This document shows, one piece after another, positions 1-64,000 of a DNA stretch of 64,000 nucleotides. The notes beneath the pieces are model-generated. The model did no database searches and was not told where the DNA came from. It saw nothing but the letters and a program-made list of their open reading frames with translations. The stretch lies in contig NHNW01000034.1 of the NCBI GenBank assembly GCA_002786025.1, positions 248,001 through 312,000 on the forward strand, read 5' to 3'. The first letter of the stretch is position 1, and every line of letters starts with the position of its first letter. Source of the stretch: Zasmidium citrigriseum (lineage: Eukaryota; Ascomycota; Dothideomycetes; Mycosphaerellales; Mycosphaerellaceae). The translations under genes were made by a program, and so were the position numbers.

Positions 1-413
1 GACTTGCACTGAGGGCACTCGATCTTGGGGGCTGCGATGCTTCTGTTGCGGGTATTCTTAGGAGCCTCAACATCAGCTATCCAGTCCAACAAGCACTCCT
101 CGTGGGCTACTAGAGCACACGGACAAGGATCTCTCCATGGTGACGTCTCGGGTGTGTCGTCGGTCGAGTCCTCGAAACATATCCAGCATCTCTTTACCGA
201 TGGGTCGTCTTCCGGGGGCGGCTTGTTCGTGGCTGTGGTGTTGTCTTGTTGCTGGTCCTCTTCTTGATCATCCTTGTGGACGATGATGGTCTGCGAGTCT
301 TCTGAACGAGATCGGACAGGCGATGCGGTTCGTGATCGGGTGGAGGAGGTTTGCGACTGATCAGGCGGCGAAGTTCTGCGCTGTGACGGCTGACGGGCGG
401 GGAGCGAGGCCAT
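1..413 (-). CDS. RING-CH (RINGv) E3 ubiquitin ligase, MARCH type, partial
   Basis: The minus-strand frame opens with ATG at 413 and stays open to the left edge, so the C-terminus is missing. Residues 1 to about 75 are a Ser/Pro/Gln-rich disordered leader. A C4HC3 RING variant follows: CWIC, then CPC, then HEEC, then CPQC, with a Trp inside the last loop (LDWI), the spacing of RING-CH domains. Known family members are membrane-anchored E3 ligases that recruit E2 enzymes through this domain, often in ER or endosomal quality control; the expected transmembrane helices would lie beyond the edge. It diverges from the RAD26 gene at 847 across 433 bp. The domain is seen directly; the membrane location is inferred from the family. 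Confidence 0.8.
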   Translation of the reverse strand, partial: MASLPARQPSQRRTSPPDQSQTSSTRSRTASPVRSRSEDSQTIIVHKDDQEEDQQQDNTTATNKPPPEDDPSVKRCWICFEDSTDDTPETSPWRDPCPCALVAHEECLLDWIADVEAPKNTRNRSIAAPKIECPQCK

Positions 414-846
414 TGTGGTGGTCGGTGTGGGCACGCTAGATTGTCCAGTCCATAGAAATCGGGTAGGCGAGTCCAAAGGTGTTCTTCACATGCATCCAAG
501 ACGTTTCCAAGTTGTTAGGTGGTGGATAGGCGGACGTCATTCATCTGCGCGATCACAAGCCGAGGTGGCTCGAGCTTGTGGCGCGCGCGTCATCCAAAGT
601 CGCCCTCATTGATCCGCGATCCTCTCAAGACACTCGAGACAAAGATCAAAGAAAACCGCGACTCGCCGTCAAATACGTCTCTCATATTCCTCACTTCCGC
701 TGAACGAATCTCCGCCGTTACAAGACAGGGCGCGCCATCACAAGCCACAGTGATGCCTGCTGCTACCCTCCTCACCTATGAGTAACCTTTCGCCTGTCTC
801 CTACCGCCCGTCCTCTCTCTTTCTCCTGCCGCATCTCTAGGCAATC
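414..846. promoter_or_regulatory. shared divergent promoter region
   Basis: This 433-bp gap separates the start codons of two divergent genes, the RING-CH ligase and RAD26, so both promoters must lie here. A pyrimidine-rich tract (ctctctctttctcctgccgc) ends just before the RAD26 ATG, as is common for fungal transcription starts. I see no clear TATA box. Confidence 0.5.
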
Positions 847-3800
847 ATGACATCTTCTCCCGAGCGCACAGAGGCTTTTCCAGCCACTGCAGACGAGCAT
901 GCTGCCCCAGAAGAACAGGTCGCGAATGGAAGTATGGATCAGACGGAAGGCCTTCTCGATGGCGACGAGGCGGCGCAACTGGCTGCTCTGGGTGCAGGAG
1001 TAAGAGATCAGGATGATCTCGAGCGAGATATTGGGCAGCAAGCCGACCAGCTTCTGGCAGAGCAGGCCGACGAGAGGGACAAGAAGCGTCTGGACAAGGC
1101 GAACAAAGAGAAGGGCAACCTGCAGGCTGGCATCCGACTACTCGAGCAGAAGCTCACTGAGTTTGGAACCAAGCCGACCAAGGACAAGTACCGCTCAGAG
1201 ATCGCTCACTACAAGGCCTTGATCGCAAATCACGACAAAGACATCGACGAGATTCAGCGACGTATCGAAGAGCGTCATGAGGGAGCCCAAGACGGAGAGG
1301 ATAATGCTGGGAATAAGCGTCAACCTGGAGAGAGTCAACGCGAGTTCCTCATTCGGACTGGAAAGATCACGCCGTTCTCGAAGAAGGGCACAAAGGCCTC
1401 GAAGGTATCCTCGAGTCTCGGTGATGTCTTGCTCGATGCGGAAGAGGAGAACGAGGCTGGCAATTTGGATGATGAAGAAGAGCCAGAACAGAGCGGAGGT
1501 CAAGCTGGGCCGGTATCCCATCGGAATCTACTTGCGCCTGGCTTTGACCAGGAGGACACCAGCGCTGCGCCGAGCACCGCGGGAGATACAGAGGACGATG
1601 AGGCTCTTGCCCGGAGGCTGCAGGATGAGGAGTTCGCTTCCGAGAGACCTGCCAAGCGACGACGGCTTGCCACCAGACGCCCAGCCAGAGCCGTGTCTGA
1701 GGAAGCGAGCACACCTGCAGATGACTCAGATGCATACACACCCGGCGCCAACGAGGCAGACTCTGCTGCTGATGACCTCGACGTTGAGGATGATGACGCA
1801 CCGCTGACTACGACTCCCGGCATCAAGCGCAAGGGCAAGCGGAAGCAGAAAGTGGCACGAGATGCGGACGACGAACACGAGGACTTGGCCGGCATCGACG
1901 ATGGGAATGAGGACGTCTATCAAGCGAGGCTCCAGAGCTGGGTGAAGCGTCGGAGAGCAGCTCGGCAGCGCGTCAGAGAGCGAAAAGCGTCGACTCAAGA
2001 TGACGAGGATGCGATTGACGAGGTCAACGCCGAGTCTGAGTTGGGTCCTGCACTCGAAGATGTGGAAGACAAAGAAGAATGGCATATGCCGCATCCCAAT
2101 CGACCGGACGCGATCTTCGATGGTGGGTTTCGAGTGCCTGGTGACATCTATCCTTCTCTGTTTGACTATCAAAAGACTGGAGTGCAATGGTTGTGGGAGC
2201 TGTACTCGCAACAAGTCGGCGGCATCATCGGCGACGAGATGGGTCTTGGGAAGACCATCCAGGCGATCGCGTTTCTTGCCGGGCTGCACTACTCTGGCAA
2301 GCTCACCAAGCCAGTCATTGTCGTGTGTCCAGCGACAGTGATGAAGCAGTGGGTCAACGAGTTCCATCGATGGTGGCCACCTCTCAGAGTCTCCATCTTG
2401 CACACTTCCGGCAGTGGTATGCTTGATGTGAAGAGAGAGGCTCGCATCGAGGATGATCTCGAAGATGAATCGTTTGCTCGGAGATCTACGCAAAGCAAGG
2501 GACACAAAGCCGCGAAGCGCATCGTGGATCGAGTTGTCAACGAGGGTCATGTCCTCGTGACCACCTACACTGGACTGCAAACCTATGCCGAGCTTCTCGT
2601 CCCCATTGACTGGGAGTACGGGCTGCTTGATGAAGGCCACAAGATCCGCAATCCTAACACGGCGATTACGATCTATTGCAAGGAACTTCGCACGCACAAC
2701 CGGGTGATTCTCTCCGGAACGCCAATGCAGAACAATCTTACAGAGCTGTGGTCCCTTTTCGACTTCGTCTTTCCGATGAGACTGGGCACTTTGGTCAACT
2801 TCAAGAACCAGTTCGAGATTCCCATCAAGCAAGGTGGATATGCAAATGCTTCGAACTTACAGGTCACGACGGCAATGAAATGTGCCGAGACGCTGAAAGA
2901 CGCCATCTCGCCATACTTGATGCAGAGATTCAAAGTCGATGTGGCAGCCGATCTGCCCAAGAAGAGCGAGCGTGTGCTATTCTGCAAGCTCACCAAGGGG
3001 CAGCGCGAAGCCTACCAATGGTTCCTGAATTCAGAAGACATGAAGTCAATCATGGCTGGCAAGCGGCAGGCATTGTATGGTGTGGACATCCTCCGCAAGA
3101 TCTGCAACCATCCTGACCTCGTCGATCACAAGACATTGTCTAAGAAGCCCGGCTACAATTACGGGCTTGGTAACAAGTCTGGCAAGATGCAGGTCGTCAA
3201 GGCTTTGCTTGAGATTTGGAAGCGGAATGGACATAAGACTCTGCTCTTTGCACAGCACCGAATCATGCTCGACATCCTAGAATTGTTCGTCCAAGGCATG
3301 GAAGGCTTCAACTACCGCCGCATGGACGGAAATACCTCGATCAAGGACCGGCAAGATCTTGTTGACGAATTCAACAAAGACCCGAACCTCCACGTCTTCC
3401 TACTTACTACGAAGGTTGGTGGTCTGGGCGTCAATCTGACAGGCGCCGACAGAGTCATCATCTACGATCCTGACTGGAATCCTTCAACTGATGTTCAAGC
3501 CCGTGAGCGAGCCTGGCGTCTTGGTCAGAAGCGAGAGGTCGAGATTTACCGCCTGATGACAGCTGGAACGATCGAAGAGAAGATCTACCACAGACAGATC
3601 TTCAAGCAATTCCTGACGAACAAGATCCTTCGAGATCCGAAGCAGAGGCAGACATTCCAGCTTCGCGACTTGCATGATCTCTTCACGCTTGGCGACGAGA
3701 TGGCGAATGGTGAGACCGAGACTGGGAGCATCTTCAAGGGCACCGAGGTACAGCTTTCTGGCAAGAGAGGAAGCAAGAGCCAGAGTCTGCCAACCCCTCC

Positions 3801-4581
3801 TGATGAAGCGAGCGGGGAGAAAGATGGTGCAGAAATCAAAGACGTCTTTGGCATTTCGAGACAAGAAGACTTCCGCGGTAATCAGGATGAAGAGCAAGCC
3901 GATGGTGCCGGTGGTGGTCAAAAAGAGGATCGTGTCTTGTCCTCGATCTTCGCTCGCACTGGCGTTCAAGGCGCTCAAGACCACGACGCCATCATCAACG
4001 GCCGCAAGACCGTCACTGCTGACCCTGAAATGATCAATCGCGAGGCAAAGAGAGTCGCGGCGCAAGCTGCCAAGGAGCTGCAGCGCGCAGGAGAAGTCGC
4101 GCGTTCTCTACCAGCTGGAAGCGTCACCTGGACTGGTCTCCACGGCAGCGCAGGCCGCGACCCTTCTCCACCACCCCGTCGCGGTGGCATGCGAGGCGGC
4201 GCCTCAGCACGAGGAGGTCCATCGTCATCCTCGATTCTCGCAAACCTCCAGAACCGCCAACTCGGACCCGCGACAACCTCAGCCTCTGCTTCATCCGGCC
4301 GCGCTTCTACTCCCAGCGGTCGTGGAGGACGAGCAAACCCAAACCAACCCCAACCCAAGGGCCGCGATTTCCTCAAACTCATCCGTGACTATCTCGTCGC
4401 TCATGGCGGCTCGGCGTACACGCAGATGCTGATTGATCATTTCAATCGGTTTTGTGGCTCCGAGCAGCGTACGGCGGAGTTTAAGGAGATGTTGAGGACG
4501 ATTGCGGTTATGGAGAAGGGGAGTCGGGGGCGGGCGAAGTGGGTGTTGAGGGAGGAGTATCGCCCGCCGACTGCTGCGTAG
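847..4581 (+). CDS. RAD26: Rad26/CSB-type SNF2 ATPase for transcription-coupled repair
   Basis: A single-exon protein of 1,244 residues. The acidic N-terminal third carries a coiled coil (about residues 55-140) and basic KRRR clusters. The SNF2 core starts near residue 440 (DYQKTGVQWLWEL), with Walker A GDEMGLGKT near 461, a DEGH box near 594, SGTPMQNN near 623, and the helicase C lobe with TTKVGGLGVNLTGAD near 855 and RAWRLGQ near 888. A Gly/Arg/Ser-rich linker leads to a C-terminal winged-helix-like segment (about 1175-1240). This order and length match Rad26/ERCC6 (CSB) rather than Mot1, INO80 or Rad54. The family remodels chromatin and pushes stalled RNA polymerase II in the nucleus during nucleotide excision repair. 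The ATG at 847 follows a pyrimidine tract and is the first in frame. Confidence 0.93.
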   Translation: MTSSPERTEAFPATADEHAAPEEQVANGSMDQTEGLLDGDEAAQLAALGAGVRDQDDLERDIGQQADQLLAEQADERDKKRLDKANKEKGNLQAGIRLLEQKLTEFGTKPTKDKYRSEIAHYKALIANHDKDIDEIQRRIEERHEGAQDGEDNAGNKRQPGESQREFLIRTGKITPFSKKGTKASKVSSSLGDVLLDAEEENEAGNLDDEEEPEQSGGQAGPVSHRNLLAPGFDQEDTSAAPSTAGDTEDDEALARRLQDEEFASERPAKRRRLATRRPARAVSEEASTPADDSDAYTPGANEADSAADDLDVEDDDAPLTTTPGIKRKGKRKQKVARDADDEHEDLAGIDDGNEDVYQARLQSWVKRRRAARQRVRERKASTQDDEDAIDEVNAESELGPALEDVEDKEEWHMPHPNRPDAIFDGGFRVPGDIYPSLFDYQKTGVQWLWELYSQQVGGIIGDEMGLGKTIQAIAFLAGLHYSGKLTKPVIVVCPATVMKQWVNEFHRWWPPLRVSILHTSGSGMLDVKREARIEDDLEDESFARRSTQSKGHKAAKRIVDRVVNEGHVLVTTYTGLQTYAELLVPIDWEYGLLDEGHKIRNPNTAITIYCKELRTHNRVILSGTPMQNNLTELWSLFDFVFPMRLGTLVNFKNQFEIPIKQGGYANASNLQVTTAMKCAETLKDAISPYLMQRFKVDVAADLPKKSERVLFCKLTKGQREAYQWFLNSEDMKSIMAGKRQALYGVDILRKICNHPDLVDHKTLSKKPGYNYGLGNKSGKMQVVKALLEIWKRNGHKTLLFAQHRIMLDILELFVQGMEGFNYRRMDGNTSIKDRQDLVDEFNKDPNLHVFLLTTKVGGLGVNLTGADRVIIYDPDWNPSTDVQARERAWRLGQKREVEIYRLMTAGTIEEKIYHRQIFKQFLTNKILRDPKQRQTFQLRDLHDLFTLGDEMANGETETGSIFKGTEVQLSGKRGSKSQSLPTPPDEASGEKDGAEIKDVFGISRQEDFRGNQDEEQADGAGGGQKEDRVLSSIFARTGVQGAQDHDAIINGRKTVTADPEMINREAKRVAAQAAKELQRAGEVARSLPAGSVTWTGLHGSAGRDPSPPPRRGGMRGGASARGGPSSSSILANLQNRQLGPATTSASASSGRASTPSGRGGRANPNQPQPKGRDFLKLIRDYLVAHGGSAYTQMLIDHFNRFCGSEQRTAEFKEMLRTIAVMEKGSRGRAKWVLREEYRPPTAA

Positions 4582-5009
4582 GATTTCGGGAGGTGGGTGT
4601 TATTAGGGTATGATGGGAAGGATGAAGGATTGATGGAATCATTGTTACCGCTCCGGTGAAGGCGTGGAGCTCGGCAAGGCTATTACTTTTGAAGATACCC
4701 CGACGTATGATTGATGGATGTGAATTGTCATCTTGAGGACTCAGACATCCAACGCTTGGTGGTGCTAATTCGAATGGGCTCACTTTGCCGAGGGGCCGGT
4801 GGTATGCCCGCTGCAGCTGAAGTCGAACTAGCTAGCACTTTTGACGGATTATCGAGCTCCTTCACGGCCCACGTGGACGAGTCTATGCTGCCGACCTGCC
4901 CGAACGTATATCAATCTCCAGATACAAGCCCGAGAGCGTGCCATCGCTCGGCATCTCAGTATCATCTGTTAGCTATCGTCGATCGAGAGATCAAACCCGA
5001 TATATCAAA
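4582..5009. other. intergenic, 428 bp
   Basis: Holds the RAD26 3' end and the upstream region of the HsbA-like gene. I see no conserved frame or repeat. Confidence 0.5.
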
Positions 5010-5539
5010 ATGCGCTTCTTCATTCCAACTCTCCTGCTCCTATCCAGCACAACAATCCACGCCGCCTCGATCATCACAGCCGACACCATCATCCACGGCG
5101 TCAAGGCTGTTAACGATGCCGTCGTTACCTTCCGCAATCACATAAACGCCTACGAAGGCGGCTACCTCAACCAAACAAACCTCTTCACCGACCTCGCCTC
5201 AATTCTCACAGCCACCGCCGCCTTGGATGCCGAAGCCTCCCTAATCCTTACAAACTTTACTCAGAACGACTCAATTCGCATCGTGGAATTTTATGCTTCT
5301 AGTCTCGGGGAGGATATCCCGTCGACGGGGAAACATTGCTGGCGAAGAAGGCCATCATTGTCAGTATGGGAGAGGGAGAGAGTGTGGCTCTCGCGTAGTT
5401 GACGTTTCAGAAGGGCAATGATGAGCTGGCGAGGGCGTTGGGAGGGAGGCTGACGAGTGAGATGGAGAAGTTTGAGAGGGCGGCGAGGGCGATTCATGAG
5501 GCGTTGCAAGAGGGGGTTGATGCCTTTTCAGCTGTGTAG
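5010..5539 (+). pseudogene. HsbA-like secreted cell-surface protein, probably broken
   Basis: The frame starts MRFFIPTLLLLSSTTIHA, a clear signal peptide, then an Ala/Leu-rich helical segment typical of hydrophobic-surface-binding protein A (HsbA, galactomannoprotein type). The family-like continuation (LLAKK, then QKGNDELARAL) is split over two frames: an extra or missing base near 5312-5320 moves it out of frame, and an in-frame TAG at 5397-5399 interrupts it where Gln (CAG) would fit. A canonical 47-nt intron, 5364-5410 (gtatgg to tttcag), also joins both ends in frame to give 160 residues, but it removes the family-like middle. I favour a decaying gene; an intact, shortened protein remains possible. 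HsbA proteins coat the hyphal surface and bind hydrophobic substrates. Confidence 0.5.
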
Positions 5540-6244
5540 GGAAGAAGGGTATGAGGAAGGAGTAAGTAGATGGAAGAAGTGATTAAGAGCAAGAAGAACG
5601 TACGTTTACCCCTGTGCAAGCTTGGAGGCGTTCTCCGTGTATGATCTCCTTCACCAAGCTACTGAGGAACACTGTAGCCGATGAGACTGTTCACTCAACG
5701 ATTGAGAAAGCCTTCGCCTGATCTCCGATGATGCTGCAATGTCATTTTCCTGTCCCCTTTTCCACGACATCAGGTCCTCCACAGACGCAAGCTCATGCCC
5801 GCCCCTCGCACAAACCTGTCGAAAAAGGCAGTCGCTCAACCCCCGAAACCGACACCCATTAGCTCCCCACAGTGTCGACACCAATGAGTCCCCATGTCCT
5901 GTCGCACAAAGATCAATAGGGCAGGTGGTCGTGAAGTGGTACCTATGCCCTGAAGTGATGATAGCGCGAAAGGAATGTGCGTATGCCGGAAGAGGAAGGA
6001 ACTGGATGGCGCTGACGTGACCGGGGGAGCAGTTGCTGTTTCAGTGGCGTGGAGTGGAGTGGAGTGATGCTGACGGGTGGGTTTGTCACAGGTCCCAAGG
6101 GCCTGATTCTTGAGATAGTAGGAGGCGAGTGTCGTACTTTCAAGTCCGAGCTGTTCTCGAGAGAATGCAGGCGTGCTGTGGCATCGCTGACTATGTTAGT
6201 CTCTTCGAAACAGCGCATCATTCGGGGATTCCTCATGCCAACAT
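5540..6244. other. intergenic, 705 bp
   Basis: Lies between the tails of two converging genes. I see no frame with family resemblance and only a short run of ggagt units near 6049-6066. Confidence 0.5.
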
Positions 6245-7228
6245 CTAGGCAGTCCCGGTATACTCCCTCCTCAACAACCACGCAATGCCTTTCATAGTCT
6301 CAATTTTAAGCTCCTTATGACTCCCCTTCTCCTCGTCGTACCAGATCGAGAAGCACTGATGGTCCTCATCAGGCTGAACATACGACCTGACCTCGGTTCC
6401 CACGTCTTCCAGCGCCTTGGCGTAGACAATCCCGTCATCGCGGAGAGGATCTAGCTCACCCATTTGGAGGAACGTGCGCGGCAGGCCAGTGAGGTCGCCG
6501 TTCATAGGCGAGAACAGAGGTGAGGAGATATCCGCTTCGATGAGCTTAACATTGGCTTCGTCGTCCTTGTCGCTGAAGTGCTTGTTTCGCGTGGAGTTAT
6601 CTTGCCTGGAGGTCCAGAGGTGCTTGTACCTCGCTGGGACGATGGTCTCCACGAGGAGAAGCGGAATGCTGATGAGGGACCCCGTGATAGGATAGGTGAG
6701 GGGCTCTTTCAGGGCCTGGTGAGCAATTACTGCTGCCATGTTGCCGCCAGCGCTGAAGCCGCCCACGATGAAGCCCTTCTCCGGGTTGGCTTCGAGCTCT
6801 TCTTTGGCGTGTGCTGATACCCACTTGGAGATTTCCAGGCCATCTATTACAGATTAGCATCATACGAGCTGGCGAAGGAGAATGACCTCACCCATGGTCG
6901 AGGTAGGCCACTTGTGCTCCGGTGCAAGTCGATAGGACGAAGAAACAACCACCGCGTTGAATTCCTTAGCAAACTCGCGTCCAGGTCTCGTCATCATCTC
7001 CTCAGAGCCAGCAAAGAAGCCTCCCCCGTGGAAGAGCAAGATGAGCGGTCGCTCCGCTGCTGGTGTGGTATTTGAGCGCCAGACTTTGAGGCTGGCTTCG
7101 TAGTCATTCGCTAAGGTAATCGTCTTGTAGTGCTCGTCCACACCATCTATAGCATCGAGCTCCTTGACGAGAGACTTCTCGGATCCCACGAGCCACTCTC
7201 TCATCTTCAGCGCTTTGTCTGCGTCCAT
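6245..7228 (-). CDS. alpha/beta-hydrolase fold-3 (HSL-type) esterase
   Basis: Two exons, 7228-6892 and 6843-6245, joined by a 48-nt intron (gtgagg to aatag), give 311 residues. The hormone-sensitive-lipase hallmarks are in order: oxyanion motif HGGGFFAGS, nucleophile elbow GFSAGG (G-x-S-x-G), the acid in GELDPLRDDG and the catalytic His in PDEDHQCFS. There is no signal peptide, so the enzyme is probably intracellular. The family hydrolyses short-chain esters or lactones, and many fungal members detoxify or tailor small molecules; the substrate cannot be read from sequence. The ATG at 7228 begins MDADKALKMREWL. Splicing restores the strand and helix leading into the elbow (DGLEISKWV), which supports the intron. 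Confidence 0.85.
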
Positions 7229-9058
7229 GATGGATGTTCTGGTGGCAGAGTCGGTCGTTAAACTTCGGGGATCCTCTCGAATTGCAGAATCGTTATGCTG
7301 CGCACGTTGGAGACTCCTGGGGCAGAAGAGCGCCGTTCAAGTACTCAGGTCTGGCAACCAGGCAGCGTTACTCTGTTTTTTGTTTGTTCATTCTGTTTCA
7401 GTGGATTCAGGCAACTGCCATTGAGCCTTGGCAAGGAAACCACACTTCTTGGCGTATTTTCCAAAGTCATTGGTTCCTTCATCGATAATTCAACGCAGCT
7501 GCGACGTGCGAATGCGAGTCGATCGAGATCATCAACGACAGACTCCAAGCTGTGAGTATCCGTGCACAATTTGGGCGTCGTTTGCGATCCCCATCATCGC
7601 TCTGTCGTCGGGCAGTGTCAGCACAGAGTCAGCAGCACAGTATGAACAGGCCTCTCCTGGGAACGGATTGCAGTGATCCGAGCAAGGTAGGGCTTCGGGA
7701 TGATTGATGGAGGCCAGCCAACGCTGATAGTATGAACTTGAAATCAGAAAGTGACTGGACATGTGAGCCTACATCAGCAATCACTGAATGGACTGGACTC
7801 CGAACACTAGCATGCTAGCACGCGCTTGTCATTGCTGATCCAGAGTCTGCATGCAAGTCTGTGTGGTTGATCCGGCAAAGGTGAGGTTCCCTACCACCTA
7901 CCGTATTGAATGAACCCTAGACGGCTAGAGTCGATGTAGGCGCAGCTGCTCGATTTGAATCTGCCGATGCCTCAACGCGTTATTGTGATCCGGTCCCGTG
8001 TTGACCAGTGTCATGAATTGTCTGGGGACCCGTACTCATCACAAGGCGACGATTAGTAGTAGCAATTCCAGCATGTGATGGCCATCCGTGATGTCGGGTC
8101 CCAGGGCCGCATCGGCGCTTGGTGCGCATCCATTCGTTCCGGGCCACGCTACTCGAAAGGGTAATGGATCTTGCGATGCAGAAAAGGCAGTGCCGTGCCT
8201 GGGTCGAAGATCAGGAAGTTGATGAGGAGATTGAGAAGAGATACCAGTTCATGCAGGCGGCCGCTGGTCGCTTGATCGGGAGTGCGACTGTCAAAAGCAA
8301 GAACTTGACTTCGCCAGGTTGGTCGTGTGCGCAGAGAAGATGGCAAGACGATTATTTGTCTGCTGCACCTGCGTCTGACAAAGCAGGCCCGAAGCAGGTC
8401 GGCGGAGGGTTCGGGAGGGCGAATGTGCGTCGCATTCTGAGTCAACCCTGTCGTTATGTGTCCAAGGCGGACTAGCCGACCGTCGCACACCCCGCCGAGC
8501 GATAATGTGGTATGTATTGTGACGGTATTTGACTGACGAGTTGGGATGACGGACGGCTTGGTGAGAGTGTTTCCGCTCGCTCCTTCCTGACTCTCGCACG
8601 GACGTCGCCGGCGGGAAAGCGGCTGGGGAAAGAGTGAAGTCACAGCGGCGAGATAAAGCAGTAGCGACCGCCGACCAGCGTCAGGTTAGTCAGCCTCCAT
8701 CTTCTTCCCAGCAACGAGCTTCACGGTCAACGAGGTTCGTCACCCATTTCAAGTCTGCCCTCGCCTCGTCTGCCCGCCATGACGACGCAAGCCGCCTGCC
8801 ACCTCCGCTGCCGCTGCCGTCGAGTGCGCCGCGAGCCCTTCATGCTGACATCTCCGTGCGCAGACCTCGCCGTATCGAGCCCCAGCCATCCATAGTCACC
8901 GCGCCGGACGACTCGGGACAGCGCGAGCAACTTGCCAGATTCACGCCGTGCACTCGCCTGCCCGCCGCATCATCACCTGACGTGATCCTACCGACGAAGA
9001 GTAATCACTCCCCAGTGTCCGTCGCGACTGCCCCGTCCTTGCGCCTCGACTATCCATC
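7229..9058. other. long intergenic region upstream of kapC, 1.8 kb
   Basis: Several short open stretches occur, but none has family resemblance or plausible splice partners. The last 400 bp before the kapC start are C-rich and pyrimidine-biased, consistent with a long 5' untranslated leader of a regulator gene. No repeat is seen. Confidence 0.5.
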
Positions 9059-10109
9059 ATGCAGCACGCGCGTGCTCAGGTAAGCAGACCAATGCTAGGG
9101 CTACGCCCGACGAGGAAGCTCTCTTATATACCGGGCTGACTGTACTTCTCCCCCAGGACGGTCCCATCGAGATGAGTAAGTCGTACTTTACACGGCCAAT
9201 ATGTCCAACCTTAATCACATACTGACTACCTGTTGCTTCAAAAGGCTTACGAGAGCATTTGCTGGCCGCCAGCGGCTCCGGCTCTGCTCCACCTCCATAC
9301 CCTCCCACCGCTACCGCACAGCATCAAGGGCACGAGCAAGGCCCATATCCGCCCTCCGAGTCCGCGAGCCCACACGACCACCACCTCGACCCCAACGTTG
9401 CCGGTCAGCAATTGCCGTATGCCATGAGCGGAGACAGCAGCGCCGTGGACGATGGCATTAGTCCAGATTCGCGCAAAGGCAAGAGGGAGTTGTCTACGAG
9501 CAAGAGAGCAGCACAGAACCGCGCGGCGCAGGTATGAAGAGAACAGCGCAATATCGTCTGGCAAGGTCTAACATTAGCAGCGCGCATTCCGTCAGCGCAA
9601 AGAGGGCTATATCAAGAAGCTCGAGGAGCAGGTCAAGGAGTTCCAAAACATGGAGGTTTGTAACCACAGCAAATCCATGAAGCACGTACTGATCATGTTG
9701 CAAGTCCAACTACAAGGCCCTCCAAAACGAGAACTATCAATTGCGAGAGTACATCCTGAACCTCCAGTCCCGCCTGCTCGAGAACCAATCCGACTTCCCT
9801 CCGGCACCATCCCATATCAACCTCTCGTCTGGACCTCCGCCTCCTGCCGCTGCCGCCGCCGAGTCCTCGTACGGCGCAGAACAACAGCTACGGCGCGAAA
9901 TGGACCAGCGCCCACCACCTCCTGCGCCCGTGGTTGCCCGTGAAGATCCAATTCATCGTGACGGAATCAGTCAACTTCAAGCAGCAGCCGCGCACGATGC
10001 GCGCCAACCCGGCCAGTCACCGTACGGCCTTGGTGGCGAATACCCGAGCAGCAGACCACGGGTTGAGGAGGCCCAGATGTCGGGCCACGATTCGAAACCG
10101 TCGTCCTAA
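9059..10109 (+). CDS. kapC: KapC-type bZIP transcription factor (AP-1-like)
   Basis: Five exons (9059-9079, 9157-9175, 9245-9531, 9581-9655, 9705-10109) give 268 residues; all four introns have GT-AG ends and keep frame. The bZIP basic region KRAAQNRAAQRAFRQRKEG is followed by a leucine-zipper-like heptad segment through YKALQNENYQLREYI. The lead-in GKRELSTS and trailing NLQSRLLENQ are typical of Aspergillus KapC, which names the protein. Pro/Ala-rich flanks are expected to be disordered. An intron falls exactly inside the basic region (after NRAAQ), a position often conserved in fungal AP-1-like genes. It is a nuclear DNA-binding regulator; the target genes are not visible here. Two tiny 5' exons encode only MQHARAQDGPIEM, so the start is less certain than the body. 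Confidence 0.88.
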
Positions 10110-11022
10110 GCCGAGTCGCCGAGTTATGCGGAGTACCGGCGTTTTGGGCATTCTCTCTTGCGCGGCAATGGTTTTGCATGAGTGGATATCGATCATCGAT
10201 GGGACAGACATGGCTGGCGTTTCAGGGATTTGCTACCAACGCTCTACTGTGACCTGCTCACGCTGGCGGCTGGCCTGGGTCGAGATTGAGATCAATGGGA
10301 CAAGGGCATCGGTTGCGAGAGTTTCGCATGATCCCCAAGCTTTTCAACAGCGACTAATAGTCTGGCCAGCTCTTCAAGAGCTTAGACTTTTGATCATCCG
10401 TTGAGAGGCAACCTTTCAGTCCGAGAGGAAGGAGGGTGCCCTGCTGGATGGCGAGTCATACTCGCAAGGAAATTTTGGCAGAGTAAAGATACAAAACAGC
10501 GGAGTGTAGAATGGTATTATGGATCATGAGATGGACGAGCGTCGACTGGTTGTGCAGATGGAAGATGAAGATGAAGTTCCCGGGCCGATCGGGCCGAGAT
10601 GTCGAAGCCGCTCGGGAAGTCATGTGCTTATATCAATGCAACCGGATTGATCAATTATTCTCACATTTCGGGGGCTTCCGCTGCAGCGAATGGCGGCATT
10701 TGCTTTTCATGTGACCGGCACTGATGCCTTGTCGCCTTCACCATCGTCGCGCGCGAAACTCTAATTTTAAGCTTGGTCAAAATATCGATTTTCACATGTC
10801 GGCCCTCGAGCAACCTCGACGAGCACTCCCCCTCTCGACCACCACCGACAACACTCCAACACTCCAACTACTCGAACTGCCACACGACACTGCCATCGAA
10901 TTGCCACCACCGAGCCGCCGTCGCCGTGCCGACAGCGTCCAGGGCATGCTATCCAGCAGCATCAGCAACTAACATCGTCTTCCAAGACAGCAATTTCAAG
11001 TACAGATTATCCGTCCGACGGC
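10110..11022. other. intergenic, 913 bp
   Basis: Holds the kapC 3' end and the next gene's upstream region, which is C-rich from 10,800 on (accacc and actcc runs). No supported gene. Confidence 0.5.
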
Positions 11023-11815
11023 ATGAACGCGCTAGAAGGCGTCCGCAAGTACATCAACAAGAAGATCACGAATACCATCGCCGGCGCCAGTTTCAACCGC
11101 GAGGCCTTTGACGAGGCGCATGCTTGTCCCCTGAAACTCCAGCAGAATGAAGATTATGACAGCGAGGCTGCGTACAATACCGATGAGGAGTGGACGACGT
11201 TGACAAAGGTTAAGGGTGGACCGAGGGCGGTAAGAAGCGAATGCTATGTTTTGTGTTAGCAACTACTGATTGGTTTTGTTTAGCACGACCAGATTAACAT
11301 GACCGACGAGTTCCTCGTCCGCGAGAGCCCGAGTATTTTCGGCCAAATGCGCATCCAGATCACGGCTGCGGCGCTGGAGAAGACGTGTGAGGTTGCGGGG
11401 GTTAGTAAGGAGTATGCGAACATGGCGTTGAAGTATGTCGCTACGGAGGTAAGTCTTGTCCCTATCCCCTCCTTTACTCCAAGGAATACTTATGATTGAT
11501 GTCTAGGCCGCGCACGACATCGGCTGGGTAACCTCCTGCAAAACCGTCATGGACGCAGTCCTCGCCGTCAAGAACCGCTTCCCGATGCTCGAGGACATGG
11601 AGAAGGCGTATGAGCAGGGACGGCGGGAGAGTAAGAAGGAACAGCGCAAGAAGAGGCCGGAGGATGTGGCTTGGATTGGCGGTGAGGGGATTCAGGAGGG
11701 TGTGGCGTTGCATAAGGGGAAGAGGATCGTTGTGGGTATGGAGGAGGGTGATGAGGAGTATGATGGGGATACGGAGGTGGAGACTGAGCACGATAAGTTC
11801 CTTGGACAGAAGTAG
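11023..11815 (+). CDS. conserved-looking protein of unknown function
   Basis: Three exons (11023-11229, 11284-11448, 11507-11815) joined by 54- and 58-nt GT-AG introns, all phase 0, give 226 residues. I do not recognise the family. The N-terminus (MNALEGVRKYINKKI) looks amphipathic. The middle contains QMRIQITAAALEKTCEVAG, a helical segment. The C-terminal third is very charged, with KKEQRKKRPED followed by a Glu/Asp-rich tail ending KFLGQK. No signal peptide or membrane segment is seen, so it is probably cytosolic or nuclear. Clean splice sites and codon use like the neighbours argue that the gene is real. It precedes a 12-nt minisatellite. Confidence 0.65.
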
Positions 11816-12634
11816 CAGGGCGGGGGAGTTTGGCGATTGCGGCGTTACTTGGATGAGAGATACCCAAGGATTGAATGGAGCTGGTCTCATTACTTGTGAA
11901 GTTTGTCTCGGTGCTCAACAGATTTTCCCAAATGTTGCTTTACTAAGGGGGGAAGTGATGGGACAAGTGATGGGACAAGTGATGGGACAAGTGATGGGAG
12001 AAGTGATAGCAGAGGTGAGAGTAGGTAATAGCAGACATAATGGGAGGAGTGATGGGAGAAGTGATCTCAGAGGTGATGACTAAGTGATTGCAGATGTGAT
12101 GGGACGGGCAATGGATCAAGTTACAGCAGAGGTAAAAGAGCAAGTGAAGGTTGCAAAGAGGCCAGCAGTCAATCTTCTGAAGTGGCAAGAGATGGCAAGG
12201 CAATTCGGAAGTGGGGCTATCAGATACACCAGGTGATGAAGAAAGCATAGAGTCAGTGGAGAAGATTATGATGTGATAAGGAGCAGTCGTTCATAAGGAA
12301 GTAAGGCAGCTAGGATGAGCCTAGGGAGACAAATTTCGGGGGTCTAGAGCTTCAAGTGGGAACGAAGTCGCTGTCGAGTCCAAGTGAAGCCAACAAAGGA
12401 GGGAACGGGAAGACACTGGTAATTTCACATTGTAGCACGTCATGTGAAATAGACGAGACCCAAAACAGAGAGCCCAGTAGAAACTCCAGAAAGATAGGCG
12501 AGAAAGAACAGGGATTGAACAATGTATACAGAAATACTATAGATATCATGGACGATCGCCTTGCGCTAGTGCTCCCACTCTCCACGTCGCATGGTTGTTC
12601 AAGGGTGGTGTATGACATATCACCCCGATCTCTG
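11816..12634. other. intergenic, 819 bp, containing a minisatellite
   Basis: Apart from the 12-nt tandem array described separately, this stretch is purine-rich on the plus strand and shows no supported gene. Confidence 0.5.
11955..12108 (+). repeat. 12-nt minisatellite (gtgatgggacaa)
   Basis: Three perfect units of gtgatgggacaa start at 11955; a fourth differs by one base (gtgatgggagaa). Progressively diverged 12-nt units follow to about 12,108, with looser echoes to 12,150. Unit length is a multiple of three, but no gene spans the array. Confidence 0.8.
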
Positions 12635-13165
12635 CTAGGTGTAGCTTAGGCAACACGTGTTTCGATAGTGTCCACAAGTAGCGCATCTATCGGGTGATAC
12701 AACTTTTGTGTTGACCGCTTTGCAGTGACAGCATTGCCACATCCCTCTTACGGGACCTATACCATTGACACTTGTCGTAGTAGGTGGTCTTTCCCTCTTC
12801 TTACTCGAAGGTGCAGGTTGCTGTGACTTCTTGTCGGCGGTTGGAAGCAGATGAGCCGAGGCATCTACAAGAGAGATTCCAACGTCGTCTTGACCGTCGT
12901 GTGTCTTCATGTGAATGATGGCGGATGGAACAGGGTCGAAGTCCAGCTTTGCTTTTGGAAGGCAGTCGCAAGAAATCAGAAGTTTCATGTTCGAGGGCAC
13001 GGGCTTAAGGTGCTTGTGGATTGGAATGGCTACTCGGCTCGCGTTGATCGCATCCAGAATCAATGAGACGTCTTCGCTAGACTTCGCCGTGTTCACAAGG
13101 ATTTCGATGAAGTCGTTCAGTGGTATCTCCTCGAAATTCTCAGATGGTGGTCGATCATAGAAGTA
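12635..13165 (-). CDS. small protein with C-terminal zinc-ribbon-like motif, 5' end unresolved
   Basis: A minus-strand frame is open from 13165 to the TAG at 12635-12637, but its first in-frame ATG is internal (12988), so a 5' exon is probably missing from this model. The part visible reads RPPSENFEEIPLNDFIEIL, a Lys/Pro-rich linker, then MWQCCHCKAVNTK and RCATCGH, giving a C-x2-C ... C-x2-C pair preceded by Trp, as in RanBP2-like fingers. Such Trp-Cys ribbon proteins are frequent, mostly uncharacterised, small proteins in filamentous ascomycetes. The motif suggests protein or RNA contact, but no function can be assigned. I could not find a splice donor upstream that keeps frame. Confidence 0.45.
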   Translation of the reverse strand, partial: YFYDRPPSENFEEIPLNDFIEILVNTAKSSEDVSLILDAINASRVAIPIHKHLKPVPSNMKLLISCDCLPKAKLDFDPVPSAIIHMKTHDGQDDVGISLVDASAHLLPTADKKSQQPAPSSKKRERPPTTTSVNGIGPVRGMWQCCHCKAVNTKVVSPDRCATCGHYRNTCCLSYT

Positions 13166-13533
13166 TTAAGGTAGAGGCCAGGTTTTCGGCTGTGCTTTGC
13201 GAGATCGAGCAGGCTCACGATGAAGAAGGTGTGGAAGGAAAACAAGGCTGAGCGGGAGCTCAGAGCTGCTGCGCCGCATCGCTGCCTTCATTTCTTGCAT
13301 ATACCGGCACTTTGAATTCATGTCCTTTGGAATCGAGCTTCGTTTGGGAGCGACTCGAATTGTCGATAGGTGTAATGTAAACGGAGACGACTTTGAGAAG
13401 GAAGTGAAGTCTCCATCGCGTCGCTCATTGGTGCGATCCAGCCCGCACTCAGCTCCGCTCTTCAACCCGTCGCTCTTGCCTCGACCTTCAACTTCCATCA
13501 ACTCACAAGACCAAACGACATCGGACCGCCAAA
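13166..13533. other. intergenic, 368 bp, upstream of REX2
   Basis: Contains the REX2 promoter. The last 90 bp are pyrimidine-rich (cttcaacccgtcgctcttgc). No other element is recognised. Confidence 0.45.
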
Positions 13534-14112
13534 ATGCCCGAATCACGCTCTACTGACCCGCTCGTCTGGATCGACTGCGAAATGACAGGTCTTAACACGG
13601 AGAAAGACACGATCATGTCCATCGCCTGCTTCATAACCGACCACCAACTAAACCTCCTCGACGATGATGGCTACGAGGCCACAATCCAGCACTCACAAGC
13701 CCAAATGGATGCCATGGGTGAATGGTGCAAGTCCCATCACGGCGCCTCAGGTCTCACGCAAGCCTGCCTAGACTCCACGACCACCGCCTCCCAAGCCGCC
13801 GATGAGCTCCTGGACTACATCCAGAAGTACTGCCCGAATCGAAGAAGAGCGTTGCTGGCGGGGAATACGGTGCATGCGGATAAGGGATTTCTTGTGAGGG
13901 AGCCTTGGAGCAAGGTGCCTGCTTGGCTGCATCATAGGATTCTGGATGTTAGTGCGATCAAGGAGGCTGCGAGACGGTGGGCTGGGGAGGATGTGTTGAA
14001 GAAGAGTCCGCAGAAGGCTGGGAAGCATGAGGCTAGGGCGGATATTTTGGAGAGCATTGAGGAGGCGAGATTCTACAAGAAGGTCTTCTTCGAGGGGACA
14101 GGGTCAGGTTGA
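13534..14112 (+). CDS. REX2: oligoribonuclease (DEDDh 3'-5' exonuclease)
   Basis: A single-exon protein of 192 residues, the length of the Orn/REXO2 family. The first catalytic pair is in WIDCEMTGLN (Asp14, Glu16), the next Asp in NTVHADKGFL (about residue 115) and the final His/Asp in HEARADI (about 173-179), completing the DEDDh set. The enzyme degrades 2-5-nt RNAs left by RNA turnover, in mitochondria and cytosol in fungi. No long mitochondrial presequence precedes the domain; an upstream start is unlikely because the ATG at 13534 sits 11 residues before the first catalytic strand, as in cytosolic homologues. Confidence 0.92.
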   Translation: MPESRSTDPLVWIDCEMTGLNTEKDTIMSIACFITDHQLNLLDDDGYEATIQHSQAQMDAMGEWCKSHHGASGLTQACLDSTTTASQAADELLDYIQKYCPNRRRALLAGNTVHADKGFLVREPWSKVPAWLHHRILDVSAIKEAARRWAGEDVLKKSPQKAGKHEARADILESIEEARFYKKVFFEGTGSG

Positions 14113-15213
14113 GGAGCTGGTATGGCCCTCAATATGCTATGAAGGAGACAGCTGCTATTGCCGGGCATCTTGACTCCGGCGTCGTCGAATCCCACGAAGC
14201 ATCAGTCGCCGCAAGCCTTGCTGGAGGTTGAGCTCTCCAAACGCCAGATTGCTGGTGTCCCACAAGTATGGCACGGGAGGTGCTCGAAGTTCTGGTAAGT
14301 GGCTTCTTCCATAGATCACGCGGTGCTTGTGAACTGGTCCTGATGAGTGCAAAGGTAGAGCTTCCGCGGGAGCCTGTGGCAGAGGCCATGCATTCCATTG
14401 CTATTGCAACTCTCGACTTTGGTGCACTGCATTTCCACGCATCTTCATCGGCCTCCGACTGACTACTGCTGATCCTTCGCTCAACGACAAATGATTGACG
14501 TTCGTTGACTTCGGAGTGAGAACTTCCTGCTCCTGAACCTGGAGTGATGAGACGGTCAAGCTTGTTCTGGGCTCTGGCCATTCTCCTAGCTTGAGGAAAG
14601 CAAAGCCAAACTTGCAGTACTTTACCTCCTAGGAGACCTAAGAGGCAAATATGCACTACCTCTTCGCTCAAACCCCACGCCAAAATGGACTGCTATACGC
14701 GGACCCGGTCTCGGTCTTTTCGACTTTGTCGACCACGTTCAGATCACACACACCTCCTCCTTGGACGCACAGAAGTATACTCGTGAAGTATGAACAAGCT
14801 GCTTCTAGTAATCGGCACGATCTCCGAAGCGCATGAAGCGCATGAAGCGCATGAACCACCGAGGCATTTTGCACGACTCCGATTTTCCAACCTTAACTCA
14901 ATTCCCATCGTCCTTCCCGATACAGCAAGTGATATTCACAGCGAGGCTCAACACGACGAATCAGAGCAGCGCCATTAGTCGAACGGGAAGTCCAGTCCAC
15001 ATACTTTCGACTACTTCGCCGGATTTCCCCAGACCGATGAGATTTCACGTTGAAACAGCCTTCTGTGACGACACATGTGGCGCCCTTTGCTGCAAAGCCA
15101 GTCGACGTTGACCGGGATGTATTGTAAATCAGTAGGTGTTCAAGTAGGGGCTGTGTCCTCTGCCTCTTTTCTCTCTGTTGCAGCAGGCTCTCTCACTCGC
15201 TTCAACTACGGTC
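14113..15213. other. intergenic, 1.1 kb
   Basis: No frame here has family resemblance or plausible splice structure. It includes a perfect 9-bp triplet repeat at 14826-14852 and presumably the peroxidase promoter at its right end. Confidence 0.5.
14826..14852 (+). repeat. 9-bp tandem repeat, three perfect units
   Basis: The unit gaagcgcat occurs three times without change, followed by gaacc. It is a microsatellite-scale array in a noncoding stretch. Confidence 0.85.
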
Positions 15214-16212
15214 ATGGCTCGCATAACTGCCATCGGATCACTGCTCGTCGCAGCGGCATCAGCGCAGTTGTTGGACATTCCTGGGCTGCTTGCCAGCCTC
15301 GGGCCTGCACCAGAAGGCGACCCCAGGTTCACCAACTGGAAGGCCCCCGGTCCTAACGATGGTATGCATCTCCAAGTCACACCTACTGGCGATTTTTTAC
15401 ATTAACCCAGTCCGGAGCCCTTGTCCAGGGTTGAACACCCTCGCAAACCACGGCTTCCTCCATCACGATGGCCGCAACATGACCCTCCCCCATATGCTGG
15501 AAGGTCTCGCCGCAGGCCTCAACATGGGCGCCGACTTCACCGTCCTGATCGGCGGAGCCGGTCTCCTCTCCTCCCCAGACGTCCTCAGCGGAGCCTTCGA
15601 CCTCGACGACCTCGACCAGCACAATTTCCCCATCGAGCATGACGCCAGTCTGTCCCGCCAGGACGCTTACTTCGGCGATGACCACACGTTCTACAACCCT
15701 TACTGGCAACAAGTCGCCTCGTTCTTCAAGGGCGGGAAGACGGCGTTGCTGCCTGCCGCAAACTCCATTGCCAACCGCACGAGGGATTCGATGGCTAAGA
15801 ACCCGACTTTCACCTACGGTTTCCGGGAGTTCATCTTCCGATACGGCGAGACGGCCATCTATCTTCAGTCTATGGGCGGTTCGGATGCTGATGGTGTTAC
15901 CCGTCTTGACTGGGTGAGGAGTCTGTTTGAGAAGGAGAAGTTGCCTTATGACCTTGGCTGGAGACCTCGTAAGGAGCCTATCACGATTCCTTCTCTTGGG
16001 CAGATGGTTTTCGAGCTTTTCAGTGTCAGCCCTGAGAAGGTGCCGGAAGGCAAACAGATCTTTAAGTAAGTTGTCGTCGTTGCTGGATGTGGTTGGATCG
16101 TCGCTAATTTGGTTCTAGGGATTCGTACAAGGATGTCTTTGAGGCTCTTGTTGGAGGCTCCGAGGTGCTCAACAACATTACCGATGGTCTGGCTGCGGCT
16201 GTTGGACTTTGA
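15214..16212 (+). CDS. secreted heme-thiolate peroxidase (chloroperoxidase family)
   Basis: Three exons (15214-15361, 15411-16065, 16119-16212) give 298 residues; both introns (49 and 53 nt) have GT-AG ends. The N-terminus MARITAIGSLLVAAASAQ is a signal peptide. Splicing creates NDVRSPCPGLN, the family signature whose Cys (about residue 54) is the proximal heme ligand, followed by NTLANHGFLHHDGR. EHDASLSRQD carries the acid-base region on the distal side. Chloroperoxidases and unspecific peroxygenases of this family use hydrogen peroxide to oxygenate or halogenate small molecules outside the cell. The length fits the short chloroperoxidase-like group. Which reaction it favours cannot be told from the motif. 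Confidence 0.9.
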
Positions 16213-16567
16213 TCGGTGGTTGGAGATGTTGACGAGCGACGTACGGGCATGGGAGCTTTTTGTTGCATGGCGCGGGAAGTAAAGTTGCAATGAAGATGTT
16301 CATATCAACCTTCGAAACGGCTCATCCCTGCCTAGACGGACAGTCCATTCCACCGGCGATCATATCGTTGTACGCAAGTCACCACATCGTTATATCGAGG
16401 TCCCCGTTATCTCACGTGCGTTGGCGCTCTAGCGCGGAGATTTGAGTTCGAAGTCCAAAACATCCGTCATCTCGACTTCCTTTCTCAATTGCAAGACCTC
16501 TCGTCAACTTTGAATTCCAGCATTGATATCATTGAACAGCGAAAGGCATTCTCTCGTCACATATACT
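16213..16567. other. intergenic, 355 bp
   Basis: Holds the peroxidase tail and the next promoter; nothing specific is recognised. Confidence 0.4.
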
Positions 16568-17788
16568 ATGCCTCCTCAAAAGAGACCATTGGAGCCGGTG
16601 GACGCCAACGTGCAACGCCCAGCAAAACGCGTCGACGACAATGGCAAGCCAAAGCGCGAGCGAACCGACGTCAAGACGCAATTCTCTCAACGCGTCTTTG
16701 AAGGACAATACGAGTACATATGCATTGGCCGTCCTCCATGGGGCCGCAAATACGAGGATGACGATGAATCGGACGAAGAAGACGACGACGAAGACGACGA
16801 TGACAAGAACGCTAAGAAGGACGAGAGTAAAGACGTATGGCAGAAGCCAGCTGCCGAGCATCCAGAGTGGAAATGGATCATGTTGAAGGAGAGTTATGAA
16901 ATGCTGAACGACTGGTGTGTTCTTGCACAGCATTGTGATCCTGATAGTTTTGGGATGTATGTGTATAATGACTTTCATGGGTATGGGTTGATCGAGATTT
17001 TGGAGAATGCCGTAAGTGTTCAGCCATTCATCAGTAGTGTACGAAATGCCTGCTAATGGCAATGACAGTTCAAAGTCTTCCACAGGGAGCTTACGCCATA
17101 CAAGAAGCCCTACAACTTCCATCAGATGTGGGCCATCACAAGCACTCTCGCCCAGTTCTTGAACCGCGGCGTCAGCACCCCATGGATGCATGTCGACGAT
17201 GGTGAGAGAGTGGAGCGGATGTGCCAGTTGATAGGCTGCCTCATCCTCTCGGCGCTGAATGAGATCGAACGCATTGGGGAGCTCAAGAAAGACTCGAAAT
17301 TCCGCGATCTGGGACATGTTATGGGCCTTTTCCTGAGGTTCTCTGGCGATGCATGGTGCACTCGACTTGGCGACGATGAGGACTGCACATCCTGGAGGGA
17401 GTGTATCATTGGATATGCCAAGAGAGGAGGAATCGATTTGACCGAGCAAGGCGTGGTGGAGCTTGATGATGCTTTGGAGGAATGCGAGCACGTTGCAGAT
17501 GTGAACGGCAAAGCCAAGGCCGATAAATGGAGTTGGAAGGCCATGGTACGTTGTTCCTCGGATTCAACGGCGTCCGCGATGTTGACCAGTCGACAGTTCA
17601 AGGAATATAAAGACGACTACCACACCTCTGGCTTCGTCACTTTGGCGACTGATACCATCGGTGGTGACGACTACAACATCATGAAATGGACGCGCGAGCA
17701 GAGAGCGGAGGCCGCCTTCGACAAGAAGGACCCTCTGGAGGATTTCACTGATGAGCAGATTGCCTCAGGAAATCTGGTTCTCGCTTGA
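16568..17788 (+). CDS. acidic fungal protein of unknown function
   Basis: Three exons (16568-17011, 17069-17545, 17597-17788) give 370 residues. The second intron (51 nt, gtacgt to gacag, with ttgac as likely branch site) has a length divisible by three and no stop, so a retained form would add 17 residues. The N-terminus is basic (MPPQKRPLEP, KPKRERTD), then a run of about 20 Asp/Glu residues near 65-85, then a globular, Trp-rich part (EHPEWKWIMLKESYEML, LIEILENA). I do not recognise the family. The acidic run and basic start resemble nuclear or chromatin proteins, but that is only a resemblance. Codon use matches the neighbours. Confidence 0.7.
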
Positions 17789-17840
17789 TCGTGGAAAGGT
17801 ATGGTGTTTCATCAATGGTATTTATTGAGTTCATTATATC

Positions 17841-18217
17841 TTACAAGTCTTCGCAGTCATACATCGTATCATTGTCTTCGAGGTCGACTTCTACTGCCCG
17901 CCAGGAATTTGCTACCGACTATTAGCGTACGACCTTGTAATGAGCAGTGTTGTTCAACGTACCTTGTTGACCTCCTTGTCGGCGACCTTGTTGATCTTGT
18001 CATCGTACTTGTCGCCCATGCCGGCACGGTCGGTCGCCTGGTCGATGCCCTGGTTGACGCCCTTGTCGACGGTGTTCTCCATGCTCGAGGGCTTGCCGCC
18101 AGTGTCGCCGCCAGAGCTGCCGCCCTTGACCTTGTCCTGTGGGATGGTGAGTAAAGAATCCTATCGACCAAGAGAAGTGATGTTCTGTACCTTGACCTTG
18201 TCCATAAGTCCGCTCAT
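17841..18217 (-). CDS. small hydrophilic Lys/Asp/Gly-rich protein
   Basis: Three exons: 18217-18191 (MSGLMDKVK), 18136-17963 and a short last exon. The middle exon begins by repeating DKVK and is rich in Lys, Asp, Gly and Gln (GGKPSSMENTVDK, AGMGDKYDDKINK), with no hydrophobic core, like small stress-related disordered proteins of fungi. Two 3' splice sites are possible for the second intron: after ctaatag, giving a 25-residue acidic tail ending YDCEDL (stop 17841-17843), or after cggtag seven bases later, giving only QIPGGQ (stop 17891-17893). The second better fits a branch site at gctaat. Function unknown. Confidence 0.6.
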
Positions 18218-18881
18218 GATTGCTGTGTTCTACTGTTGACGATGTGGTAGAGGTTCGAGTGAGAGTATTTCCTTTGACGATTTATTTGCGAGCTCACACT
18301 ACGGATAGGATGGCCGCCTCCGTAATATATACACCCAAAGCTGATCGTCAAGACACCTCTGGGTCCGCAACGTCATGCTCTCGAGAGCTCGAACTCCACA
18401 GCTGCTCCTTCGCTAGCGCCATCTTGCCAGCTTCGCCCATCGCGTGCCAACTCTGAAACTTGGCAACAGCTCTCCATTCGCTCCAATAAGCGCCTCCATT
18501 GCGTCGTTTGAGCTACAGCTATGGAGCTCAATCTCGATGTTTTGCTGAAAGAGCTCTGGATCTACGCATCTGGCTTTGAAGCAACCTGGAATCAGCAACG
18601 CCCTGATTCTTGTTGGAGCCGACGTGATCTCATCTCACGAATGGCGTAATTTGGACCTGCTTCGGCGGCTTTGTGAAGATTCACTTGCGTTCGCTGAAGC
18701 TTGGCGATGGCTTGGCCTTCTTGTTTGAGTGAGGCTGAGCCCGGGTCACTGGGATCTTGTTCAATACCGGCCTTGGATTCTTTATCAAGAATGAGGGAGC
18801 ACGAGAGCTGAAGATCTGGAGGAAAAGCCTGAACTGAGTTTAAAGGTCATACATCGTTCATCGAAATGCATCGCTCGCATT
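18218..18881. other. intergenic between two minus-strand genes, 664 bp
   Basis: Holds the upstream region of the small hydrophilic protein and the 3' end of the dehydratase gene. No supported gene. Confidence 0.45.
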
Positions 18882-20837
18882 CTAATGGTTATCTCTCGGC
18901 ATAGGAACATTCTGGGCGACTCTCTGATACTGCACCGCCCTCTTGAACACCATGCCCTCGCTCAAGGGACCGGTTTCCCTCCTGAACAGGTCCTGATACG
19001 GCGTATGACTTGGGACCGGCTGGTATCCGCCATCTTTCATCAACTCTTCTCGCCTTCTGGCAATTTCTTCGGCGGGAATCATCATATCGACTCGACGCTT
19101 GTTGAGATCCACTCTCAGCATATCACCGTCCTTGAGGATAGCCAAGTTGCCGTTCTCTGCTGCTTCCGGACTGGCATTGAGAATACTGGGCGAGCCTGAA
19201 GTGCCAGATTGACGACCATCACCAATGCAGGGGAGGGAGTACTTAAGGCCTTTCTTCAGGAGATGACCTGGTGCGGTCATGTTGACGACCTCAGCAGCCC
19301 CGGGATATCCAATTGGTCCCGCACCGCGCATGACCATGATCGTCCGTTCATCGATGTTGGCTGTTTCTACTCGTTTGTAGTAGTCTTCTGGGCCGTCGAA
19401 GACTACAGCCTGACACTCGAAAGCGTTGGGATCTTTAGGGTCTTCGAGGAATGCTTGCCGGAAATCGTCTGATATTACGGATGTCTTCATGATGGCTGAG
19501 TCGAAGAGGTTGCCCGTCATATGGAGGAAGCCGGCGTCCTTCTTCATTGGCTCGTCGTACGCTTTGATCGTTCGTCGGTCCCAGGTATGTTGTCCTTGCA
19601 CGTTTGCCTCGATGGTCTTGCCATTGGCCGTTATCGCACTGCCGTGGAGCTTCCCCTGATCAAGCAGTTCTGCCATGACAGCAGGCAGCCCGCCAGCACG
19701 GAAGTACTCCTCGCACAACATCTCTCCGGCCGGTTGTACGTTGACCATCAGGGGGATGTGATATCCGATTCTATCCCAGTCATCGAGATCCAACTTCACA
19801 CCCATATGCTTCGCAACTGCACATAGATGGATAGGGGCGTTGGTGGATCCTCCAATGGCTGTGTTCGCCACAATCGCATTCTCAAACGCCTCTCTGGTCA
19901 TGATGTCGCTCGGCTTCCGGTCATTCTGCACCATCTCAACAATCTGGAGACCAGTCTTGTAGGCACACTGCGCTCGCTCTCGATATGGTGCCGGAATAGT
20001 CGCACTGCCGGGAAGGGCCATACCCAGCGCCTCAGCCAAAGCATTCATCGTGGAAGCCGTGCCCATTGTGTTACAATGCCCAACGCTAGGCGTTCCACGC
20101 TGCACCAAATCATTCAACTCATCATCGTCAATCTGGCCAGCAGCATGGAGTTCTCTCGCTTTCCAGAGCACAGTCCCGGACCCAATCTTATCGTTCTTAC
20201 TATACCCATTCAACATCGGTCCAACATTCAAGCAAATCGCCGGAATATTCATAGTCGCAGCAGCCATAAGACACGCAGGCGTCGTCTTGTCACATCCAGT
20301 CATAAGTACCACACCGTCAAAGGGATACGCATAGAGCAGCTCGACCAGCGTGAGATAACTCAAGTTCCTATCCAGAGTCGCTGTCGGTCTCCTCGAGCTC
20401 TCCTGGATAGGATGGGTTGGGAACTCCATGGCGATACCACCAGCACTCCTAATCCCCTCCCTCACCCGCTTGGCCAAAGTCGTATGATACTGATTACAAG
20501 GCGCCAGATCAGACCCAGAATTCGCAATTCCAATGATGGGTTTATTCGACATGAGTTCTTCTCTCGTCAGGCCGTAGTTCAAATATCTGTCGACGTACAG
20601 AGCCGACATTGCCTTGTCGTCGGAGCGATTGAACCATTTCGTCGAACGCAGAGTGGAGTTATCGGACGAGATTTCGAGTTTCGCGAGCTTTGCTTCGAGT
20701 TCTTTCGTTCGTGCTCGTAGTGTGCTGAGTTCGGTCTTGTAGTCTTCGATGTCGACGAGATTGCCATTCGTGCAGGAGTCGGAATGAGAGCAGTCGTTGC
20801 AGGCTTCTGGGTCTTGTCCGTTTGTTTGGCAGGCCAT
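18882..20837 (-). CDS. IlvD/Edd-family dehydratase (sugar-acid clade likely)
   Basis: A single-exon protein of 651 residues, about 60 longer than bacterial family members. The body starts near residue 75 ([17 protein letters not shown]) and carries the Fe-S ligand motifs DLAPCN and [12 protein letters not shown], then [12 protein letters not shown], and the late signature [16 protein letters not shown]. IlvD/Edd enzymes remove water from dihydroxy acids: dihydroxy-isovalerate in valine synthesis, or gluconate, xylonate and arabonate in sugar catabolism. The lack of a mitochondrial presequence and the general pattern favour the sugar-acid group over ILV3, by inference. The first 60 residues are odd: six Cys within residues 1-25 ([11 protein letters not shown]) followed by a short coiled coil. 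The ATG at 20837 gives this extension. Confidence 0.88.
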
Positions 20838-21179
20838 TATGAAATTCTCAGCGTGTTGCAGAAGGTCGTCTGGATCGAAATTCTTGTCTGGTTAGATTCA
20901 TGTCAATGTCAATGTTGATGCCAAACTGAACATGTCTCGTGAGCAAGAGTAATGCCTCCACAACGACTGGCCATCCAGTTGCCGATGACCCGCCTAAGCT
21001 GCCTTCGGCGTAGCTGTAGGCGAAGTTGCTCAGTCGCCGTGCCGAAGAAGTCGGCCAAGTTGCTGGGATGGGCGGGATTCGGAAAAGAGAATCCGACGGG
21101 AAGAAGGTAAGGCGGATTCGTGATCACCATTCATTCACTCACAATGTTCCTACGCTAGCTCGAAGAGGGATGTGTCAGC
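20838..21179. other. intergenic, 342 bp
   Basis: Contains the dehydratase promoter and the thioesterase 3' end; nothing else is recognised. Confidence 0.4.
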
Positions 21180-21802
21180 CTACATCTTGGCTTTTGCTAC
21201 GGGAGGAATGGTCATGTATCGCTCCTGCTCACATGTGGCTACGATAGCGCCATCCCTCTTCCGCTTAACGATGCCCTTCAGCAGAGCGAGTTTCTTTCCA
21301 ACATGCACCGTCTACAGCATTTTGTCAGTGGACCAAGAGGAGGCGCAGAAGCTCAAAATCACTCACCTCACCCTCTGCAACCACCATCTCCCCCTCCTTG
21401 ACCGGATTCAACAGCACATAGCGCAGGCTCCTGGTAACGCCAGCATAAGGCCAAAGGTCAGGCGAGCTGATGAGCCACATCGGCCAACATGCAACAATGT
21501 CGAATATCATCCCAAGGCTTCCCCCATGAAGATCTTTGACGTGGTTGAGATACTCGTGGAGCACGGGAAAGCGAAACGATACCCGGGCGTGGGTCTTGGA
21601 CGTTTGTTCGGCATCTGTGATCTCTAGATGCTTCATAAAGGCGGTCGTGAAATTGGGAATGGGATCATTTTCAAGCTACGATCGCAGCATCAGCACATGT
21701 GTTTGTAGGATGGCATGATCAGCGTTTCCATACCTCTTCTGTGTGCCATCTCATGGCATCCTTCGTCGCTCTGTGAAGCCTCTCGAGATCTTCTTTGGTC
21801 AT
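21180..21802 (-). CDS. hotdog-fold acyl-CoA thioesterase (PaaI/THEM-like)
   Basis: Three exons (21802-21734, 21675-21367, 21311-21180) joined by 58- and 55-nt GT-AG introns give 169 residues. The hotdog helix motif LHGGSLGMIFDIVAC is in the middle exon and carries the family's catalytic-loop HGG pattern. The following strands (TRSLRYVLLNPVKEGEM) and the last exon (GKKLALLKGIVKRK) match the beta-sheet of the PaaI group. Such enzymes hydrolyse acyl-CoA thioesters in cytosol or mitochondria. Before transposon insertion the membrane-protein gene now at 46,366 lay directly upstream in the same orientation; its stop codon was about 355 bp from this start. Confidence 0.85.
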
Positions 21803-22156
21803 TTTATCGTTATTCCAGAATTCCGTACGATGCGATCGACACTTCCACGCAACATCCAGCAGAGAGAAGATAGGTCTACTGAGGGCTGGGCTCCAACATG
21901 AAGACTGAGGTGGTCTTCCACTCCCATGCCCTATGGTCGTTCGCTCAGTGCACACAGCTTGCTGCTACAAGACCGGGTGTCGCCCCTTGACCCCAGTTTG
22001 ATTTGGAAGAGATCAGGGAATATCGCAACCATCAACCCGGCTCACGGAATCAGGTAAGATCCGATACCGACTGGATGAGAGCAAATACAAGGTATATGCG
22101 AGACGAGTACGAGAGCCCTAATTTGCATCATCCGGCTGCAACAAGTAGAAACACTC
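21803..22156. other. thioesterase promoter plus displaced 3' flank of the membrane-protein gene
   Basis: This 354-bp stretch keeps normal CA/TG content right up to the transposon edge. It once continued the minus-strand gene now starting at 48,547, so part of it should be that gene's original 3' untranslated region and terminator, now 24 kb away. Confidence 0.6.
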
Positions 22157-22158
22157 TA

Positions 22159-22196
22159 ACATTAGTAGGGGGGAAGTCGTATCGATAGGTAGTCGT
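22159..22196 (+). repeat. left terminal inverted repeat of element A
   Basis: 38 bp, matching the reverse complement of 46329-46366 at 34 positions. All four differences are C-to-T or G-to-A changes in CA/TG context, with this left copy the mutated one. Confidence 0.92.
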
Positions 22197-22529
22197 TAGC
22201 GCCACGGATAGGCCCGCCGCTAGCCGTTTCTAGTAAGCGCTAAGCCTAAAGTAGTTTAGCTTATGAATTTAGGAGAATCCTTCTAGATCTTTAACTATAA
22301 CTTCCTACTCTAGCTTCTTTAATACCCTTATTAAACTACTACTATAATAGCTATAGACTCCTTCTAGCGGAAACTAGACGCTAGTATATAGAGGAAACAA
22401 ATAGGATAAGTAATTCGTATATAGTAGGCCTATAAGTATAGTATAAAGAAGGCTTATACTATAGATTTTAGGATTCTATATTCTACCTTCGTTAATTACG
22501 AAACTAGTAAACGATAGTTCCGTATAGAG

Positions 22530-23583
22530 GTATACGATTATTAGATACTATTAATAAAGGCTAAGAGAGTCTCTTTAAAGACTTAGGTTATTAGAATAAT
22601 TAAAATAGGCTTCCCTCCTTTACTAGATACTATACGCCTTTAGGCTAAGTAAATTATCTATAACTAGCCGTCCTTTAACCCTAAGACTTACTAATCTATT
22701 AGATCTAATTAGGTAAGTAGATAGATAGAAAGAGACTCTAATCTATACGTATATTAGACTAAGGTAATAGATATATACTAGAAGAATATTAATAGTAGCC
22801 TAGAGGTTATTAAAGAGTAGTTCTTAATAATAGAGCGTATAAGGAAGGAGTATAATATCTAGCCTAAGGATAAGTATAATATAGACGAGTCTAGCTTTAT
22901 ACTTAGTATCTATAAGAGAGCCGTTTAGTATATTATTAAGGCGAAGGAAAAGGCTACTATTATATAGTCTAGTAATCGCGAGTAGGTATCTACGATTAAG
23001 GTAGTATCTATAGCTAGATAATACGTTACTCCTTTCTTCGTCTTCCGAGCTAAATAACTTACTACTAGCCTTCTCGTAGACTATTCGATATTACTCTTAT
23101 AACTTAAGGCTAGCTTTATAAATACTAATAATAGCTAGAGTAACGCGAAGGTTATAGTCGACTAGCTCTAGTATTTTAATAAGAGAGTACTACTATCGAA
23201 GCCTAGCTAATAGTAACTACTTATTATAGACGGCTATAAGTCTTATAAATTACTCGCCTTTATTAACTATACCCTTAGCGAGAAGATATTATATATATAC
23301 CTACTCTTATACTTAACCTACCTACTATAGCTACTAGACGTTAGAGTCTTTAATCCCCTAAAGTACTTCTATAGTTATAAGCTTAGTAAGTTAACTCGCT
23401 ATAATAGACTTACGGAGGTAACTAAGACGGACTTTATAATAATATATAGGACTATTAAATTATTAGTCTTTACTCTAGAGACTATTAAATTATCGTTTAA
23501 GGCGACTAGCTTATACCCCTTAGATCTACGGCGAGTTATCGATAGGCTACTAGCTACGTTTATAATACCTATTACTCTACTAA
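22530..23583 (+). pseudogene. element A transposase, 5' part (pogo-type DDE)
   Basis: Read in the frame that ignores TAA/TAG, this part shows the pogo/Fot1 DDE_1 landmarks: NIDESSFIL near 22,890 (first Asp), IDGYKSYK near 23,235 (second Asp, normally followed by His where RIP has left Tyr) and LLDVRVFNPLK near 23,340 (third Asp). All three catalytic Asp codons survive. The frame reaches the ACTAA duplication at 23579-23583 and resumes at 44701. The true start codon is not identifiable because ATG has mostly become ATA. Known relatives move by cut and paste into TA sites. The 5' limit given is approximate. Confidence 0.8.
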
Positions 23584-23795
23584 TATAAGGATATCTAAGC
23601 TAAGAGAGCCTAAGGTAGCGATCTATAGCCTCTCTACTAGTACTCTAAGGCTATACTAGTATCTAACTAGAGGCTTAGCGCCTATACTACTTTTTAGGAG
23701 GTTTCTACTTCTCCTCTTTCGCTCCTTAGATAATACTTAATCGGATATTCGTACTACTTACTTATATTGCTATTTCCTACTCCTACGCCCTTATA
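23584..23795 (+). repeat. 5' LTR of element B
   Basis: 212 bp, starting tataagg and ending cttata (TG...CA ends converted to TA...TA by RIP). Preceded by the duplication ACTAA. Confidence 0.92.
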
Positions 23796-23999
23796 GTATA
23801 TTATCTTATAACCCTACTAAGGGGAGTAGCTATAGCGAGTATAGTATACTATAGTAGAACCCTTAGAACTACCTTAATAGCCGAGCTAGTTACTATATCG
23901 CTCCCTAAACGTAGTTTAAAGACCTCCGTATACGTATAGTTTAGAGAAACTTAAACTCTCGTACCTATAAAGAGCCCTCGAACTAGCTATAGAATAACG

Positions 24000-26295
24000 C
24001 TAATTCGTTATAGTAACGTAATAGGCGAACTCTCTCTAAACTACTAGAGAATAATACCTCCTCTCTAGACTACTTCCTCTACGCCTAACGACGACGTCTA
24101 CGACTAGCTAGGCTACGTTACGCTCCTATAATAGTAGAGGAACGTATCGACAAAAGCCGCGAGTATAGTAGTACTATAGAAGATACCCTAGGCTATAACT
24201 AAGACGCTCGAGATACCTAGTTTAGTACTAGTATTAACGCTTTACCTCTTAGTAGTATATAACGCCTAGAGGAACTACGAGACGCTATCCTATAGGCCTA
24301 GGAGCGCTAGTTTAAAGAACTATCTAACTAAGATACTAGTACTATAACGGCTAAATAGCTTAAAGCGTACGTAAAGAAGCTAAATACCCTTTATAGTATT
24401 CTCGAACTTAAGAAGTATAAACGTACCTAGTTAGATACTAGAGATAACGTTTCCTATACGAGTAGCTACTATAAGACCTCTAAGACGACCTTAATAGAAC
24501 GCTAGCTCTAAAGACTTTTCGAAAAAGGAAGGGTTAATAAATTAGAGACCTATACTATCTAGGCCTACTAACGCTAGGTTAAGAACGTTAATAAAGAGTT
24601 CGAAATCTTTAGCTATACTAACTATAATACCTATTAAAGAAGCTTATAGATATTAAAGAGTATATTATATAATAATATTACTAGCGCGGTTAATCGTCGC
24701 CTCGATTAGAAGAATAAAAAGGGAGACCTATACTAGGCTAAACTATAGTAGATCGTCTAAGACGCTATATAGAGCCTAGCTATCTACTAGGCCGCCCTTA
24801 TAGAGGTATTCTTCCTATCTAAGATTACGGAAGGATAGTCCTACTCCTACTTCTATACCTATATAAAGGGGTTAGAAGACTAAATATCTAATAAGATTAA
24901 ACCTAAGGACCTCTATATCGACTTCTACTTCTTACGCCTACTAACGTAGATACGTAAGAAGATAATCGAACTAGAAACCCTTAAGTCTATTAAGGATACT
25001 AACGAACTATTCTTAAGAGCCTACTAGATCGAATAATCCCTAAGCTCCTCTAGTAATAGTACTACGCTAAACCCTAGCTATAGGCGTACTAGTATAGTAC
25101 TAAGCGCTAGATAAAACTAGAACTCTAGGCCTAATAACTTAGGTTCTAATAAGAAGGACCGCGAGAACTATAGATAGCGAAATAATCGTAGTAGCGAGAG
25201 ACGCCGAGACGATAGGAGGGACGATAGACGTCCTAACTATCGAGAGTACTCCTTATATAGGCTACTAGCGCCCCGCCGTAATACTACTACTAGCGTACTA
25301 GGGTAGACGCCTTCTAACGATTCTCGTCCTACCTACTATAGCGTTAACGCTATCGAAGTTAAAAGCGATTCGGACTATAATAATATAGGAAATAGTAACC
25401 TCTAATTATAAACTTATCTCCTCTATAATTAGGGAAAACCTTATAAGGGAGGTAGAAGAGGATTGCTATAGATATAACTATTACTAGCGCTATAGGACCG
25501 ATTACTCTCTACGCCCTCGTTAATAGCGAAGCGTAGTTAAATCTTATCTCTATATACGCTACTAGGTAGTTATCTCTACTAACGTTAGATCTTCCTACTC
25601 TAAGGGCTAAGTTCCTTAACGATAACCTTATAACGCTATATAAGGCTTACTTAGCTACCCTCGCTATTAATAATAGTATAGGGAAAACGAGAGAGTTAGA
25701 GTAAATCCTTTAGACTAGTACCTTTATAGGCTATAATCTTATACTAGGGTAGGACTAGCTAGAAGATACTAATCTAGCTATTAGCTTCTAAGCTAGGACC
25801 TTTACGTAGTCGCTACGGGACTCCTCTAACCCCTCCGAATCCTCGCGAACGTCCTAAATACTCGTAGCTATTATAGACGGTACGGCTAGCTTCTAACTTC
25901 CCTTAAGGGAGTAGCTCGTAGCTTCTATACTACTAGACTAACTATACGCTAACGACGGCTCGAGGGTAAACTCCTCTAAAGTAGATAGACTATAAGGAGG
26001 AGAGATTCCCTTCGTAGAGTTAGCTATCGCCGAGCCTACTACTATATTTACCCTCTAAGGAGGTAGAAACTAGGATCCTACGACTATTAACTCGAACTAA
26101 TAAGGCTACTAATAGTAGACTACTACCGTTACGATCTATAACTAATATAAGGCCGCCTACGTATAGGATCCTAATTTTAAAGACCTTCCCTAGTAAGTCC
26201 TTCTAGCCTTACTAGCTATAGTAGAGATAGAGTACCTCGTAGGCGTTCTACTAGAGTACTACGACTTCGCCGACGTCTTTAATACTAAGCTAGTA
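24000..26295 (+). pseudogene. element B gag and aspartic protease coding region
   Basis: Ignoring TAA/TAG, the frame from about 24,000 to 25,400 is a Lys/Gln/Glu-rich helical protein followed by an Arg/Ser/Asn-rich segment, as expected for the nucleic-acid-binding end of a fungal gag. The protease follows: ALVNSEAQLNLISIYAT near 25,510 sits where the active-site Asp-Ser/Thr-Gly is expected, and ILG near 25,741 begins the late conserved strand. The catalytic Asp codon reads AAT (Asn), the change expected from RIP. The frame runs into the TAGTA duplication at 26291-26295 (DFADVFNTKL) and continues at 39615. The gag start is approximate. Confidence 0.72.
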
Positions 26296-26401
26296 TACTA
26301 TAGGGTAGGCTAGCTTACCCTTATAGCTTCCTAGCTTAGTATACTAGCTTAGACATATACAATTATATTACGAGTTTATAATACACGTTTAGTGCCTAGT
26401 A
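26296..26401 (+). repeat. 5' LTR of element C
   Basis: 106 bp from tactataggg to cctagta. It differs from the 3' copy at six sites, all transitions in CA/TG context. Preceded by TAGTA. Confidence 0.9.
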
Positions 26402-27430
26402 AATAGTAGCTAAGAGTAGAGTTCGACTATAATTTTTTCGTTTATTATTATACAAACGATACTAGGGATTCGAAACGAGTCTAGGTAAGGCTATCGACGC
26501 GAGTTCTACTCGGCCTAAAAGCGTACCTTACGACCGCCGTATACCCCTCTACTACCTATAGTGCTCTAGAAAGGCGCTAACCTAACTATCTTACTACTCC
26601 GCGAAGGTCCTTTCGAGCTAAGCGCGTCGATAGACCCTTATCTACCGCCTTACTTAACCTATTACCCCCTCTAAACTACGAGTACCTACCTCTCGTAACG
26701 CGTTACGTTAACGCTTAGCGCGGCTTCCGTCTCGACTTCGACTCGATATCCTACTTTCCCTTAATACTCTCTCTTAACAACCTACTAATACCTTCCGTAA
26801 TATTAACGATACGGTATCTAGTATCCGCTAAGGTATACTCGTCGAATTCGCCCTCTACCTACTTAGTAATTTCGGCCGCTACTTTACTCGTTAATCTATA
26901 TAAGCTAGTAGTACTCTTCCTACCTTACCTAAACCTAACTTCGTAACCCTCGATAGTTTCGCTTACTCCTTATACTAGCACGTCGACAGACTAGTCTATA
27001 TAAGTAGCTTAAAGGCCTACTTATACGCTCCGACGTAGCTAAGCTAGACTATCTAAGTTAATACATACGAAACGATTCGAGGCCCGTACTAGAGCTCCTA
27101 GGTATAGAAGAGTAGAGGCGTTTTCTCCGCCTTTATACGGAGCTCCTACTTCGTTACTACTAGTATCCTAAGAATTAGAAGACCGATTAAACGTAGATCT
27201 TTAGCGAGAGTCTCGAGTAACGTACCTAAGCTCTTTTAAAGTAGTACGGTCCCTTACTAACTTAGTATCGGTAGTAACGTACTCGGTTAAGAAGTATAGC
27301 TCTAGACACTCGAACGAAGAGTATAGCTCTAGACACGAACTTATCTAACCCGCTATATAAGGCTTAGCTTAAAGTTAATCTATAGATCGGATTCCCGAGC
27401 GAGTAGCTTCTTTAATCGAAGGAACCTATT
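26402..27430 (+). other. element C leader between 5' LTR and gag
   Basis: About 1 kb with no frame I can assign. A tRNA primer site should lie at its left end, but RIP has blurred it. A 17-bp direct repeat (agtatagctctagacac) occurs at 27293-27309 and again about 27 bp later. One copy of the recurrent 12-mer agcgcgtcgata is at about 26,620. Confidence 0.5.
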
Positions 27431-30400
27431 ATAGTAGCCCGCTTCCTTAATAACCTTATATTAAGCTAGATCGTATACCTAGCGTTTAGGAGGTTTATCT
27501 AGTTCGACTATTACCGTAACGCTAGTAAGCAAGTTAATCTCTCTAAGAGCTCTAGTAGCGAAGAGTCTAACGATTCGGATATTAGACCGTCTATCGAGTA
27601 TCTACCGAGCGCCCTAAAATCTAACCGCGTTTAACTATACCCTCTAAAGCTAATCCTCCCCTTTAAACCTACCTCTTTAACGAGAGATAGAGAGCTCTAG
27701 GACTTTACTAAGCTTATCGACAAGTACGTCGATCGAGCTATAGTAGATTATAACGCCGCTTAGGCTAGTAGTAGTTAGTACACTAGTAGATAAGGCCTAG
27801 CGGGGTAGACTACCGTAACTAGTAGTACTATAGTAGTAACTATAGGAGTAAGAATACCTAGTACGTTCGCTAATACTATACGAGATAAGGATACTAACTA
27901 GCTAGGCTTTACTAAGGAGTAGCTCGCTTACCTACGGAAGATCTAGTAGGACTCCTACTAGACTAGCCTTTAGTAGCGTAGGGACTCTCTACGTTAGGAG
28001 AATCTACCTCCCCTTAGCTAGTAGAATCCACCTAGTTAGAATCCACCTCCGAGATAAAATACCCCGCTACTACCGTAGTAGAACAACGCCGCGGATATCG
28101 ACGCGCTTAGGATATAGATAAATAGGCTCGAAGAAATAATAAGGTAATAAGCTAGCTACTAGAATACCGCTAGCTTCCCTCCTTAAAACTTCTAACTAAT
28201 ACCGCCCTTCGGCTATCGACCTACCCCTCCGTACTAATAGGATCTAACGTAGGCCTTAGTACCCGCTATAAACGCTAATCCGCCCAAGTTAAGGTTTAAT
28301 CCTAAGTATATAGGCTATTTCGACCTAGATACGAAAGTTACTAGCACCTAGGGACTTATTAGAGGTAGAAACATATATAGAGATATAGGCGCCTTTATTA
28401 ACCGCGTTAAAGCAACGCTAGCATAGTTTAATTATCGCGAGTTACGCCTCGGACTGTCTCTCTACCTTTAAGGCCGAGCTTCTAGATAGTTTAATAATAC
28501 GTTAAGCGACGAACTACGAGAGTAGATCGTTAAAGGCGAGCGCGTCGATAGGTAGGCTTCTAAGCTAGATTCCGCCTTCAAGCCGTTTATTACTAACGCC
28601 TAAACTAAGCTAGACTAGACTTATTGGAATAAGGTATATATTAAGAATAGCTTTGTACTATCTAACTACATGTATACTATAATAGATATCTTATAACGTA
28701 GTAGTAAAGAGAGCTAGTACGAACAGTTATACGACGCTTAGCTCTATATCTATTACCGACTACGAGGCGCCGTACGAGCCCCTAACGAATTTACTACTAT
28801 CGAAGAATTTATCCGCGCGATAGATAAGTAGATAGTAACGTAGCGCTAGTAAGATTAGGCCTACCTAGAGTAATAGCCTAAACTAAACTAATTCTATATT
28901 ATAGGTACGTAGCCCTCGAATAGAGCGACAAACTTAGGCCCTAGTAGGTATATCGACGTGCTTATACCGTCGACTCGTAGTAACTTAAGTAACGCTCCGT
29001 AATACTTTATATAACCCTCGTAATAGCGAAATAACTTCTAGTAGAATCGTAGTAGTAGGAACCGCGGTAATTATAGTAGCTTTTCTAGCCCTAGGAATTC
29101 CTACTCGAATAACCGCTAGCAATTTAATAGCGGGTAGTTTAATAACGGCGGGTAGTTTAATAACCGCGAGTAGCTAAAAGGCCTAGGGAACTAAGCTTAA
29201 CTCCTAGCTCCTCCTTAGTAACTTACAATTACGGATAGTAGGGAGTAACGAAGTAGCGGAAACTTCTAACGTTAAGGCTAGTAAGGCTACTAAGGCCGGT
29301 AAACGGTAACGCTATACAATTAGGACGGCGAAGTAGTAACCTTCTTCGCTAAGGATTAGCTAGAGGTTAAGTCTCCCGTAGTCGTCTAGGAATCCGAGGA
29401 AGAGGAAGAGAACTTCTAGGACTCGAACTAGTACTAGGTCTATAACTTTAGCTACTACTACGAAGCTAAAGATAGCTACTACTAGCTAGATAACGGAGAA
29501 GGAGGCTACTCTTAAGACGAGAGAGAAGTCTTTAATAACGCTTAGTAGGATTTTTATAACGCCCCTAAGATTCTAGACGTATAGGTAGAGCGCCTAGTAG
29601 CTAATACTAATCTTATTATTTCCGGTCCTCCTTAGAGAACCGTTAAGTACACTAAATACTAACGTAAGTTTAACTCTAGTAATAAATTACATAAGCACTT
29701 ACGTAACGAGCCTAGCTGCTAGTCGCATAATAAGAGCTAGACAGGCTTTAACGGCTTAGTAATTCCGTTACTCGTAGTTCAAGTCGATAACCTACTAGCT
29801 AGTATATCGACGTACTTAGAGGAATCTAACTTCGTCCCTCTAGAGCGCCCGTAACTAGAGCCTCCCCCGCTAGACCCTTAGGATAAGTTTAAAACTTTGT
29901 TTCAGACGCTCTTTACTAATATAACTTATCCTAATCCCTTCGGCGGAGCCTAAGCTCTAGAGATTATTAACGTACCTACGGAAATTATTCCTTATACGGC
30001 TAATACACCTAAAGGAGATCCCGCCTACTAGTTTAGAGCGTATAACATTGTCGAAGCGATATATATGTTTTCGCTATATACCGTACTATATCGAATTTAC
30101 CTAGATACTAGTAATCGTGTATCTATAGTACGCGAAGACTAGCTCTACGAAGTCCTTAGTAAGGATAATATTTAGACATACGAGAATCCTCTTAAGTTTA
30201 TAAGTTTAGCTAGTACTACTACGAATAACAAATAGGTTATACTTCTAATATACTTCCCCGCGAAGAAACTAATAGGCGAGTAAGTCCTCTCGTATATCCG
30301 CTAGCCTTACCGTATCGTAAAAGACCTTCCTTATAATCTTCTACTCGGTTTAGATATTATAGTTCTAGTAGGATTTTCGATTAACCTCGAAGCTAGCTAA

Positions 30401-33400
30401 GCTACGATAAAACGTAACGTAAACATAATAATAAAGTTATTAGTACGTCCGCGTTCCGCGAATCGAGTTTAGTAGAAGGTTAGGTCGATATACCTAGAAG
30501 TTATCCTAGTACGCTATCTAAAGCGTATTATAATCCAGCTAATATACCTTAAGGACCGCGACTACGAGTTCTAGCCTACGGAAGACAATATCGCCTTCCT
30601 TAGAAAAGGCGGCCGATTTATCCCCTATATTATCGACGCGACTACCTATACGATTAAGGTCTATAATCCGACTAACTAAAAGCTTAAGATCGCTATATCT
30701 TAGACTCTCGGGTCTCTTAAAGAACTCGAGATTAACGGATATTATCGTATTAATACCGACACCCTCTCTCTTAATCTCGTAGATATAGTCGAAGGAAAAC
30801 GCCCTACCCTCGACTAAGAGTAGAAGGATCTCCCTAAGATAGTACTTCCTAACGGTGTAATAGTATATAGTACTCTAGAACAAGTAGTAGCCCTATAGAA
30901 AGTAGTAGAAAAGCACCTAGAGCTATAGAGAGAGAATACTAGCGTCGCTAATATACCCGAAGAAGAACGTATAGAAGTACTACTTCAAGAGGGTTAGGAG
31001 AAGCACAAGTAAGTTACTAAGGTGTTTAAGCTTAGCGCTCGCGATATAAAGGTTATAAACGACGACTATAACAAACTACACGCCGAAGGCAAGATAAAAT
31101 AGGCTAATAAGCTAAGTCTACTTACCTAGCCCTACTTCGTAGTTTAGCGCACGATTTATAACTAAGATAGAATAATTATATAGAAGCTACGAGTAGTAAT
31201 TAATATTCGAGGACTAAATAAGATTTCGGTAAAGGATATATACCCCTTACTACGTTAGGACGAGATCTTTATAAAGCTCTTTAGCAAGAAGTTTATTAGT
31301 ACTATCGACGCGAGGGCTATATTCTACTAGTTCCTTCTTAAGCTTTTAGAGTAGTAGAAGTTCTATATTAATTCGTATCGGGGCTAGGAAGTTCTTCTAG
31401 TTACTATAATAGGGTACTACGGTAGTATATAGTATATCTAGAGGACTATAGAGACGTAGTTAAGGGACTTTATCTTCGCCTACGCCTATATTAATAATAT
31501 TATTATCGCTTCTAATACGTTCGAGAAGTACCTCGAACACTTAGATACAGTTTTTACTAAACTTAATAGTAAGAACCTTACCTTAGTACTAAAGAAAGTA
31601 TTTCTAGCCTTCCCCTCTACCCGAGTCCTTAGTTATTAAGTATCTGGACTTAGTATAGCTACTAACTCCGAGAAGATAGTAGCGCTAAGGAATATTATTA
31701 AGCTAGTCGACGCGGTCGATCTAGAGGCGTACCTAGCTTTAACTAACTAGCTACGTAATAAGATCCCCTACTACTCCTCCTTAATAGAAGCTTTATACGC
31801 CGCTAAGGTCTATATACTAAAGGAAGTTAAGGACATAAAGAAGGGCCCTACCCGTACGAAGTACCTACGGCGAAAGATTATCCAATAGACATAGGAGATA
31901 AATATCGCCTAGGATACGTTATAGGAATTCTAGGATCCGGCGAATAATACTCTAACTGTTCTAGGAGACGGTAAGTTTAAGCCTCGGTTTAATAAGCACG
32001 GTAATCTAGTTTAGTAAGGCGGAAAGAGTTTTACCTTCTACGCTAACTCGAAGCGGCTACTATACGTCGACGTAGACTATTCGAAAGACTATAGCTTTAG
32101 AATAATACTATACTACGTCGAAGGCGATCCTAAGCCTATTATAGAGACGGAGGCGACCCTAGTCTAGAGGAAAGATAATATCCTAAAGGACTTCGTCGAC
32201 TCTACCTCTTAGCTAAAGCGGACAATATTATAGCTACTCTATAAGATCTAAGTTATCGTATTTAAGAGTTATATATTAATGGGAGCGGAGTTACGATACT
32301 AGCTAACCGAACTAGAAATAGCCGGAGTATTATAGGTAACTAAGAAGTTCCGCTACCTTATCGAAGTAGCTCCTAAGATATATATCTTTATAGATTATAC
32401 CGCCGTAACTACGATTACGAAGAAGTACTATATTACTATAACCGTTTTAAGCGAGAAGCTTAATACGAAGCTAATTAACGCCTCTATATACCTATTAGTA
32501 TTTAGAAATCTAGAAGTACTCTATCGACCTAGTCGGATCTATATCGTACTAGATACCCTAAGTAGGTTAAAGGCTCTAAAGGACCTAGATAAGGCCCGTA
32601 AGCTAAATAAGAGTGCCCTTAAGGATATTCTAGTACTCTTCGTCGATACCCGATAATTCGTAGATAAGGAGAAGCCTATTAAGGAACGTATACTTAATCT
32701 CTATACTACGACTCTAGTTACTATATCGGATAAGTTTAAAGAGCGACTTCGTTAAGGGTACGAAGACGATAAACTATAGCGCCGCTTAAAGAAGGTTCTT
32801 AAGAACGTTTAAAAGCGTTAGCGGGACTTACGTAAGAAGGAGTAGGTGTCTTCTTAAGATAAGCCCGAGGAGTCTTCTTAAGATAAAGCTAACGAGGGAG
32901 CTCGAACGGAATAATAGTCGGAGCGCGTCGATAAACGTAAGGTAATAAGATCCGGCCGCACCGCCTTTATATCTACTCGCACTAAAGTTAATAGTAAATA
33001 GATACCTACGAGTAAGATATAGCCTAGGCTAGAGAAGGCAAAAGATCTAGATATCGATATACTATAGCTAGAAGGCCTTCGCTTCTTCCTTAAAGATAGC
33101 CTTATCTTCTATATCGATAACTCTAAGTTACTTTACTCGAGACTTTATATACTAGACTAGCTTACTAAAGAAGTCTTCGAGATAGTCTACGACAACCGCT
33201 TTTACGTAGGTTTTAATAGGGTATATAACTACCTAACCGTATCTATCTATATTAGGAACTACACCGCTAAGCTCGAGAAGTATATTACGGAATACAAATC
33301 CTATAAGGCGCTACAAACACTACGTTATAAACTATTCGGCTATATAAATCCTATCGATATACTAGCCTAGCTAATAGTAGTAGTCGCCGCCGATTTTATT

Positions 33401-34960
33401 ACCTATCTACTACCGATAGCGGACGGATTTAATATACTACTTACGATTACTTATAAGCGCTTAAAGCGAGTACTCCTAATAGCTAGTCGATCGACGTAGA
33501 CTACTAACTAGTAGGTAGATATTTAGCTCGCTACTATCTAAGAGCGTAGCTAGGCTATACCGATTAAATAGATCTCTAATAGGGATCTAAAGTAGTTAAG
33601 TACCTTCTTCCGTAGAGTAATACAATTACTTAACGCCGAGCTTTTAATATCTACGGTATATTACCTATAGACTAATAGTTAGAGTAAGAGAACGAACTAA
33701 ACCGTTAAAACTATAATAAGGTTCTTTATCTCTAAGAACGTTAGAGCCGACTAGACGAATATACTTCCTAGCCTATACTCCTACTTAAACTCTAGTAAGA
33801 ACGCTAGTACCTATATCTCCCTAGACTAGTACTATTTCGGCTTTAATCTTAATATCGACGCCTTTATTAGCTTAAGACAGCTCCTAGAGGAGGACTTCGT
33901 CTAGCTTCGCTAGTAGTATTACTAATATACTAAAGAGGTAATCGCCTTCGCTAATATTAGGATAAAAGAGTAGTACGATAGTAGATACTACCCTATCTTC
34001 TTCGAGCCTAGGGATATAGTATACCTTCGTCTTTATAAAGGATATAAGGCCCTAGGAGAGTATTATAAGTACGGAGCCTAACGCGTTAGACCTTTTAAAG
34101 TCCTCGAGAGAGTCGGTTAACTCGCCTATAGGCTCGATATTCCTAAGGGAAAACGTATCTACCCTATAATCTTAGTCCTTTAGCTCGAACTAGCCGCTCC
34201 TAGAACAGTTCTATAGAACTAGTCTTCTACTAAGGCAGCTATACCTATCGACGCGGCCGAAGCTATAGAAGACGGTAGCGATTAGCCCTAAGTTATAGAA
34301 GTACTACTTAGTAAGAAGATAGTAGGCGATAGACCGTACTATTTAGTAAAATAGTAGAACCTTTCTACCTTTAGTAACGAGTAGGTCGACGAGGAACTCC
34401 TTATACCCGCCTACGAGGGATTAGTTCTCTCGTTTAACGAGCGCCGTAAGAAAGAAACGATCTATAAGATTCCTCTACGTAAAGCTTACCTACTAGCGGC
34501 TAACGCTCTACTTAATAAGTAGTATTAAGAGAAAGCTACTTATAATCTATCTAGAGAGTATATTACCCTCGAGTCGATAGACCCTCTCCGCCGCACTTAG
34601 AGTATAAAGAGCTTAAGCGAACACTCGGTAGCTAGAATACTAGCGTCTCCCCTAGCCGAAGGCGGCCTCGACGGTTCTACGACGAGTACGTCGACACCCG
34701 ACCTACTAGTAGGACTAGATATTAGTAACGATACCTTCGCTAACGCTAAAGCGGCTAAGATAGTAGTAAAGTTACCTTCGATATTATAGGTAGAGCGGGA
34801 TTAATATAAAAAGCTAGAGGAGGAAGTTCTATAGGACTAATTCGTTCTACGAAGAAGTAAGCGCCTACTACGACTAGTAAAGGGCAAAGACTTACTAGAG
34901 ATACTAGCCCTCTTTGTTTAGATTATTAACTCGCCTACCTCGGGTAGGAGCTAATATCTA
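27431..34960 (+). pseudogene. element C gag-pol polyprotein in one frame
   Basis: One frame (codon starts at positions giving remainder 2 on division by 3) covers gag and pol; its interruptions are TAA/TAG at former Gln or Trp codons. Gag spans about 27.4-29.2 kb (GYFDLDTKVT near 28,310, then an Asn/Gln/Ser/Arg-rich tail with no zinc knuckle that I can see). Protease is around 30.3 kb (NLLLGLDIIVL). Reverse transcriptase begins near 31,187 (LRVVINIRGLNKISV); its catalytic box reads YINN near 31,490, both Asp codons lost. RNase H is near 32,060 and integrase near 33,390 (AADFITYLL), with RRVIQLLNAELL downstream. Ty3 elements usually separate gag from pol by a frameshift or stop; here none is needed. 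Limits are approximate. Confidence 0.75.
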
Positions 34961-35180
34961 GATTCTACTAGCGTTACTTTTATAATATATTTTATGTAGT
35001 ACGAGGAGGTTTATTAACCTAGCCTTAATATATATACGGATATTATCTTTTACTTAACGCTTTTATATACACTAGTACGAGCGCGTAACGACTACGCTAT
35101 ACTATTTGTTTACTACTTACTCGCTTAAAATATTTCCTCTAGTAAAGCTTTAACCTATATTAAATAATACCGTAATCTAA

Positions 35181-35516
35181 ATATCCGACACGCCCCTAAA
35201 CTAGCTAATACTCGAAGACGAACTCCGCCGCTAATATTACGCGTAAGAAGCCCGCTAGCGAGATATCGATACTACGCTTAAGGCCTACGATAGAGCGACC
35301 GCGACGCTCGAGCGTCGCTAGCGCAAGGAGGCGCCTAGATCGTAGTAAGAGATTAACGACTAGTATAAGAACTAGAATACTACTATCTACGCCTTCTTCG
35401 AGTATAAATACGGTAATAACCCCTACCCGCTCGGCGCCTATAACTATTTTATTAATAACGTTAAACTCGGTCGTAATAATACCGAAGAGGAAGGCCGCGA
35501 CGGCTAATAGTAAGGT
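35181..35516 (+). pseudogene. element C short third frame, unknown function
   Basis: A frame begins at ATA (35181, ATG before RIP) reading SDTPLN, then a Gln/Arg/Glu-rich helical segment (RDIDTTLKAYDRATATLERR) and a more compact end (FFEYKYGNNPYPLGAYNYF), stopping at clustered TAA/TAG near 35,515. It overlaps the start of the next, longer frame by about 35 bp. About 110 codons. It could be a separate small protein or a first exon of the long one. No family is recognised. Confidence 0.45.
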
Positions 35517-38500
35517 AGCCCTAAAGCGCTCTCGAAAGAAGGACACTATAGTAGAGGCGCCCGTTAAGTAGCTAACTAAGCGAGCTATACTAGTTAAGAA
35601 TAACAAGTTAAGTAAGAGCGCCGCCTAGATAAAGGGCTCTAGAGCGAAGAAGACTACTATAGATAAGAAGAAGAGTAGGCCGAAGGACCTTATAATAGTA
35701 TAGATTAAGAAGGAGAAGATAGCGGAGGATAGAACTATCGAGATATAGGAAGAATATAAGAAGTAGATAGTATAGGCTATTAGCGATAGCCGTAATAATA
35801 TAGACCCTTACTTACCTAAGTATATAAGCGATATTAAGGTCGTACTCTCCGTAGAATTCGAGTACACCTTTACCGAGGATCTATACTAGCTAAGTAAGAA
35901 AGCGATCGAGAATAATAGTATAGGTAAGAGAAATATAAGAGTAGATATCCGTTACGAGCTAGCGAAGTAGATAAATAACCTTAATAAACGCGAAGACCTT
36001 CTTAAGAAGCAAGTCGCGTAGAATACGGCGATTAAGAAGCTTAAGGCGGTATACATAGTTTCGTAGAATAATAACGTAGCTACAAATAGCTTAGGAATAA
36101 AGAAGCTACTATATAAGTTTAATAAGTAGGCCTTCGACTTAATAGCTATCTACTAGAGGAAGCTCTACGACTAGTACGAATATATAGTTAGGTATAGGGA
36201 CTACTATATTACAGAGAATAACAATTAGATCTAGTATACGAAAGACTAAGTCGAAGAAATCGTCTATCGTACCTAGCGTACGCTAGACGCAGTCTCTCTA
36301 TACGAGATCTTCTAGAATAGTACTAACGCGGACGAGAAGAAGCTCGCCGACGATATTAAGACGGTCTATAAGCTCGATAAATAGCCTAGCGGAAAAGGCT
36401 CCCTCGACGATAGAGCTAATAAGTATAGTAGAGAAGAGAGCCGCCTAGCGCTACTACGAAACCTCTACTTCTACGAGTTATCTAGCGATACGTAGCTAGT
36501 ATATTTCCTTAACAATAAGAGTAAGAAGACTACGTCGATAGTACGCCGCGAATACCTTTACCGAGTAGTATACGGCTAGGAAGGCGGTTACCTACTATAT
36601 ACCTAAATTAAGGGCGATACCTCGATCGATAGCGAGATAGTCTAGATTACCTCGGACTAGACCTAGATAGGGCAATTGCTTAACGACTAGCTCGCGTCGT
36701 TCGACGATATTACGCTCCTCTAGGGCGCGATAGCTACGAAGGTCTAGGAGCGCTAGTATCTATTTTGTACGATACACGTCGTCGTAAAGGCTAAGGAATT
36801 CTATATCGTCTACTACCTTTTCGAGTACCTACTTTCGGAAGGCTAGTACGTCCTTAAGAATATTAGTAAGGATACTATTCGCGAAATATTCAATCTATTC
36901 GCTAGCTCCGCAATATAAGCGAAAGATACTAGAGAATTAGCCTTATTAAAGGACTATCTAGACGTTAAGGGTTTAATCGAGGAGCTATATATAAAAGTAG
37001 CCTAGTACCCGTAAGACGAAGTAGATCCTAGCTAGAGAGACGTTAGCTTAGTAGAGCGTAAAGCCTAGATAAGCACAATATTCTACTTAATACTATACGT
37101 AAGCTAAATCGGCTTCTAGTAAAAGGCAGACGGCATAATCCCTACGAAATACTCTAATAGCTTCGTATAGGTTATAATAAGGCTATAGGAGTACCCCTAG
37201 ATATAGTAGCTACTAGTTATCGACGTACTCTACGTACTATACCCCGATAGTCTCGACGCAGTCCTACTAAAGGATATCCCTTACTAATACCTAACGGCTA
37301 AGCGTAACCGAGTTAAGGAACTAGCTCCTCTAGCTCTAGAGAGAATACTACCGCTAGAATCTAAAAGCGAGGAAGAGGACTTAGAGGCGAGCGCGTCGAT
37401 AGCTAAGGTCGTAAAGAAGTTAGCCGTTAAGAAACCTAAAGCTATTAAATTAAGGGATATCGAAGTTAGAGCTAGCCTAAAACTAACGAAGAAGGGCAAA
37501 GGTAAGGCTAAGGTCGTTAATACCGAGACTCTAGACGCTACGCTAAGGAAGAGAGGTAAGAAAGCGCCCTCTCCCGAGTAAGACGAGGACGAAGACGAAG
37601 ACGAAGAGATACTCCTTAGTAATTCTAACGATAAGGCTATACTACTTAGGGAGATCCGTAAGAAAGAAGAGCGCTAGAAGTAAGCTAAGGCTTCGTAGTA
37701 AGTAGCACTTAAGCGCGGTAGACAGTACGAGGAGTACTTACTAGCGATTAAAGCCGTCGAGTACTAGATAAAGTAGATAAAATACTTTAAGGACGCGCTA
37801 GCTATATAGTTCGCCTATACGATATACTAGCGGTAGCTATAGCTCGATAAACTTCGGCGCCCGCTCTAGACTATATACGACTTAGGCTAGAACTAGAATT
37901 TTAGCTCTAATACGTAGCTAGCTAAGGATACAAAGGCTCTCCTTATAGCTATTAAGCGCTTCCAACTAAAAGTGTAGTAGAGCTTAAACTATAACGTTCG
38001 ATTTACCTTCGAGGCTAAGGGTTAAGTAGCGCTAGAGAAGACTATAAACCTTTAGATCTAAGCTTAATAGTTCGCCGAGATAGAGCTAGAGTAGCTTCGT
38101 AAGGAAGCCGACTTCGAGCGCGTCGATAAACTCCTTAAGAGCCGTATTTCGTAGATATCTAAAATAAGGCTAATATCCGTAGCTATTTAAGTTTAGCCCT
38201 AGGACGCTCTCCCTATTCTAGACGGTAATACTAATATCGCGCACTTTATCCTCGAATTTAATACTCGAAAGCCTAAATACACTATACGTATATACGTTAC
38301 TAATACCGAGTAGGCGCGCTAGACTAAGGACTCCTTAAGTATTAAGGACCGTATCTAAGAATAGCTAGTATATATATAGTACTACAACCTAGACTTCTTG
38401 TTTATTAGAGATACCGATAACGATACTGCGTCGATAGCCCTAAGCTACTAGACCTTAACTATATACGAGTCTAACGTAGCTCGATTCTCTAATACTTAGA

Positions 38501-39441
38501 AAGCTAAGCGTACCGTAGAGATTCGAGCCTACTAGCTAATTAAAGTTATAGAAGAAGAGCTCGACAGCTACACTTTAGACAGGGTAACGGAGGTGCTTCG
38601 AGTATGTTTACTAGCTCTTAACTTCTACTAAGACCGTAAGAAGATACTAGAGATTCGTAGCCTCTTATAGAAACTCGATCTTCTTATAGTTAAGGTAGGC
38701 TACTTCGACTCTAGAAACTAGTAAATAGTGAAATAGTAGAGACACAACTATCCAAATCTCGGCGCAATCGAGTTGGAGTTATAGCTTCTCGATAGTACCT
38801 AGCTATAGAGCCCGAGTACGTCGACGCCCGCCGCTAGGGAAAGCGAGTAGAACGACGAACTACTATATACCCTACGAGAAAACGAAGTCTACTACGAAGT
38901 CGAAGACCTTATCGCCGAGATAGACAAATAGTTCGCTAGACGCTAGCTACGTAACTAGCTATAGGAGATAAGTAAAGCTAATCGATACTATACTATCTAC
39001 GCTATCGCCGTATACGCTAGAAGCAAGAAGCTAAGTATAACTATAATTATCCGCTACTAGTAAATCCTTACCGATATAGTAAGGCTAGACAAGTTAATTA
39101 CTAAGAGCGGAAAGATATAGACCGACGGAGGAGCGAACCTATACCTATTAGCCTAGATTATTCGTAACTAGGATACCCTTAAGGCCTAGGTTTACCGCCG
39201 CTAGAAGTCCGTATTAGATACTAAGGCTCTAGTGCCTAATATCGATAGCGATTCCGAGCCTAACCTCTCTAAGAAGCGCAAGTAGCGTAAGTAAGCTAGA
39301 GCTAATAAGGCACGCGCGGAGTAAGTAGTAAGCTAGAAACTAGTCGACCCGAGCGCGTCGATAACTATAAACAAGCCTACTAGCTTCTACGAAAACTAAG
39401 ACTACGACGGAGGATAAATAGAAGGGTGTTTAGCTATATAG
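35479..39441 (+). pseudogene. element C long extra ORF after integrase, about 1,320 codons, unknown function
   Basis: One plus-strand frame runs for about 3.96 kb; I followed its codons throughout and the only interruptions are TAA and TAG, never TGA, as expected from CAA/CAG/TGG under RIP. A likely start is ATA at 35479 (ATG before RIP), followed by the nuclear-signal-like PKRKAATANSKVALKRSRKK. Near residue 637-690 a Lys-rich stretch (KKGKGKAK) precedes an acidic run near 701 (DEDEDEDEE); a second basic patch (KKRKQRK) lies near 1262. Most of the rest looks helical and Glu/Lys/Gln-rich. No signal peptide, membrane segment or enzymatic motif is seen, so it does not look like an envelope gene despite its position. 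Codon-position bias persists to the end, near the 3' LTR. Confidence 0.7.
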
Positions 39442-39503
39442 AGATATTTTCTAAGTAATTAGAGTACTCGAGGCCGAGTATATTTCTCTCGGCCGAGGGG
39501 ATT

Positions 39504-39609
39504 TACTATAGGGTAGGCTAGCTTACCCTTATAGCTTCCTAGCTTAGTATACTAGCTTAGACACATATAATTACATTACGAGTTCATAACACACGTTTAG
39601 TACCTAGTA
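39504..39609 (+). repeat. 3' LTR of element C
   Basis: 106 bp, followed by TAGTA (39610-39614). It keeps several CA dinucleotides that the 5' copy lost, and the reverse at one site. Confidence 0.9.
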
Positions 39610-42600
39610 TAGTAGGTATTATCGCCTAGTACTCTAAGTACGACTATACTATCGAGCTAGAGGAAGATAAGAGCCTACCTTAACTACTAATCTATAACCT
39701 TTTATAATAAGAGCTTACTATATTACGCGAGTATATTAATAACGCCTTAAAGAATAGCTAGATTAGGCTAAGTAAATCCCCTTATAGTACCCCTATCCTC
39801 TTTATACTAAAGAAGGATAGTAGTATATAGTTATACGTTAACTATAGAGGTCTTAATAAGATTACGATTAAGAACTACTACCTACTACTACTTATTAGTA
39901 AGCTACTAGACCGTTTAGGTAACGCGAAGGTCTTTACTAAGCTAGACCTTAAGGACGTATACTACTAGCTCTAGATCTAGTCTAGTAACGAGTAGAAGAC
40001 GGCCTTTAAGACGAGATATAGCTTATTCGAATACCTCGTTATACCCTTTAGGCTTACTAACGTACCTACTATATTCTAGTCCTATATTAATAAGGCTCTA
40101 GCTAGCTTAGTAGATAATATCTATATTATTTATCTCGATAATATCCTAATCTACTCCCCTAACCCCAAGACGTATAAGGAGTACGTCTAGTAAGTCCTTA
40201 AGAGGCTTAGGGAATAGAAGCTATTTACTAAACCCTCGAAATACGAGTTCTATACTATAGAGGTTAAATTCCTAGGCTTTATTATTACCCCTAACGGTAT
40301 AAAGATAGATTAATTAAGGGTTACTAGTATTACTAACTAGCTAGTACTAAAGAGCTACTAAGACGTTTAAGTCTTCCTTAGATTTACTAACTTCTACTAC
40401 TACTTTATCTAGGGATATTTACGGCTTATACGCCTACTTAACGAGCTACTCTCTAGTAGTACCCTTACGCCTATAAAGAAGGGACGGAAAGCTATTATAA
40501 GACCCCTATAGTAGTAGACTAATATAGTAGCTAAATCCTTCGAAACTCTTAAGAAGGCGTTTACTAAAGTACCTCTACTTAGGTACTTTAATCCTAGGCT
40601 ACTAATTATAGTAATTACGGACGCCTCTAACGCGGCCTACGTAAGTATCCTCCTATAGCCTAACGACTCCGATTTACTATAGAAATACTAGTACTCTATC
40701 GCCTATTATTCGAAGAGCTTTATTAATTACGAGGTTTAGTATAGTACCCCTAATAAGGAACTTATAGCTATCTCGGAATACTTTAAAATATAGAGGTACT
40801 ACCTCGAAGGCGCTATATACCCGATCTAGGTTATAACCGACTACTATAACCTTTAGTACTTTATAATAATATAGAGCCTAATAGCTAGGTAGGCCTAAAT
40901 TATAGAGAGGTTAGCCTACTATAATTTTATAATCGAATATAAGCTAGGGAAGTTAAATCCCTCTAATAGCCTATTTAGAAGGCTAGACTACTTCGCTAGC
41001 TTTAAAGAAAGTACTAAAAAGTATTAACTTTAGGGAATACTACTAATCCTATAGTAAAAGTTAGGAGCCTACTCTACTAAGGATAGTTATAGCCCTATAG
41101 CGCTACTAGAGTACTCTTATATAGACCCTAAGAATATAGCGGATACCTACCTCGAGGGAACTAGGTAGTCTAATCCCCTACTACTTACCGCCTTCGAAGC
41201 TAAATAAAATAGTAAGGCTAAAGAGCAATATAATAGTACTTCTAATACTATAGAGTAACTACTCCTTACCTAAGCTAGCCCCTACTCTACTAGTAGACTA
41301 ATAAGTCGTTTAGTACTACCTTGCTTCCTTATTACTATAGTAGTAAAGGATAAGTCGTCCTTTAACGCTAAACTACCTAAATCCCTTCTAAATCTTATTA
41401 AGGAAGTCTAATAAAGGGACGCCTTCGTTTAAGATATCCGAGAAGCGGTTATAGCGAAGAGACGAGATAGGTTAGGTAAGACTCTAGAAAGTACTAAGGA
41501 CTATACCTTTAATACTAATAGCCTCCTATAAAGGAAAGGTCGGGTATACGTACCCTAATCCTTAGCCTTACGTATAGAGATACTATTCTATAACTACGAT
41601 AACCCTATAGTAGGCTACTACGGCTAGCGACGTATATAGGCGATTATCTCGTCTAAATACGAGTAGAAAGGTCTCTCTAAAGACGTTCGTAAGTACTATT
41701 AAGAATACGACGTCTACTAACGAGCTAAAAGTAAGTACTACTAGCCCTACGGTAAGCTTTAGCCTTTACTAGTACCTACCTAGCTCTAGTCCTACCTCTC
41801 TATAGACTTTATTACTAGCCTACTACCCTTAAAGGGTTTTAATAGTAAGGTATATAATTTAGTACTTATTATCGTTAATCGATTCTCTAAGTTTATATAG
41901 TATATACTAATAATAAAAGATATCGACGCCCCTAGCCTAGTAGACCTATTTTACTATATAGTTATCGCCCTTACTAGCCTACTAGACGATATCGTCTTAG
42001 ACCGCGGTTCGGTCTTTATATCTAAGTACTAGAGCGCCTTCTACTACTACCTTATAATTAAACGTAAACTTAGTACTACCTTCTACCTATAGACGGATAG
42101 ATAGACTAAGCGTTAGAACTAGTAACTTAAAGCCTACCTTTATATATACTATAATTAGGAATAAGATAACTAGGCGAGGCTATTATTAACTATAGCGTTC
42201 GCCTATAACTCTAAGACGTATACTAGCTATTATAAATTACCTATTAAGGTAGCGTTTAGGGTACCCCTAAATATACTAGATAGTATTCGATATAAATACC
42301 TAATAGGGGGGGGGAAGAAAATAGATAAGCTTACTAAATAGGTAACTAACTAGCTTCTATAACGACGACTCGAGTTCGATAAGGTAGTAGAGAACCTCTA
42401 GTACGTATAAGAGCTATAGACTAAGTACTATAACTATATAGTACTAGCTAAGTACTACGATATTAGTAAGTAGGTACTCCTAGCGGTAAAGAACGTTTAT
42501 ATACGGCGGCTATATAAGAAGCTTAATAATAAATACCTAGGCCCTTTTATAATTATTAAGCGGATTAGTAGATAGGCGTATAAGCTTAACCTACTACTAT

Positions 42601-42990
42601 TAATAAAAAGGTTCTACCTAGTATTCTATATCTCGCTACTAGAGCTATACTATATACGCCCTAAGTACTAGCCGCTACTAGTTAAAGAACTCCTCGAGGA
42701 TAGAATAGATCTAGCCTACGAAGTCGAGAAAATCCTAACCTACTACTACGATAAGTATAGAACGATATAGTATTAGATATAGTAGGTAGGCTAGTCTTAG
42801 GACTATAACGATTAGATAAGGGAAGAGGAGCTTAAAGACTATTAGGAACTCCTTAATAAGTACTACTAGTAATATCCTAAGCTTACTAACCCCTCTCTAC
42901 TATCTTCTCGCTAGCGACCTATAAAAGAGATAAGGCGTAGGTAAGAGCGTCTAAAGAAAGACGAATAAGAAGAGAGAAGGTACCCTTTAT
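39610..42990 (+). pseudogene. element B reverse transcriptase, RNase H, integrase and chromodomain
   Basis: The protease-side frame resumes after the TAGTA duplication. Reverse transcriptase starts near 39,700 (QQELTILREYINNALK) and continues through [15 protein letters not shown] near 39,935; the catalytic box reads YLDN near 40,131, one Asp lost to RIP. RNase H begins near 40,610 (ITDASNAAYVSILLQ), and integrase near 41,620-42,300 (YGQRRIQAII; LSIDFITSLLPLKGF; LLDDIVLDRGSVFIS). Near 42,710 the sequence YEVEKIL followed by an aromatic-containing segment resembles the chromodomain that targets chromoviruses to heterochromatin. All stops seen are TAA/TAG. The chromodomain assignment is the least certain part. 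Confidence 0.8.
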
Positions 42991-44483
42991 AGTCCTCTTA
43001 CTACTAAATTACTATTCGAAATTTCCTTTATATATAAAACTAAGAGATTAAAGGATTTATTTATAAGTTCTCTCTATTTACTATCTATAGACTACTACGA
43101 CTATTTCGTAGTCTTTCTAAGGCTACGCTAACCCCTCTCTACTATAGATAGTAAAACCTAAGAACCTAGAGCTAACGAGCTTCTATTATTACTACCCTAT
43201 AAACGCTACTAAGAAAGCCTTAACGAGTATACTAGCCGTAGTAGACGAGACGCTTCTCGCCGTTATTTAGCGTCTAAAGTACCTACTACTCCTATACTAA
43301 GTCCGCTATAATATTAGCTAGGTAGGAACCTAATAGCTCTCCGTAGCTATCCTTAAAGGCCTTCTTATTCGCCTTACGACTCTTTCGACGAGCCTAAATC
43401 TACTTTAGCTAGGCCGTCTTATCGATCTTCTTAACCTCTAACTTAGCTATAACGTCCTTCTTAAACTATATAATAGTAGCGAATACCTTTAAGATATAGT
43501 CGTAGAAGGCGCTAACGCGGCGCTATATACGCTTAGCGTTATTCTAGACGGTAGGGTAGATAGCGAGTATATATAGGTACTCGAGGATATTAGCGTAGCG
43601 CGCGAGCTTAGAGGGGATCTAATAGTAAGATTAGTATAGATAGACGCTAGATAGGAGTTAAAGAACTTATAGTAGTATAAGAAGGCTTACTACTACTTAC
43701 TTTATAGCTAGTATAAGGAGTACTATTACTAGTAGAGTACTTCTCGCTAACTAGTAGCTACGTCTACTACTAAATAGTAGGGACTAGCTACTAATAGTAG
43801 ATATACTCGTAGTAGATAGTACTATAGCGTACCTTTAGAACGCCCTCGAGAGGAGGGGGATACTTATATATATAGCGAATCTTGGACTAACTAATACCCG
43901 CCTTATAAGGACTATACGCCTATAGCGGTATCTCTATATCTACCGACGGAACGGGTATATCGCTAAACTACTTAAGTAGGCTAGCTATACCTATATCGCC
44001 CTACGATCTATTACTACTACTACTACTACTAAGGGTATAAGAAGTACTACTTATATTATAGAGTAGAGTCGTAGCGAAGTCGTTATTAGTAGGCGTATAT
44101 AGCGAGGTATTATTATTATTATTCTATCTATTAATAGCGTTCTAACCTAATATAAGAGGGAAGCGTAATAGACGGATAGTTAATAGTTAGTAGTAGTAAA
44201 GAGAAGAAGGAACTAGAAGAAGAGGCGGGCTTTTATACTAATAGTAGTATAGGCCTAATAGCGCCGCTACTATATACCTCTTACGAGCCCGCTCTACCCT
44301 CTTTTATAAGGGAGATATTTACTAATAGTAGGAATTATATACTCGGCTTACTAATAGCGCTATACGTACGTACTAAGACAGCTCTACTGCCTTTATAATA
44401 CTAACTTAGTCTAAGTTAAATAGCGAACTTACTTAAGTTAATAATACGACCTAAGAGTAGGCTACTAAAGAGAGGAGGGATAA
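42991..44483. other. element B 3' region between pol and LTR
   Basis: About 1.5 kb after pol. The plus strand has no assignable frame; an antisense frame is described separately. Trinucleotide runs (tac repeats near 44,015; tat repeats near 44,110) and a purine tract (agagaggaggga) just before the 3' LTR are visible. Confidence 0.6.
43270..43665 (-). pseudogene. antisense frame in element B 3' region
   Basis: On the minus strand, ignoring TAA/TAG, about 130 codons read as a helical, basic protein (PSKLARYANILEYLYILA, then KKDVIAKLEVKKID and RRKSRKANKKAFK). The composition and lack of TGA suggest a real former coding frame, opposite to pol. No family is recognised. It could equally be part of a separate gene captured by the element. 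Confidence 0.35.
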
Positions 44484-44695
44484 TATAAGGATATCTAAGC
44501 TAAGAGAGCCTAAGGTAGCGATCTATAGCCTCTCTACTAGTACTCTAAGGCTATACTAGTATCTAACTAGAGGCTTAGCGCCTATACTACTTTTTAGGAG
44601 GTTTCTACTTCTCCTCTTTCGCTCCTTAGATAATACTTAATTAGATATTCGTACTACTTACTTGTATTACTATTTCCTACTCCTACGCTCTTATA
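44484..44695 (+). repeat. 3' LTR of element B
   Basis: 212 bp, followed by the duplication ACTAA (44696-44700). Five transitions separate it from the 5' copy. Confidence 0.92.
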
Positions 44696-44700
44696 ACTAA

Positions 44701-45930
44701 AGCGTAAGCGGCTAGTAGTCGAAGAAGACACTTAAACTAAGCTAGTAATACCTATCGTCCGCCCTTAACTAATATTTAGCTCGTAGCCGAGTACTCTAAT
44801 TACTAGTAAGCGTATTAGACGCTATTAAGATAACCTAGCTATCCTTAGTAGCTCGTTTAGCTCTTAGTCTAACGGCTTATAGGTAGACGTAGAGAGGGCG
44901 GCTTAATAGACGCGCTTAAAGCTATATAAGGCGATTAAGGTAGCTTAGATATTACTTAATAACTATAACCTTCTACTATAAGAAAACGATAACCTTTAGA
45001 CTACTCTTAGTAGTAGAAGTAGGCGTAAGACGAAAGATAGCTAAAGAGTAGTAAGTAAGGCGTAGACCTTTAATTTTAAGTATATAGAGTACCTATTAGC
45101 TACTAAGCGCGAGAGGAAGGAAACTTAGTAACTTATAACTTAATTAAAGACTAATATTACTACTCTCTTAGCTATTAAGAAGTTACGAGTCGAGCGAGCT
45201 CGATAGTAGGCTTAGAAGGTAAGAGATTTATAAGTTTAGGCTAATAGTAACCTTAAGGTAGTACGAAAGCGACTCGGCTAAGTAGTAAAGGAATTATATA
45301 GTTAGATTATAATAATTTAGTAGCTTATTACTATAGAGCGACCCCCTAATTACGCTATTACGATCTAGTAAACTTAAGACTATATTAAGAAGCTTAAGAA
45401 GAAGCTAGCTAACTATAAGGAAGTAGAGGCGGCCGTTAAGGTAGCTAAGGAGGTATAGGAGCGAAAGATTAGTAATATTAAAGAAGAAGAGCTTAAACTA
45501 GCTACTCTAAAGGATATTAAAGAGTAGGCTAACGCCTTAGATACTATTACAATTAATAAACTACTAGATATCGATATTACTCTTAAGATAAGCTAGTAAA
45601 TTAAGTAAGAAGAAGGGTAGGCTAATAATAAGTATAAGCCTAAGGAGTTATAACTACTAATAGCTATACCCTTAGAGCTATTTAATCTACGCCTATATAA
45701 GGGTTCCTTATATTAATATATAGATTTATTACTTTAAGAGGTTCTTAATATAATATCTAATAGTAGTTTTAAGGTTAAGTAAGTAATACCTAAGGACGTT
45801 AATTAGTAGTAGTTTCTCGGCCTCTAATTAGCTACTACTAGAAACCTTAGAAATAGGCTACTCTCTAAGTATACTATAACTTTTATAAGAGGTATTAGTT
45901 ATAATAGCTAGAGGATAAAGAAAGCGGGCT
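44701..45930 (+). pseudogene. element A transposase, 3' part and Lys/Gln-rich extension
   Basis: Continues the frame of 22530-23583 exactly when element B and one ACTAA are removed (KRKRLVVEED at the joint). The first 400 bp resemble the region after the DDE domain in fungal pogo transposases, including a basic stretch (SRRKTK) and FNFKYIEYLLATKRER. A long coiled-coil-like extension follows, rich in Lys, Glu and Gln (YIKKLKKKLANYKEVEA). This extension is longer than in typical Fot1/pogo proteins and accounts for the 3.1-kb size; it might be a second gene. The 3' limit is approximate. Confidence 0.65.
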
Positions 45931-46328
45931 TCTAGTAACTTTATTATCCTATAGTACTACTATATAATAGAATTTTGTTCTACTAATTTGTACTAGCTAT
46001 CTTTATAGTATATTCTATCTATTAGGATAGTAAAATTAATAAATATATAGTATTATTAATATATAGTATTAATAGAGGGTAAAATAAGGGTATTAAAGCT
46101 GCATTATTAAGCCTAGAAAGCTAGATACGAGCTTATATAAGGCACAACTTTAAAAATTTGTAATACTACTATAATATATTATATAATATTTATTTTAATT
46201 TTATATTACTCGCTATACAATACGCTATATAACAGGACAAAAAACAAAAAAAATGGACCGTTGGGTGATGTGCAAGAATAGTTCAAAGTTGACCTCTTAT
46301 TAAGGGGTGTAGGCCGGCTTTTAGCGTC
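45931..46328. other. subterminal noncoding part of element A; RIP boundary near 46,215
   Basis: Up to about 46,210 the sequence is AT-rich with almost no CA or TG. From about 46,216 (acaatacgc) normal CA/TG content returns, still inside the element, so the last 150 bp escaped mutation. Confidence 0.7.
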
Positions 46329-46366
46329 ACGACTACCTGTCGACACGACTTCCCCCCTGCTGATGT
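46329..46366 (-). repeat. right terminal inverted repeat of element A
   Basis: 38 bp, unmutated copy of the left repeat. Its last base plus the TA duplication form the TAA stop codon of the adjacent gene. Confidence 0.92.
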
Positions 46367-48547
46367 TAAGCATAAAACCTCTGCGGCTGCAATCGTTCCA
46401 CCCGCTGGATGTCGTTTGGAGTTGCGATAGCCACATAGCCAATTGGATCGTCGGGTTTCACGTCACCCATCCGGATGACAGTGTTGCGCAGTCTTCGAGC
46501 TTTCTCTCTTCCATCTTCCATTGTCGATCCTTGTTGTACATGTACGTACGGATTGTGACGGAGGGAGTTCACAAAGTCGTCGAAGACGTCTGGTCCTCTT
46601 CTTGTAGCATCCAGATATGCGGTCGCCAGTCCGAATGCGAAGAGAACAACCGAGATGACGATCAAGACGACCATGTATGGGATATGGCACTTGAGGACAG
46701 TCTGTTCGATCCGGCGGATGCCTTGTGTCGTAGTGGCACGGCCATCGTTCGCTGGAAAACTGAAGTTGCCAGTCACTGAGAATGGCGCCACGTTGTCGAA
46801 CCAGAAAGTGTTGAGCATTTGGCTGAAGCGTTGCGAAAACAGTGTAGGCCCAGCGGCATCCACTTCTATTCTTCCCAGGCCTTTGTTCTTCGTGCCTTGA
46901 TATGGCGCCGCTGGATCGATCGTATAGTACTCGACTGGTGACATGGCACCTTGTGGAATCTCCATCAAGCCAGCACCTTGGATCAAGTTGGTGATGAAGT
47001 CCATTGCGACGAATCTTGCGTATGTTTTGTTGACGGTGCCGTTGCCCGTGGCGCCGTAGCTGATCCCATCAAGAGGAGTAAGCGCAGGGTTAAGATGAGG
47101 CAAGGTGGACTCTCGAATTCGTTGTACACCGCACACGTTGCCACTGTGACAGTACACGTCCATATCGATGTAGGTCGTGGTGAGATTGCAATGTGCCTCA
47201 GTGATGTGTCCTTGAAATCCTGATTGAAGTCCGACTTTGCGCGGTGTCGTATCGTTTCGAGAGCCTGGACCTGAGTAAAGATTCTGTCCGGAGTCAATAG
47301 CGTAGCCTTGCTGACTGTCGACCACTGAGCCGGTATTCCAAGTGATCGAGTCTTTCGGTTTGGCGATGATGCGATCGAGGGAGCAATTAGCGTACATGTA
47401 CATGGTTTCCATGCTGAAGAAGGATTCGACATTGACAATGTCTTGAGCGTGTCCGGATGTCAGATTCCCGATCCTGTTAAGAACAGTGCTTATGGTGCTA
47501 TTGTTGTTCGATGTGCTTGTAGTGAAGTTGGTGCCTAGGTAAGGCAGCCCAGTGATCGAAATGTATGTTGGCTGAAATTGGGTCCCGTTCGAGGCGGAAG
47601 AGTTGTGAAGGTCAAAGCCATTGATCGCACCAGCACGAGTAGTATCATACCATCCATCCAAATCAGGACGCTGGTGATCGCGGATTGCTTCTAGCATGGG
47701 CACTTGCAGATTGCCGAACATATCCTGTGATCCGTTCTTGGAGCTCGCTGGGCTGAACAATGCGGCGCTGAAAGCGTTTGTCGCTGCCGTGACATAGGTC
47801 TTGTAATCGTTGTTTCCGGGTCCAGACAGGTATGGAGATTGTCGAATATCCAGATATTGGAAGGTTGTGGGCACGTCGGTGAATTTTGAGCCCTGAGATA
47901 CCACACGTAACGAAGTTTGACCGCCGACAGGATTCAGTACCCAGAGCAAGATCAAGAAGGGCACGACCCAGCTCCTCGTCCGTAACTTCACTGGCGTAGT
48001 CACTGACGAGACGAGAGATCTACTGCCAAGTAGATGCTGTATCGTACCGACAGTCTATCAACGGGTCAGTCACGAGCTCTGAAACGGAATTGGATCAACT
48101 CACAGTCCCACGCTCGAGCTTCCAGTTGGCGAGCGCCTTGATGAATTTGACGGCAATGGTAGTGAAGATGATTGGAAAGATTGTTGGATTCTAGAAGCAT
48201 GTCAGCACCGTCCGCTATTGAAATTGCAGTAGGCGTACAAAGCTGGACATCTTCAAGATCGCCATGTTGATGTACGAGCTTGCCAGCGTGTCTCGGCGTA
48301 CATATCCCAGGGCCGCGAATACAATGAAGTACAGCGGCGTGACAGCGACAACTAAATCGAACAAAGCCGCTCCAAGGTCTGTTCCACGCGCAGGCTGTGA
48401 TGAGCCCTCCTCAATGCTTTCCTCCGTAATGAGAATGTGCTTGTCCGAGGGGGCCTTGAGCTCGAAACTGAGTCCAGTGGCACATTGCTCATTCTGCAGG
48501 TTAGGATAGTGCTGATGTACGGGACCTACGCTCCGGTTGTCGGGCAT
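46366..48547 (-). CDS. fungal multi-pass membrane protein of unknown function, stop codon rebuilt by transposon
   Basis: Three exons (48547-48239, 48190-48104, 48054-46366) with 48- and 49-nt introns give 694 residues. Helices: ALFDLVVAVTPLYFIVFAAL in exon 1, PTIFPIIFTTIAVKFIKAL in exon 2, SWVVPFLILLWVLNPVGG, and near the C-terminus YMVVLIVISVVLFAFGLATA. Between the last two lies an ectodomain of about 400 residues with many N-glycosylation sequons and several Cys. This layout is common in an uncharacterised family of filamentous ascomycetes. The stop is TAA made of transposon base 46366 plus the TA duplication. The start is uncertain: an upstream ATG (about 48,684) could join through a very short 41-nt intron. 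Confidence 0.75.
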
Positions 48548-49491
48548 CCTGAATGATAAATGAAGGAATGTAGAAGGCCTATCCTAGACATGAGTGCAGT
48601 GCTCACGAGTATATGAGATCTCACGCCATCGACTCGGAGTGTCCGCATGGCTGAATCTGGCTTGGCAGCCACAGTGGAAGCCATATCCAGGAGAAAGATG
48701 TTCTCGAGCACCGTTGTGCTGATTTGGGACTTGTTATCATTTTAACTTCCCAGTGGCTGGTGTGTGGCCATGCGTGGCTTGGGCGAAGATGTCGGGAAGA
48801 AAGGGCATCTTGGAGACATCGATGACTCTTTTGCTGAGCCCGACCAACTTGAGCAGCGTTACAGGCGATGGCTGATTGTCAAAGGTCTATCGCCGATGGT
48901 CGAGAGGAAGATGGAAGGGAAGCAGATGGAGGAGGAGGAAGGTAAAGGGACGCGAAATTCATGCGCTAGCTTCTAATTTCGGAAGCGGCACGTGCGAGCC
49001 CCACTTTTCCACGTCCGACTTCCCCTCCAAGTTCCTCCTCTGCCGGCAATGGTCATCCTTCATCAATACATTCCGCATTCTGAAGCTGTTCTGGCGAGGC
49101 ATCATGGCCAGGCGCAGCCTGATGAATCGCAAAGCTATTCAAGATGCGGCCGTCCCTTGTTCTAACGTGAGCTTCAGGAACATCGAGGAACAGAAGAGTC
49201 AATGTCAAGATTGTCTCGGGATATTGAAGAAGTCACATCTGCACATACTCCAGAATGATGCTGAAGAAATTCAAACACTCTTCCGGAATCTACACCGAAA
49301 ACCACATCTACGAGCGACAGCTTTGAACCAACCACATCGGCAGCGCGAAGGATCGTGTCCGAGGAACGCGTATACCACTTCATGTTCTGAGAACGGACGA
49401 GAGTGGCATGAAGAGACGATCGAAGGTTGACGGAGGCCACAAAGTCAAGTCAAGTATTCAGAACATGATCTGACTTGAACCATGGGCCAAC
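48548..49491. other. intergenic, 944 bp
   Basis: Divergent promoters for the membrane protein and the sulfotransferase-like gene. A short open stretch near 48,600-48,684 on the minus strand could be an extra first exon of the membrane protein. Nothing else is supported. Confidence 0.45.
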
Positions 49492-50515
49492 ATGCCATCT
49501 CAGATCTTACTCTACTCGCAGCCCAGAACAGGATGCCATCTACTGGAGCGTATGCTGATCCCGAAGCAGACCGGTGTTCAGCAGCTCTATCATCCCTTTC
49601 AGCATGCCATGTTTCCCCTTGTTAATTTCTTGAACCATTCCTCCGAGAAGGAGGTCCCGGCGCATGCACATGAGAAGTATGTAGAAGAGGTGAACACGGC
49701 CATCAGCACGTGGAGGGAAGCACTCGCCGAAGCAGAGAAGGATGTATGTCTTTGCCGGATTCTTGAACTTCCGTTAGCTGATGCATCGAGAAGGAAGAGA
49801 TCTTGTATATGCATACGCATTGTCTGATGATAACGACCCCAGCAAGAGCTCACGACCATGTGCAATCGCAGCAACCAGCACAGGACAATTTGGGCACGAG
49901 CAACTTTACTCTCATTCCCGATGACTTGCTGCTACATCCTGACACGATACCTGTCTTTACAATCCGAGATCCAAGATCTACCGTGCCATCAACATACCGG
50001 GTTATGAGCAGCCAGGCCGAGTACAAGCCTGCGGTCGCCAGGCAAAGGGAGCTGTACATTCACTCGTACGTCGCACAATCCTTGTCGCTATTTAATAGGG
50101 CTGACGAGTGGATAGTACGAATCTCGGCTGGAACAGAGAGCTCCATGACTGGTACCTCTCCCATGGCATCGAGCCCATTATCGTAGACGCAGACGATTAC
50201 ATGACGGATCACAAGTACGTCCGCTCGTTGTGTCAGAAGCTAGGTCTGGATCCAGACCAAGTCCAGTCCTCCTGGTCTAAAGCCCGCAAAGAGGAGATCG
50301 ACACCATGCATCCAATGTGGATGGCCGCGCAGAAAACGTTGATCAACTCAGAAGGCATGCGACCAGATCGGGCGTCGAGCAACCACGACTTAGATGCAGA
50401 AATGGGGAAGTGGAAAGACGAGTTCGGTGAGGAGGTGACGGCTTTGCTAGAAGAATGCGTTGCTGATTCGAAGCCGCATTATGAGTATCTGCGAGAACGA
50501 AAGTTTCGTGGGTAG
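49492..50515 (+). CDS. P-loop sulfotransferase-like protein
   Basis: Three exons (49492-49743, 49791-50065, 50137-50515) give 301 residues. The second intron (71 nt, gtacgt to gaacag, branch ctgac at about 50,101) is needed to change frame, and its phases match. The N-terminus LLYSQPRTGCHLLERML is a P-loop-like cofactor site as in sulfotransferases; later come PVFTIRDPRSTVPS (a 3'-phosphate-binding-type motif) and EPIIVDADDYMT. This is a large fungal group usually annotated only as P-loop NTPase or sulfotransferase-like; the acceptor is unknown. It converges with the cytochrome P450, stop to stop 16 bp apart. A joint role in small-molecule modification is possible but unproven. Confidence 0.7.
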
Positions 50516-50531
50516 TCGAGATCAACGTTAA

Positions 50532-52250
50532 TCAATCAAGATGAAGCGACGGGATATCATCGAGCTTGATCTTGGTCTCGCCATCATATACCGCCAGCCT
50601 CTCTCGAGCCGCTTCAGCTTCCTCCCTGATCATCTGCTCGGTCTCAGGGGTTCTTGGAGTAAATCTTGCCTTGAAAGGCTCCGGACGCTGGTTCTCGCTC
50701 GCGGTATACGCGAAGATATCGAGTGGAACCTCATTGCCCTGCAAGAATATCCATCAGCATCCCCTTCTGCATAAGTTCAGCCACCTACTCACCTCATCAT
50801 CCAACCCAGGCTTAATATCAAAAGCCCACAACAACCTCGCCACAACCAACCAAAGCCCCTGCTCCGCCAAAGGCTGCCCACTACACTGCCTCCTCCCCCA
50901 CCCAAAAGCACTATGCCCCTTCATACTCGGATACGGTCTCTCCAATCCATTCAGAAACCTCTCCGGTCGAAACTCATCAGGCTCAGGGTAATCCCTCGGA
51001 TTGCGGTGGATCGCCCAGATATTCCCCACGATCCATGTGTCCTTGGGGATGAAATAGCCCATGTACTCATCATCCTGAATTGGAGCGTGCGGGAGTCCGC
51101 CAAGGACAGTTACGGTCCTCCAACGTAAGACCTCCGCCACCGTGGCCGTGATGTATGGTAAGGAATCCTCATCCTCCCAAGTCGGCATGCGTCCCCGTCC
51201 AACAACCCGATCCAACTTCTCTTGTGCCTTCCTCTGCTTCTCCGAAAAACAGCACATAGCCAACACAAAACTCACCATCGAACTACTCGTCGTATCCACG
51301 CCCCCTCCGATCAAATTACTAGTCAAATTCCCCACTTCCCTCCAACTCAACCCACTACTCTCCTGCTCCTTAACAAGCCGGTTCGAAAAAGAGATATCGC
51401 TCCTCAACTCCGCGCTCTCCTTCGTCATCTCATAGAAATACCTCGTATGCTTCGTCGATCCCTCGCCAATGATCTTTGGCCAGGGGTTGAGCCAGCTGGG
51501 GAGGTGCAGGAGCCAGGGCATGATTTCCATCATGGCTTGGCCGGGGATTACGGCGTTGACGACTTCCATGAATGCGAGGGCCATTTGGGCGACTTGGTCG
51601 TTGAGTTTTGTGATGCGGCGGCCCCAACCGACGATGGAGACGACGGAGCAGGAGTAGCGTTCGATGGAGGCGACGTAGGAGGAGGGAGTGGTGAGGATGT
51701 CGTGGAGGAGGATTTTGGATTCGTCGCTTTGGATTGGGCGGTAGGTTTTTACGGCTTGGGTGCCGACGACGGAATGCTGGGAGGAGGTCCGTCAGTGTTA
51801 TATCTCTGTGGTTTGATGTTGAAGACGTACGGTCAGACGACGATGCAATCGCCATTTCTCGTCGTACTTGAGACAGACTTGATTGTTGTCGGTAGTGTTG
51901 GTCAAATCGCCCATGCAGACGAATCGAGGGCGACTGGAGTAGATGTTCGCTCTCTTTTCGAAGAGCTCAGATATCGACCAGGCATCACTGCACACAATGA
52001 CGGGACGATGGCCGTTCCATAACGTCATCAGTGGCGAGTTGTACTTCTTTGCGAGATGCTCCCAGTGAATCCAAGGACGCTTCATCCGCATGTCAAAGTA
52101 GTTGCCAAGAAGAGGGAGGGGAACAGGTCCTGGAGGGAGACGGCGACGGAGAAGAAGAACGCGAGTATACGAGATGGTCAGCCATATCAATGGTATCAGG
52201 CATACGAGAACCAGAAATCGCAATAGGAGCTGAAGATTGTTGTAAAACAT
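50532..52250 (-). CDS. cytochrome P450 monooxygenase
   Basis: Three exons (52250-51831, 51776-50793, 50738-50532), both introns 54 nt and phase 0, give 536 residues, normal for a microsomal P450. The N-terminal anchor is LLLRFLVLVCLIPLIWLTIS followed by the Pro hinge LPPGPVPLPLLGN. Helix I reads GGGVDTTSSS, helix K EVLR, then DEFRPERFL, and the heme loop FGWGRRQCSGQ (Cys about residue 434). It resembles the fungal CYP64/O-methylsterigmatocystin-oxidoreductase-like group in layout, but the substrate cannot be deduced. The ATG at 52250 is chosen because it starts right before the anchor; open sequence continues upstream without extra domain content. No polyketide or peptide synthase lies nearby. 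Confidence 0.9.
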
Positions 52251-54560
52251 GTCCGTGGCTTCTGCTGATGTCCGTGAGGAGAGCCAGAAGGTGAGGGACC
52301 TGTATGCTGGGTCGATTGCATTAATATACCCAGCAAAAGCATTGGACAAAGACCAACCGGATCTCATGAGGCCAAGCGTTGGGTTGCAAGGGACTTGCAT
52401 GGAGGCTTCCGATCGAAGCCATGCGACTACCCCGTGGTGACCAGGTTCAGGGCATGGAGGGAGGCCACTCTCCGCTCGTATGATACGAGCCAACCGAAGA
52501 GCTGTGCATTATCTTGCCCCGGGACAAATCGTGGTATCGAGAGCAGACCCTGTCCAGACAGATGAGATATTTAGAGCCCGCTGAAGGATCGTAGCAATGA
52601 TGTTTCGAAGCCTTGCTCTCGCCAAGCCATATCTTTCAGATCGTCCAACCAATACCCATCATTTCCAGTCTCTTGTGCCGCCTCAAACATCCGCTGCACG
52701 CCAGATGTAACCATACTATCGTCGCAGCAAGGCGATGCTATGATTCTTGTGCTTTCCCCATGGAAGCTTCGCCACAATGGCGACACGTAACTCGTCCTTG
52801 GCTAGCCGCCAGTCAAGTTCCAGCACGACCGCTTGAAAGCAATCTGCGAGATAGCGACTCGATGCGATCCAGGTGTGAGGGCTGAAGCAAGCTGCATTGC
52901 CTGTGATATCGATCTTGTTCAGCCTCACCGTCGTGTAACCGTGAGAGGGCGCCTTCCCTTTTCAGGCCAGAAGGTAGTAGCACTGCATAAGATATGGATC
53001 TCTTCACATATTAAGCCAAGCTTCTTCGACCAGCTGAATTTGACTTGTCAAACGGGCGACAGACTTGAGCGCGGCCAGCATCCCCGTATTGGAAGGCGAA
53101 ATAAAACCACGAATAGCTTCTTTCGTTAGAATCTACGACAACCTGAAGACCAGCTCGCTGTCGGAAGAATGACTTACACTTACCATTCTGTTTCACAAAG
53201 GCAACATACCGATATGAGCGACGTAAGTCCAGACTCAGGCCAAATGAGAGGGGTTTCCGCGATTGGAGAATGGCCGGGATTTATTTGGCCTGTGACTCTC
53301 CAATGCTCGACCGAAGACTCGAGACGCCACCCTTTCGGCATGTCCGCTCGCATGAGCCTTGGTCTGGAGCCTCCTTCGTCATGTCAAAGGTGTTTTATAG
53401 CAGACTGGGCTAGCATCCTCGCCTGGCATTCCTCGAGAAGAAATTCCTATCTGGCATGCAAAAGGCGCCAGAGGACATGTTCGGGGCTCATGTACCAAGA
53501 CTGACGATCCATTTCTTGGGCCACTGTTCCTGCAAGGGCTTGCATACTGCTGAAAGGGCGTTCTGACCGTGTGCCATTTTGTCTTGGACTGCTGTGGACA
53601 CGGACTCGAGTTCTTCTTGGACGGTAGAGATTTCTCATGGATCGCTCATGGCGGCAAGGCGAATGACCAGGCGTGACCAAGGCCGTGTGCCGTGTGTGAG
53701 GCTCTGAGAGGCTCTTACCCCAAACCTCAAGGCGTCTGATGTAGTCTTCGCAGTGAAGCGTGTGGACGAGGAAGAAATGGTGGTACAATGGCTTGTTGAT
53801 GGCTGGACGTTGGCGCCGTTGCACCGGATCTCGGTCCGACGATCGTGACTGCCGACGAAGACTTCAACGTCATCTCCTTCTTCTTCTGCTTCCCCCAACC
53901 ATCGCGATCACAACAAGAAGACATGCGGCTAACGGAGAAATACAGCAGCGCCTAGAGTCGAAGAAGTGGCTGCATTTTCCCAAAGGAGACTGTGCAGCTA
54001 TTGCCACCAAGACGCACATGTCACTTGGGCCGGCCGCCGGCGCGGTAGCTCGCCTTTTGAGTTTCCATTTGTAACTCGCGCAAATACCGAAAGAACATCT
54101 TCGACCTTTGCTCGCTGCCATGGAGTGCGGCTGCTGCTTGGAGAGTAGTCGCCTTTATGCGAATGACTTTCCACTGGAAGGATGAAGCTCGATCCTCCCG
54201 ACGACACCACTTGTGCCTGGAGCAGCTTGTTTGGGACATGGCTTGTCCGCTACCCGAGTGCCAGGCACATGAAGTCGCATCAGGAGCCAAGTGGAGCGAT
54301 CCGCCGCGTCGACCATTCGACAGAAACGTCAGGCCAACGAGCCGACACCCACTCGGCATTAGCCTGCACTAACCCACAGCACCGCTCCATCCAACGCACA
54401 TACAAGCTCATCAATCCTCAAGCCACCCGTCGTCATCAGCAGCCACCCATACAGTACATATGGGTACGACAGGCCCGATGAATGCGAGACTACATGTGTT
54501 CAAATACTGCCTGTTCTGCCGGCGAACGAGTAGACCAGATTCACATACCGGACTGACAAC
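52251..54560. other. 2.3-kb region without a convincing gene
   Basis: Several open stretches occur on both strands, none with splice partners or a clear family. One minus-strand stretch near 53,700-53,790 reads FFLVHTLHCEDYIRRLEVWG, recalling the H-x2-H-C motif of UstYa-like proteins, but no flanking domain supports it. Another near 52,571-52,786 (minus) has Trp-rich helices. The region may hold gene relics. Confidence 0.45.
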
Positions 54561-55578
54561 ATGCTTCGCCTTCATTCCCTCGCAGTGACCTTGCTGGTCT
54601 CCTTCACCTCGCTCCTCGCCGTCAACGCTCAGTGCGCCAACAACGTCGCCGTCTACAATCCAAATGTCAGGACACTAAGCGCAAACTACAGTAAAGCATC
54701 CCATTGCACAATACCCCACGCAAGACTAACGCCGCACAGCCTGGTTCATCGTCCCCGTCCCCAAAGATGCCGCCCTCAAAGCCGTCAAAGAATCATACCC
54801 CTTGCAAGACCTCACCCTCCTCGACGTCCCCAACGACCCCACGCTCTTCCCCAACGGCTTCCCCGCCGGAATGCAGCCCGCCATCGCCAGCATAGGTCTC
54901 AGCGACGACATCCGCATGTCCGCTCTCCAGATCGACGGCGGCCTCAAGACCGGCATGGTCTACATCAGCTACGTGGGTCAAGGCTCCTCCAAAGCGCCCC
55001 TCCAAGCCCAAACGAGCTCCTACATCGCTGGCGAACATGGCCCTCTCCCCAATGGCCTCGTACCAGCTCTAGCGAGTTCCCTCCTCTTCGGCGGCAATCC
55101 CTCTCGCCTTGGAGAATTCACCCCCGACGCAGCCGCGTACGCCTCCGAAGGCGACGGCATCCTTCAAAGTCAAGCGAAATGGGCCTTGGTCCCCAATCCG
55201 ATCTCCGGACCAGGCGTCTACCCCGAAGCCGTCGACTTCGAATTCACAACCATGCAATCTTCGAACAAATACACCGCCAAGGCGTTCAAATATCTCATCA
55301 ACCTCCCGACACTCCTACCCACGGGTCAATGTCAAAGAAACGCATACTACTTCACCAACGCGACCGCTATGCCTGTCTTTCGAAATGGAAACGTGACTTT
55401 TGGCCCTGGCGCGGATGGGTCTTCTGCTACGTCGGGGACGTTGATGGAGGCTAGTCCCGGCGGCGTGGGAATCAACCCTGATGTGGATGGATATTCCGCT
55501 TGTGCGCAGCAAGTAGGGAATAATATTCAGGGCTGCGATGAAGCGTCGGCGGAGACGGATCCAAACACGTTGAACTAG
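54561..55578 (+). CDS. secreted protein of unknown function
   Basis: Two exons (54561-54690, 54740-55578) joined by a 49-nt GT-AG intron give 322 residues. The N-terminus MLRLHSLAVTLLVSFTSLLA, ending VNAQ, is a signal peptide. The mature part begins CANNVAVYNPN and continues WFIVPVPKDAALKAV, DVPNDPTLFPNGFPAGMQP and IRMSALQIDGGLKTGMVYIS, a pattern seen in fungal secreted proteins sometimes linked to the acetoacetate-decarboxylase-like fold; I hold that link only weakly. Sequons (YFTNAT, GNVTF) fit secretion. No catalytic residues can be named. It converges with MCM10, whose stop is 88 bp away. Confidence 0.7.
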
Positions 55579-55666
55579 AGAAGCGACCTTAGCAAGCGTA
55601 TTGCAGAACTCGTATACTTCATGCATCTCGTCAATCGACTGAGCCTTCCTCTACCCAGGCAAAGCT

Positions 55667-58150
55667 CTAGACAATAATATCCAAATCATCATCATCCTCC
55701 TCAACAGTCGTCGCCTTGACATTCCCAGCACCAGGCAAACTATCCCTCCCCGGCTCCCGAATCCCCCTCTCCAAATTAAACCTCGCCTTCTTCTTGACCG
55801 GACTGCTGCTTCCCTGACTCCTCAGACTAGAATCCTGACTCCGTGGACGAGAAGCAGACGTCGTGTCCAATTTCATCTGTCCTCGTTCGGGACTGCCCAC
55901 TTTACTCTCTTTGGGTTGCAGTAGACCGGCTTTCCGCGCACCGCCCCAGCCCATGGGTTCAGAGGTCTTGGAGGCAGTGCTTCCGCCGTTGGGAATAGAT
56001 AAAGCGCCGAGGCCGAAGTGTTTCTTGCGGTCTTTCGCGGGACTGAGGTGTGCATCGCTGGCTTTCTTGCCTAGGAGGCCGAGTTCAGCGGCGGAGGGCT
56101 TGGAGAAGAGGGCATTTCTTGCTTCTTCGGCGGCGCTGACGTCTCTCCTGGTTGAGGAGGTAGTCGATGAGATGGTCGTCGACGAAGCCGTGTGCTGGTG
56201 CTTCGTACGCATGTACTCTGCTCCGACTCCCTTTCCCATCTCTCCCAACTTCTTTGCCAGATCCCTCTCCTTCTGGGCATTGGCGATTCTCTTCCGGCTC
56301 GCCTCCTCTTGGGTCATGTTATGCAGCGCGTCCGTGTCGTCAGCATCCAACAGACTGGCCGCACTCTTCCCACCCATGCCAGAATTGACGGTATACAGCT
56401 GACCGTATTCCCGATGATACGAGCCACCAGTCTTCTTGGTCCGGTCTTCCTTCGCGAGCCGACTCTTAATCTTGTCGTTCGGATTTCCGGCGCCGCGAAA
56501 CATGGTGTTGACCTCCATCCGCCCTTTGCGGTTCTTTTCGATTTGGAGCGAGATGTGGAACTCGCAAGCCTCCGTTTTGCGTTTGTTGATCCACTCGCCA
56601 CACGGCTGGCCATCTTTCTTGACTGCGCTACAGTAGCCCAGATCTCGCGCAATGCCGATTTCCATCACCGCATCCTCGCTGCTACCGAGCTTGAGGCTGA
56701 AGCGACCGTTGTTCTGATTGCCTTTGGGTGGTAGGATAGCAGGATTGAGAATAGCCAGGAGAGTGCCCGGTGTGAGTTTCCAGAACTGATTGAAGGCTGT
56801 GCCGAAGAGGAAGCAGTCGATTTCCCATTCCAAATCTGTTAGATGCAAGACCATGAACTTGTTCCGGGGTGTTTGGTAGTCCTCCTTTGCTTGCTCGGCT
56901 GTCTTGTGCGATTCGGCGTGAGAGAAGGGTTGTGATTTCGATGCGAGCACGGCAAAGACAACGTAGTCCGACTCGCAATCAGGAGCATCGTAATGAGGCG
57001 CTTTGACTTCCTTCAGAAGTCGTCGGAGTGAGTAGACCTCCTTCCCTTCCATCTCGCGACCTATTACTGAATGCTCAATGTTTCGCTTCTTTAAATGTAT
57101 TTTGGAAAATGGGTCGAAGCCGGCTTGGTCGTCACCCTCCTCGATTTCCAAAGAGGAGTCGCTACTACCTTCATCGTGGCCGGTCCCTGAGTCTTGACCA
57201 TACGCCCCGGGATTGAAGAGGGTTTTGGCATGCGCCTTGGGCTCTTTCTCGCGTGGCGTTCGAGCTGAAGCTGGTCGCGAAATAGGCGTTGACTTCTCTG
57301 GGACTGAGCCTTGCAATCGTCCTGCCGAAGATGGTCTTGCGTTGTTAACATCCTCTGCCAGCCTTGATATTCGCCCATTTGGTTTTGTCTCTGCCTCCCG
57401 CCGTGACGGGGTATTGGCTTTGGTGTGATTGAAACCAGAGCTCCGTAGCTTGTCCAGACGGTCCTTCTTGGCCTGTTTCTCTTCGGCCTCGTTCTTACTC
57501 TGAGCCAATCGCTCACTGAAGCTCTTCACCTTGGGTAGCTCATCTCGCTGCGCATGTTGTAAGGTCTGCCGCGACTCGGACCTCTTGATCTGACTTCCAT
57601 CTCGTGCCCTCTTAAGCGACACATCCTCTGCTCGCGGGACTGAAGTCAGACCCAGCCTCCTCCGTGCTGGTGACAGCTGCTCCTGCGGCTCTCTTATATT
57701 TCGCACCGGCGATACAGGCACTTCGACAGCAGATTTGTATAGTCGGGTGGGCGAAATGTTGGCTTTCCTGGGAGATGCTGAGCGTATGCTCTCCTGCCGG
57801 GATTCCCGTCCACTGCTTCCTCCTTCCCTCTTCTCTTTTGCCTGCAGTCTCTTCAACTTAAGCTTGGCCTGAATCTCCTGCAGCTTCAATTGCAGCGTCT
57901 CCTCGTCGTCTTCCTCCTGGTCATCGTCGTCCATGGCAGCCAGTTCCTGCAGCTTCTGGGAACTTCGCACCGATTTCCGCGCCGGGCTTGGACTTGGACT
58001 CCTCTCTTCAGCGCGATTCTGGTAATCCTGCCATCTCTTTCTCCCGCTTGGTGAGCTCAGCAGCGCTTGGAAGGGCGACTTGGGAGGCCATTGGGCGCCG
58101 TTCTTGTCGGGAGAGTGATGCGCTCGAGGCGACTCGCGGACAACGACCAT
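55667..58150 (-). CDS. MCM10: Mcm10 replication initiation factor
   Basis: A single-exon protein of 827 residues. The first half is disordered, Ser/Pro/Arg-rich with a Glu/Lys coiled coil (about residues 75-110). The conserved core begins near residue 350 (PFSKIHLKKRNIEHSVIG), the OB fold (VVFAVLASKSQPF, GTAFNQFWKLTPGTLLAILNP), then the zinc finger LGYCSAVKKDGQPCGEWIN with a Cys and His after it (ACEFH), the CCCH arrangement of Mcm10. The protein binds single-stranded DNA and the CMG helicase and is needed to start and sustain replication forks in the nucleus. It diverges from RNH202, another replication-linked gene, across 386 bp. Confidence 0.93.
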   Translation of the reverse strand: MVVVRESPRAHHSPDKNGAQWPPKSPFQALLSSPSGRKRWQDYQNRAEERSPSPSPARKSVRSSQKLQELAAMDDDDQEEDDEETLQLKLQEIQAKLKLKRLQAKEKREGGSSGRESRQESIRSASPRKANISPTRLYKSAVEVPVSPVRNIREPQEQLSPARRRLGLTSVPRAEDVSLKRARDGSQIKRSESRQTLQHAQRDELPKVKSFSERLAQSKNEAEEKQAKKDRLDKLRSSGFNHTKANTPSRREAETKPNGRISRLAEDVNNARPSSAGRLQGSVPEKSTPISRPASARTPREKEPKAHAKTLFNPGAYGQDSGTGHDEGSSDSSLEIEEGDDQAGFDPFSKIHLKKRNIEHSVIGREMEGKEVYSLRRLLKEVKAPHYDAPDCESDYVVFAVLASKSQPFSHAESHKTAEQAKEDYQTPRNKFMVLHLTDLEWEIDCFLFGTAFNQFWKLTPGTLLAILNPAILPPKGNQNNGRFSLKLGSSEDAVMEIGIARDLGYCSAVKKDGQPCGEWINKRKTEACEFHISLQIEKNRKGRMEVNTMFRGAGNPNDKIKSRLAKEDRTKKTGGSYHREYGQLYTVNSGMGGKSAASLLDADDTDALHNMTQEEASRKRIANAQKERDLAKKLGEMGKGVGAEYMRTKHQHTASSTTISSTTSSTRRDVSAAEEARNALFSKPSAAELGLLGKKASDAHLSPAKDRKKHFGLGALSIPNGGSTASKTSEPMGWGGARKAGLLQPKESKVGSPERGQMKLDTTSASRPRSQDSSLRSQGSSSPVKKKARFNLERGIREPGRDSLPGAGNVKATTVEEDDDDLDIIV

Positions 58151-58536
58151 GACGCTGGTCGGGGAATAGAAATCGGGCTATTGTGCGGTCATGGTGTTGT
58201 TTTGTTGTTGCGAAGGTTGCACACAGTCGCACTGGCGGACATGGATGGGTCGTTAAAGTGAAGCGGGAAGGATGCAGGGAGCTTGACGCGTGGACGTAAG
58301 GAGTCGCCCGAAGATAGTTAATGAGCATCTCAAAGCCATCAAGGAATAGTGAAGCTGCTAGCTAAATTTGTACCAACTTTATATTTGCCCGACCACTTCG
58401 CGGCTCGCGTTTATCTCCACGCGTTCAATTGGAACTTCTCTTCCACTTACCATCCCAACATCAGCACAACAACAGTCTTGAATACTGATACAACGAACCC
58501 TTCTTGGAAAGACAAGTATACATCAAGTACATTACC
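58151..58536. promoter_or_regulatory. divergent promoter between MCM10 and RNH202
   Basis: A 386-bp gap between the two start codons. An acgcgt motif (MluI cell-cycle box core, cacgcgttc) lies at about 58,420. MCB boxes drive G1/S replication genes in yeast, so co-regulation of these two genes is a fair inference, not shown. Confidence 0.45.
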
Positions 58537-59844
58537 ATGGCCAAAACACGAACGACCAAGAACAGCACAAGCAAGAAGGAGGACGAAGCAGAATCAACGC
58601 CCAAACCGACCCTCAAGAAACTCGACCCGAGCGTAGATAACCCACCGCAACTTTTCGTTCTACCCAAAGATGCCTCGACAGAAGCACGGATAGCGACCAT
58701 CCCCAATCCTGCAACATCAGCGCCCAATCGATACTTTCTTTGCCCGGAGAAGGGCTTCTATGAGTTCACGAGAGTCGCCGCCCCGAAGAAGCAGCACAGG
58801 AGTTGGTTGTTGGCGCCAGACCGCAATGAGGATCAGGATGATAGCGGAGAGAACGAAGAGAAGGATGATGGCTACGTGCTACAAACACCAGACATGTTCG
58901 TTGCTACTCCCGTAGACCCTCTCTTCCTCCTGCTTCCAGCATTGGCAGAGGACGGCGAGAGCACCGCACAGGAATATCTAGCATCCTCGGACTATGTGGC
59001 CAAATTGACGAAGACTTCACCTCATCTGGCGCAGATGTTACAACCAAGCAATCCTGGGAAACTGGAACAGTGCTTAGAGACGAGGATCGATGCAGTCTCT
59101 GATTGCATGGACATGGGCGATGAGAAGATGTACTCGTTAGCACTACCAAAACTGGTCAAGGAACTTGTCTCGAAGGCGAAGCGAATGACAGCAAAAGGCC
59201 TCCCCGCCAGCATGGAGAAGCGGTTTGTGAAGCAGCAATTGGATGTACCCGTACTCAGCATCAAGCGCGAGGAGAGCAGTATAAGCATCGCCAATGGTGA
59301 TGCAACAGGAGGTGCAGACTCCGAGCCTGCATCTGCAGATCAGTCACAAGAGACCGATGCGTCAGGCACGACAACAGCGACTGTGTCCACAGAGGCCACG
59401 TCTGTCTCGATCATGCCGGAGGGCGATGCTCAAGCTGCTGCACCAGAGGGTGTGATCAATCTCCTTCGCATTCGAGTCGCCCTCGACTTCCTCCTAACAA
59501 GCTATGTTCCGCCTTCCCTGCGCAGGCAACTCCAGCCTCTGATCTCAAATGCCGAAACTTCAGAGGTGGATTTCTCGCCACTGGACAAGCATCTGGAGCA
59601 TATCGCCAAACTCAAGAAGGAAGCCCAGGCTCTGCGATCACTCAGCGACAACATCTCCCGAAAGCGTAGCGCCATGGAGGATGACGAGGCGATGGAGAAG
59701 GCAGAGGCAAAGAAACGCAAGAAGGAGGAAGAGGAGCTGAAGAAGAAGAATACGAGTCAGGGTATCAAGAAGTTGGCGAAAGCAGACACAAGTGGCATGA
59801 AGAAGTTGAGTTCCTTTTTCACAAAGGCACTGGCGAAGAAGTGA
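58537..59844 (+). CDS. RNH202: RNase H2 subunit B (Rnh202/Ydr279 family)
   Basis: A single-exon protein of 435 residues. After a basic, disordered start (MAKTRTTKNSTSKKEDE) comes the triple-barrel segment (LFVLPKDAS, NRYFLCPEKGFYEFTRV, QHRSWLL), then the family's VATPVDPLFLLLPAL signature and the winged-helix part (LRIRVALDFLLTSYVPPSL). The C-terminus ends SGMKKLSSFFTKALAKK; MKKLSSFF is a PCNA-interacting-type motif at the position where RNASEH2B carries one. The RNase H2 complex removes ribonucleotides from DNA and RNA-DNA hybrids; subunit B is structural and recruits it to forks. Start chosen at the ATG in taccATGgcc. Confidence 0.9.
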   Translation: MAKTRTTKNSTSKKEDEAESTPKPTLKKLDPSVDNPPQLFVLPKDASTEARIATIPNPATSAPNRYFLCPEKGFYEFTRVAAPKKQHRSWLLAPDRNEDQDDSGENEEKDDGYVLQTPDMFVATPVDPLFLLLPALAEDGESTAQEYLASSDYVAKLTKTSPHLAQMLQPSNPGKLEQCLETRIDAVSDCMDMGDEKMYSLALPKLVKELVSKAKRMTAKGLPASMEKRFVKQQLDVPVLSIKREESSISIANGDATGGADSEPASADQSQETDASGTTTATVSTEATSVSIMPEGDAQAAAPEGVINLLRIRVALDFLLTSYVPPSLRRQLQPLISNAETSEVDFSPLDKHLEHIAKLKKEAQALRSLSDNISRKRSAMEDDEAMEKAEAKKRKKEEEELKKKNTSQGIKKLAKADTSGMKKLSSFFTKALAKK

Positions 59845-60218
59845 ACAGGAGAAGAGGATGAGCATTGGATCGAGCGTGGACTTGAGTATGAAGCGAAACC
59901 ATTGGATCACTTCAAGGGAAGGCACTACCCAATCGGCATGTTTGATAACCCACGATACCCGAACGACGCATCAAAGGCCGCACAAATGCAAAGATAGTCG
60001 ATTGAAGTGATTACAGACTCCAGCTCTTAAGTCCGCGGTTATATCACAATCTGACGCGATGTCGTGCTCGCCCCGCTGCCAGAGATCTCGGGCAGTCGGA
60101 GCTCTGCATTTCTAATAGTCGGCATAGCATAAACCAGCATGGATACCCTCAATGTATGATCAAGTGGACGACTTGACCTGAGAGGACCTCCAGAGAAACA
60201 CTTGATCGTAACGCAAAG
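59845..60218. other. intergenic, 374 bp
   Basis: RNH202 3' end and monooxygenase promoter; nothing further is recognised. Confidence 0.4.
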
Positions 60219-61610
60219 ATGTCGAACGAAAAGCAACTACACCTGACGGCCTTCATGCGGCCAGTCTCACTGCACACAGGAGCATGGCGATACCCAGGAT
60301 CATACCCAGACGCAAACTTCAACTTCAACCATCTGAAGTCCTTCATCAGGAAACTAGAAGCAGCCAAGTTCGATGCCTTCTTCATGGCCGATCATTTGGC
60401 CGTGCTGAATATGCCTCTGGAAGCCTTGAAGCGCAGCCACACGACTACATCCTTCGAACCATTCACACTACTTTCCGCCCTCTCGCAATGCACGGAAAAG
60501 ATCGGTCTGGCGGCGACAGCAAGCACTACATATGACGAGCCATACCACATCGCACGGCGATTTGCTTCGTTGGATCACTTGAGCAACGGCCGAGCGGCTT
60601 GGAACATCGTCACCACAGGCAACCCAGAATCATCCAAGAACTTCGGCCAAGACGAACACATGGAGCACAGCGATCGCTACAAGCGCGCCAGAGAGTTCTA
60701 CGACGTCGTCACCGGGCTCTGGGATTCTTTCGCCGACGATGCGTTCGTACGTGACCAGGAGAGCGGGATTTACCTGAACCCGGACAAGATGCATGTCCTG
60801 AACCACAAAGGCGATGAACTGAGCGTGCGAGGTCCACTGAACATCGCGAGACCAGTCCAAGGGTGGCCGGTCATTGTGCAAGCGGGACAGAGTGAACCTG
60901 GCCGCCAGCTCGCTGCTGAGACTGCTGAATTGGTCTTTTGTTCGCCGCGAGATCTCAAATCCGCAAGAGAGCTGTACGCAGACATCAAAAGCCGCGTCGA
61001 AAAGGCAGGACGGGACAGGAACCATCTCAAGATCTTGCCAGCCGCAATGATCATCGTCGGCGATTCTCCTGAAGATGCCCAGCAGAGACGTTTGAAGCTG
61101 GATAGCGGAGTCCACTACGACAGCGCCATAGCTTCCCTCTCCATAGCCCTCGGCTGCGACGCAAGCACCTTCGACCCCGACAGTCCCCTCCCATCCGTCA
61201 TCCCCGAAACAAACGCCAGCCACACAGCCCGCCAAGGCGTCATCAATCTCGCTGCTGAAGAAGGGCTTACGGTCCGCCAACTCGCGCAGCGGTATGGTGG
61301 ATACTCTGGTTTGGCTTTGGTCGGGAGTCCGGAGAGTATTGCGGATGAGATGGAGAGGTGGTTGGGGGAGGAGGCTTGTGATGGGTTTACGTGTGTTATG
61401 CCGTATTTACCACAGGGACTGGAAGACATCTGCGAACGTCTGGTGCCGGAGCTGCAAAGACGTGGCTTGTTTAGGCAGGACTACGAGGGGACGACGTTGA
61501 GGGAGCATTTGGGGTTGCCGAGGCCGGGGAATAGATTTTTTGATAAAGGTGGCGGGGAGAGGGAGGAGGGGAATGGTGAGGGAATAATACCGGGGACTGA
61601 GACGATGTGA
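60219..61610 (+). CDS. FMN-dependent monooxygenase, NtaA/SnaA/DszA type
   Basis: An intronless protein of 463 residues, the usual length. It shows the bacterial-luciferase-like TIM-barrel marks of the nitrilotriacetate monooxygenase branch: FDAFFMADHLAVL, TASTTYDEPYHIARRFASLD, SNGRAAWNIVTTGNP (flavin phosphate region), PVIVQAGQSEPGRQLAAETAE and the late GSPESIADEMERW. Such enzymes use FMNH2 supplied by a partner reductase and oxygen to cleave C-N or C-S bonds in amines, sulfones or xenobiotics. No signal peptide. The last 35 residues are Gly/Glu-rich. Intron-free and bacterial-like, it is a candidate for old transfer from bacteria. An alpha/beta hydrolase follows 284 bp downstream on the same strand. 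Confidence 0.9.
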   Translation: MSNEKQLHLTAFMRPVSLHTGAWRYPGSYPDANFNFNHLKSFIRKLEAAKFDAFFMADHLAVLNMPLEALKRSHTTTSFEPFTLLSALSQCTEKIGLAATASTTYDEPYHIARRFASLDHLSNGRAAWNIVTTGNPESSKNFGQDEHMEHSDRYKRAREFYDVVTGLWDSFADDAFVRDQESGIYLNPDKMHVLNHKGDELSVRGPLNIARPVQGWPVIVQAGQSEPGRQLAAETAELVFCSPRDLKSARELYADIKSRVEKAGRDRNHLKILPAAMIIVGDSPEDAQQRRLKLDSGVHYDSAIASLSIALGCDASTFDPDSPLPSVIPETNASHTARQGVINLAAEEGLTVRQLAQRYGGYSGLALVGSPESIADEMERWLGEEACDGFTCVMPYLPQGLEDICERLVPELQRRGLFRQDYEGTTLREHLGLPRPGNRFFDKGGGEREEGNGEGIIPGTETM

Positions 61611-61894
61611 ACGACCCGGCCATGGCTAGGTTTGGTTCGTAGGTGGTGGGTTGGTACATTGTTCAGCTCGCTAATTCACTTGATGATTAAGGTTAGGCGA
61701 AAGGTGCTTGGACCACCTGTGTTCGTTATGAGCTAGTGTCTTGCTTCATGTCACGATGAGGCTGATGAGTTACTAGCATTGTCGATTCTCCAAGCTGCAC
61801 TACGTCTCAATACCCAAAAGTATATAGGTGAGTCAAGGCGAATCTTTGAGAAATTGGCACAACTCCCTCACTTCCCTTCCCCAACTTCTCAACC

Positions 61895-62956
61895 ATGTTC
61901 CCCCAAACCCCATCCCCCAACGCAACCTTCTCCACAAACCCCAACTCCCTCTTCACCCCCTTCACCCTCCCCCTCCCCAACGCCGCAACCCTCACCGGCA
62001 TAGCCCACATCCCCCCAACCGGCCTCTTCCACGCCTCCCCCTCCAAACCCCTCCTAATCGGAATCCACGGCGCCTCCTGCTCAGCCTACTACTTCGACGC
62101 CAGTCCCGTATACACCGCAGCCACATACTCCGCCCTCACTGGCGTCCCGTTCGTGGCGTTCAATCGGCCGAATTATTTGGGGTCGAGTGGTTGGATTCGG
62201 AAGGAGGATGAGGAGGGTGTGAGTTACTTTGAGGAAGAAGCGAGATGGTATCATGAATACATCTTCCCTGCGCTTTGGGAGAAATTTGGAGAGCCGAATG
62301 GATGTAAAGCCATCGTGACGAATTCGCATAGTATGGCTGGGCCCACTACGATTATTGCCGCGGGGTATTACTCTCAAACCGAGCCAGAGAAGAGGAGGTA
62401 CCCTTGGGCGGGAATGGTAACTTTCGGAATTGGCGAGGAGCCTCTTCAGACGCAACTTGATGCTGCGGCGAAGATGGCGCGCGTGGAGTGGGATCCTGCT
62501 GAATTGCCTTTGGGCCATGAGCAAGGGGTTCATGTTGGGCCTTTCCCGAAGGAGGATAAGATCGCGCTGATGTTGGGACCGGTGGGGTGTTGTGAGGACG
62601 AGCTGAGGGAGGTGTGCTGGCAACAAAACACGCCCTTTCCCTTCGGCGAGCTCATCGATCTCAACGGGATCTGGCGTGAGAAGAAAGACGCCTTCAAAGC
62701 GAAGGTCGGAATTCCGGTGTTGTATGGTATCGGAACGATGGAGTGGCTGTGGAAGTACGAGCAGAAGCATTTGGAGATGTTCGTCAAGGGATTTGTGAAT
62801 TCGCCGAGGGTGGAAGGGGCGGTTGTGGAAGGGGCGCCGCATGCGATTGAGTGGAGTCGGATGGCGGGGGGTTGGTGGTTGAGGGTGTGCGGGTGGGCGG
62901 TGGAGGTGACGACGAGCAGGGAGATGGAGGGTTGGGGGTTGAAGGGGTATGAGTGA
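61895..62956 (+). CDS. alpha/beta hydrolase
   Basis: An intronless protein of 353 residues. LLIGIHGASCSAYYFD holds the oxyanion His-Gly; the nucleophile elbow reads NSHSMAG, so the usual first and last Gly of G-x-S-x-G are replaced by Ser and Ala, a variation tolerated in this fold. The catalytic His is probably in EGAPHAIEWSRMAGG near residue 315. No signal peptide. The N-terminus is Pro/Asn-rich and low complexity (FPQTPSPNATFSTNP). It could act on the product of the adjacent flavin monooxygenase, an inference from position only. Related fungal proteins are annotated as hydrolases of unknown substrate. Confidence 0.82.
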   Translation: MFPQTPSPNATFSTNPNSLFTPFTLPLPNAATLTGIAHIPPTGLFHASPSKPLLIGIHGASCSAYYFDASPVYTAATYSALTGVPFVAFNRPNYLGSSGWIRKEDEEGVSYFEEEARWYHEYIFPALWEKFGEPNGCKAIVTNSHSMAGPTTIIAAGYYSQTEPEKRRYPWAGMVTFGIGEEPLQTQLDAAAKMARVEWDPAELPLGHEQGVHVGPFPKEDKIALMLGPVGCCEDELREVCWQQNTPFPFGELIDLNGIWREKKDAFKAKVGIPVLYGIGTMEWLWKYEQKHLEMFVKGFVNSPRVEGAVVEGAPHAIEWSRMAGGWWLRVCGWAVEVTTSREMEGWGLKGYE

Positions 62957-63433
62957 AATATGTAGTAACAGTGTGAGTGAAGGAAGGAAAATGAAGCAAA
63001 AAGACACATCGCAGAACGTGCGATAGCCATATCGATCAAAACAAACACCAACCAAAACAGCAAAAACGTAACTCCCAAACAACGTTAGGAGAAGGGAAAC
63101 TCAATCTTACCGAAGACAAGTTTTTCTTTTTGATTCAAACCGACGCACATCACAGTGTCCGCAGCAGTCGCAAATTGCGCCGAGTCTGCCGGTCGGAAGG
63201 ATCGAACAGGGGACCTGAGATCGTTTCCTAGAATTTCAGTCGTCGCTTCCTACGACTGCGCTATGTCGGGCGGGGATCTGAGATCCCAAATTCTTGGTGG
63301 ACAGAGGTTTCGAAATGGTTTATGAAGGTGGAAAAGTTGGGCCGGGGTTTGGCCGGGCTTAGCGTGGTTTGGGTGAAGGTTTGGGATTTCGCCGACGATG
63401 GCTTCATCTCTATGCGTCCTGTGAAGAGTGTGG
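62957..63433. other. intergenic, 477 bp, containing a tRNA-like stretch
   Basis: Between two converging genes. It holds the tRNA-like sequence listed separately and nothing else recognised. Confidence 0.45.
63187..63271 (-). other. tRNA-like remnant with RNA polymerase III A and B boxes
   Basis: On the minus strand an A-box-like tagcgcagtcg (63263-63253) and an exact B-box core gttcgatcc (63207-63199) are spaced as in a tRNA gene. The acceptor and T stems do not pair (T-loop flanks ccctg and cttcc), and the anticodon arm is unclear, so I call it a degenerate tRNA or a tRNA-derived repeat, not a working gene. Confidence 0.35.
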
Positions 63434-64000
63434 CTACGAGGGGATCTTGTGTGGCCAGTCTGCGATGTATCAGTATCTTCCACGCGTTCTCGTGTGATTG
63501 GGAGACTTACGAAAAGCAGTTCTCTCCTCATTCGTCTTCACAACCTCTACACTCTCCCCAACACTGATCTCCCTTCCATGCGCCGTCTCCCTCTCCAAGA
63601 ATCCATACCGCCCAAAAACGGGGCTATACTTCGCCGCAGGATCGACTCTTCTATCCTTCGCCAAACCAGCCAGAACCTTTCCCTCCGGTCCGTCGGCAAA
63701 TTTGCCGTTGTCGAGGTCAAGATTCAAGCTCACGCAGCGGTTACAGTTCTGTGTGAGGATGACCCTTTTGCCGTCCTCCCCGATAGATAGCTCGGCCCAG
63801 AAGTCTTCGATGAACTCCTCTTTGGCACCACCGATGACGATGTTGGGACGGAACTTGCGGATGTCGGGGTTGATATCGGAGGGAAGGAGGCGTTTGACGT
63901 GGTTGAGGGAGGTCTCGGAGACGACGAGTACAGCGGCAACATCTGATAAGGCCAGGCCTTGTTCGTGTCGGTTCTCATTCTCCCGACTGGCAGCGCCTGA
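63434..64000 (-). CDS. MOSC-domain protein (molybdenum cofactor sulfurase C-terminal type), partial
   Basis: The minus-strand frame enters from the right edge, so the N-terminus is missing. Exon up to 63511, a 51-nt intron (63510-63460) and a last exon 63459-63434 ending HWPHKIPS. The MOSC signature is clear: RKFRPNIVIGGAKEEFIED then LTQNCNRCVSLNLDLDNGK with the conserved Cys, and a late KYSPVFGRYGFLERE. MOSC proteins bind the molybdenum cofactor or carry sulfur; the mARC-type members are mitochondrial amidoxime reductases. The part upstream, normally a beta-barrel MOSC_N domain, is outside the window. The short Trp-Pro ending fits the family. Confidence 0.85.

Follow-up and report, generated by a model that had tools for sequence, protein, structure and literature searches.

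RLG_Rolly is a long fungal element, and the fungal Ty3/gypsy (Metaviridae) chromoviruses are among the closest described systems to the locus analysed here. In the available part of PMC3248453, some fungal Ty3 elements are described as 'complex', with extra domains derived from nested insertions, and no gene of the kind reported below is mentioned. Additional open reading frames (aORFs) of LTR elements are common enough to have been reviewed; most of them have no known function, and the fungal example named in the accessible sections of PMC7264820 is antisense. This is the orientation given there for brtn of Boty/BcGypsy1 (Botrytis cinerea Gypsy), an additional ORF located between pol and the 3' LTR, while the sense aORFs of some plant and insect elements are described as env-like and include members with transmembrane domains. 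Further aORFs have been annotated in Botrytis elements (PMC8365987, in the portion available), and large internal regions with extra ORFs or domains characterise the giant Gypsy elements Ogre and Burro (PMC6431247, likewise in part); both groups were compared by description only.

The window, i.e. the whole 64,000-nucleotide stretch of Zasmidium citrigriseum DNA that was analysed, contains at 26296-39609 a sequence best explained as a 13.3-kb Ty3/gypsy-like element, riddled with RIP mutations and organised in the order LTR, gag-pol, ORF2, ORF3, LTR (Table 1). This copy is hereafter called C77. With the fungal chromoviruses it shares LTRs, 5-bp duplications, an RNase H, the SH3_Tf2-1 integrase end and a stretch that looks chromodomain-like by eye; it differs from them by its length, by two further genes behind pol and by the lack of significant RVT_1, rve and chromodomain matches in the copies scanned here. 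ORF3 occupies the same place as brtn but, unlike brtn, is in sense orientation and about 1,320 codons long. Orientation and position are those of the sense aORFs of some plant and insect elements, from which it departs by its basic motifs and the lack of a convincing membrane helix, whereas Ogre and Burro belong to other hosts, namely plants and planarians. As far as our limited searches go, a sense ORF of about 1,320 codons without a convincing membrane helix, common to several fungal Ty3 lineages, is new: no description of such a gene was found in the open-licence literature, including the available parts of PMC8365987, PMC4210507, PMC6431247, PMC3248453, PMC3538342 and PMC7264820.

Table 1. 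Coordinates of the element features within the window
Feature	Position	Strand	Basis or remark
Left target-site duplication TAGTA	26291-26295	.	TAGTA again at 39610-39614
5' LTR, 106 bp	26296-26401	+	94% identical to 3' LTR
gag-pol	26900-34870 (both ends estimated)	+	Frame +2, codon start mod 3 = 2; third-position transversions, Pfam
RT_RNaseH	about 32249-32425	+	Pfam 1.4e-5
SH3_Tf2-1	about 34013-34168	+	Pfam 2.2e-6 and 3.8e-7
ORF2, about 103-108 codons	35181-35489	+	Frame 0; overlaps ORF3 start
ORF3, about 1,320 codons	35479-39441	+	Frame +1; stop possibly 39460-39462
ORF3 N-terminal basic segment, NLS-like motifs, residues 1 to about 89	35479-35745	+	Alignment, charge/motif scan
ORF3 domain A, about residues 90-620 (bounds by eye)	35746-37338	+	Alignments; C46, C1 and C115 profile matches
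ORF3 low-complexity Lys-rich and acidic linker, about residues 621-740 (bounds by eye)	37339-37698	+	Alignment, charge profile
ORF3 domain B, about residues 741-1250 (bounds by eye)	37699-39228	+	Alignment; C46 and C1 match profile positions 836-1193
Polypurine-tract-like GAGGGGATT	39495-39503	+	Directly 5' of 3' LTR; C13 and C61 purine-rich at same position
3' LTR, 106 bp	39504-39609	+	Direct repeat of 5' LTR
Right target-site duplication TAGTA	39610-39614	.	Matches left copy

The original prediction had the element closed by LTRs and TAGTA duplications, and this is borne out by the 94% identical repeats, with TAGTA directly outside both ends. All six differences between the two LTRs are C/T or G/A, i.e. 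transitions. A second insertion, C140, has its own 5-bp duplication (TATAG) and keeps the TG..CA ends in its 5' LTR. Within gag-pol, third-position transversions in frame 2 are clear over about 29.3-34.7 kb and weak over 26.9-29.3 kb, and Pfam places the RNase H (about 32.3 kb) 5' of the integrase end (about 34.1 kb). RIP damage is heavy in this region: the RVT_1 match reached only 0.07, no rve match was obtained with Pfam in the copies scanned, and no Pfam gag model matched the RIP-damaged gag region. Integrase_H2C2 was found at 0.0025 in C140, below its cut-off, and the chromodomain-like residues seen by eye near 34.3 kb, past the SH3 domain, had no Pfam chromodomain match.

ORF3 is a genuine gene of the element lineage. 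It had been noticed as a frame interrupted by TAA and TAG but never by TGA, and this count is true (107 TAA/TAG and zero TGA in 35479-39441). As proof, however, it is worthless and was rejected: TGA is absent from four of the six frames and occurs once in each of the other two, and two antisense frames, with 93 and 92 stops, are less interrupted than the sense frame. The absence of TGA is uninformative because RIP has stripped nearly all TG and CA, the 3,963-base stretch containing 11 TG dinucleotides vs. 625 TA.

Transversions, on the other hand, are not produced by RIP. Between C77 and C13, those found in ORF3 number 225, 215 and 396 at the first, second and third codon positions (396 of 836 at the third), and between C13 and C103 they number 61, 47 and 160 (160 of 268). 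Together with this third-position excess, omega_tv values of 0.48 and 0.20 for the sense frame, vs. 0.11-0.14 for pol (close-family copies only), show that the frame is under purifying selection. Four wrong frames gave values of 1.155-2.002; antisense frame 1 stands apart with 0.72 and 0.48, which we take as the mirror of the sense constraint. C77 and C140 differ in ORF3 by 177 transitions and 3 transversions. A periodicity of G at codon position 1 was also observed in frame +1 (G counts of 371, 162 and 329 by codon position), but the antisense frame of the same register outscores the sense frame in 3 of 13 windows of 300 bp, so that periodicity alone is indecisive. The sense orientation is given by omega_tv and by the bit scores: sense ORF3 matches C13 and the C61/C103/C137 sequence with 875-882 bits, vs. 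377-442 bits for the antisense frame. Since other copies remain open slightly further, the stop may lie at 39460-39462.

As to whether the coding region belongs to the element, other copies were sought in the same genome. The close-family element occupies six places, namely the window and five further contig sites, and in every one of them ORF3 follows pol in the same orientation, as it also does in C46, C115, C83 and two C1 loci. As a whole, it was found 3' of pol in 11 of the 12 pol loci, a count that leaves out two short pol matches and corresponds to nine independent sequences after removal of a contig-end duplication. C61, C103 and C137 are indeed identical over 7,067 bases at contig ends and were thus counted as one assembled sequence, not as three copies; an apparent C103-C137 recombination was dropped for the same reason, the C77-C140 contrast being unaffected. 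The attribution to the element holds for the eleven loci, the six close-family places among them, but not for the C45 pol locus, where no ORF3 was detectable within 7 kb from the pol end. In C46, the ORF3 match shifts frame between profile positions 846 and 849 and is consequently not one continuous frame.

Every copy found carries many RIP-type stops, and such elements must therefore persist despite an extreme defence. A sense gene of about 4 kb has been maintained by selection in close copies and is found again in distant Ty3 lineages of a single RIP-active fungus, which suggests a requirement of the lineage for ORF3; a host-facing gene under selection would be a candidate for the way in which these elements persist against RIP.

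Concerning relatives, ORF3 had no usable match in Pfam or PDB; it represents a protein family that the libraries searched here do not contain. In PHROGs, the only two matches (E 0.23 and 0.92, each with one of four members) were taken as chance. Three protein-database searches gave no match; their sensitivity was poor because the words came from RIP-damaged queries and because two of them scored only the best 7,984 and 7,987 candidates. Of 550 pattern matches in IMG/VR, none was confirmed.

The ORF3 product is predicted to be a large protein with a basic N-terminus, in which a charged linker separates two conserved domains and no stretch is a convincing membrane segment. The basic N-terminal motifs and the Lys-rich and acidic runs noted earlier were recovered by the alignment and the charge/motif scan. 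In both C77 and C140, NLS-like clusters lie at residues 3 and 16; in C13 the position is residue 8, and a similar SKRKK stretch occurs in C46. The scan found no such motif at the C103 N-terminus, and none is evident by eye in C1.

Judging from its sequence features, we read ORF3 as a fast-evolving accessory protein, probably a nuclear one, that belongs to a divergent lineage of Ty3/gypsy elements. Because no homologue of known role was found in Pfam, PHROGs, PDB or the protein database, the nuclear role is read from the motifs alone, and the NLS-like motifs are likewise the single hint of the chromatin- or host-factor-directed product suggested at first. Ribosomes might reach ORF3 by re-initiating after ORF2, whose end overlaps the ORF3 start, or might read it from an RNA that is subgenomic or spliced; the product would enter the nucleus by means of its basic N-terminus and there might act as an accessory factor, either helping the cDNA/integration complex or counteracting host silencing. 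The fast but constrained evolution of ORF3 fits a host-facing role. Taken as a whole, a lineage accessory gene whose nuclear product aids the element is the best explanation, which we hold tentatively. A broader version, in which ORF2-ORF3 would be an ancient accessory module of a whole fungal Ty3 lineage, and ORF3 a new nuclear family countering RIP or heterochromatin silencing or steering integration, with arms-race evolution and recombination between copies, appears decidedly unlikely.

The large size, the two conserved domains and a charged linker of the nucleic-acid-binding type would also suit a second structural protein, Gag-like or a particle component, acting in the cytoplasm. This is somewhat unlikely, as ORF3 shows no similarity to the element's own gag-pol frame (phmmer --max, E 10) and no Pfam gag or capsid match, although the latter is weak evidence because no gag model recognised the RIP-damaged gag either.

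Capture of a host gene, or insertion of a separate transposon between pol and the LTR, is an unlikely origin. It is favoured by a sharp fall in DNA similarity to C13, C103, C137 and C61 at 35483, and by a third-position divergence that is higher in ORF3 (396/1270) than in pol (163/827 and 117/831). Nevertheless, an own-genome protein search at E 0.01 returned nine matches (again nine at E 1), none of them outside element loci, and the same gene order is found in distant lineages, with which a capture preceding their split remains compatible. As regards the boundaries of its own that a separate insertion was expected to show, no inverted-repeat pair was found at both ends of the region, whereas the similarity drop stands.

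A diverged envelope-type gene is very improbable. The sense position between pol and the 3' LTR is that of aORFs which are often env-like (PMC7264820, in its accessible part), and C13 and C103 have 4 and 9 hydrophobic 19-residue windows above a Kyte-Doolittle value of 1.6; yet the N-terminus is strongly basic and not signal-like, no such window occurs in C77 or C140 (stops counted as -2.2), and the maximum of 1.30 in C140 compares with 2.12 in the pol frame, expected to be non-membrane. The predicted lack of a signal peptide or membrane helix, by which ORF3 was set apart from envelope genes, is thus retained on a hydropathy scan only, C13 and C103 being borderline. Finally, neither the missing TGA nor the stop density sets the frame apart from a mere RIP artefact without a gene, but this reading keeps practically no probability, being contradicted by the transversion test, i.e. 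the third-position bias and the frame-specific omega_tv, by the higher sense bit scores and by the conservation of the frame in distant lineages.

The short frame overlapping the ORF3 start, first proposed to span 35181-35516, proved to be a real second gene, ORF2, a separate frame conserved only to about 35489. No convincing match was found for it in Pfam or PDB; an ORF2 profile match to LINE-1 ORF2 chains (E 0.056 and above) and a match of one copy to GMC_oxred_C (0.12) were taken as chance. ORF2 was not found in C46, and in C115 it was seen only at E 0.3. It is present in C83 (E 1.5e-5), in C1 at 36% and in all six close-family places, with 79-81% amino acid identity among three aligned copies and 5-6 transversions per 300 nt between C77 and C13.

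Using the pol query, at least 29 matches were found on at least 13 contigs of the Z. citrigriseum assembly (44.4 Mb, 148 contigs), corresponding to at least 14 loci, two of them on contig C1. The region behind pol was inspected in 12 of these 14 loci, the short RT matches on C116 and C70 being left out, and the second C1 locus was judged solely from a search match. ORF3, the long frame following pol in element C, was present in 11 of the 12 loci (nine independent sequences), in line with the original prediction that it belongs to the element. The ends of C61, C103 and C137 (L009-L014) share an identical overlap of 7,067 bases, with zero mismatches, starting exactly at the C61 contig end; this is probably an assembly overlap inflating the copy counts, and the three were therefore taken as one ORF3 sequence. 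As for the distant copies, the 367- and 347-bit scores are interdependent, since C115 and C83 best support each other. Control stretches (outer element, gag-pol and flank) gave no E better than 0.18.

Features of element C and distribution of ORF3 (C77 is the contig of the window, which is G000:C77:248001-312000)
Feature	Position	Remark
LTRs of element C	26296-26401, 39504-39609	106 bp each
ORF3	35479-39441	sense frame +1, about 1,320 codons
ORF3 N-terminus		basic, NLS-like clusters
ORF3 domain A	about residues 90-620	
ORF3 linker	between domains A and B	Lys-rich and acidic
ORF3 domain B	about residues 741-1250	
ORF3 C-terminal end		basic tail
ORF3 present, close family	C77, C140, C13, C103, C137, C61	
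ORF3 present	C46	
ORF3 present	C1:102618-104321	
ORF3 present	C1:114549-115346	
ORF3 present	C115	ORF3 profile A1, E 1e-8
ORF3 present	C83	missed by A1; 347 bits with C115 added to the profile

Profile searches detected no ORF3 in the 7 kb fetched from the pol end at C45, which reflects either truncation or true absence. This pol-bearing locus (L040, G000:C45:6001-13000) lies on a 14.6-kb contig, and behind pol it shows neither a detectable ORF3 nor a clear coding periodicity. In C46 (L036, G000:C46:557500-563500), a frame switch between profile positions 846 and 849 separates domain A and the start of B from the remainder of B, indicating either an indel at that point or two proteins. An extra domain B fragment (profile 839-988) was also seen near the C1 element, in another frame (L037, G000:C1, ~100.0-100.5 kb).

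ORF3 is, with high probability, a true gene of element C. The absence of TGA, originally put forward for this frame, proved trivial, since TGA almost cannot occur in RIP-saturated DNA (none in four frames, one in two). There are 107 stops in the sense frame of the region vs. 93 and 92 in two antisense frames. As neither stop density nor TGA absence discriminates, the frame was tested by other means. Periodicity (the excess of G at codon position 1 over position 2, windows of 300 bp) was positive for frame +1 in 13/13 windows over 35601-39201 (0.07-0.25), exceeding both other plus frames, and dropped to -0.01 in the window that follows, where the LTR lies. In three of the 13 windows (36201, 38601 and 38901), the sense frame was outscored by the antisense frame of matching register.

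Because RIP yields transitions only, transversions were counted by codon position in a protein-guided alignment of the ORF3 copies. Counts at positions 1/2/3 were 225/215/396 for C77-C13, 238/209/403 for C77-C103, 61/47/160 for C13-C103 and 2/1/0 for C77-C140. The transversion omega of the sense frame was 0.48 (C77-C13), 0.49 (C77-C103), 0.47 (C140-C13) and 0.20 (C13-C103). Wrong frames gave 1.155-2.002 for C77-C13 and C13-C103, except antisense frame 1 (0.72 and 0.48), taken as a mirror of the sense constraint. The purifying selection that had been proposed as a test was thus found (0.20-0.49), and since pol gave 0.135 and 0.112 for C77-C13, ORF3 is constrained, yet evolves faster than pol.

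C77 and C140 are separate insertions with different 5-bp duplications, and a comparison of their ORF3s shows 177 transitions but 3 transversions. Classical RIP predicts a CpA/TpG context. Among 150 ORF3 sites (35479-39438) with C or G in C140 (L002) and T or A in C77, 82 are in CpA/TpG and 64 in CpG context, the latter being unexplained by classical RIP alone. Third-position transversions between the two copies number 0/1,314 sites in ORF3 vs. 60/1,291 in pol and 32/826 in gag; the 3' part therefore goes back to a younger common ancestor than does gag-pol, a pattern expected from template switching between copies. Between C77 and C13, they reach 31% in ORF3 (396/1270, protein-guided alignment; 22%, 173/777, in alignable DNA only) vs. 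17% in pol (280/1658) and 5% in gag (38/824; window 26900-29400). This points either to modular exchange of ORF3 or to a faster evolution that extends to its silent sites; the unequal divergence of the three regions suggests mosaic elements.

The short overlapping frame predicted from 35181 (ORF2) is conserved, but to ~35489 only, conservation then shifting from frame 0 to frame +1. All six close-family places carry it, with 79-81% identity among three aligned copies, and C1 has it at 36%. ORF2 profile searches gave E 1.5e-5 in C83, only 0.3 in C115, and no match in C46. The C13 copy starts with ATG. As the ORF2 end overlaps the ORF3 start, coupled re-initiation or another non-standard start may be suggested for ORF3 translation. 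DNA similarity falls sharply at 35483 in comparisons with C13, C103, C137 and C61.

Concerning function, searches of Pfam, PHROGs, PDB and a protein database gave no identifying match for ORF3. The predicted basic NLS-like start, Lys-rich/acidic runs and basic C-terminal patch all reappeared in the alignment and charge scan (domain bounds set by eye from the alignment). The preferred, though tentative, reading of the product is a nuclear accessory factor, with a second structural protein, a diverged envelope or a captured gene as rivals. LTR elements are already known to hold additional ORFs in the stretch from pol to the 3' LTR: the fungal case named in PMC7264820 is brtn of Boty, which is antisense, whereas ORF3 is sense, and sense additional ORFs are described there as env-like. 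By position ORF3 fits the definition of a sense additional ORF, but it does not fit the envelope features testable here. For Gypsy elements of Botrytis, PMC8365987 mentions other additional ORFs. The maximum KD19 of ORF3 (stops scored -2.2) was 1.30 in C140, 1.60 in C77, 2.04 in C13 and 2.02 in C103; the pol frame reaches 2.12, and the C13 and C103 values fall within the pol range.

Element C (13.3 kb) is bounded by TAGTA duplications, with a polypurine-like tract preceding its 3' LTR. It lies in a RIP-saturated, AT-rich island (22000-46300) with (CA+TG)/(AC+GT) of 0.00-0.24 per kb vs. 1.03-1.65 in the flanks. CA and TG are almost gone throughout, and the borders to normal gene-bearing DNA are sharp. 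The element sits inside another, older Ty3/gypsy element, whose repeats are 215 bp long (23581-23795 and 44481-44695, 98% identical) and in which RT is far better detected (RVT_1, 39.6-44.5 kb, 1.7e-20 vs. 0.07 in element C).
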